Of a stretch of DNA of 36,592 nt, positions 1-36,592 are shown one piece after another. Origin of the DNA: Chitinophagaceae bacterium (GTDB lineage Bacteria; Bacteroidota; Bacteroidia; Chitinophagales; Chitinophagaceae); the NCBI GenBank assembly GCA_028288585.1, contig JAQBNL010000074.1:1-36592 (forward strand), written 5' to 3'. A model generated the notes under the pieces. That model ran no database searches. It saw nothing but the letters and a program-made list of their open reading frames with translations, and was not told the DNA's origin. A program made the translations under genes and the position numbers. How positions within the stretch are numbered: the first letter of the stretch is position 1; every line of letters begins with the position of its first letter.

Positions 1-93
1 ATAGGCTTATTAGGAGAATACATAGCAAGCCTTTTTATAGAAAGCAAGAACAGGCCGCTGTATTTAATTGATAAAAAAATAAATATTGATTAG
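1..93 (+). CDS. Family 2 glycosyltransferase, C-terminal fragment
   Basis: Only the last 30 codons are in the window, in frame 1, ending in TAG at 91-93. The peptide reads GLLGEYIASLFIE followed by KNRPLYLID. This is the characteristic C-terminal tail of membrane-anchored GT2 enzymes of the GtrB/DPM1/ArnC type (GEY..R..EE.KNRPLY), which transfer a sugar onto a polyprenyl phosphate at the inner membrane. The tail follows the last membrane helix in that family. The start and catalytic domain lie upstream of the window. The gene ends 4 bases inside the convergent methyltransferase gene. The family call rests on this short motif alone. Confidence 0.7.
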   Translation: MGLLGEYIASLFIESKNRPLYLIDKKINID

Positions 94-791
94 TCTTTTT
101 TTGCAATAATAAAATATTGTCCTCCCAAAGGCAGCCATTGTAAATATTTCTCAAGAAAAATAAGTTTGGATAACACACCCTTTCGTGGAAAGAAAATGAT
201 AAATCTTTTGTGTTTTATTTTAAAATCATTTTCTGCCAGCAATCTTCGGGTATTACCACTTTGTAAAAGTTTTGCATCTTTATCAAACACACATGTATTA
301 ACCAAATGTTTTGTTACCGGGTTCAATGGGTTATGCTCAAAAAGGTAAAATCTCCCGGCTTTTTTTATAACACGGTTAACTTCTCTGATAAGATTATTAT
401 GCAATGAAAGATTAATATGATGCAATACCCCGGCCATAAAAATAATATCAAAGCTTTCATCAGGAAAAGGAATATCCTTTCCATCGTATAACTTGAAATC
501 ACAATTAAAAACATCTTTATTTTGTGCTTCTTCAATACTTTTTTCAGAAATATCTATTGCGCTTATTTGCCACAAGGGAAAATACTTATTCATGTAAACT
601 TCTGTAGCACCATCACCACAGCCAATATCCAAAATTTTTAAAGCAACATTATTTTCAAATTCCTGCAACAACTTCACTTTCATTTCAGCAAAATAAAAAC
701 TATCAGCGCCGGACATTCTTATATTCTCTGTATGAATATTGCGGTAATCTTTTGCATACGCATCAAAATCATCAAAACTTCTTTCTGCCAT
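90..791 (-). CDS. Class I SAM-dependent methyltransferase
   Basis: The protein is about 233 aa if it starts at the first ATG (789-791, MAERSFDDF). A longer frame upstream would need a TTG start at 858-860 and would run deep into the divergent gene, so I prefer the ATG. Motif I, ILDIGCGDG, sits at about residues 53-61 and binds S-adenosylmethionine. An acidic residue follows in SAIDIS, and motif IV is FDIIFMAGVLHHI. This is the Methyltransf_11/25 type. The substrate cannot be told from sequence. The neighbours are a GT2 glycosyltransferase and a YfhO-like membrane protein, so a lipid, sugar or quinone-like substrate in envelope glycoconjugate synthesis is possible, but that is inference. The 3' end overlaps the GT2 gene by 4 bases, tail to tail. 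Confidence 0.82.
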   Translation of the reverse strand: MAERSFDDFDAYAKDYRNIHTENIRMSGADSFYFAEMKVKLLQEFENNVALKILDIGCGDGATEVYMNKYFPLWQISAIDISEKSIEEAQNKDVFNCDFKLYDGKDIPFPDESFDIIFMAGVLHHINLSLHNNLIREVNRVIKKAGRFYLFEHNPLNPVTKHLVNTCVFDKDAKLLQSGNTRRLLAENDFKIKHKRFIIFFPRKGVLSKLIFLEKYLQWLPLGGQYFIIAKKD

Positions 792-817
792 ATATTGTAA
801 AAATGTATTTTTAGCAA

Positions 818-2914
818 ATGCAAGATTACATAAATTCAAAGAGGCAATCTTTAAAAACAATTTCTACCCTCTTATTAATATTGTTTGTTGCATACTTACC
901 CGTTTCTACATTTCTCTTTTTTATTAAGAACGATGCGTTTAGCGGGTATTTTCCTCCTAAATTTTTTATGAGCGAAAGTCTTCATGCCGGCTATCTTCCG
1001 TTGTGGAATCCATACATTAATTATGGCATTCCGCAATATGGCGATATGAGCAGTGGTTTCTGGAGTCCTGTAACATGGCTAATTGCAGCAACTGTTGGCT
1101 ATAATGCTTACACTTTTACAATAGAAGTACTTGCTTATATTTTTATTGGCGGTATAGGAATATATACACTAACCCGTTATTTTAATCTAAACAATAAAGT
1201 AAGATTTATTGCAGCCATTGCATATATGTGTTGCGGGTATAACGTTGGGCACCTGCAGCATTTTAACTGGCTGAGTGGTGCAGCGTTTTTACCATGGTGT
1301 ATATGGGGATACTTACTATTACAGGGAAACTTTTCTATTAAAAATATTTTACAGAGTGCATTGATATTTTATTTGTTTATTTCTTCCGCTCATCCCGGCA
1401 TTATAATCGGCACTTTTTATTTTTTTATTGCATTATCACTTTTCCTGTTCTTTAAAAATGAAAACAAAAATAATATTTCTGAAAGGGTAAAAAAATTTGC
1501 TATAACCAACTCTGTTTTATTATTTATTTTGATAATGCTGGGTGCAGGCCTGGTTGTTGGCTATACAGATATTCTGCCATACTTCACCCGTGGTGATAAA
1601 ATATCGCTGGTACAGGGCGTAAAGCATCCAACAACACCACAAAGCTGGATATCGTTCCTGTTACCATTAAGCACGGTAAAAAATGAGCGCTTTTTCGCAA
1701 CAGATATTTCAATGAGAAATATTTACTTCTCCATTACGTTGGCATTATTTTTCTTCTTAACAATATTTAAAAAAAACAGCTGGCAAAAATTTTTCTTATA
1801 CACAGGCATTGCATTCATGCTTCTTTCAGCAGGAGGCATTTTTAAAACGTTCGCATATAAATTTATTCCGCTTATCAGTTATGTAAGATTAGATGGAGAG
1901 TTCATTATTTTTTCATTGTTGTGTTTTATAATAATTGCAGCAATTCAATTGAACGGGTTTATTACCGGGCAAAAGGAATTTAAAGGAACTATTAAATGGG
2001 TCTATTATGCTTTTGAGGTTATTCTCTTTGCCTGCATAGCTGTTGGATTATACAAAACAATGAGCGCTAAAGAAGGTCTTTTATATTCATTGAAAAGTAT
2101 TACCTCCCAAAATGGATTATCCTTAAAACTAAAAGTACTGATTGATGCAATGACATTTTATGATGCTTTGTGGTTACAGGGCATTATCCAGTTGTTATTG
2201 TTGTGGGGAATTAAATTTTGTTTAAGAGAAAAACGATGGAATCTATTAGTAAGAATTGTAATAGCCGACATGGTTATTGCAACCTTATTAAATCTCCCAT
2301 TTACTGGTGTTGGCAAAGCATCCGTAGCAGAAGTACAGCGTGTATTAAACAAATCTCCTAAAGGGATTCCAACACCGGCATTACAACCAATAATTAATAA
2401 TGATACAACAGGCATATATGAAAAAGGATTGACCGGCGACTGGAGTATGTATAATAAACAAATTGGTGTAGTAACTCAAGTGCCTTACCCTATCAGCTTA
2501 AAGAATACCAAAAAATATTTCGAAACAATTCAAGTCAATCCTTCTTTAAACATTAGCAAAAACGATTTTCTTTTTACCACTGTTTCAAATAATGCAAAAC
2601 CGGCGATAACATCTTTTACAGGAAACAAAATAGAATTTACAGTAACGTCTCCTGATACAGGCCAGATTGTATATCAGCAAGCCTGGTATCCTTATTGGTT
2701 TTATAATAATGGAAAAGAAAAAAAAGAAGTTCAGCAATATTCGAATGCATTTATGTCGATTCCCATTATAAAAGGTGAGAATAGAATTGAGCTGACATTT
2801 GAGCCACGAAAAGTAAAAGCGGCGATGCTGGCAAGTATTATTATTTTTTGCCTGGTGGTAATTCTTCTTTTAATAAATCCAGCGTTTATCAGGAGATCGC
2901 TTTTCCCTTCATAG
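818..2914 (+). CDS. YfhO-like polytopic membrane protein
   Basis: The product is 698 aa. A membrane helix lies near residues 13-35, followed by the conserved-looking loop [24 protein letters not shown] (about 61-84) seen in YfhO family proteins. About ten further hydrophobic segments run to residue ~480. Next comes a soluble, mostly extracytoplasmic stretch (about 500-665) and a final helix near 668-692. YfhO proteins belong to the GT-C-like membrane glycosyltransferase superfamily and are tied to glycosylation of lipoteichoic acid or other envelope polymers in Firmicutes. The substrate in Bacteroidota is unknown. The gene is divergent from the methyltransferase with 26 bases between starts, and its last 26 bases overlap the end of hscA tail to tail. 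Confidence 0.75.
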
Positions 2915-4748
2915 CTTTTGAAACAGCCTGGTCCATTATTCTTTCCGCATAAGGGCGGGAGATATTATTAAGTTCTTCAATTTTTGAATGAATAAGATCT
3001 TTGTCCTCCATGGTTAGCGCTAATTGCAAAGCCTGCATGGCTTGCGCAGTGGCAACCAATTCATCAGGCATAAGTTCTTTGGAGTTCTTTTGTATAAATT
3101 TCTCAGTTGTTTCCAGGAGTTGCTCGCCTTCAGTTCTTGCCTCCAGCAATGCTCTGGCAGCAATATCATCTTTTGCATGAGTAATAGATTCCAGCAACAT
3201 TTTTTCCACCTGCTGATCGGTTAATCCATATTGTGGCTGCACTTCAATGCTTTGTTCCACCCCACTTCTTAGCTCTTTAGCATTTACAATTAAAATACCA
3301 TCAGCATTTATTAAAAAAGAAATTTCAACTTTTGGCAACCCCGCAGGCATTGCAGGTATATTGGTTAAATTAAATTCTGCAAGTTTCCTGTTATCTTTTA
3401 CAAGATCCCTTTCTCCCTGGTAAACAGAAACTTTAATTCCGCTTTGACCGTTAACCTGTGTTGTATACTGTCTTGATGCTTTTGTAGGTATTTTAGAATT
3501 TCTTGAGATCAGAACATCCATTAAACCGCCTCTTGTTTCAATACCTAATGAGAGCGGGGTAATATCAAGCAGTAAAAATTCCTTATTATTTCCTGCTAAA
3601 ATATCCGCCTGCAAGGCAGCCCCTAAAGCCACTACCTCATCGGGGTTCATGGAAATATTTACTTCTTTACCAAAAAAATCAGAAATAGTTTTCTTTACTA
3701 TAGGAACTCTTGTTGAACCACCCACCATCACTATCACATTAATATCATCAGCAGTTAGTTTTGCATCCTTCAAAGCATTTTTACACGCTGTAATTGTTTT
3801 ATCAATATAGATGCGGATCAATTCTTCAAATTCCTCTTTAGATATTTCTACGTGATGCCCATTTAAATTATCAGAGAATGTTTCATTAAAAGAAAGATAT
3901 TTTTTTGCTTCTTCCGCTTTTAACCTGATGGCCTGTGCAAATGCTTTATTATTCTCTAATTCATCTTCGGGTATGGATAATTTTTGCAGCCAGAATTTAA
4001 TGATTGCATTGTCAAAATCATCACCGCCCAGATAGGTGTCACCATTTGTTGAAAGCACTTCAAAAATTCCATTGGCTATTCTTAAAATAGAAATATCAAA
4101 AGTACCGCCTCCCAAATCATATACAGCAATCGTTTTATGATCGTCTTTATGCAACCCAATACCATAAGCAAGGCTGGCTGCTGTAGGCTCATTTATAATC
4201 CTTAAAACATCAAGTCCTGCAAGCTTTCCGGCATCTCTGGTTGCCTGCCGTTGTGCATCATTAAAGTATGCCGGAACAGTAATAACAGCTTTATTTATGG
4301 GTGTTTTAAGAATATGTTCTGCTCTTTGTTTTAACTCCTTCAAAATAAAAGAAGACAGCTCAACAGGTGAATAAAACTTTTTACCTACCTGGACTTTTAC
4401 CAGGCTTTCAGTATCATCATCAATAATTTTATAAGTAAAAAATGAGCTGTTATTCTTAATGTCATTATAAGATTTACCCATTAATCTTTTTGCAGAGAAA
4501 ATTGTATTCTGTGGTTCTGTAATTAAATATTGCTTTGCTTCTTCCCCAACTGTAACATTTCCATTTTCATCAAAGTGAATAATGGATGGCACGAGTGAAC
4601 TGCTGTTGTGTTCTTTTAAAGCTACCGGCTGCTTCTCTTCGGGATGAATAATCGCTACCAAACTATTGGTTGTACCGAGGTCAATACCAACGATCATTTC
4701 TTCTTTTTGTAAACTCCCGGTTGCTATGTTGATGCCTATTTTTGCCAT
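2889..4748 (-). CDS. hscA: Fe-S cluster assembly chaperone HscA (Hsp70 family)
   Basis: The 619-aa Hsp70 protein starts at ATG 4746-4748. The nucleotide-binding domain has the phosphate-1 motif GIDLGTTNS (21-29), the NEPTAAS region (186-192) and YDLGGGTFD (210-218). The substrate-binding part carries SLGIETRGG, and the C-terminus ends [15 protein letters not shown]. That ending aligns with the E. coli HscA end (MDQSVRRALKGHSV) and not with the acidic EEVKD-type tail of DnaK. An N-terminal extension of about 18 residues before the first ATPase strand is also HscA-like. HscA uses ATP to help transfer [2Fe-2S] clusters from the IscU scaffold with its J-partner HscB. No isc or hscB gene is nearby. 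Several Fe-S enzymes in the window (LeuC, IlvD) would be clients of the pathway in general terms. Confidence 0.85.
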
Positions 4749-4764
4749 TTATCTTTTTAAAATG

Positions 4765-4772
4765 CAAATTTA
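4765..4772 (-). promoter_or_regulatory. Candidate -7 box for hscA
   Basis: Read on the minus strand this is TAAATTTG, a full match to the Bacteroidota -7 consensus TAnnTTTG. It lies 17 bases before the hscA start. No clear TTTG -33 partner is visible at the usual spacing. Confidence 0.4.
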
Positions 4773-4853
4773 CTGATAAGCACTGCCAATTAGCAGCCAT
4801 AAAAAAAAGAATGATAATATTATTATCTTCATCGTTTTACCATATAACGGCTT

Positions 4854-5963
4854 ATGCCAACCAGATTATTTTTTAAAAATCTTGATGCCCTTAGATTTCT
4901 GGCCTTTTTAGGCGTATTCATTGCTCATACGCTGCCGGTTTATAACACTCCCGTTCATTCTATAAATATTGCAGATGTATTGATGTCTGCGTTTTCATTT
5001 TCTTATCTTGGGGTACCTTTCTTTTTTACGCTATCCAGTTTTTTAATTACTTACAGGCTTTTAGAAGAGCAAAAAGTTGTTAAAGATATATATCTGCTAA
5101 AGTTTTACTTAAAGAGAGGATTACGAATTTGGCCAATCTATTTTTTATTAATATTTATTTGTTTTCTGGTCATCCCTGTTTTATTTTCTGCCCTGGGTGT
5201 AGATAAACCAACATTGCCTGATGTGTTTCCTTTTATCTTTTTTTGGTCAAATTTTTACATGATAAATCACGGAATGAATTTTATTTCTGCTCTCACCATT
5301 TTATGGTCGCTGGCCATTGAAGAGCAATTTTATATTTTTTGGGGAGCTATGCTTAAATATTGCAAGCAATTTCTTATGCCTTTGATATTTATCCTGCTGG
5401 CAGGTTCTGTTATTTTTTGTTATTACTATTTATATGTGTTGAACAAAAAACCAATGAATTTAAAAATACATTCATTGTATGCTCTGCCTGATTTTTGTTT
5501 TGGTGCATTTATAGCTATCATTTGCCAGGCAAAAAAAAATACGTTTACTTTTTTAAAAAGATTACCTAATCTTTTTTATGTGGCTGTTTATTTTTTACTG
5601 GTAGCCTTTTTTGTTTTCCAAAACCTTGGAATAACTCACTTTGACATTGTGGTAGTTGCAGTTTTTAACAGTGCCTGTTATGCGCTGATACTATTTGATC
5701 AAACCTTTAATGATAAAAGAATATTTAATGCAGGAAAATTTAAACCGATCAATTACCTGGGAAGAATTTCATACGGGCTGTACATCTATCATCTACTTAT
5801 TGCTTCTGTTATGGTAAAAGCATTTCACTTTTTCAGTCCGGCCCAAAATTTTTATTCCAGTTTATTACAGGCAATCATTACGCTGCTGGTAACAATATTG
5901 GTTGCACATGTAAGTTTCCGTTATTTTGAAAACTATTTTCTAAAACTTAAAGACAAGTTATAA
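4854..5963 (+). CDS. Acyltransferase 3 family membrane protein (OafA/YrhL-like)
   Basis: The product is 369 aa with about ten predicted membrane helices. The N-terminal motif LDALRFLAFLGVFIAHT (10-26) contains the conserved His. RGLRIWPIYF follows at about 88-97, and LWSLAIEEQFYIFW at about 150-163 carries the conserved SxAxEEQFY motif. These are hallmarks of acyltransferase-3 enzymes, which move acetyl or other acyl groups onto O-antigen, exopolysaccharide or peptidoglycan sugars at the inner membrane. The acceptor is unknown. The ATG at 4854 places the first motif at the normal position. The gene is divergent from hscA (105 bases apart) and converges on the porU-like gene with a 15-base gap. 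Confidence 0.85.
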   Translation: MPTRLFFKNLDALRFLAFLGVFIAHTLPVYNTPVHSINIADVLMSAFSFSYLGVPFFFTLSSFLITYRLLEEQKVVKDIYLLKFYLKRGLRIWPIYFLLIFICFLVIPVLFSALGVDKPTLPDVFPFIFFWSNFYMINHGMNFISALTILWSLAIEEQFYIFWGAMLKYCKQFLMPLIFILLAGSVIFCYYYLYVLNKKPMNLKIHSLYALPDFCFGAFIAIICQAKKNTFTFLKRLPNLFYVAVYFLLVAFFVFQNLGITHFDIVVVAVFNSACYALILFDQTFNDKRIFNAGKFKPINYLGRISYGLYIYHLLIASVMVKAFHFFSPAQNFYSSLLQAIITLLVTILVAHVSFRYFENYFLKLKDKL

Positions 5964-5978
5964 TTTGTTTGGCCGCAA

Positions 5979-8900
5979 TTAATATTTACTTGAATTTAAT
6001 AAATACATTTTGCCATATCCCTTTGTAAAATATTTGTCCGTATTATCATCCTGGTCTTTAAATTTATCAAGACTCTTACCATTTAAATTTGTAAGCACCC
6101 TGTACAGGTAAACACCATTAGCCAGTTTTTGTCCGTACATATCTGTACCATCCCACTTAAATTCTGTAATATTTCTTCCTATATGTATTGGCCCTAATTC
6201 ATTGCTGGTTATTTCTCTAACTACTTTTCCGGTTATAGTAAGGATCTGTATCCTCATATTTTGTGGTGGTTGTGTGCCTGTAACCGTAAATACAAATGCT
6301 GTTGAAGTTGTAAATGGATTAGGATAGTTCAGCAGGTTTGATATCATAGGCTTGCTAACCACACGGAAAATAACATGGTATTCAGTTTCACCAGCTTTAT
6401 TGCCGGCCACATCTTTCCCGGTAACGATAAGTTCAAATTCTTCGTCTTCTCCTGTTAACAGCGGTGTAAAATCTATCGTTGCTGTATTCTCACCATTGGC
6501 AAGGTTTGCGGGTGTAAATCTTACTGTGTCATTATCAAACCTGTAAGTTTTTAATGTGCCATCAGGAAAACGTATTTGCACTTTGAGAAGTGAAGTATCA
6601 CTCAGCGCAAGGTTTTTACTTTCATCTTTTAATTTTATAAGAATATGTGGCCTTGCGGAAACAATATCCCTGTTTAAAATATGAACACCATCAAACGTTA
6701 CATCGAGTAATGGATTAAAATTATCTCCTTTTACCAAAAAGTTTTTATAAATAAAATTGTTGAAATGATACTGCTCGGGCTGGTCATTGTCAGGATTTAT
6801 TTCAACAAACAAAGTATTCATGCCATAATAATTCCTTGTATCAATAGTATAGTGCACCGTTAATGTATCTCCGGAAGCCAATGTCTTTCCCTTAGGAATA
6901 CTGATAGCATGGGGAACATTGTTTTTGTCGGTTATTATGAATTTAATTTTCAGACTGTCAAACGAAGTTTCACTGATGTTCTTAAATGCAATTGCAAAAT
7001 CTATGTTCTCACCCACATCAACGGTATCTTTCATTTTGAAAAATATATTGGGTGCTATGGCTCCTTCAGGAACAAAATCAGCATTAACTCTCCAATACTG
7101 TAACTGGTTAGGCGTTGCATATGTTTGATCGCTGTTCAGCATTTTTAAAGTGAGATACGGATATGTTTTGGCATCAATAAATGCAAGCGTAGTATCTTTT
7201 GATTGTACGGTTGCCAGCTTTACTTTGCTGCCGGTTGCAGTGATACCATACACTTCAAGCGATACTGTATCAGGAACTGAAGGTTCTAAATCTTTTCCGC
7301 TCCAATGTAAAGCGGTCCATGCTTTGGCCGGGCCAATCTGTGCCCACTCAATTTCCCCGGTTTTAGATTTTGCCGGCAAAATAATCGATTCGTCTATCTG
7401 CTCATCAATTGCACCTACTACCTGCCGCGATGCATATGATGGAACTCCTTTTTGATAAAAATAGAGGAATGGGTGGTTGGTTGTAAGACTATCAATTTGG
7501 GTAAACCCGATTGATTTTAATTTATGGTATAATGAATTTCCGGAACCTAATGTTGCGGTATCACTCATCCAGGTATCGATTAATGATGTATTACTTATCA
7601 TTCCTAAATTAGTGATGCCTATATATTTTCCTGCGGGGATACTATCAAGAAAATCCATTGCTTTTTTTCTGTCGGCGGCCCCACCATAAGGCGGTCCGTA
7701 AGGAAATTCGAAAAAATATCTTATTGGGATTGTTGGTCTGCAGGTAGGCAAAGCGCTGCCAAACCTTCCTGTACCGCCTATATCATAATTAGGCATGGCC
7801 TGTAACGTAGTAGAATCAAATACATAAAACTGTAAGCTGTTATATCTGCAACCATAACTTTCAATCCTGTTAAGATCCAGGTAAACTGCTATCCTGTCAG
7901 AAAGATAATATGGGTATAATCCGGTTTTAAAATTAAGAGTCCTTGAATCTGTACCAAAATCAAATGCCCTGTTAGTGCCCAAATAAATTTGTTTATAACT
8001 ATCTTTTAAAAACTGGTAATACTGGGATTGATTAAACCCGGTACCGCCATTTTGCAAATAGATAAATGAAGAATTGTTCCAGATAAAAGGACCGCTTACA
8101 GGTTGCATTGCAATACGCCAATAATACACCGTGCTGTCAGTATAAGTTATCAATGGTTTAAATTCTATCACTCCCCCTATTGATGTAGTATTAAATGTTT
8201 TTTTAAATGGAGAATTAAATAATTCAGTTGTATCAACTTCCATTATTATCTGCCTTTGTGCCGTAAGCGGGTTTGCAGTGGACCCGTAATAACTTGTATT
8301 CTGATTATTAATTATAGAAAAATTATAAGGATAAACAGGTCTTATCTCATCTTCAAAAATGAAGAAATCTTTTGTTACCGTATTGTTGAGTTCAGACATT
8401 TCGTTAATATGGTTATCTGTGTCAAGCGTAACTGTTATTTTATTTAAACCTTTATCCGTAACCGGGTTTATCTGGGCAGTAATATCTAAAGAATCTGCAT
8501 ACTTAATCGCAGCAATTACCTTATCATATAAAACGGTTATACTATTATCAGGTAATGTTCTTTTTACCGTTACCCTGATAGAATCGGTAATAGCTTTACC
8601 AATATTAAGCATGTTTACTTTTATGCTGAATGTATTATCAGCTACAGAAACAATTGTAGGATTAATCTTAATCATTGGTTCTTCTATGATATAATCCGGT
8701 TTTGGATGAGGATTGATTTTTAATGCCGGGTCTCCATTCAAATTCATTTCTTCAAGATGCATTCTTGTAAAAAAATCCAATCCCGGCGAGGCTCCTCCTA
8801 AATTCTGGATTATATTTCTTATAATATTACCTGCAGAGCTTCCATAACTTGTTACCCCTGTTTCCTTATAAAATTCATATTGATAATTATTAAGGAATGG

Positions 8901-11033
8901 TGGTATGCCAAGGTGGGTACTTGCTAAAAATGCAATGCTCCCCCGTTGGTTTGCCAAAACATATTTTTCAGAAAGAGTTAATATTCCCTGCAGGCGCAAG
9001 GGGTCTGCAGTATAATTATTTCCTGCTGTACATCCGCTTACATTAAAGAAAGGATATTTACCAAGATTAGTATATGTTTCAGGTGCGCTTAAATTGAATT
9101 CCAATGTATTGGCTGATGAATGGCCGAAATAACTAAGAAAGCTTATCCCTTCATTAAAAAGTTCTTCTATCCGCTTGCTTGCAAGTATCTGCACTGTTGA
9201 TGTTGTTGATTTGGAAAAAGTTTCCACCTTAGCACCGTATAAAGTATCTTCGATTATTTGCTTATAGCTATTCATATATATTGTAAAAAGGTCACTTTCT
9301 GAACCCTCTTTTCCTCCAATTACATGTACAACATTCTTCATCCAGGCTTTATCTGCTATAGTTTGCGATGTAGAAACCTGCGCCTCTTCGTATTGCTTCA
9401 TTTTTACAAGATAATTTCCAACTTCATTGCCGGTTACTACTGATAACCTGCCAATAGGAATATCCGGTACCAGGGTATTGTATGGCGATGCCAAACGAAT
9501 ATCTGAAGCAGGAAAACCAAACGTGGGTATAAGATTGAGTCTTTCTCCATCGGGACTGTTTCTTACATACTGGTAATCACTATAGGTTACACCCTTACCA
9601 ATAAGAAAAACAAATTGGGGAGTTTGTGCAAAATTTGTTTTTGCAAACTGCAAAAAATCCTTAACTGATGATGGATGATTTTTTATACCGTATCCGAATT
9701 GATCATTTAATTGATCAATGTCATAAACTTTAGCATTAAAATTTCCTCCGGGTGCTGAGCTTCTGTACGCCCGATACTGGTCAACATAATTTTGTCCTGC
9801 GCCATTGTTATATAAGCCCGGATGGCTGATAATTAAATAATTTCCCTGGTTAGCAGCAAGTGAATAGTTTATAAAGTTGCGCTGAACCAGATTTGTAATT
9901 CCCATCAGGTAGGATGGGTTCTGGCTTGCCAGAATAAATTTGCGAAGTGCTGTTGAAGAAGCAGGCAGTACAAACTTTACTTTGCCTGGTGTAGATATAT
10001 CACCTGTATACCGGTTACCGGATATAAGATCCAACAAAACCGGGGATACATTGGCTGCATTAAAATTATCTATTACTAAATAATTACCGGTAGTGGTAGC
10101 CGGTAATTCAAAATAATAACGTGCACTATTATTAAAATTAAATTTACTTGGATAGGTAATCTCTATAAAAGAAACAACCATACGATCATCAGTAGTTGGA
10201 GAACCATTTTGAACATTTATACCTGCTGCATTAGTACCAACAAAAGTTGATAAAGGAACATTAACCTGCGCTTTCAGGTATCCAAAATAATCCATTGCAG
10301 TATCTAAAATAGTTGTGCCGGATAATTTTACCTTTACCCTTCTGCTGTTTAGTGAATTACCGGAAGCTGCCATACGAAAAGTAGCAGACGGCCCTGCAGA
10401 ATATAAATTTATAGTATCAAATACCTCTGAAAAATTACTGGTTGGATATATATCAAGGCTTGTATATCCCTCGCCAATATCGTACGACGAAGCATACACA
10501 TACTCTCCTACCACTGCTGCATAACCGGGATTTATTTTGGAATTGTAATATATACCCCTGGTATTCATAAAATAAGGCTCAGGCGTTAATGTAGTACCGC
10601 TAACATTGTTAGGAACATCAATATATCTTAGATTAGCCCCTGCAGTATTTACCGTTAAAAAGTAAGCAGCTGTATCAGTTTCAAGGCTCCAGCGGTCTGA
10701 TAACTGGTAATCGCTGTTGAGATAAAGTTTTGTATCTTTTTTGCCATCATTCATTACTCCCCAAAACTCAATATAACCTGATCCCGCTAAGGGCCCGCTG
10801 GCAGAGGATGTATATAATCTTACTTCTTCTCCATTTCTCCATAATTGAAATTGATCGGCAGAAGTGCTGCCTAATCCAATTGATGATAATGTGGATTGTG
10901 AAATTCTATATAAGCCGGTAGCTACTATTTTAAACTTGTAATAAGTTTTATTATAATCTATCCAGCTATTGTTTGTTTGGCAATAGCCGGCTATTGAAAG
11001 CAGAATGAATATAGGGAGTAATAGTTTTTTCAT
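5979..11033 (-). CDS. porU: PorU-family type IX secretion sortase-like protein (PorU2 type)
   Basis: The 1684-aa protein has an N-terminal signal peptide (MKKLLLPIFILLSIAGYC, cut before QTNN). A Tyr at the -1 position argues against a lipobox. A gingipain-like (C25) peptidase domain spans about 400-780. Its catalytic dyad is visible: His638 in SYFGHSSAN and Cys668 in NVSGCTAG. Downstream are CARDB-like beta repeats from about 781 and again from about 1328, a segment FDGVHILNRDIVSARP shared with PorU proteins, and a C-terminal FlgD/T9SS-type beta domain (YPNPF near 1568, then a GxYLYRV strand). PorU removes C-terminal signals from T9SS cargo and attaches it to surface lipopolysaccharide. At 1684 aa it is much longer than P. 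gingivalis PorU (about 1158 aa), so it fits the larger PorU2-type paralogue and may not be the main sortase. It lies 14 bases after the porV-like gene, evidently in one operon. Confidence 0.8.
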   Translation of the reverse strand: MKKLLLPIFILLSIAGYCQTNNSWIDYNKTYYKFKIVATGLYRISQSTLSSIGLGSTSADQFQLWRNGEEVRLYTSSASGPLAGSGYIEFWGVMNDGKKDTKLYLNSDYQLSDRWSLETDTAAYFLTVNTAGANLRYIDVPNNVSGTTLTPEPYFMNTRGIYYNSKINPGYAAVVGEYVYASSYDIGEGYTSLDIYPTSNFSEVFDTINLYSAGPSATFRMAASGNSLNSRRVKVKLSGTTILDTAMDYFGYLKAQVNVPLSTFVGTNAAGINVQNGSPTTDDRMVVSFIEITYPSKFNFNNSARYYFELPATTTGNYLVIDNFNAANVSPVLLDLISGNRYTGDISTPGKVKFVLPASSTALRKFILASQNPSYLMGITNLVQRNFINYSLAANQGNYLIISHPGLYNNGAGQNYVDQYRAYRSSAPGGNFNAKVYDIDQLNDQFGYGIKNHPSSVKDFLQFAKTNFAQTPQFVFLIGKGVTYSDYQYVRNSPDGERLNLIPTFGFPASDIRLASPYNTLVPDIPIGRLSVVTGNEVGNYLVKMKQYEEAQVSTSQTIADKAWMKNVVHVIGGKEGSESDLFTIYMNSYKQIIEDTLYGAKVETFSKSTTSTVQILASKRIEELFNEGISFLSYFGHSSANTLEFNLSAPETYTNLGKYPFFNVSGCTAGNNYTADPLRLQGILTLSEKYVLANQRGSIAFLASTHLGIPPFLNNYQYEFYKETGVTSYGSSAGNIIRNIIQNLGGASPGLDFFTRMHLEEMNLNGDPALKINPHPKPDYIIEEPMIKINPTIVSVADNTFSIKVNMLNIGKAITDSIRVTVKRTLPDNSITVLYDKVIAAIKYADSLDITAQINPVTDKGLNKITVTLDTDNHINEMSELNNTVTKDFFIFEDEIRPVYPYNFSIINNQNTSYYGSTANPLTAQRQIIMEVDTTELFNSPFKKTFNTTSIGGVIEFKPLITYTDSTVYYWRIAMQPVSGPFIWNNSSFIYLQNGGTGFNQSQYYQFLKDSYKQIYLGTNRAFDFGTDSRTLNFKTGLYPYYLSDRIAVYLDLNRIESYGCRYNSLQFYVFDSTTLQAMPNYDIGGTGRFGSALPTCRPTIPIRYFFEFPYGPPYGGAADRKKAMDFLDSIPAGKYIGITNLGMISNTSLIDTWMSDTATLGSGNSLYHKLKSIGFTQIDSLTTNHPFLYFYQKGVPSYASRQVVGAIDEQIDESIILPAKSKTGEIEWAQIGPAKAWTALHWSGKDLEPSVPDTVSLEVYGITATGSKVKLATVQSKDTTLAFIDAKTYPYLTLKMLNSDQTYATPNQLQYWRVNADFVPEGAIAPNIFFKMKDTVDVGENIDFAIAFKNISETSFDSLKIKFIITDKNNVPHAISIPKGKTLASGDTLTVHYTIDTRNYYGMNTLFVEINPDNDQPEQYHFNNFIYKNFLVKGDNFNPLLDVTFDGVHILNRDIVSARPHILIKLKDESKNLALSDTSLLKVQIRFPDGTLKTYRFDNDTVRFTPANLANGENTATIDFTPLLTGEDEEFELIVTGKDVAGNKAGETEYHVIFRVVSKPMISNLLNYPNPFTTSTAFVFTVTGTQPPQNMRIQILTITGKVVREITSNELGPIHIGRNITEFKWDGTDMYGQKLANGVYLYRVLTNLNGKSLDKFKDQDDNTDKYFTKGYGKMYLLNSSKY

Positions 11034-11047
11034 AATGTTTAAAAAAA

Positions 11048-12151
11048 TTAATCTTTTTCTCTTTTAGACAGGTCAAATCTTAATGAAAAAATATGAGAGT
11101 ATAAAGGATTTGATTGGTTAGCAAGATTTGAAAAAGCATAATCAATACTTATATTTTTCACTCTGAAACCGGCGCCAAGACTTGGCTGGTAAATCCACAC
11201 CTTTTTTTGATTGGTTGTATCGCCATCAGAAAGGGCTTTCTGAAAATTGGTGATTCCCGCCCGAATAAAAAATACATTATTAATGGAAGCTTCAAGTCCA
11301 AGATGTGGATCAACACTTATGGAATTTCCACTAAGCACAGTATTTCTTTTACCATCAAAAGTCACATCAAAATCAGCCTCGGCCAGTAAATTAAATGAGT
11401 TACCAAAACCAAAATTATATCCTCCCCCCAAAGTAAGGCGGGGTGCGGTAAGTTCTGTTGACTTTATGGGTATATCGTTTTTAGTTAAATACAATACTTC
11501 CTTTTCTTTTTCACTAAAATTAAACGTCCATGCATTAAAAGTGGTGGTAATATCTTTTGCTACAATCCCTACACTCCAGTTATTTTTCTGTATTCTGAAT
11601 CCCGCATCCAGGCCAAACCCAAATGCTTTTGCAAAGTGGCCTACCTTACGATAAATGATTTTTGCATTGGCACCAAAGCTCATTTTATAATCGTCCTCAT
11701 CTTTTATTTTTTGAGCGAATGAAAACAAAAACGCATAGTCAGCAGAAGAAAATGTTTGTATATTATTGTAGTTTATGCTTCCGTCAGGCTCTACCAAAAA
11801 CAAAGTATTGGGGATATCATCTACCGCAAAACGTAAAACTGATAAACCAATCGTTCTTTTATTATCACTTACAGGTATTGCCACACTTGCATAATCGTAT
11901 TTAGCAATATTGGAGAAATAACTGGCATGCATAAAATTGGCAGATATGTTCTCTACACCTGTTAACCCTGCAGGGTTCCAATAACCTGCCGTACCATCTT
12001 TAGCAGAAGCAACCTGTGCACTGCCCATAGAAAGCCCCCTGGCTCCGGCGCCAATATTTAAAAATTCATTGGAATACTTTCTGAACTGGGAAAATGCTGA
12101 CAAAGGCAATATCAGTAAGCATATTATCCTCGCAGCGTAAGTTAGTTTCAT
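11048..12151 (-). CDS. porV: PorV/PorQ-family outer-membrane beta-barrel protein
   Basis: The product is 367 aa with a signal peptide (about 1-21, cut after SAFS before QFRK). The mature N-terminus carries NIGAGARGLSMGSAQVA, then GTAGYWNPAGL, the signature of the PorV/PorQ (UPF0164, FadL-like) barrel family. Alternating hydrophobic beta strands continue to the end, FSLRFDLS. In Porphyromonas and Flavobacterium, PorV shuttles T9SS cargo from the translocon to the PorU sortase and forms the attachment complex with it. Its position directly upstream of a porU-like gene supports that role here. The pair could instead be a second, accessory PorV-PorU set, since PorU2-type genes commonly coexist with a canonical pair elsewhere. 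Separating PorV from PorQ needs a tree. Confidence 0.78.
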   Translation of the reverse strand: MKLTYAARIICLLILPLSAFSQFRKYSNEFLNIGAGARGLSMGSAQVASAKDGTAGYWNPAGLTGVENISANFMHASYFSNIAKYDYASVAIPVSDNKRTIGLSVLRFAVDDIPNTLFLVEPDGSINYNNIQTFSSADYAFLFSFAQKIKDEDDYKMSFGANAKIIYRKVGHFAKAFGFGLDAGFRIQKNNWSVGIVAKDITTTFNAWTFNFSEKEKEVLYLTKNDIPIKSTELTAPRLTLGGGYNFGFGNSFNLLAEADFDVTFDGKRNTVLSGNSISVDPHLGLEASINNVFFIRAGITNFQKALSDGDTTNQKKVWIYQPSLGAGFRVKNISIDYAFSNLANQSNPLYSHIFSLRFDLSKREKD

Positions 12152-12408
12152 AATTACAATGTCAGTGAGTAATAGATTCAGTGTGAGTTAAAAACGGTTT
12201 ATAATCATATATATTGCACTTAAAAGCTATTTTAAAAGATACCATTACCCAGTAAAAGGCTGCATCAAAACCGGCAGTTGTGGTTAAATGATTAATAATC
12301 AAATTATTTCTTACCCATTCACGTATAAGGTCAATGATGATAGCACTGGTTTTTACACTATTGTTAATGATTGCTAAGAGCAAGATGAGGTTAGGTTTTT
12401 GGGGTAAA

Positions 12409-12416
12409 CAAACTTA
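12409..12416 (-). promoter_or_regulatory. Candidate -7 box for porV-porU
   Basis: On the minus strand this reads TAAGTTTG, matching TAnnTTTG. The predicted start would be around 12400, about 250 nt before the porV ATG. No TTTG is visible at -33. Confidence 0.35.
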
Positions 12417-12452
12417 GTGAGAAATGGTGATAAGTAAGGGATTTTTATACAG

Positions 12453-12460
12453 TAATTTTG
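12453..12460 (+). promoter_or_regulatory. Candidate -7 box for tyrS
   Basis: The sequence TAATTTTG matches the Bacteroidota -7 consensus TAnnTTTG and lies 23 bases before the tyrS ATG, giving a short leader. A -33 TTTG is not evident. Confidence 0.5.
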
Positions 12461-12483
12461 GCGCACTTACAATATAATTTTTG

Positions 12484-13770
12484 ATGAAGAATTTAATAGA
12501 AGAATTAAAATGGCGGGGACTTATCCAGGATATTATGCCCGGCACCGAAGAGCAATTAAATAAGGAATTAACCACAGGTTATGTAGGTTTTGACCCCACC
12601 GCTGACAGCCTGCACATTGGCAACCTTGTACCAATAATGCTGCTTGCTTTTTTACAAAGATGCGGACATAAGCCAATGGCTCTTATTGGGGGCGCCACAG
12701 GAATGGTTGGTGATCCTTCAGGTAAAAGTGAAGAAAGAAATTTATTGAATGAAGATGTTTTGCAACACAATCTTGGCTGTGTAAAAAAACAACTGGAAAA
12801 ATTTCTTGATTTCGATGCCTCGAAACCTAACGGCGCGGAAATGGTAAACAATTACGACTGGTTTAAAGAGTTTACATTCCTTGATTTTATAAGGGATGTT
12901 GGTAAGCACATTTCAATAAACTATATGTTGGCAAAAGACAGTGTAAAAAAACGTGTGGAGGGAGAAACAGGAATGAGCTTTACTGAATTTACCTATCAGC
13001 TGGTACAGGGTTATGATTTTTACTGGCTGTATAAAAACAGGGATTGCAAACTGCAAATGGGCGGCAGCGACCAATGGGGAAATATTGTTACAGGCACTGA
13101 ACTGATAAGAAGAAAAGGTGGCGGTGAGGCATTTGCATTCACCTGCCCTTTAATGACAAAAGCTGATGGAGGAAAATTTGGTAAAACAGAAAAAGGAAAT
13201 GTATGGCTCGATGCAAAGAAAACATCACCCTACCAGTTTTATCAATTTTGGTTAAATGCTGCTGACGAAGATGCAGAACGATACTTAAAAACATTTACGT
13301 TTTTAAGTAAAGAAGAAATCGAAAAATTAAAAGAGCAGCATCACGGAAACGAACACCTGCGCATATTACAGCAAAAACTGGCAGAAGAAGTTACCACTTT
13401 TGTTCACTCTAAAAAAGAATATGATTTTGCTGTGCAGGCATCACAAATTTTATTCAGCAACGAAACAGCAGAAATTTTAAAACAATTGAATGAAGAAGAA
13501 TTGTTGCAGGTAATGGAAGGAGTGCCAAAGGTTGAATTTTCAAAACAAAGTTTAGCCGCAGGGGTTGACATTGTTTCATTTCTTTCTGATACCAAAATTT
13601 TTGCAAGCAAAGGCGAAGCAAAAAAAATGGTACAGGGCGGTGGGGTAAGTATAAATAAATTGCGGGTTGAAAGTCCCGAATCTAAGGTTGATAATTCACA
13701 ATTACTAAATGAAAAATATTTGCTGGTACAAAAAGGAAAGAAGAATTATTGGCTGGTGAAGGCGGGGTAA
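12484..13770 (+). CDS. tyrS: Tyrosyl-tRNA synthetase
   Basis: The 428-aa enzyme starts at ATG 12484; a TTG one codon upstream is less likely. This class I synthetase charges tRNA-Tyr with tyrosine using ATP. The HIGH-type motif is HIGN (44-47), the tyrosine/ATP pocket has [10 protein letters not shown] (191-200), and the KMSKS-type loop is KFGKTE (231-236). A C-terminal S4-like RNA-binding domain (about 360-428) includes [20 protein letters not shown]. Length and domain order match the bacterial TyrS-1 type (E. coli 424 aa). It is a single-gene unit between two minus-strand genes, with its own -7-like box upstream. No strong terminator directly follows the stop codon. Confidence 0.97.
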
Positions 13771-13866
13771 AATTTTACAGAAGTGGATTAAATATTTCTT
13801 AGCCACTCGTTAATCTACTATACCTGCACAGTAAATTCCACACTGCAAAGAAAGCGTGAATGCGCT

Positions 13867-13898
13867 CTTGCCTGCGGATACCCGGCAAAGTATCTTTG
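13867..13898 (+). promoter_or_regulatory. Candidate promoter for the small RNA
   Basis: CTTG at 13867-13870 and TATCTTTG at 13891-13898 match the Bacteroidota -33 (TTTG/TTG) and -7 (TAnnTTTG) elements, with 20 bases between them. A start near 13903 would coincide with the first base of the 16-bp closing stem described in the next entry. Confidence 0.5.
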
Positions 13899-13902
13899 TA
13901 GT

Positions 13903-14037
13903 AGAAGTTGATTGATGCAATAATAGCATTGATCTTAAATTTGAACTCGATTTTATATGATAATAATTGTTGTTTAAATCCTTATCCATCCGAAAAACCA
14001 ACTAAAAATCCAGTATCAGTCAACTTCTCTTTTTTTT
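13903..14037 (+). ncRNA. Candidate structured small RNA (possibly 6S-like)
   Basis: The segment at 13903-13918 (AGAAGTTGATTGATGC) pairs with 14013-14028 (GTATCAGTCAACTTCT) over 16 consecutive positions, 14 Watson-Crick and 2 G-U. The stem is followed by CTTTTTTTT, a U-tract fitting intrinsic termination. Inside, CAATAAT at 13918-13924 can pair with ATTGTTG at 13966-13972. Alternatively, ATTTGAAC at 13939-13946 can pair with GTTTAAAT at 13972-13979. Either fold leaves a large asymmetric internal loop of at least 30 nt on the 3' side. A promoter-like pair ends 4 bases before the stem. A long closing stem joining the two ends, a large internal bubble and a length near 130 nt recall 6S RNA; a 6S-Flavo family is known in Bacteroidota. 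The 6S identity is a guess. A cis structure or another sRNA is equally possible. Confidence 0.5.
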
Positions 14038-14077
14038 ATCCAATTCCTAAGAATATCCTAATCCCCGCAAACTTATT

Positions 14078-14102
14078 AGTCCCGAACTTTCGGGACTTTT
14101 TT
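14078..14102 (+). terminator. Intrinsic terminator
   Basis: AGTCCCGA and TCGGGACT form a perfect 8-bp stem around the loop ACTT (14078-14097), followed by a run of T to 14102. The orientation suits plus-strand transcription. It is 308 bases after tyrS and about 40 bases after the U-tract of the candidate small RNA. It could end tyrS read-through or an extended small-RNA transcript. Confidence 0.8.
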
Positions 14103-14111
14103 GTTGTATTA

Positions 14112-15659
14112 TCACACCACTTTTTTCCTTTCTAAATATTTTTCTCTTATAATTTCATACACAGGTTTTTCAAATACTTTACTTTCCAGCCACGAAATAA
14201 TATCCAGGTAAACAAAGGCCCGGGTTTCAAAACGGTTTTTTTCAAACTGTTTTAATTTTTCCAGAAGCTTTTCAAATTGGGGCTTTAATTCTTTAGGAGA
14301 TAAATGAAAAGACTTACGCAGGAACTTAAACATCTCTTCTTCTACCAAACTAAGATTTTCCATCTTGGCCATAAACCTGTAAACTGATTTTACCAGGTAT
14401 TCCATCAGGTCAAAATTTCCCAGCTCATAATGAGCTATCAGGTGCAGCAGGCGGGCATAGCATTGCAGATCATTCCTTAGATCAACTTTCCAGTTAATAA
14501 TTTTATTCAGGTAATCTATGCTGCTGCCAAATTCAGCTGCACCAAAATAAAGCGAAGCGATCTTGTAATAAAATACAAGGATGCGGTGCCTGTCAAGATG
14601 AAGTTGAAATTCATTTAATTTTTCCTCGATAGTGGGTACCAGTAATAATCCTTCTGTAAATGTTCCGTCTAAAATATGTTGATTAACCTTGGCAATGTAT
14701 AGATACACAAAAACCTGGATACGGTTATTATCACTTTGCTTTACAATATCTGAATGGGCAAACTTTTCAAATTGCTGAACATCCTTTTCAAACTTTGAAT
14801 AATTGCGCAGGGTAAAATGCGCAGTCAGCAAATTATGCATGCCTTTTATATAACTCGCCGTTTCTATTTCTATCATCAGGGGCTCCTGGTGAAACAGGTC
14901 GACCCAATGCTGGGTATAGCGATAGTACATTAAAAAATCCTGCCTTATAAAAGCATACCAGCAATAGCTTTGGTACAGGTACAATTTCTCATAAAACCCA
15001 TTCGCCTTCTTCAGATCATCTGATAAATATGTTTGAAAATAATTCTCTATTTCTCTTTCATCTTTTTCATTTCTTGCATGCCCGTTATTAATGTACCAAC
15101 TGTATAATTGTAAAGCAAGATTAGAAAGTTTAGTAATGCGTACCAGGCGCTCATTAACATCGTCCGCCTCTCCTATCAGTTGTGCTGCCCTGTCTTTCAG
15201 GCTGCGTGTTATGTGCAGGCTTTCAATTTTTTTCTCTAAAAACAGTACCTGTACAAGAAGGCTTATCTGGTTATTTGCTTTTGCCGTTTCTTTTATTTTA
15301 TCCAGGATTTTAAGGCTTTGCAGGTAAAGGCCTTTGTTGTAAAGAATCCTGGCATTATCCAATTGCTCGTGCAGCTGAATATCAATATTTTTATTTTCCA
15401 ATACACGTAAACTTGCTAAAACCTGCTTGTATAAATGTGCTTTTGTGTTGGATAATTGTTGCTTCTTTAAAGAGCTTGCTTTCCTCAATAAAACTTCTTC
15501 ATCATATTCATTCATCGCATCCAAAGCATCAAACAACTGTATGATCTTCATGTCTTCATTAGATGAATTTCTTTTGACGTATAGCTTAAAATTGCGCTTT
15601 TCCTGCTTCTGAAGGGAATGGACCAATTGAAAAAGTGCATCTGTTGAACGGTTGGGCAT
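14112..15659 (-). CDS. Hypothetical alpha-helical (TPR-like) protein
   Basis: The 515-aa protein starts at ATG 15657-15659. It has no signal peptide and no membrane segment, so it is probably cytoplasmic. The sequence is almost entirely helix-forming and rich in Leu, Lys, Glu and Tyr, with regularly spaced helical pairs such as LDNARILYNKGLYLQSLKILDKI (about 102-124) and YKIASLYFGAAEFGSSIDYLNKII (about 363-386). These look like degenerate tetratricopeptide or other alpha-solenoid repeats. No enzymatic motif was recognised. The N-terminus (MPNRSTDALFQLVHSLQKQEKRNFKLYVKR) is basic. Solenoids of this kind usually act in protein binding, but nothing shows the partner. It is alone on the minus strand, divergent from the leucine operon by 250 bases. 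I do not recognise the family. Confidence 0.75.
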   Translation of the reverse strand: MPNRSTDALFQLVHSLQKQEKRNFKLYVKRNSSNEDMKIIQLFDALDAMNEYDEEVLLRKASSLKKQQLSNTKAHLYKQVLASLRVLENKNIDIQLHEQLDNARILYNKGLYLQSLKILDKIKETAKANNQISLLVQVLFLEKKIESLHITRSLKDRAAQLIGEADDVNERLVRITKLSNLALQLYSWYINNGHARNEKDEREIENYFQTYLSDDLKKANGFYEKLYLYQSYCWYAFIRQDFLMYYRYTQHWVDLFHQEPLMIEIETASYIKGMHNLLTAHFTLRNYSKFEKDVQQFEKFAHSDIVKQSDNNRIQVFVYLYIAKVNQHILDGTFTEGLLLVPTIEEKLNEFQLHLDRHRILVFYYKIASLYFGAAEFGSSIDYLNKIINWKVDLRNDLQCYARLLHLIAHYELGNFDLMEYLVKSVYRFMAKMENLSLVEEEMFKFLRKSFHLSPKELKPQFEKLLEKLKQFEKNRFETRAFVYLDIISWLESKVFEKPVYEIIREKYLERKKVV

Positions 15660-15682
15660 CGTAATTTATTTATTCTGAAAGC

Positions 15683-15710
15683 TTTGATTTATAAGGGTTT
15701 TATACATTTC
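15683..15710 (+). promoter_or_regulatory. Candidate promoter of the leu-ilv-thr run
   Basis: TTTG at 15683-15686 and TACATTTC at 15703-15710 are one mismatch from the Bacteroidota pattern TTTG ... TAnnTTTG. The spacing is 16 bases, at the short end. The predicted start near 15715 precedes a short reading frame and a hairpin. Confidence 0.35.
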
Positions 15711-15732
15711 ACCTTATTTAAACAGTGTAAAG

Positions 15733-15843
15733 ATGACTATATATTGTTTAGACATTCTTTTATATAGAACCTATTTTTATATATGCCTCTTTCAATTCGA
15801 GAAACGGCGGATATTCCTGCTTTTGCAGAATGAAAATTTTTAA
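15733..15843 (+). CDS. Possible leader peptide upstream of leuA
   Basis: This 36-codon frame runs from ATG (15733) to TAA (15841-15843). It is rich in Leu and Ile, with ILL at residues 8-10 and IFLLLQ at 27-32. The last Leu codons fall inside a hairpin (15813-15831). A short peptide dense in the pathway's end-product codons in front of leuA is what a transcription-attenuation leader looks like. The region is very AT-rich, however, so Leu, Ile, Phe and Tyr codons are expected by chance. No ribosome-binding site is obvious. Low confidence. Confidence 0.3.
   Translation: MTIYCLDILLYRTYFYICLFQFEKRRIFLLLQNENF
15813..15843 (+). promoter_or_regulatory. Hairpin in leuA leader (possible attenuator)
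   Basis: ATTcCTGC and GCAGAAT pair over 7 bp, with one bulged C, around the loop TTTT (15813-15831). GAAA and a run of five T (15837-15841) follow. The U-run is 5 bases away from the stem, so it is a weak terminator as drawn. It lies about 70 bases before leuA. Confidence 0.3.
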
Positions 15844-15909
15844 CAGCTCATATCTCACGATTGATACTTTACATAGAGGGAACACTGATTTCCATAAAAT
15901 TATATCACA

Positions 15910-17082
15910 ATGCCTAACGATAAAGTCTTCATTTTTGACACAACCCTAAGAGACGGCGAACAGGTTCCCGGGTGTAAGTTAAATACAAAAGAGAAAACTG
16001 AACTTGCCCTTGAACTGGAAGACCTGGGAGTTGATATTATTGAAGCAGGATTCCCTGTTTCCAGCCCCGGGGATTTTGAATCTGTAACTGCAATCTCAAA
16101 AATAATTAAAAATGCTACGGTTTGTGCGTTAAGCCGTGTGGTACAAAATGATATTGAAGTAGCGGCTAAAGCTTTAAAATATGCCAGGCGGCCAAGGATA
16201 CATACAGGTATAGGCACCTCAGATTATCATATAAAAAGTAAATTCAATTCTACACAAAGCGAGATACTGGAAAGAGCTATTCAGGGTGTAAAATGGGCAC
16301 GTAACTTTACTGATAATGTAGAATTTTATGCAGAGGATGCCGGCAGAACAGATAATGAATATTTGGCAAGAGTAATTGAAGCCGTTATTAAAGCAGGTGC
16401 AACTACTGTAAATATTCCTGATACAACCGGCTATTGCCTGCCGCACCAGTATGGAGAAAAGATCGCTTACCTGATAAACAATGTTCCTAATATTGATAAG
16501 GCAATTATCTCCTGCCATTGCCATAACGATCTTGGGTTAGCAACTGCAAACTCTATCGAAGGAGTTGTGAACGGTGCAAGGCAAATTGAATGTACTGTTA
16601 ATGGCCTGGGAGAAAGAGCCGGTAACACATCTCTTGAAGAAGTGGTAATGGTAATTAAACAACATAAGCATCTTGGTCTTTACACCGGCATCAACGCAAA
16701 AAAATTAAATCCCATAAGCAGGCTTGTATCAGATATTATGCGCATGCCCGTACAACCAAATAAAGCAATAGTTGGCTCAAATGCATTCTCACATTCTTCC
16801 GGTATTCACCAGGATGGGTTTTTAAAAGATAAACTCACCTACGAAATTATCGATCCTGTTGATGTAGGAGCCGATGAAAGTAAAATAGTACTTACTGCAA
16901 GAAGCGGACGAAGTGCGCTTGCATTTCGCTTTAGAAAATTAGGTTATGAATTTACACGCAATGATATTGATGTATTGTACAAAGAGTTTTTAAAATTAGC
17001 TGATATACATAAAGAAATAAAAGAAGAGAATTTGGTGGAATTAGCAAAAGAATACCAATCAAAAGAAATTAGTGTAGCATAA
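15910..17082 (+). CDS. leuA: 2-isopropylmalate synthase, short form
   Basis: The 390-aa protein starts at ATG 15910. It condenses 2-oxoisovalerate with acetyl-CoA, the first committed step to leucine. The TIM barrel has [10 protein letters not shown] (9-18) with the metal/substrate-binding RDGE, and SCHCHNDLG (201-209) with the metal-binding His203 and His205. [13 protein letters not shown] follows near 236-248. The barrel plus a short helical linker ends at residue 390. The C-terminal regulatory domain of the longer enzymes (E. coli 523 aa), which binds leucine for feedback inhibition, is absent. Citramalate synthase is an alternative for short LeuA-like proteins, but position as first gene before leuCDB favours LeuA. 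leuC starts 9 bases downstream. Confidence 0.93.
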
Positions 17083-17091
17083 ATAAAAAGT

Positions 17092-18495
17092 ATGGGTAGG
17101 ACACTCTTTGAAAAAATCTGGAACAACCATTTGGTTAAAACAATACCGGGCGGCCCTGATGTTATTTATATCGATAAACATTTTATTCATGAAGTAACAA
17201 GCCCGCAGGCTTTTGCCGGGATTGAAAAAAGAGGATTTAAAATATTTCGTCCAAAACAGGTGGTTGCTACCGCCGATCATAATGTACCAACAATAAACCA
17301 ACATCTGCCTATCAGGGATATGTTATCCAGATTACAGGTAGATCAATTAATAGCAAATTGCAATACACATGGGATAGAGTTGTATGGCTTGGGTCATCCT
17401 TTTCAGGGAATAGTTCATGTGATAGGACCTGAATTAGGCATAACCCAACCGGGAATGACAATCGTTTGCGGAGACAGCCATACATCTACCCATGGTGCAT
17501 TTGGTTCGATAGCTTTTGGTATCGGCACAAGTGAGGTTGAAATGGTTTTTGCATCGCAATGCGTTTTGCAAAGCAGGCCTAAAGTAATGCGGATAAATAT
17601 TAATGGCGAGTTGAATAAAGGAGTAGTTTCAAAAGATATTATCCTCTACATCATTTCAAAAATAACAGCCAGTGGTGCAACAGGATATTTTGTTGAGTAT
17701 GCAGGTTCGGCAATCAGGGCGCAATCAATGGAAGCACGAATGACCATTTGTAACATGAGTATTGAAATGGGCGCCAGGGGCGGAATGATAGCACCTGATG
17801 AAACAACATTCAATTATATAAAAGGAAGAACGTTTGCACCGCAGGGAGAAGAATGGGATAAGAAATTAAATGAATGGAAACAATTGCAAACTGATGATGA
17901 TGCTGTTTTTGATAAGGAAATAAATATTGATGCTGCCGATATAGAACCCATGATTACTTATGGCACTAACCCGGGATTAGGCATTGCAATAAATGGATTG
18001 ATACCCACTGCTGAAAGCATTCCTGATGAAGGCGAAAGAAAAAATATTATAAAAGCGCTTGAGTATATGGGGCTGCAGCAAGGCAAAACTTTATTAGGAA
18101 TGCCTGTTCAAAATATATTCATTGGCAGCTGTACCAATTCAAGAATTGAAGACCTGAGATTGGTTGCCGGTGTTGTAAAAGGTAAAAAGAAAAGTGAGCA
18201 TGTAAAAGTGATGATCGTCCCCGGATCGCAACAGGTAGCTGCGCAGATAAAAGCAGAAGGCCTTGATAAAGTTTTTGAAGAAGCAGGATTTGAAGTGCGG
18301 CAGGCAGGATGCAGTGCCTGCCTGGGAATGAATGAAGATAAAATTCCGGCAGGCGAATATTGCATCTCTACCAGCAACCGCAATTTTGAAGGCAGGCAGG
18401 GTGCCGGCGCAAGAACATTACTGGCAAGCCCGCTAACGGCGGCGGCTTCAGCCATAACAGGAGTAGTAACAGATGTAAGAACTCTTTTAAATTAA
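17092..18495 (+). CDS. leuC: 3-isopropylmalate dehydratase large subunit
   Basis: The 467-aa aconitase-family subunit works with LeuD to isomerise 2-isopropylmalate to 3-isopropylmalate. The three [4Fe-4S] ligands are visible: Cys347 in GSCTNS, and Cys407 and Cys410 in [10 protein letters not shown]. Other conserved pieces are [13 protein letters not shown] (126-138) and [13 protein letters not shown] (225-237). Length equals the usual bacterial LeuC (about 466 aa). The start at ATG 17092 gives the standard N-terminus ([12 protein letters not shown]). leuD begins 3 bases after the stop, so translation is probably coupled. The cluster would be supplied by the general Fe-S assembly machinery. 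Confidence 0.97.
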
Positions 18496-18498
18496 TTA

Positions 18499-19083
18499 AT
18501 GGAACCGATAAAGACCATACACAGCAGGTTTGTTCCGCTACCATTGGAAAATGTTGATACGGATCAAATAATTCCTGCACGTTTTTTAAAAGCTACTACA
18601 CGGGAAGGTTTCGGAAAAAATCTTTTTCGTGACTGGCGTTACCTCGATAATGATGATACCAATCCTAAAAAAGATTTTGTTTTGAACCGTCCTGAATATG
18701 AAGGAAAAATTTTAGTGGCAGGAAAAAATTTTGGTTGCGGCTCTTCACGGGAACATGCTGCATGGGCAATTCTTGATCATGGATTCACAGTGGTTGTATC
18801 CAGTTTCTTTGCTGATATTTTTAAAGGGAATTCTTTAAACAATGGTGTTCTGCCGGTACAGGTAAGTGATGAGTTCTTGCAAAAAATATTTAACCAGGAT
18901 AACCAGTCAACACTTACCGTTGACCTCGAAAATCAAAAAATAATAATTGATAATACAGGAGAAGAAGAAACATTTGACATCAACAACTATAAAAAAAATT
19001 GCCTGCTGAATGGCTATGATGATATTGATTATTTAGTAAGCATTAAAGAAGATATAGAAAAATTTGAAAACCAAACCCTATAA
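18499..19083 (+). CDS. leuD: 3-isopropylmalate dehydratase small subunit
   Basis: The 194-aa swivel-domain subunit completes the LeuCD heterodimer. It shows the typical start region [21 protein letters not shown] (about 11-31) and the substrate-binding loop [17 protein letters not shown] (about 75-91), whose GCGSSREHA motif is diagnostic. Length is close to the family norm (about 200 aa). It starts 3 bases after leuC, and leuB follows after 14 bases. Confidence 0.96.
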
Positions 19084-19097
19084 AAAGAGATAAGCGT

Positions 19098-20288
19098 ATG
19101 CCTGATAATATAAATAGTACCAATTCTTCAGAGTCATCGAAAGTCTCTCCGCCAACTGGCGGAAGATTTAGAGGGGCTTTTAACATTGCAGTGATACCCG
19201 GAGATGGAATTGGCCCTGAAGTGACACAGCAATCCATAAAGATATTAAACGCTATCGCAGAAAGATTTGACCATGAATTTAATTACACTTATTGTTTAAT
19301 GGGTGCAGATGCTATTGATAAAACAGGAAACCCATTACCTGATGAAACGATAGAAGTTTGTTTAAACAGCGATGCCATTTTATTCGGCGCCATCGGTCAT
19401 CCAAAATATGATAATGACCCTACTGCAAAAGTGAGGCCTGAACAGGGTTTGCTTAAACTAAGAAAAACACTGCAGTTGTTTGCGAACATTCGTCCTGTTA
19501 CTACATACCCATCACTGCAGCACTTGTCCCCTTTAAAAAGTAAGCAGTTGGAGGATGTTGATTTTATTATTTACCGTGAACTAACCGGCGGAATATATTT
19601 TGGCAAGAAAGAAACTAATGAGGACCAAACCGAAGCATCTGACCTGTGCACTTATAATAAAACAGAAATAGAAAGAATTGCTCATTTGGCATTTAAAGCT
19701 GCGCAGTCAAGAAGAAAAAAATTAACCCTGGTTGATAAAGCAAACGTTTTGGAAACCTCGCGGCTTTGGAGAAAAACAATTCAGGAAATTGCACCATCTT
19801 ATGCAGATGTTACTGTTGATTATATGTTTGTTGATAATGCCGCCATGCAGATAATTGTTAATCCAAAACAGTTTGATGTGATGCTTACAGAAAATATGTT
19901 TGGAGATATTTTAAGTGATGAAGCAAGTGTTATCAGTGGCTCACTGGGTTTATTGCCTTCTGCTTCCATCGGTAATTCATCTGCATTATTTGAGCCCATT
20001 CATGGCTCTTATCCGCAGGCAGCCGGTAAAGACATTGCCAATCCATTAGGCTCCATTTTATCCGCAGCCCTGATGCTTGACCATTTTAATTTAAAAGAAG
20101 AGGCAACCCTCTTAAGAAAAGCTGTTGAATGGACCGTAGAGCATGGAATGGTTACAAAAGATCTTGACCCCGTAAATTTTTATTTCATGTCAACAATTGG
20201 CGACCTGATAATTGATTATGTAAATGGAAGAATACCGGGAACTATTAATAAAAAAAATATTGAATTAAGAAAATCCACCATTATTTAG
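19098..20288 (+). CDS. leuB: 3-isopropylmalate dehydrogenase
   Basis: The 396-aa NAD-dependent dehydrogenase oxidatively decarboxylates 3-isopropylmalate to the leucine 2-oxo acid. The family core starts at FNIAVIPGDGIGPEV (about residue 28). It continues with ELTGGIYFG and the Mg-binding region MFGDILSDEASVISGSLGLLPS near 273-294. The first 27 or so residues (SSESSKVSPPTGGRFRGA) are an extension not seen in typical LeuB, and they are encoded across a short GC-rich palindrome at 19148-19163. No nearer ATG precedes the core, so the extension is probably translated. ilvE follows after 2 bases. Confidence 0.95.
   Translation: MPDNINSTNSSESSKVSPPTGGRFRGAFNIAVIPGDGIGPEVTQQSIKILNAIAERFDHEFNYTYCLMGADAIDKTGNPLPDETIEVCLNSDAILFGAIGHPKYDNDPTAKVRPEQGLLKLRKTLQLFANIRPVTTYPSLQHLSPLKSKQLEDVDFIIYRELTGGIYFGKKETNEDQTEASDLCTYNKTEIERIAHLAFKAAQSRRKKLTLVDKANVLETSRLWRKTIQEIAPSYADVTVDYMFVDNAAMQIIVNPKQFDVMLTENMFGDILSDEASVISGSLGLLPSASIGNSSALFEPIHGSYPQAAGKDIANPLGSILSAALMLDHFNLKEEATLLRKAVEWTVEHGMVTKDLDPVNFYFMSTIGDLIIDYVNGRIPGTINKKNIELRKSTII
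19148..19163. repeat. Palindrome in leuB 5' end
   Basis: TCCGCC and GGCGGA pair around AACT, forming a GC-rich hairpin in AT-rich surroundings. It encodes SPPTGG of the non-conserved LeuB N-terminal extension. It resembles the palindromes in ilvC and ilvA and may be a small mobile or repeat-derived insertion. Confidence 0.55.
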
Positions 20289-20290
20289 TT

Positions 20291-21187
20291 ATGTATTATA
20301 ATGAAGACACGATAATTTATTTAAACGGCGAATTTGTAAAATCGGCTGAAGCAAAAATTGATTTGTACAGTCAAAGCTTGCACTATGGTTATTCAGTTTT
20401 TGAAGGTATCCGGTCATACAAAACAATCAAAGGAGAAACAGCAATTTTTAAAGCAGGGGAACATTATAGCCGGTTGAAGAATTCTGCAGATGCTATGAAC
20501 ATTCCATTCACTTATTCTTCAGAAGAGCTGATAACTGCAACATACGAACTGCTCTCCAGGAATAATATGCAGGACGCATACATTCGCCCGTTGGTGTATG
20601 CCCCGGCAAATATGAGTTTTACAAAAAATACAGAATCATTCCTTGTAATTGCAGTGTGGAAAATGGAACCATTTCTTGGAGAGAAGTTATTGAAAGTAAT
20701 GACATCTTCTTTTCAAAGGCCCAATCCCAAAGGATTTAAAATAGAAGCAAAAGCTTCCGGTCATTATGTTAATTCAATTCTTGCCAGCCAGGAAGCAAAA
20801 GCCCGTGGCTATGATGAAGCATTGCTGTTAGATATAAACGATTTTGTTGCCGAAGGCCCGGGAGCAAATGTATTTTTTGAAAAGAATGGAAAATTATTTA
20901 CCCCGCCAACTAAAAATATTCTTGCCGGCATTACAAGAGCAACTGTAATTGAAATATGCAAAGAACTTGATATTACAGTAGAAGAAAAATATTTTACCGG
21001 CGATGAATTAAAAGAAGCAGATGCTGCATTCTTTTGCGGCACCGCTGCTGAAGTTATTGGATGGGAATCTTTAGACAATGTAAAATTTCCCAAAGCCTGG
21101 AACGAAACTGTTAGCAGCATAATACAGGAAGCATATCAATGTAAAGTATTACATAAAGAATTTAAAAGATCATTTGTAAGAGCATGA
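20291..21187 (+). CDS. ilvE: Branched-chain amino acid aminotransferase
   Basis: The 298-aa fold-type IV PLP enzyme makes the final transamination giving leucine, isoleucine and valine from their 2-oxo acids with glutamate. The PLP-binding Lys is Lys154 in [12 protein letters not shown]. Downstream [13 protein letters not shown] (about 183-195) and FFCGTAAEV (about 252-260) are standard family motifs; the latter corresponds to the E. coli SGTAAE segment. FEGIRSYKT near 37-45 is also typical. Length is normal (E. coli 309 aa). The last 4 bases overlap ilvD (ATGA), indicating translational coupling. Confidence 0.96.
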
Positions 21188-22902
21188 AAGAATTAAATAA
21201 ATACAGCAAAACAATTACGCAGGATGTAACGCAACCTGCAGCACAGGCAATGCTGTACGGTATTGGCTTAACAGATGAAGATCTAAAAAAAGCACAGGTA
21301 GGAATTGTTAGCATGGGCTATGAAGGAAACACCTGCAACATGCATTTAAATGAACTGGCAAAATTGATAAAGCAGGGCGTTTGGGATAATGACCTGGTAG
21401 GTTTAATCTTTAATACAATTGGCGTTAGCGATGGCATAAGCAATGGTACAGATGGTATGCGCTATTCATTGGTAAGCCGTGATATAATTGCAGACTCTAT
21501 TGAAGCAGTTTGCGGCGCTCAATATTATGATGCATTAATTGCTGTTCCCGGCTGCGATAAAAATATGCCTGGCTCTCTTATCGCAATGGGCAGGCTGAAC
21601 CGGCCTTCAATAATGGTGTATGGCGGTACAATTGCGCCCGGCCATTATAAAGGCGAAGATCTGAATATTGTTTCTGCATTTGAGGCACTGGGTAAAAAAA
21701 TAAAAGGAGAAATTTCTCCTGAAGATTTTAAAGAAGTTATCAAGCATTCCTGTCCCGGTGCAGGAGCTTGCGGGGGCATGTACACAGCTAATACAATGTC
21801 CAGCGCTATTGAGGCATTGGGTATGAGCCTACCTTATTCATCTTCAAATCCTGCATTAAGCGATGCCAAAAAAAATGAATGCCATGCTGCAGGAAAAGCC
21901 ATTCGCCTGTTAATAGAAAAAGATATTAAGCCTTCGGATATTATGACAAGAAAAGCATTTGAAAATGCTGTGACGGTGATAATGGCTTTAGGCGGCAGCA
22001 CCAATGCCGTTCTTCATTTGATTGCAATGGCAAAAAGCGTTGATGTTGTTTTTACCCAGGATGATTTTCAAACCATAAGCGATAAAGTCCCGGTTTTAGC
22101 AGATTTAAAACCAAGCGGAAAATATTTAATGGAAGACCTGCATAATATTGGTGGCGTTCCTGCTGTAATGAAATATTTATTAAAGCAGGGCTTACTGGAT
22201 GGAGATTGCCTCACAGTTACCGGAAAAACTATTGCTGAAAATTTAAAAGATGTTCCTGAATTAAATTTTGAAACGCAGAAAATTATTTTACCGGTTGAAA
22301 CACCCATTAAACAAACAGGGCATCTTCAGATTTTATATGGCAATCTTGCAGAAGGCGGAAGTGTTGCAAAGATCTCAGGGAAAGAAGGAGAAAAATTTAC
22401 AGGACTTGCACGGGTTTTTGATGGCGAGTTTGAATTGATCGAAGGAATTAATTCCGGTAAAATAAAACATGGAGATGTTGTAGTTATAAGATATGTGGGG
22501 CCAAAAGGCGGGCCTGGCATGCCTGAAATGTTGAAACCAACTTCTGCAATCATCGGCGCAGGCCTGGGAAAATCAGTTGCTTTGATAACAGATGGAAGGT
22601 TTAGCGGTGGTACGCATGGTTTTGTTGTTGGCCATATCACACCGGAAGCTTTTGATGGAGGATTGATAGCATTCGTCAAAGATAATGACATCATTGAACT
22701 GGATACAGTAAATCATAAAATGACTTTGCAATTAGAGGAGGATGAAATCCTGGAAAGAAAAAAAGGTTGGAAACAACCTGAATTAAAAGCAACAAAAGGA
22801 GTGCTGTTTAAATATGCAAATTGTGTAACAAATGCAGCAGAAGGCTGCGTAACTGATGAAGCCATAAAAACAACAGATGCAAAATTTAAACGGGTATTCT
22901 GA
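21184..22902 (+). CDS. ilvD: Dihydroxy-acid dehydratase
   Basis: The 572-aa Fe-S enzyme converts 2,3-dihydroxy-3-methylbutanoate or -pentanoate to the 2-oxo acid, the third common step to valine and isoleucine. Candidate cluster ligands are Cys51 (EGNTCNMHL), Cys124 (PGCDKNMPG) and Cys196 ([14 protein letters not shown]). The C-terminal half has [12 protein letters not shown] and [16 protein letters not shown], both diagnostic for IlvD. All three cysteines are present, as in [2Fe-2S]-type members. Length is within the family range (about 560-616 aa). It overlaps ilvE by 4 bases, and ilvB follows after 43 bases. Confidence 0.97.
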
Positions 22903-22945
22903 TGAATAAGAATAAAAAATATTTCTATCATTTAAAATAGAGAAC

Positions 22946-24697
22946 ATGCCACAATTTACGGATACACTTCCCCAGGAAAAAACATCTGCTCCTATAGCTA
23001 AGGAGATAGTTGAATTAAGCGGATCGCAGGCAGTGATGCAGGCTTTCCTTGCGGAAGATGTCGAAACAATTTTTGGCTACCCCGGCGGAGCTATCATGCC
23101 CATCTATGATGCATTGTACGATTTCACTGATAAGATGGAACATATTTTAGTCAGGCATGAGCAGGGCGCAATCCATGCTGCACAAGGCTATGCAAGAACT
23201 TCTGGTAAAACAGGTGTTGTGTTTGCAACCAGTGGGCCCGGTGCAACAAATCTTGTTACAGGTCTTGCTGATGCAATTATTGACAGCACACCTGTTGTTT
23301 GTATCACGGGGCAGGTATTTGCTCATTTATTGGGCACAGATGCTTTCCAGGAAGTGGATATAATTAATATAACAACACCTGTTACCAAATGGAATTACCA
23401 GGTAACCGATGCTTCGGAAATTCCGGGGGTACTGGCAAAAGCATTTTTTATTGCCGCAAGCGGAAGGCCCGGGCCGGTATTGATAGACATCACCAAAAAT
23501 GCGCAGATACAAAAATTTAATTTTGAAGGATATAAAAAATGTGATTTCATCCGCAGCTATCGTCCAAAGCCTCTTATCCGCAAATCAAATATTGAACAGG
23601 CAGCAGCGCTTATTAATGCTGCTGAAAAACCATTTGTTTTATTTGGACAGGGAGTAATTCTTGGTAAGGCTGAAACGGAATTTAAAAAATTTATTGAGAA
23701 AGGCGGGCTTCCTGCCGCATGGACGATTCTTGGATTAAGCGCTTTACCAACTGATCATCCTTTAAATGTTGGTATGCTGGGCATGCATGGAAATTACGGG
23801 CCGAATGTTCTTACAAATGAATGTGATGTTTTAATCGCAGTAGGAATGCGCTTTGATGACAGGGTTACAGGCAGGCTTGATAAATATGCAAAGCAGGCTA
23901 AAATAATTCACCTTGATATTGATCCTGCAGAAATAGATAAAAACGTGAAGGCAACAATTGGCGTGTGGGGCGATTGTAAAGAAACCCTTCCCTTGCTCAC
24001 AGAGTTACTGCAGCAAAAAAAATATCCTCAATGGCTCGATCGTTTTACACAACATAAAACCCAGGAGGAAGAGACTTGTATATTTCCTGAATTCAATCCC
24101 GCAACAGAAGAAATATCTATGGGAGAAGTAATAAATACTTTAAATGACTTAACCAAAGGCGATGCTGTAATCGTTACTGATGTTGGCCAGCACCAGATGG
24201 TAGCCTGCCGGTATGCAAAATTTACACAGTCAAAAAGTAATATCACTTCAGGCGGAGCCGGTACTATGGGCTTTGCGTTGCCGGCTGCAATTGGTGCAAA
24301 GTATGGCGCTCCGCAAAGAACCGTAATTGCAATTATTGGTGATGGTGGTTTTCAAATGACGATTCAGGAATTGGGTACCATTATGCAAACCAAACTCGAT
24401 GTAAAAATTCTTATACTTAACAACCGGTTTCTTGGAATGGTAAGGCAATGGCAGGAACTGTTTCATGAAAAGCGCTATTCGTTTGTAGATATTACCAGCC
24501 CTGATTTTGTACAGGTTGCAAAGGGATATTATATCGATGGCAAAAGTGTTTCGGAAAGAGAAAAACTAAAAGATGCTTTACAGGAAATGCTGGATCATAA
24601 AGGGCCTTACCTTCTTGAAGTAATGGTAGGAAAAGAAAATAATGTATTCCCGATGGTAGCACAGGGAACCAGCGTTGCAGAGATCAGGTTAAAATAA
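22946..24697 (+). CDS. ilvB: Acetolactate synthase, large catalytic subunit
   Basis: The 583-aa ThDP enzyme makes acetolactate from two pyruvates (valine, leucine) or acetohydroxybutyrate from pyruvate and 2-oxobutyrate (isoleucine). The catalytic Glu72 lies in HEQGAIHAAQGYAR, followed by TSGPGATNLVTGLADA. The ThDP/Mg motif begins at IGDGGFQMT near 463-471 and ends at NNRFLGMVRQWQ. FAD-domain sequence GMLGMHGNYGPN and the DRVTGR loop are present as in true AHAS rather than catabolic acetolactate synthase. ilvN, the regulatory subunit, starts 21 bases after the stop. A non-conserved N-terminus of about 20 residues precedes the core. Confidence 0.96.
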   Translation: MPQFTDTLPQEKTSAPIAKEIVELSGSQAVMQAFLAEDVETIFGYPGGAIMPIYDALYDFTDKMEHILVRHEQGAIHAAQGYARTSGKTGVVFATSGPGATNLVTGLADAIIDSTPVVCITGQVFAHLLGTDAFQEVDIINITTPVTKWNYQVTDASEIPGVLAKAFFIAASGRPGPVLIDITKNAQIQKFNFEGYKKCDFIRSYRPKPLIRKSNIEQAAALINAAEKPFVLFGQGVILGKAETEFKKFIEKGGLPAAWTILGLSALPTDHPLNVGMLGMHGNYGPNVLTNECDVLIAVGMRFDDRVTGRLDKYAKQAKIIHLDIDPAEIDKNVKATIGVWGDCKETLPLLTELLQQKKYPQWLDRFTQHKTQEEETCIFPEFNPATEEISMGEVINTLNDLTKGDAVIVTDVGQHQMVACRYAKFTQSKSNITSGGAGTMGFALPAAIGAKYGAPQRTVIAIIGDGGFQMTIQELGTIMQTKLDVKILILNNRFLGMVRQWQELFHEKRYSFVDITSPDFVQVAKGYYIDGKSVSEREKLKDALQEMLDHKGPYLLEVMVGKENNVFPMVAQGTSVAEIRLK

Positions 24698-24718
24698 TTA
24701 TATAAATAATTTTTTAAA

Positions 24719-25360
24719 ATGAAAGATGAAAATAAAATAAATGCATTGGTAAATTCAGCAATTGCTCCTTCAGGCAGGCAGGAATATACCATAACCGTTT
24801 ACACAGAAAACCAAATAGGTTTATTGAATCGTATTGCTATTATTTTTTCAAGAAGAAAAATAAATATTGACAGTTTCAATTCATCTCCGTCTGAATTGGA
24901 AGGTATTCACAGGTTTACCATTGTTATAAATGAAATGGAAGAAGTAGTTCGTAAACTGGTACGGCAGATCGAAAAACAGGTTGAGGTATTAAAGGCATAT
25001 TTTAATACCGGTGATGAACTTGTTTGGCAGGAGCTCGCCTTATATAAAGTGCCTACTGATGCCATTACTGAAAAGGTAAAAGTTGAAAGACTGCTGCGTG
25101 AATATGGTGCAAGGGTAGTGGCAATAAGAAAAGATTTTACAGTATTTGAAACCACAGGTCACAGGGAAGAAACAGATGCTTTGGTGAAAGTTTTGGAACC
25201 TTATGGATTGATAGAATTTGTACGCAGCGCAAGAATTGCGATCATAAAAACAAGTGCAGGGTTTCATGAAAAATTAAAAGAGTTTGAAGCAATGGCGCCG
25301 GGCACCGAAGTAATTGAAAACACTTACCTGGATAAAAATGAAGAAGTGTTTAGTATGTGA
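24719..25360 (+). CDS. ilvN: Acetolactate synthase, small regulatory subunit
   Basis: The product is 213 aa. The N-terminal ACT domain spans roughly residues 20-95, beginning EYTITVYTENQIGLLNRIAIIF, with RRKINIDSFN and IHRFTIVI. The C-terminal half, starting near KVKVERLLREYGARVV, matches the ALS_ss_C dimerisation domain. The subunit binds valine or other branched-chain amino acids and activates IlvB while conferring feedback inhibition. It is longer than E. coli IlvH (163 aa), with an N-terminal extension of about 20 residues and a C-terminal tail. A repeat-bearing gap of 131 bases separates it from ilvC. Confidence 0.93.
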   Translation: MKDENKINALVNSAIAPSGRQEYTITVYTENQIGLLNRIAIIFSRRKINIDSFNSSPSELEGIHRFTIVINEMEEVVRKLVRQIEKQVEVLKAYFNTGDELVWQELALYKVPTDAITEKVKVERLLREYGARVVAIRKDFTVFETTGHREETDALVKVLEPYGLIEFVRSARIAIIKTSAGFHEKLKEFEAMAPGTEVIENTYLDKNEEVFSM

Positions 25361-25491
25361 AGTAAAAGATAAAAAGGATAAATTTCTCTTTTATCTCTAA
25401 CTAAAAAATAAAATAGTAAATAATTTAATAACCGGCTGAGGGAATTTAAAACCTTTTTCTCTTTATCTCTCAGCAAAAAAACAATAAAACC
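25361..25491. repeat. ilvN-ilvC spacer with inverted and direct repeats
   Basis: An 8-bp inverted repeat (AGATAAAA at 25367-25374, TTTTATCT at 25389-25396) is followed by a 6-bp one (GCTGAG at 25435-25440, CTCAGC at 25469-25474). The segments 25383-25413 and 25456-25489 are imperfect direct copies sharing TTTCTCTTT(T)ATCTCT and an A-rich tail. This is the longest gap before the thr genes and could be a processing site or an internal regulatory point. No TAnnTTTG promoter box was seen. Confidence 0.5.
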
Positions 25492-26601
25492 ATGGCAACA
25501 TTAAATTTTGGCGGCACACAGGAAAACGTTGTAACACGTGAAGAATTTCCCTTATCAAAAGCGCAGGAAGTGCTGAAAGATGAAGTGGTAGCGGTTATTG
25601 GCTACGGCGTTCAGGGGCCGGGGCAGGCGCTTAATCAAAAAGAAAACGGGATAAACGTTATTATAGGGCAGCGAAAAAATTCAAAAAGCTGGGACAAGGC
25701 GGTACGTGATGGTTTTGTAGAAGGCACAACTTTATTTGATATCGAAGAAGCACTGCAAAGAGGAACTATCATTTGTTATTTATTGAGTGATGCTGCGCAG
25801 ATAGCCCTGTGGCCAACAGTAAAAAAACATTTAACGCCTGGCAAAGCATTATATTTTTCTCATGGTTTTGGAATTACCTATAATGATCAAACGGGTATTA
25901 TTCCCCCGCCTGATGTGGATGTTTTTTTAGTTGCGCCAAAAGGTTCCGGAACATCTTTACGCAGGATGTTTTTGCAGGGCCGTGGCTTAAACAGCAGCTA
26001 TGCAATTTTCCAGGATGCAACAGGAAGGGCATTTGAAAGAGTAGCCGCTTTAGGGATTGCTATTGGCTCAGGCTATTTATTTGAAACAGATTTTAAGAAA
26101 GAAGTGTATTCTGATCTAACAGGAGAAAGAGGAACGCTTATGGGTGCGATACAGGGGATATTTGCAGCACAATATGAAGTATTGAGAGCAAAAGGCCACT
26201 CTCCTTCTGAAGCATTTAATGAAACAGTTGAAGAGCTTACACAATCCCTGATGCCGCTGGTTGCAGAAAATGGAATGGACTGGATGTATGCTAATTGCTC
26301 TACCACCGCACAACGCGGCGCCCTGGACTGGTGGAAAAAATTCAGAGATGCTACATTGCCCGTTTTTAAAGAATTGTATGAAGAAGTTGCTGCAGGAAGA
26401 GAAGCGGGCCGTTCGATAGAAAGCAACAGCAAGGCAGATTACAGGGAAAACCTGGAAGTAGAATTAAAGGAACTGCGTGACAGTGAATTATGGCAGGCCG
26501 GTAAAACAGTAAGAAGTTTAAGACCTGAAAACCAAAAGGTCCCATCCCCTAAAGGAGAGTTAAAGAATGAAAGTTCACAATTAAAACCGGTTAGTAATTA
26601 A
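25492..26601 (+). CDS. ilvC: Ketol-acid reductoisomerase
   Basis: The 369-aa NADPH- and Mg-dependent class I enzyme isomerises and reduces acetolactate or acetohydroxybutyrate. The Rossmann motif is IGYGVQGPGQA (about 36-46). VAPKGSGTSLRRMF, the Mg-binding SDLTGERG and NETVEELTQSL follow. The class I knotted domain ends near TVRSLRPEN at about residue 348, where related enzymes normally stop. The last 20 or so residues (QKVPSPKGELKNESSQ...) are an extra tail encoded over a short palindrome. The start at ATG 25492 gives the usual MATLNFGG N-terminus. ilvA starts 8 bases after the stop. Confidence 0.96.
   Translation: MATLNFGGTQENVVTREEFPLSKAQEVLKDEVVAVIGYGVQGPGQALNQKENGINVIIGQRKNSKSWDKAVRDGFVEGTTLFDIEEALQRGTIICYLLSDAAQIALWPTVKKHLTPGKALYFSHGFGITYNDQTGIIPPPDVDVFLVAPKGSGTSLRRMFLQGRGLNSSYAIFQDATGRAFERVAALGIAIGSGYLFETDFKKEVYSDLTGERGTLMGAIQGIFAAQYEVLRAKGHSPSEAFNETVEELTQSLMPLVAENGMDWMYANCSTTAQRGALDWWKKFRDATLPVFKELYEEVAAGREAGRSIESNSKADYRENLEVELKELRDSELWQAGKTVRSLRPENQKVPSPKGELKNESSQLKPVSN
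26545..26558. repeat. Palindrome in ilvC 3' end
   Basis: TCCCCT and AGGAGA pair around AA with one C-A mismatch. It codes for PSPKGE in the extra C-terminal tail of IlvC, beyond the conserved end of the family. It is similar in kind to the leuB and ilvA palindromes. Confidence 0.4.
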
Positions 26602-26609
26602 AATTTGTA

Positions 26610-27902
26610 ATGAGCAATCTAGCAACAAATAAAGAATATTCTCCTCATGCCCCTGTAGGGGATAGGAGCTACACTTTGGATTTTGCAGCCGCAGCAAACC
26701 GCCTGAAGCATGTAGTGTACAGAACGCCGCTTGTTCTTAATCATAATCTATCAAAGAAATATGGGGCAAATATTTATTTGAAAAGAGAAGATTTGCAGGT
26801 GGTCCGTTCATACAAGATCCGCGGTGCTTTTAATATGATGAGTAGTTTGCCACAGGAGCAGCTGCAAAAAGGAGTTGTATGCGCAAGCGCCGGCAACCAT
26901 GCACAGGGCTTTGCATATTCATGCAAAAAACTGGGTGTAAAGGGTGTAATATTTATGCCTGTAATTACGCCTAATCAAAAAATAAGTCAGACAAAAATGT
27001 TTGGCGAAGATTTTATTGAAATAAAATTAACCGGTGATTCTTATGATGAATGTGCTGTTGCCGCAAAGAAGTATACTGAGGAAAACAGGATGACCTATGT
27101 ACATCCTTTTGATGATTATAAAATTATTGAAGGGCAGGGAACAGTGGGCCTGGAAATTTTAGAAGACCTGTCAGCAATAGATTATTTATTTGTTCCTGTT
27201 GGCGGCGGCGGATTGTGTGCGGGGGTTGGCAGTTATTTTAAAACTTTTTCTCCGCAAACAAAGGTGATAGGTGTAGAGCCGGAGGGTGCTCCATCAATGA
27301 AGGCAGCACTGGAAGCCGGCGAACCTGTTACACTGTCAAATATTGAACGGTTTGTAGATGGCGCCTCTGTACAGCGTGTAGGCAACATAACTTTTTCAAT
27401 TTGCAAAGAGGTTTTATCTGGTATGCACCTGGCGCCGGAAGGAAAGATCTGTTCAACTATTTTAAAACTATATAACGAAGATGCCATGGTAGTGGAGCCT
27501 GCAGGTGCTTTATCTATTGCCGCATTAGATGATTATGCAAATGAAATAAAGGGGAAAAATATTGTTTGCATTGTAAGTGGCAGTAACAATGATATTGACA
27601 GGATGCAGGAGATAAAAGAACGCTCACTGCGGTATGAAGGTTTGAAACATTATTTTCTCATCCGCTTTGCACAGCGCCCGGGTGCGCTGAAGGATTTTGT
27701 TAATGATGTATTGGGACCTTCTGATGATATCACGAGGTTTGAATATGTTCAAAAACATAATAAAGAATCAGGCCCTGCATTGGTAGGTATTGAATTAAGA
27801 TCAAAAGAAGATTACTACCGGCTATTAACTAACCTGGATGCTTATCATGTAAATTATACTGAACTAAAACAAGATGATAATGCATTTGGCTACCTGGTTT
27901 AA
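26610..27902 (+). CDS. ilvA: Threonine deaminase (threonine dehydratase)
   Basis: The 430-aa PLP enzyme deaminates threonine to 2-oxobutyrate, the entry to isoleucine. The PLP Lys70 is in VVRSYKIRGAF, SAGNHAQGFA follows at about 94-103, and the phosphate-binding glycine loop is VGGGGLCAGV near 197-206. A single ACT-like regulatory domain (about 345-430) starts near HYFLIRFAQRPGALKDF. E. coli IlvA (514 aa) has two such repeats, so this is the short biosynthetic form. The first 20 or so residues (NKEYSPHAPVGDRSYT) precede the usual start of the family and span a palindrome. It sits between ilvC and thrA, linking threonine and isoleucine synthesis. Confidence 0.95.
   Translation: MSNLATNKEYSPHAPVGDRSYTLDFAAAANRLKHVVYRTPLVLNHNLSKKYGANIYLKREDLQVVRSYKIRGAFNMMSSLPQEQLQKGVVCASAGNHAQGFAYSCKKLGVKGVIFMPVITPNQKISQTKMFGEDFIEIKLTGDSYDECAVAAKKYTEENRMTYVHPFDDYKIIEGQGTVGLEILEDLSAIDYLFVPVGGGGLCAGVGSYFKTFSPQTKVIGVEPEGAPSMKAALEAGEPVTLSNIERFVDGASVQRVGNITFSICKEVLSGMHLAPEGKICSTILKLYNEDAMVVEPAGALSIAALDDYANEIKGKNIVCIVSGSNNDIDRMQEIKERSLRYEGLKHYFLIRFAQRPGALKDFVNDVLGPSDDITRFEYVQKHNKESGPALVGIELRSKEDYYRLLTNLDAYHVNYTELKQDDNAFGYLV
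26650..26661. repeat. Palindrome in ilvA 5' end
   Basis: CCCCT and AGGGG form a perfect 5-bp stem around GT. It encodes part of the non-conserved N-terminal extension (HAPVGD) of IlvA and lies about 100 bases from the similar palindrome in ilvC. Confidence 0.4.
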
Positions 27903-27981
27903 TGGCTGCTTCTCAAACTTAAAATATCAAAAGGCAACGTATCCCTTAATTTTAAATCATTTTTAATACTATAAATTATAT

Positions 27982-30435
27982 ATGCAGGTTTTAAAATTTG
28001 GGGGCAGTTCTGTTTCCAATGCAGACAATATAAACAGGGTAATTGCAATTGTAGAGCAGGCCGCTAAAAAAAATAACAATATTGTTATAATCCTGTCTGC
28101 GTTGGGCGGCACTACTGACGCTTTATTAGAGGTAGCAAATCTTGCATCAGACACTGATATTTCCTATAAAGAAAAACTTCATACAATAGAACACAGGCAT
28201 CTTACCATTGTAAAAGATCTGCTCCCAATCGATCAGCAAAGCAGCGTGTTAAGCATGGTGAAAAAAAGATTTAATGAAATTGAGGATACCTGCAACGGGG
28301 TTTTTTTATTGAAAGAATTATCACAGCGTACAAAAGATTCAATCGTAAGCAATGGTGAATTATTATCTTCCCAAATATTTGCCGCAAAACTAAGATCACT
28401 TGATATAGACAATACATGGAAAGATGCGAGGGAACTTATCATAACTGATTCCCAGTTCGGCGCCGCTAATGTGGATTTTACAGCAACCAATAAAAATATC
28501 CAGTCTTTCTTTTTTTCACTGGAAAGTCTCATTTGCATTCTTCCCGGTTTTATTGCATCAGATAAAAACGGCAGCACCACAACATTGGGAAGAGGCGGCT
28601 CAGATTATACAGCAGCAATTATTGCAGCAGCCTTAACTGTTTCCACGGTAGAAATATGGACCGACGTTTCCGGGATGATGACAGCTGATCCCAGGTTGGT
28701 ATCTAACGCAAAAATTATTCAACACATATCTTACCAGGAGGCAATGGAACTTTCACATTTTGGAGCCAAAGTGATTTACCCGCCTACCATACAACCTGTG
28801 ATGATTAAACGCATCCCTGTATGGATAAAAAACACTTTTGCTCCGCAGGAACCCGGTACCTTAATTGAAAATACTTCCTCTAAAAATGGCGGAAGCATTC
28901 GAGGCATTTCCAGCATCAACAAACTTGCATTGCTGAGCCTGGAAGGCAGTGGCATGGTGGGTATACCGGGATTTTCAAAACGTTTATTTGAAGCCCTGTC
29001 AAACGAAAAGATAAACGTTATACTTATCACCCAAAGTTCTTCGGAACATTCTATTTGTGTTGGTATTGAAGAATTGAATGCTGACAAAGCAAAAGATGCT
29101 GTTGACAAGGCTTTTGCCTATGAGATCGAAATAAAAAAAGTAGACCCGCTTATAGTAGAAAAAAAACTCGCAATTGTTGCGCTGGTGGGTGATAATATGA
29201 AAAACCATCCGGGTATCAGCGGAAAAATGTTTAGCGTATTGGGAAAGAATGGTGTAAACATCAGGGCAATAGCACAGGGCTCTTCTGAAAGAAATATTTC
29301 AGCAGTGATTGCTACGCCGGATGTAAAAAAAGCCATTAATGTTTTACATGAAGAATTTTTTGAAACAACCTACAAACAGGTAAACCTTTTTATCAGCGGC
29401 ACCGGAAATGTTGGAAGCAGGCTGCTGGCGCAATTACAACAGCAAATTGAATACCTGCATAATCATCTTCGCTTGCAGGTACGCGTTACAGGAATTGCCA
29501 ATAGTAAAAAAATGTTTTTCAATGATGATGGTATTGATCTTTCCCAATGGAAAGAACTGTTACCAACAGGCGATGAAATGAACCTGCAGCATTTTATTTC
29601 TGCCATTCAAAAAAAGAATTTAAGAAACTCTGTTTTTATTGATGTAACTGCCAATGATGATGTTGCAAAATCATACCCGCATTTTTTACAAAAAAGTATT
29701 TCAGTAGTAGCCTGTAATAAAGTTGCATGTTCATCTTCTTATCAATATTATAAAAGTCTGAAAGATCTTGCGAGAGAATTTAATGCGCTTTTTCTTTTTG
29801 AAACCAATGTAGGAGCAGGTTTGCCGGTTATAGGTACCTTAAATGATTTGCTGCGCAGCGGTGATAAAGTAAACAGGATAGAAGCGGTATTGAGCGGTAC
29901 ACTTAATTTTGTTTTCAATAATTATACCGGGGAAAAAAGTTTTGCAGCTGTTGTAAGACAGGCGCAGGCAGAAGGATATACAGAGCCTGACCCAAGATTG
30001 GATTTAAGCGGAACAGATGTTATGCGTAAAATAATGATATTGGCAAGGGAGACCGGTGAAAAAATAGAAATGGAAGACATAAGCAATAATTCTTTTATGC
30101 CCGAATCCTGTATGAAAGGGAATGTTGAAAATTTTTATACGGAAATGGAAAAGCATGAAGACCATTTTAAAAAATTAGTTGAAGAAGCTAAGCAGTCAGG
30201 AAAAAAATTAAAATTTGTAGCAAAATACCAAAATGGAGAAGCTGCTGTTGGTTTACAGCATATTGATCCGCAACACGATTTTTATCATCTGTATGGAAAA
30301 GATAATGCAGTGCTTTTTTATACCAACCGCTATACTGAACAGCCTCTTGTGGTTAAAGGTGCAGGGGCAGGGGCAGAAGTAACTGCGTCAGGTGTATTTG
30401 CTGATATAATAAGAGCCGCAGCGCCTACAAATTAA
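27982..30435 (+). CDS. thrA: Bifunctional aspartokinase / homoserine dehydrogenase
   Basis: The 817-aa fusion matches E. coli ThrA (820 aa). The N-terminal aspartokinase has KFGGSSVSN (5-13) and TTTLGRGGSDYTA near 197-209. Central ACT domains (about 315-460) include LEGSGMVGIPGFSKRLFEAL and HPGISGKMFSVLGKNGVNI. The homoserine dehydrogenase starts with the NAD(P) motif ISGTGNVGSRLL (about 471-482), then NKVACSS, FETNVGAGLPVIGTL, LSGTLNFVFN and EGYTEPDPRLDLSGTDV. It catalyses the first and third steps from aspartate to threonine. The intervening aspartate semialdehyde dehydrogenase (asd) is not in the window. The ACT domains imply feedback control by threonine. thrB follows after 4 bases. Confidence 0.97.
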   Translation: MQVLKFGGSSVSNADNINRVIAIVEQAAKKNNNIVIILSALGGTTDALLEVANLASDTDISYKEKLHTIEHRHLTIVKDLLPIDQQSSVLSMVKKRFNEIEDTCNGVFLLKELSQRTKDSIVSNGELLSSQIFAAKLRSLDIDNTWKDARELIITDSQFGAANVDFTATNKNIQSFFFSLESLICILPGFIASDKNGSTTTLGRGGSDYTAAIIAAALTVSTVEIWTDVSGMMTADPRLVSNAKIIQHISYQEAMELSHFGAKVIYPPTIQPVMIKRIPVWIKNTFAPQEPGTLIENTSSKNGGSIRGISSINKLALLSLEGSGMVGIPGFSKRLFEALSNEKINVILITQSSSEHSICVGIEELNADKAKDAVDKAFAYEIEIKKVDPLIVEKKLAIVALVGDNMKNHPGISGKMFSVLGKNGVNIRAIAQGSSERNISAVIATPDVKKAINVLHEEFFETTYKQVNLFISGTGNVGSRLLAQLQQQIEYLHNHLRLQVRVTGIANSKKMFFNDDGIDLSQWKELLPTGDEMNLQHFISAIQKKNLRNSVFIDVTANDDVAKSYPHFLQKSISVVACNKVACSSSYQYYKSLKDLAREFNALFLFETNVGAGLPVIGTLNDLLRSGDKVNRIEAVLSGTLNFVFNNYTGEKSFAAVVRQAQAEGYTEPDPRLDLSGTDVMRKIMILARETGEKIEMEDISNNSFMPESCMKGNVENFYTEMEKHEDHFKKLVEEAKQSGKKLKFVAKYQNGEAAVGLQHIDPQHDFYHLYGKDNAVLFYTNRYTEQPLVVKGAGAGAEVTASGVFADIIRAAAPTN

Positions 30436-30439
30436 TATA

Positions 30440-31357
30440 ATGAAGTCCGTAAAAATAAAATCACCTGCAACCATTGCCAATTTAGTTTGTGGCTTTGATG
30501 TATTGGGCATGGCATTAAATGATCCGCAGGATGTTATGCAGGTTACACTTTCCAAAGAGCCCGGCATACGCATTCAACATAACGATATTTATAACCTGCC
30601 TGTAATCCCTGAAAAAAATGTTGCCGGTGTAGCGCTATTAGAATTAATAAAGGAACTGGACAACGAAAATGGATTTGATATAGTTATAGAGAAACACATA
30701 AAACCCGGCAGTGGTCTTGGTTCCAGTGCTGCAAGTGCGGCTGGAGTTGTGGTAGCCGCCAACCATTTACTTGGAAATATTTTTTCCAAAGAAGACCTGG
30801 TGCGCTTTGCAATGGCAGGAGAAAAACTCGCTTCAGGCGTAAAGCATGCTGATAATATTTCTCCCTGTATTTATGGAGGCGTAACCCTTATCCGTTCCAT
30901 TTTTCCCTTAGATATAATTCCATTGCCTGCACCGCCAATGTATGTTGCAGTTGTGCATCCGCAGATAGAAGTAAAAACTTCTGATGCAAGAGAAATTCTT
31001 CGCAAAGAAGTTTTGTTGAAGGATGCAATTAAACAATGGGGAAATATAGCAGGATTGGTTGCAGGTTTTATGCAGAATGATTATGGCTTAATAAGCCGCA
31101 GCCTCGAAGATGTAATCATCGAGCCCGTCCGGAGTATTTTAATTCCGGGATTTGATGAAGTAAAGAAAAAATGCGCAGCGGCAGGAGCATTGGGTGGCGG
31201 CATTGCAGGGTCCGGCCCATCTATATTTATGTTATGCAAAGAAGAAAACGTAGCTAAGGATGTAGAGCTAATAATGAAAGGTATTTATGATAGCATCGGC
31301 TTAGCTTATCATAGTTATGTTACAACCATAAATAATAAAGGGATAACAATAGTCTGA
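30440..31357 (+). CDS. thrB: Homoserine kinase
   Basis: The 305-aa GHMP-family kinase phosphorylates homoserine with ATP. The ATP-binding motif PGSGLGSSAASAAG spans about 89-102. The N-terminal SPATIANLVCGFDVLGMAL is typical, and the C-terminal motif GALGGGIAGSGPSIFMLC (about 251-268) closes the active site. Length matches the family (about 310 aa). It lies immediately after thrA, probably coupled. A 210-base repeat-bearing gap then separates it from thrC. Confidence 0.96.
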   Translation: MKSVKIKSPATIANLVCGFDVLGMALNDPQDVMQVTLSKEPGIRIQHNDIYNLPVIPEKNVAGVALLELIKELDNENGFDIVIEKHIKPGSGLGSSAASAAGVVVAANHLLGNIFSKEDLVRFAMAGEKLASGVKHADNISPCIYGGVTLIRSIFPLDIIPLPAPPMYVAVVHPQIEVKTSDAREILRKEVLLKDAIKQWGNIAGLVAGFMQNDYGLISRSLEDVIIEPVRSILIPGFDEVKKKCAAAGALGGGIAGSGPSIFMLCKEENVAKDVELIMKGIYDSIGLAYHSYVTTINNKGITIV

Positions 31358-31402
31358 ACGTGATTGGAGGAGATTAAAAAGATCAAGAAGAAAAATAATT
31401 TT

Positions 31403-31432
31403 GATTAAAAAATATATTCATCATTTTTAATC
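31403..31432. repeat. AT-rich inverted repeat in thrB-thrC gap
   Basis: GATTAAAAA (31403-31411) and TTTTTAATC (31424-31432) form a perfect 9-bp stem with a 12-base loop. ATTAAAAAGAT recurs as direct copies near 31373 and 31463. The downstream text (CCCGTAACCCATCC, then ATCATGGTTCAGGCAATTA) looks like a dispersed intergenic repeat, which cannot be confirmed from one window. Confidence 0.5.
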
Positions 31433-31491
31433 CCGTAACCCATCCAAATCATGGTTCAGGCAATTAAAAAGATTATTAGAATACCCATAAA

Positions 31492-31546
31492 GTGGCCGGT
31501 GCACCGGCCACGGCTGCTCTCCGCGGTTGGTGTCCTCATCCACCGC
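31492..31546. repeat. REP-like GC-rich double palindrome
   Basis: GTGGCCGGTGCACCGGCCAC at 31492-31511 is a perfect 20-bp palindrome. After an 11-base spacer, a second imperfect hairpin lies at 31523-31546 (GCGGTTGGTG ... CATCCACCGC; nine pairs including one G-U, with an internal mismatch). The block is far more GC-rich than its surroundings and lacks a U-tract, so it is not a classic terminator. The arrangement resembles REP/BIME elements. It ends 21 bases before thrC and could affect message stability or operon polarity. Confidence 0.65.
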
Positions 31547-31567
31547 AATATAAAATATTAAAAACTC

Positions 31568-32866
31568 ATGCTTTACTACAGCACCAGTCATATATCACCA
31601 AAAGTAGATTTTAAAGAAGCTACGATAAAAGGCCAGGCGCCTGATAAAGGATTATATTTTCCTGAAATCATTCCACAACTTCCTGAAAACTTTATCAGCA
31701 ATATTGAGCAATATTCAAAAGAAGAAATTGCATACAATGTTATCCAGCCATATATTGGTGATGCAATTCCAAAAAATGAATTGGAAAGAATTGTAAAAGA
31801 GACGATCAATTTTGATTTTCCATTGGTTAAGGTAGAAGAAAATATTTTTTCTCTTGAGTTATTTCACGGTCCTACGCTGGCTTTTAAAGATGTGGGTGCA
31901 AGATTCATGAGCCGTTGCCTTGGCTATTTTGTAAAAGATGAGAATAAGAAAATAACCGTATTGGTAGCCACTTCCGGCGATACTGGCGGAGCAGTGGCCA
32001 ATGGATTTTATGATGTAAAGGGAGTTGATGTAGTTATCCTTTATCCTTCAGGAAAAGTGAGCAGCGTACAGGAATTACAATTAACTACGCTGGGAAAAAA
32101 TATCACTGCCTTAGAAGTTGATGGAACTTTTGATGATTGCCAGCAGATGGTAAAGCAGGCTTTTGCCGATGAAGAATTAAATAAAAAATTATTTCTTACT
32201 TCTGCCAACTCAATTAATGTTGCCCGTTGGCTGCCGCAACAATTTTATTATTTCTTTGCATATCAACAGTGGGCTAACAAAAATCAGCCCCCGGTTATAA
32301 GTGTACCCAGCGGCAACTTTGGAAATATTTGCGCAGGATTATTAGCCCATCGCTCAGGATTACCGGTGCAACATTTTATTGCAGCATGTAACGCCAATAA
32401 TGTTGTTTATAATTATTTGCTGACGGGAAAGTACACGGCTAAAAACTCTGTGGCAACTATATCAAACGCAATGGATGTAGGCAATCCCAGCAACTTCGTT
32501 CGCATCCTGGAATTATTCGACCAGGAATTTAATTCGCTTAAAAATGTAATGAGCAGCTATTCTATTTCAGATGAAGAGACAAAAAAAACTCTTAAAGAAG
32601 TGCACTCGGATACAAATTATTTGTTAGATCCACATGGTGCAGTTGGTTACCTGGGATTAGAAAAATATTTGCAGCAGCATCCCGGCTTGCAGGGATTTTT
32701 TTTAGAGACAGCTCATCCCGTAAAATTTTATGATGTAGTTGAACCGATCATACAGCAACCTGTACCTATGCCTGATGCAATAAAATACCTGCTGAAAGAA
32801 GAAAAGCAAAGTATAGAAATAGAAGTTGATTACAATTCTTTGAAAGATTACTTACTATCAAAGTAA
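31568..32866 (+). CDS. thrC: Threonine synthase
   Basis: The 432-aa PLP enzyme converts O-phosphohomoserine to threonine. The PLP Lys107 lies in FHGPTLAFKDVGARFMSR. VATSGDTGGAVANGF and SVPSGNFGNICAGLLA are further cofactor and substrate loops. Length and the N-terminal MLYYSTSH ... KGQAPDKGLYFPE match the E. coli-like ThrC class (428 aa). It is last in the plus-strand run. Its stop is only 2 bases from the end of hisIE on the opposite strand, leaving no room for a separate terminator between the two operons. Confidence 0.97.
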   Translation: MLYYSTSHISPKVDFKEATIKGQAPDKGLYFPEIIPQLPENFISNIEQYSKEEIAYNVIQPYIGDAIPKNELERIVKETINFDFPLVKVEENIFSLELFHGPTLAFKDVGARFMSRCLGYFVKDENKKITVLVATSGDTGGAVANGFYDVKGVDVVILYPSGKVSSVQELQLTTLGKNITALEVDGTFDDCQQMVKQAFADEELNKKLFLTSANSINVARWLPQQFYYFFAYQQWANKNQPPVISVPSGNFGNICAGLLAHRSGLPVQHFIAACNANNVVYNYLLTGKYTAKNSVATISNAMDVGNPSNFVRILELFDQEFNSLKNVMSSYSISDEETKKTLKEVHSDTNYLLDPHGAVGYLGLEKYLQQHPGLQGFFLETAHPVKFYDVVEPIIQQPVPMPDAIKYLLKEEKQSIEIEVDYNSLKDYLLSK

Positions 32867-32868
32867 AA

Positions 32869-33471
32869 TTATTTTGCATGACGCTGTTTAAGGATATCAG
32901 TAACATCATTCAGCGCAAAGCCTTTTGCTCTTAATAAAACGAGGTAATGGAATAACAGGTCGGCAGCTTCATTTTTAAATTCCCCTGCATCATCATCCTT
33001 TGCTTCAATAATTAATTCTACTGCCTCCTCTCCTACTTTTTGTGCAACTGCATTTATACCTTTCGTAAATAATGAACTCGTATAAGATTTTTCATTTGGA
33101 TTTTCTTTTCTGTCAGCAATAATTTTCTCTAACTGAGAAAGAAAATTTTCAGAAATATTTTCTTCATTAAAACATGTATCTGATCCCGTATGGCAAACAG
33201 GGCCATCAGGTCTGGCTTTAATTAAAAATGTATCATTGTCACAATCAAGCTTTATATCAATAAGGTGCAAATAATTTTTGCTTTCTTCTCCCTTTGTCCA
33301 TAGGCGTTGTTTTGTCCGGCTGTAAAAAGTAACCAGTTTTGTTTCTTTCGTTTTCCCCCATGCGTCCTCATTCATAAAACCCAGCATCAACACAACATTT
33401 GTGGTTGCATCCTGTATTATAGCAGGCATCAATCCATCCGCATATTTTGAAAAATCAGGTTTCCCGTTCAT
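32869..33471 (-). CDS. hisIE: Bifunctional PR-AMP cyclohydrolase / PR-ATP pyrophosphatase
   Basis: The 200-aa fusion performs histidine steps 2 and 3. The N-terminal PRA-CH domain (about 1-108) has [26 protein letters not shown] and a metal-binding region [12 protein letters not shown]. The C-terminal PRA-PH domain (about 109-200) has [10 protein letters not shown] and [14 protein letters not shown], with DEL-type acidic helices typical of MazG-like pyrophosphatases. Length equals E. coli HisI (203 aa). It is last in the operon, overlapping hisF by 4 bases (ATGA), and faces thrC tail to tail. Confidence 0.97.
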
Positions 33472-34226
33472 AGTCTTATGTTTATATTATTCTCTTTAAG
33501 ATATTTTTTTAATCCAGGTATTTCAATTTCTTTATAATGAAATATACTGGCAGCAAGTGCTGCGTCAGCATTAGCTTTCTCAAATACTTCTTTAAAATGT
33601 TCTACTGTTCCTGCACCACCTGAAGCGATCACAGGAACCGAAAGTGTATTGGATAATAAAGACGTTATCTCCAAAGCAAATCCATTTTTAGTTCCATCAT
33701 TGTTCATCGATGTAAGCAGTATCTCTCCGGCTCCAAGACCAACCGCCTGCTTTGCCCAATCAATTGTTTTAGTTGCTGTTTTTGTTCTGCCCCCATTCAA
33801 ATAAACATACCATTCACCATCATCTTCTCTTTTTGTATCGATGGCCAACACTACGCACTGGCTTCCAAAATCATCTGATATTTCTGTAATTAATTCAGGC
33901 CTCTTGTATGCTGCAGTATTCACAGAAACCTTGTCTGCTCCATGTTGTAACAACTCTGAAACATTTTCTACGGAAGAAATTCCGCCGCCGACTGTAAATG
34001 GGATATTGATATTGCGGGCAAGTTTTTTTACCAGTTCAACAAGTGTTTTTCTTTTTTCAATCGTTGCAGTAATATCCAGGAAAACTAATTCGTCTGCACC
34101 TTGCTGTGAATAAATTTTTGCAAGTTCAACAGGATCACCAGCATCACGGATATTTTCAAAATTAATACCCTTAACAGTTCTGCCATCTTTTATATCCAAA
34201 CACGGTATGATCCTTTTTGCAAGCAC
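33468..34226 (-). CDS. hisF: Imidazole glycerol phosphate synthase, cyclase subunit
   Basis: The 252-aa TIM barrel forms imidazole glycerol phosphate and AICAR from PRFAR and ammonia delivered by HisH. Catalytic Asp11 ([15 protein letters not shown]) and Asp130 ([10 protein letters not shown]) are both at the standard positions. The phosphate-binding loops TVGGGISS and ASGGAG are visible. The start codon is GTG (34224-34226), chosen because it gives the canonical [12 protein letters not shown]-terminus. The start overlaps the hisA stop by one base (TAGTG on the coding strand). Confidence 0.97.
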
Positions 34227-34942
34227 TAACTAAAAGTTGATAATTGTTGTAATGTTATTTTGCCTTCGTAGATAGCTTTGCCAATGATGGCTCCGCCACA
34301 ACCAATATTTTTTATTGCTCTTACATCTTCTATTTTACTTACACCACCGCTTGCAATTAAATTTATTGAAGGAAATTGTGAAATAATTGTTTTATAGAGA
34401 TCAATAGATGGACCCTGCATTGCACCATCTTTTGAAATATCAGTACAAAAAATATTTTGAGCGCCTATCGCCAGCATCTTCCCGATAAATTCAAAAATAG
34501 TAATCCCCCCATCCTCTATCCATCCGCTGATCTTTATTTTCTCCTCTAATACATCAGCGCCAATTAAAATTTTATCGGCGCCAAATTCAAGTAACCATTC
34601 TTCTACAACTTCGGGCTTTCTTACTGCAATACTTCCTAATGTTACAATAGAAGCGCCTGCATTAAAAACACTGCTTACGTCTTCTATGCTTTTTATTCCT
34701 CCTCCAAAATCAATTACCAGCTTTGTATTAGATGCAATTGATTCCAATACTTTTAAATTCTTAATACTTCCTGCTTTTGCTCCATCCAGGTCAACGATGT
34801 GTAGCCGTTGTAAACCTGCTTCCTCAAAGGTTTTAGCTGCGGTTAAAGGATCTTCATGGTAAATTTTCTGTTGTGCAAAGTCACCTTTGGTAAGCCTTAC
34901 ACACTTACCATCTATTATATCTATCGCAGGAATGATTTGCAC
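34226..34942 (-). CDS. hisA: ProFAR isomerase
   Basis: The 238-aa TIM barrel catalyses the Amadori rearrangement of ProFAR to PRFAR in histidine synthesis. Catalytic acid/base residues Asp8 ([15 protein letters not shown]) and Asp130 ([11 protein letters not shown]) are present, together with [17 protein letters not shown] and ASGGVS loops. The start is GTG (34940-34942), giving the standard MQIIPAIDI start. It overlaps hisH by one base through TAGTG. Half-barrel similarity to HisF is as expected. Length is normal (about 240 aa). Confidence 0.97.
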
Positions 34943-35535
34943 TATTTTAAATTTAAAAAGTTCAACAAAATTTTATCTCCAACTTCCGCCGATTTCTCCG
35001 TATGAAATTGTACTCCGTAAAAATTATCTTTTTGAATAACAGCGCTGTAAGGGAAAATATAATCAGTGGTTGCAATTGTTTCCTTCCCGATCTCTGCATA
35101 ATAGCTATGCACATAGTAAACAAATGAATCTTCCTTTACATCTTCAAAAAGAGGGGATGATAAATTATAAATATTATTCCATCCCATTTGAGGAATTTTA
35201 AAATTATTTTTTTCAGAAACAAACTTCTTTACGTTTAAATCTATGATACCTAAACCTGTTGTATCATTTTCTTCGGAATGATTACATAATAACTGCATGC
35301 CAACACAAATACCCAATACAGGCTGGCTAAGCTGTTTGATCAGCTCATCTAATTTCTTTTCCTTCAAACTTTGCATTGCAGAATAAGCATTTCCAACGCC
35401 AGGGAAAATTACTTTGTCAGCGTTCTTAATTTCATTATGGTCATCTGTTACAACAGCGCTGTATCCTAAACGCTCCAAGGCATACTGTACACTTTGAACA
35501 TTACCTGCATTATATTTTATGATCGCAATATTCAT
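34942..35535 (-). CDS. hisH: Imidazole glycerol phosphate synthase, glutamine amidotransferase subunit
   Basis: The 197-aa class I glutaminase supplies ammonia to HisF. The catalytic triad is visible: Cys77 in LGICVGMQLL, and His178 and Glu180 in VQFHTEKS. The N-terminal IIKYNAGNVQSV and the oxyanion region FPGVGNA are typical. Length is normal (E. coli 196 aa). Its ATG (35533-35535) overlaps the hisB stop by one base as TAATG on the coding strand, so translation re-initiation is likely. Confidence 0.97.
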   Translation of the reverse strand: MNIAIIKYNAGNVQSVQYALERLGYSAVVTDDHNEIKNADKVIFPGVGNAYSAMQSLKEKKLDELIKQLSQPVLGICVGMQLLCNHSEENDTTGLGIIDLNVKKFVSEKNNFKIPQMGWNNIYNLSSPLFEDVKEDSFVYYVHSYYAEIGKETIATTDYIFPYSAVIQKDNFYGVQFHTEKSAEVGDKILLNFLNLK

Positions 35536-36592
35536 TACAAAACTCCTTTGGTTGACGGCAGTGTATTATTATTTATATCTCTTTTCACTGCCATTTTAAT
35601 TGCTTTTGCAAATGCTTTAAAAATAGATTCTATTTTATGATGTTCATTTGTTCCTTCAGCTTTTATATTGAGATTACATTTTGCCGCGTCGCTGAATGAT
35701 TTAAAAAAATGATAGAACATTTCCGTTGGCATCTCTCCTATCTTTTCTCTTTTAAATTCAGCTTCCCAAACCAGCCAGCTTCTTCCACCAAAATCCAAAG
35801 CAACCTGAGCAAGACAATCATCCATTGGCAATAAAAAGCCATAACGCTCTATTCCTCTTTTATCTCCCAAAGCCTTTGCTATGGCTTCGCCCAAAGCAAT
35901 CCCAACGTCTTCAATTGTATGATGTTCATCAATGTGCAGATCACCTTTACACTGAATATCCAGGTCAATATTTCCATGCTTTGCAATTTGCTCCAGCATA
36001 TGATCAAAAAAAGAAAGTCCTGTTTTTACATCAGCTTTCCCTGTTCCATCTAAATTTACTTCAAGAGCAATTTTAGTTTCATTGGTATTACGCTCATGAA
36101 AAACTTTGCGTAAAGGAAGTTTTAGAAATTCGTATATCTCTTTCCAATGAATTGTTTGCAATGCAATCGTTTCTCCAAGTTCATCGGTTGATTCCTTAAT
36201 TTCTGCAGCGCCCAGGTTATCATTATTATTTAACCAAAGTGCTTTACAGCCAAGATTTTTTGCAAGCAAAACATCTGTAATGCGATCGCCAATAACAAAA
36301 GAATTTTGGATATCGTAATTTTCATTGTTCAGATATTCAACCAACATTCCTGTTCCCGGTTTCCTGGTAGGTGCATTATCTGCGGGGAAAGTGCGGTCAA
36401 TAAATACTTTATCAAAATAGATATCCTCGTTCTCCAGGCTCTTCATAATAAAATCATGCACCGGCCAAAAAGTATTTTCAGGAAATGATTCAGTGCCAAG
36501 CCCATCCTGGTTTGTAACCATTACCAATTCATAATCCAGCTCTTTGGCGATTTTCGTCATGTATTCGAACATATTTTTATAAAACTCCAGCT
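35535..36592 (-). CDS. hisB: Bifunctional histidinol-phosphatase / IGP dehydratase, 5' end missing
   Basis: The frame is open to the window edge, so the gene is partial at its 5' end. The ATG at 36570-36572 is internal, since LEFYKN continues upstream as in full-length HisB. The HAD phosphatase half shows [16 protein letters not shown] and [14 protein letters not shown]. Its DxD nucleophile lies outside the window. The C-terminal IGPD half (from about [13 protein letters not shown]) has metal-binding [10 protein letters not shown] and NEHHKIE motifs and the usual [14 protein letters not shown]. The zinc-loop Cys and His of E. coli HisB (CPHLPADECDCRKP) are replaced by [14 protein letters not shown], so the phosphatase probably lacks that zinc. 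hisG, hisD and hisC are expected upstream. Confidence 0.95.

Follow-up and report, generated by a model that had tools for sequence, protein, structure and literature searches.

The window (the whole 36,592-nt stretch of Chitinophagaceae DNA analysed here) contains an intergenic gap bounded by tyrS (Pfam tRNA-synt_1b) and by a convergent 515-aa gene for which no Pfam match was found at E≤0.001. Elsewhere in the window, at positions 5979-12151 of the minus strand, lie two adjacent genes of 1684 and 367 aa, whose sequence features suggest the type IX secretion proteins PorU and PorV. Inspection of the gap, together with comparison to related loci, yielded the following features:

13831-13842, plus strand: distal upstream element GTAAATTCCACA (common family form GTAAATACYGWA), found upstream of many copies, with columns -61 to -56 moderately conserved
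13853-13866, plus strand: dyad AGCG-N6-CGCT (AGCG 13853-13856, CGCT 13863-13866) abutting the -33 element; columns -44 to -33 of the promoter profile
13867-13870, plus strand: -33 promoter element (C)TTG, from the sequence and the promoter profile
13891-13898, plus strand: -7 promoter element TATCTTTG, of the Bacteroidota type TAnnTTTG, from the sequence and the promoter profile
13903-14104, plus strand: proposed full-length sRNA of ~200 nt, its 5' end placed from the promoter and its 3' end from the GC-rich terminator (14078-14102)
13903-13918, plus strand: 5' arm of the closing stem, AGAAGTTGATTGATGC, from pairing, fold, conservation and compensatory changes
13910-13934, plus strand: alternative 5' hairpin (13910-13918 with 13926-13934), formed at the expense of the closing stem's inner half; covariation in alignment A1, missing in some lineages
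13978-14011, plus strand: RUCC repeats of the loop (starts 13978, 13984, 13988 and 14008), with GAAAAACC at 13992-13999, from the sequence and family statistics
14013-14028, plus strand: 3' arm of the closing stem, GTATCAGTCAACTTCT, on the same evidence as the 5' arm
14030-14037, plus strand: U8 run 3' of the closing stem, possibly a partial first terminator or a structural U-tract, from the sequence and the alignment
14038-14082, plus strand: repeat-bearing tail (RUCC starts 14038, 14055, 14061 and 14079), from the sequence and family repeat density
14078-14102, plus strand: GC-rich intrinsic terminator AGTCCCGA-ACTT-TCGGGACT followed by a T run, from the fold and sequence of the window and its relatives

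A preliminary description of this DNA had read the gap as an unannotated, independently promoted small RNA, a reading that the sequence supports, both promoter and stem being conserved in relatives. The promoter pair described there (CTTG, a 20-base gap and TATCTTTG, ending 4 bases before the stem) is present as given, as is the pairing of the two ends over 16 positions, two of them G-U. The eight T said to follow the stem directly do exist, although C 14029 intervenes. Likewise, the proposed transcription unit of ~126-135 nt does have its own promoter, but its end at the T8 is probably misplaced, conserved repeat-bearing sequence extending past this run. Three elements go beyond that description, namely the upstream dyad, the alternative 5' hairpin and a second, GC-rich terminator (14078-14097 plus T). 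When folded, the 135-nt segment reaches a minimum free energy of -26.1 kcal/mol, compared with -14.6 +/- 2.8 for 200 dinucleotide shuffles, none of which was as stable (z -4.12).

The element is, with near certainty, one copy of a multicopy family of intergenic sRNAs that is absent from Rfam 15, as judged by sequence comparison. When the intergenic region was compared by BLASTN with 59 related genomes, two conserved blocks appeared at many places (the promoter with the 5' arm, and the 3' arm with the U-run), separated by a variable middle and often arranged in tandem ~400 bp apart; the tally at E≤1 (58 of the 59 genomes) was set aside in favour of strong matches, since weak ones may be due to chance. 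One relative (G009) carries a 78%-identical copy that likewise adjoins tyrS. A covariance model, R1, was built on A1, an alignment of 25 two-block units from the retrieved loci, and located a second copy in the window's own genome (G000:C38:1837-1974, 94 bits). R1 matches were obtained in at least 84 of 244 Chitinophagaceae genomes, the own genome included, and in at least 32 of 92 genera, with up to 10 in the richest genome; strict filters and the scoring of 14 candidates per genome make these counts lower bounds. The other 160 genomes gave no match. In a phylum-wide draw of 392 genomes, R1 matched seven, all of them Chitinophagaceae, and gave no match outside this family. Searched for as a DNA pattern, the two arms were found in at least 119 stretches of named genomes, 80 loci of which were retrieved; among the matches listed are Ferruginibacter, Flavihumibacter, Flavisolibacter, Flavitalea, Niastella, Cnuella, Ginsengibacter, Paraflavitalea, Pseudobacter and Puia, and the record titles among them name members of Chitinophagaceae or Chitinophagales, the others only Sphingobacteriales, Bacteroidetes or Bacteroidota. 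No report of this RNA was found by title or beginning of abstract among the open-licence papers listed.

Multiple copies with inverted arms of ~16 bp around ~95 bp could also describe a MITE-like repeat, the arms being its terminal inverted repeats. We consider this extremely improbable, as many genomes share one syntenic site, the arm pattern gave no match in viral contigs, and conservation reaches well beyond both arms, into the promoter and the tail, in the units listed. The conserved flanks led us to reject it.

Searched against Rfam 15, the window gave no match at the gathering score; for the region 13740-14140, a search at E up to 10 returned four matches, none of them anywhere near its gathering score, and in eight relative loci only RNase P exceeded the cut-off, at a place other than the RNA. 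The likeness to 6S-Flavo (RF01685) raised in the preliminary description did not hold up, as this model matched nowhere in the 39 genomes searched, the own genome among them. As a control, RF01685 matched 13 of 118 genomes of the phylum (10 in one family, one in the order of the window and none in Chitinophagaceae), with one match per positive genome. The bacterial 6S model RF00013 was similarly negative in 30 genomes while matching 5 of 14 controls. Membership in either 6S family was therefore rejected, both models having matched elsewhere. A broader reading, that the RNA is a 6S RNA or a Chitinophagaceae analogue of it, acting as an open-promoter mimic that sequesters RNA polymerase, seems to us very unlikely. 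6S RNA is built of a closing stem, a central bubble and a terminal stem; the window RNA resembles it in its length range and in the long closing stem that encloses an open region, and no other 6S was found in the searched genomes with RF00013 or RF01685. A 6S RNA with pRNAs is also reported from Bacteroides (PMC7366714). Against these points, the predicted folds do not show the series of closing stem, bubble and terminal stem, the large loop is filled with repeats, Rfam matches are missing even at relaxed thresholds, the window RNA often occurs in several copies where 6S-Flavo gives a single match per positive genome, and it was found in 84 of the 244 Chitinophagaceae genomes (a lower bound). 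Flavo-1 RNA (RF01705), another multicopy Bacteroidota ncRNA, has eight matches in the own genome, none of them on the window's contig, and 63 in one relative (G036); the window has no RF01705 match, and we regard the two RNAs as unrelated.

Most copies share a dedicated promoter of the Bacteroidota, or sigma-ABfr, type. A profile of 168 upstream regions, drawn from 172 copies with 70 nt upstream, consists of an A-tract (-50 to -47), an RGCA-N4-TGC dyad (-44 to -33), TCTTG, a nearly informationless 20-nt spacer and TAnnTTTG, the last being complete in 131 of the 172 copies and a TTG-like -33 element standing at the correct distance in 141. The strict pattern GCANTNNTGCTCTN{20,24}TANNTTTG was found in 57 of 244 Chitinophagaceae genomes, with none for the reversed control. 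At the 30 such loci retrieved, 33 of 35 hits run into RUCC-rich, strand-biased sequence; as for the remaining two, one looks like a chance match in coding sequence and the other is cut by the end of the locus. The dyad of the window has a centre two bases longer than the family form, and the strict pattern does not match the window copy. It has no hit in the own genome, where a looser pattern has one, the C38 copy; the latter pattern gave 20 hits against none for its reversed control, one of them (G042) outside Chitinophagaceae.

Among the 195 distinct spacers that separate the -33 and -7 elements, 19, at 19 retrieved loci, contain sites resembling the DnaA box (TTGTCCACA, TGTGGATA), compared with a mean of 0.2 and a maximum of 2 in mononucleotide shuffles; the copies concerned are related, so that they do not count as independent cases. 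Judging from their spacers, such copies may have a link to DnaA or to replication. At two other loci, L273 and L274, an inverted pair of DnaA-box-like sites, TTATCCACAGCTGTGCATAA, lies ~10-50 bases past the U-run.

The closing stem is 97.8% paired in A1 and nearly invariant, so that covariation is little or no better than in shuffled alignments, and double changes occur at one pair, which shuffles reach as well. Among 106 copies found with R1, an alignment that leans to this model, 93.7% of stem cells pair, with double changes at three pairs (10 cells). Selection by promoter only yielded 33 units; in 26 of them the 5' end pairs with a segment further downstream over 12 bp or more, compared with 1.7% of mononucleotide shuffles. 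These 26 differ in a compensatory manner at pair +9 (T-A in 13, C-G in 8), pair -3 (G-C in 12, A-T in 6) and pair -4 (A-T in 11, G-C in 6); the differences at -3 and -4 trace to single-base insertions that match between the two arms, and since the units are related, none of these differences counts as an independent event. The relatives thus bear out the proposed stem, which is conserved and undergoes compensatory change in diverged copies. For the competing 5' hairpin, 92.8% of cells are paired on A1 and none of 500 shuffles reached its covariation score, but several lineages possess another hairpin or none. A bistable switch between the two structures is therefore not proposed for the family as a whole.

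Across copies the 5' arm, AGAAGUUGAUUGAU, hardly varies, as would be expected of a base-pairing seed no less than of a stem. The window RNA could accordingly act in trans as an antisense sRNA comparable to FopS/GibS, in which a seed in the 5' arm or the loop would pair with mRNAs near start codons, the repeats being secondary. We take this possibility seriously, as somewhat less likely than the reading favoured below. Paralogous sRNA families of such a sort are described for Bacteroides (PMC11697453), and the alternative hairpin could free or mask the 5' arm. Conversely, the stem also explains the invariance, the two arms changing together in diverged copies, and the distribution of the repeats, given below, exceeds what a seed would account for.

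The genomic surroundings were compared for 177 distinct copies, only two of which are overlapped by an ORF of at least 110 aa. A same-strand upstream gene with PALP and CBS domains (cysteine synthase/cystathionine beta-synthase-like) accompanies 69 copies and a same-strand downstream gene for a periplasmic binding protein 47; one or both of these neighbours are found at 85 copies and neither at 92. The commonest site, between these two genes and on one strand with them, is what would be expected of a cis-acting leader or attenuator, its stem and U-run acting as a terminator that controls the downstream gene; the competing hairpin, together with the presence of a terminator-like hairpin before the periplasmic-binding-protein gene in only 7 of the 47 cases, agrees with this. 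Nevertheless, the gene downstream of the window RNA lies on the opposite strand, as do those of 25 of the 108 copies with both neighbours called; downstream genes vary, and several copies stand in tandem with terminators of their own. A leader function is therefore unlikely, and an obligate one was rejected for the family as a whole on the strength of the opposite-strand genes, the syntenic site excepted.

The loop is conspicuous for its repeats: 139 non-redundant loops contain 4.45 RUCC each, compared with 1.97 (maximum 2.19) in dinucleotide shuffles. Per 100 nt, RUCC density is 3.50 in the body and 3.15, 3.17, 2.37, 1.91 and 1.33 in the next five 50-nt bins, falling to ~0.7-0.9 beyond them, with 0.46 upstream and no more than 0.33 on the opposite strand over the body and the five bins. 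Clearing the bins of genes and of next copies left 3.01, 3.23, 2.42, 2.04 and 1.54. Strand-specific RUCC and GAAAAACC repeats thus extend 150-250 nt beyond the U-run, and in predicted folds the RUCC repeats are mostly unpaired. Two R1-negative genomes, G061 and G027, have the promoter followed by 22 and 13 RUCC, respectively, in 560 nt past the syntenic gene, without a long stem, and six further retrieved loci show the same combination. In the other 18 of the 20 R1-negative Chitinophagaceae genomes inspected, no such RNA lies directly past this gene; of three R1-positive genomes inspected there, G016 and G017 have the RNA and G004 does not. Since G061 and G027 keep promoter and repeats without the stem, it is the promoter and the repeats that look like the core of the element, with the closing stem as a frequent 5' domain. 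For the antisense reading, the strand-specific repeat excess is a difficulty, reaching far past any seed and outliving the stem.

Continuation of the conserved, repeat-bearing sequence past the U-run makes this run an unlikely 3' end of the transcript; in the window, the GC-rich terminator at 14078-14102 is probably the better candidate. A GC-rich terminator lies within 190 nt in 25 of 35 copies listed, among them 24 of the 32 copies of the window's genus, where it starts 16-121 nt past the unit. More generally, of 170 copies, 69 are followed by a terminator-like hairpin within 400 nt, compared with 17 on the reverse-complement control. Tandem terminators, the U8 followed by the GC-rich hairpin, are possible. 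Outside the window's genus, at L256, L253, L041 and L043, the tail enters CCTCCTGC-type sequence with the potential to form a hairpin with a GGAGG-type arm; a clear T run does not accompany it in L256 and L253.

Taken together, these observations lead us to favour, tentatively and at somewhat less than an even chance, a trans-acting multicopy sRNA that titrates a single-strand RNA-binding protein through its RUCC and GAAAAACC sites. Transcription would start near 13903 from the sigma-ABfr-type promoter beneath the dyad, presumably an operator. The nascent RNA would form the 5' hairpin first, after which the 16-bp stem would close a 94-nt, G-poor loop, and transcription would continue past the U-run and through the repeat-bearing tail to the GC-rich terminator at ~14102. 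Loop and tail would thereby display single-stranded RUCC and GAAAAACC sites, which would bind and titrate the protein, RRM or cold-shock-domain proteins being candidates, at a dose set by gene copy number and the shared operator. Repeats that are strand-specific, mostly unpaired, spread over the whole RNA and longer-lived than the stem are more readily understood as an array of protein-binding sites than as one antisense seed, while copy number and a common operator would suit control of dose. Points against this reading are the near-invariant 5' arm, equally suited to base pairing; the 160 Chitinophagaceae genomes in which R1 found nothing, together with the 18 inspected R1-negative genomes that lack such an RNA directly past the syntenic gene; the frequent failure to recognise a terminator-like end; and RRM or cold-shock-domain neighbours in no more than three genomes.

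Many copies of one short motif within one sRNA, and titration as its logic, are known from CsrB and RsmZ, where the motif is GGA in hairpin loops. Each RNA of the window family likewise repeats one short motif many times over, albeit RUCC and GAAAAACC instead of GGA, and we infer that the family is CsrB-like in logic and unrelated to CsrB. To our knowledge, post-transcriptional control in Bacteroidota is little studied, and we know of no established sponge-type system there; none appeared among the best 8 of 22 literature matches. A close parallel in the phylum is offered by FopS and GibS, ligands of RbpB in Bacteroides, which are, like the window family, multicopy, largely intergenic, found in one Bacteroidota lineage and transcribed from shared sigma-ABfr promoters (PMC11697453). 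The same paper describes RbpB as an RRM-domain protein, the partner of this multicopy sRNA family, with a preference for single-stranded regions. FopS is ~65-70 nt long with a 5' seed, whereas the window RNA, proposed to span at least ~200 nt, is distinguished by its long-range closing stem, by the dyad that precedes its promoter and by many RUCC and GAAAAACC sites.

Of 20 genomes searched, 15 encode RRM proteins, the own genome with two matches among them. At L042, L299 and L300 a copy lies less than 2 kb from the gene of a small RRM protein, and a cold-shock-domain gene is found within the same distance in L042 and, by likeness to the tested gene of L042, in L300. Such neighbours were seen in three genomes of one genus only, and RRM or cold-shock-domain genes are not among the 30 recurrent neighbour clusters listed; their presence is no more than suggestive. 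A more far-reaching version, which we consider doubtful, would make the family a Chitinophagaceae-confined class of protein-sponge RNAs with a dyad-controlled promoter and up to ~22 RUCC as well as GAAAAACC sites, titrating an RRM- or cold-shock-type protein as the Bacteroidota counterpart of Csr/Rsm, the DnaA-box-like spacer sites of one sub-lineage tying its synthesis to replication. In any case, the window RNA would add a family absent from Rfam 15, and its RUCC motif could serve as bait for the protein partner, as could the dyad for a transcription factor. A response regulator, apparently of the NarL/LuxR type from its sequence, is a candidate for the protein that binds the dyad. Its gene marks a second recurrent site of the family, represented by 12 retrieved loci, and at one more (L305) the RNA copy is divergent from the response-regulator gene.
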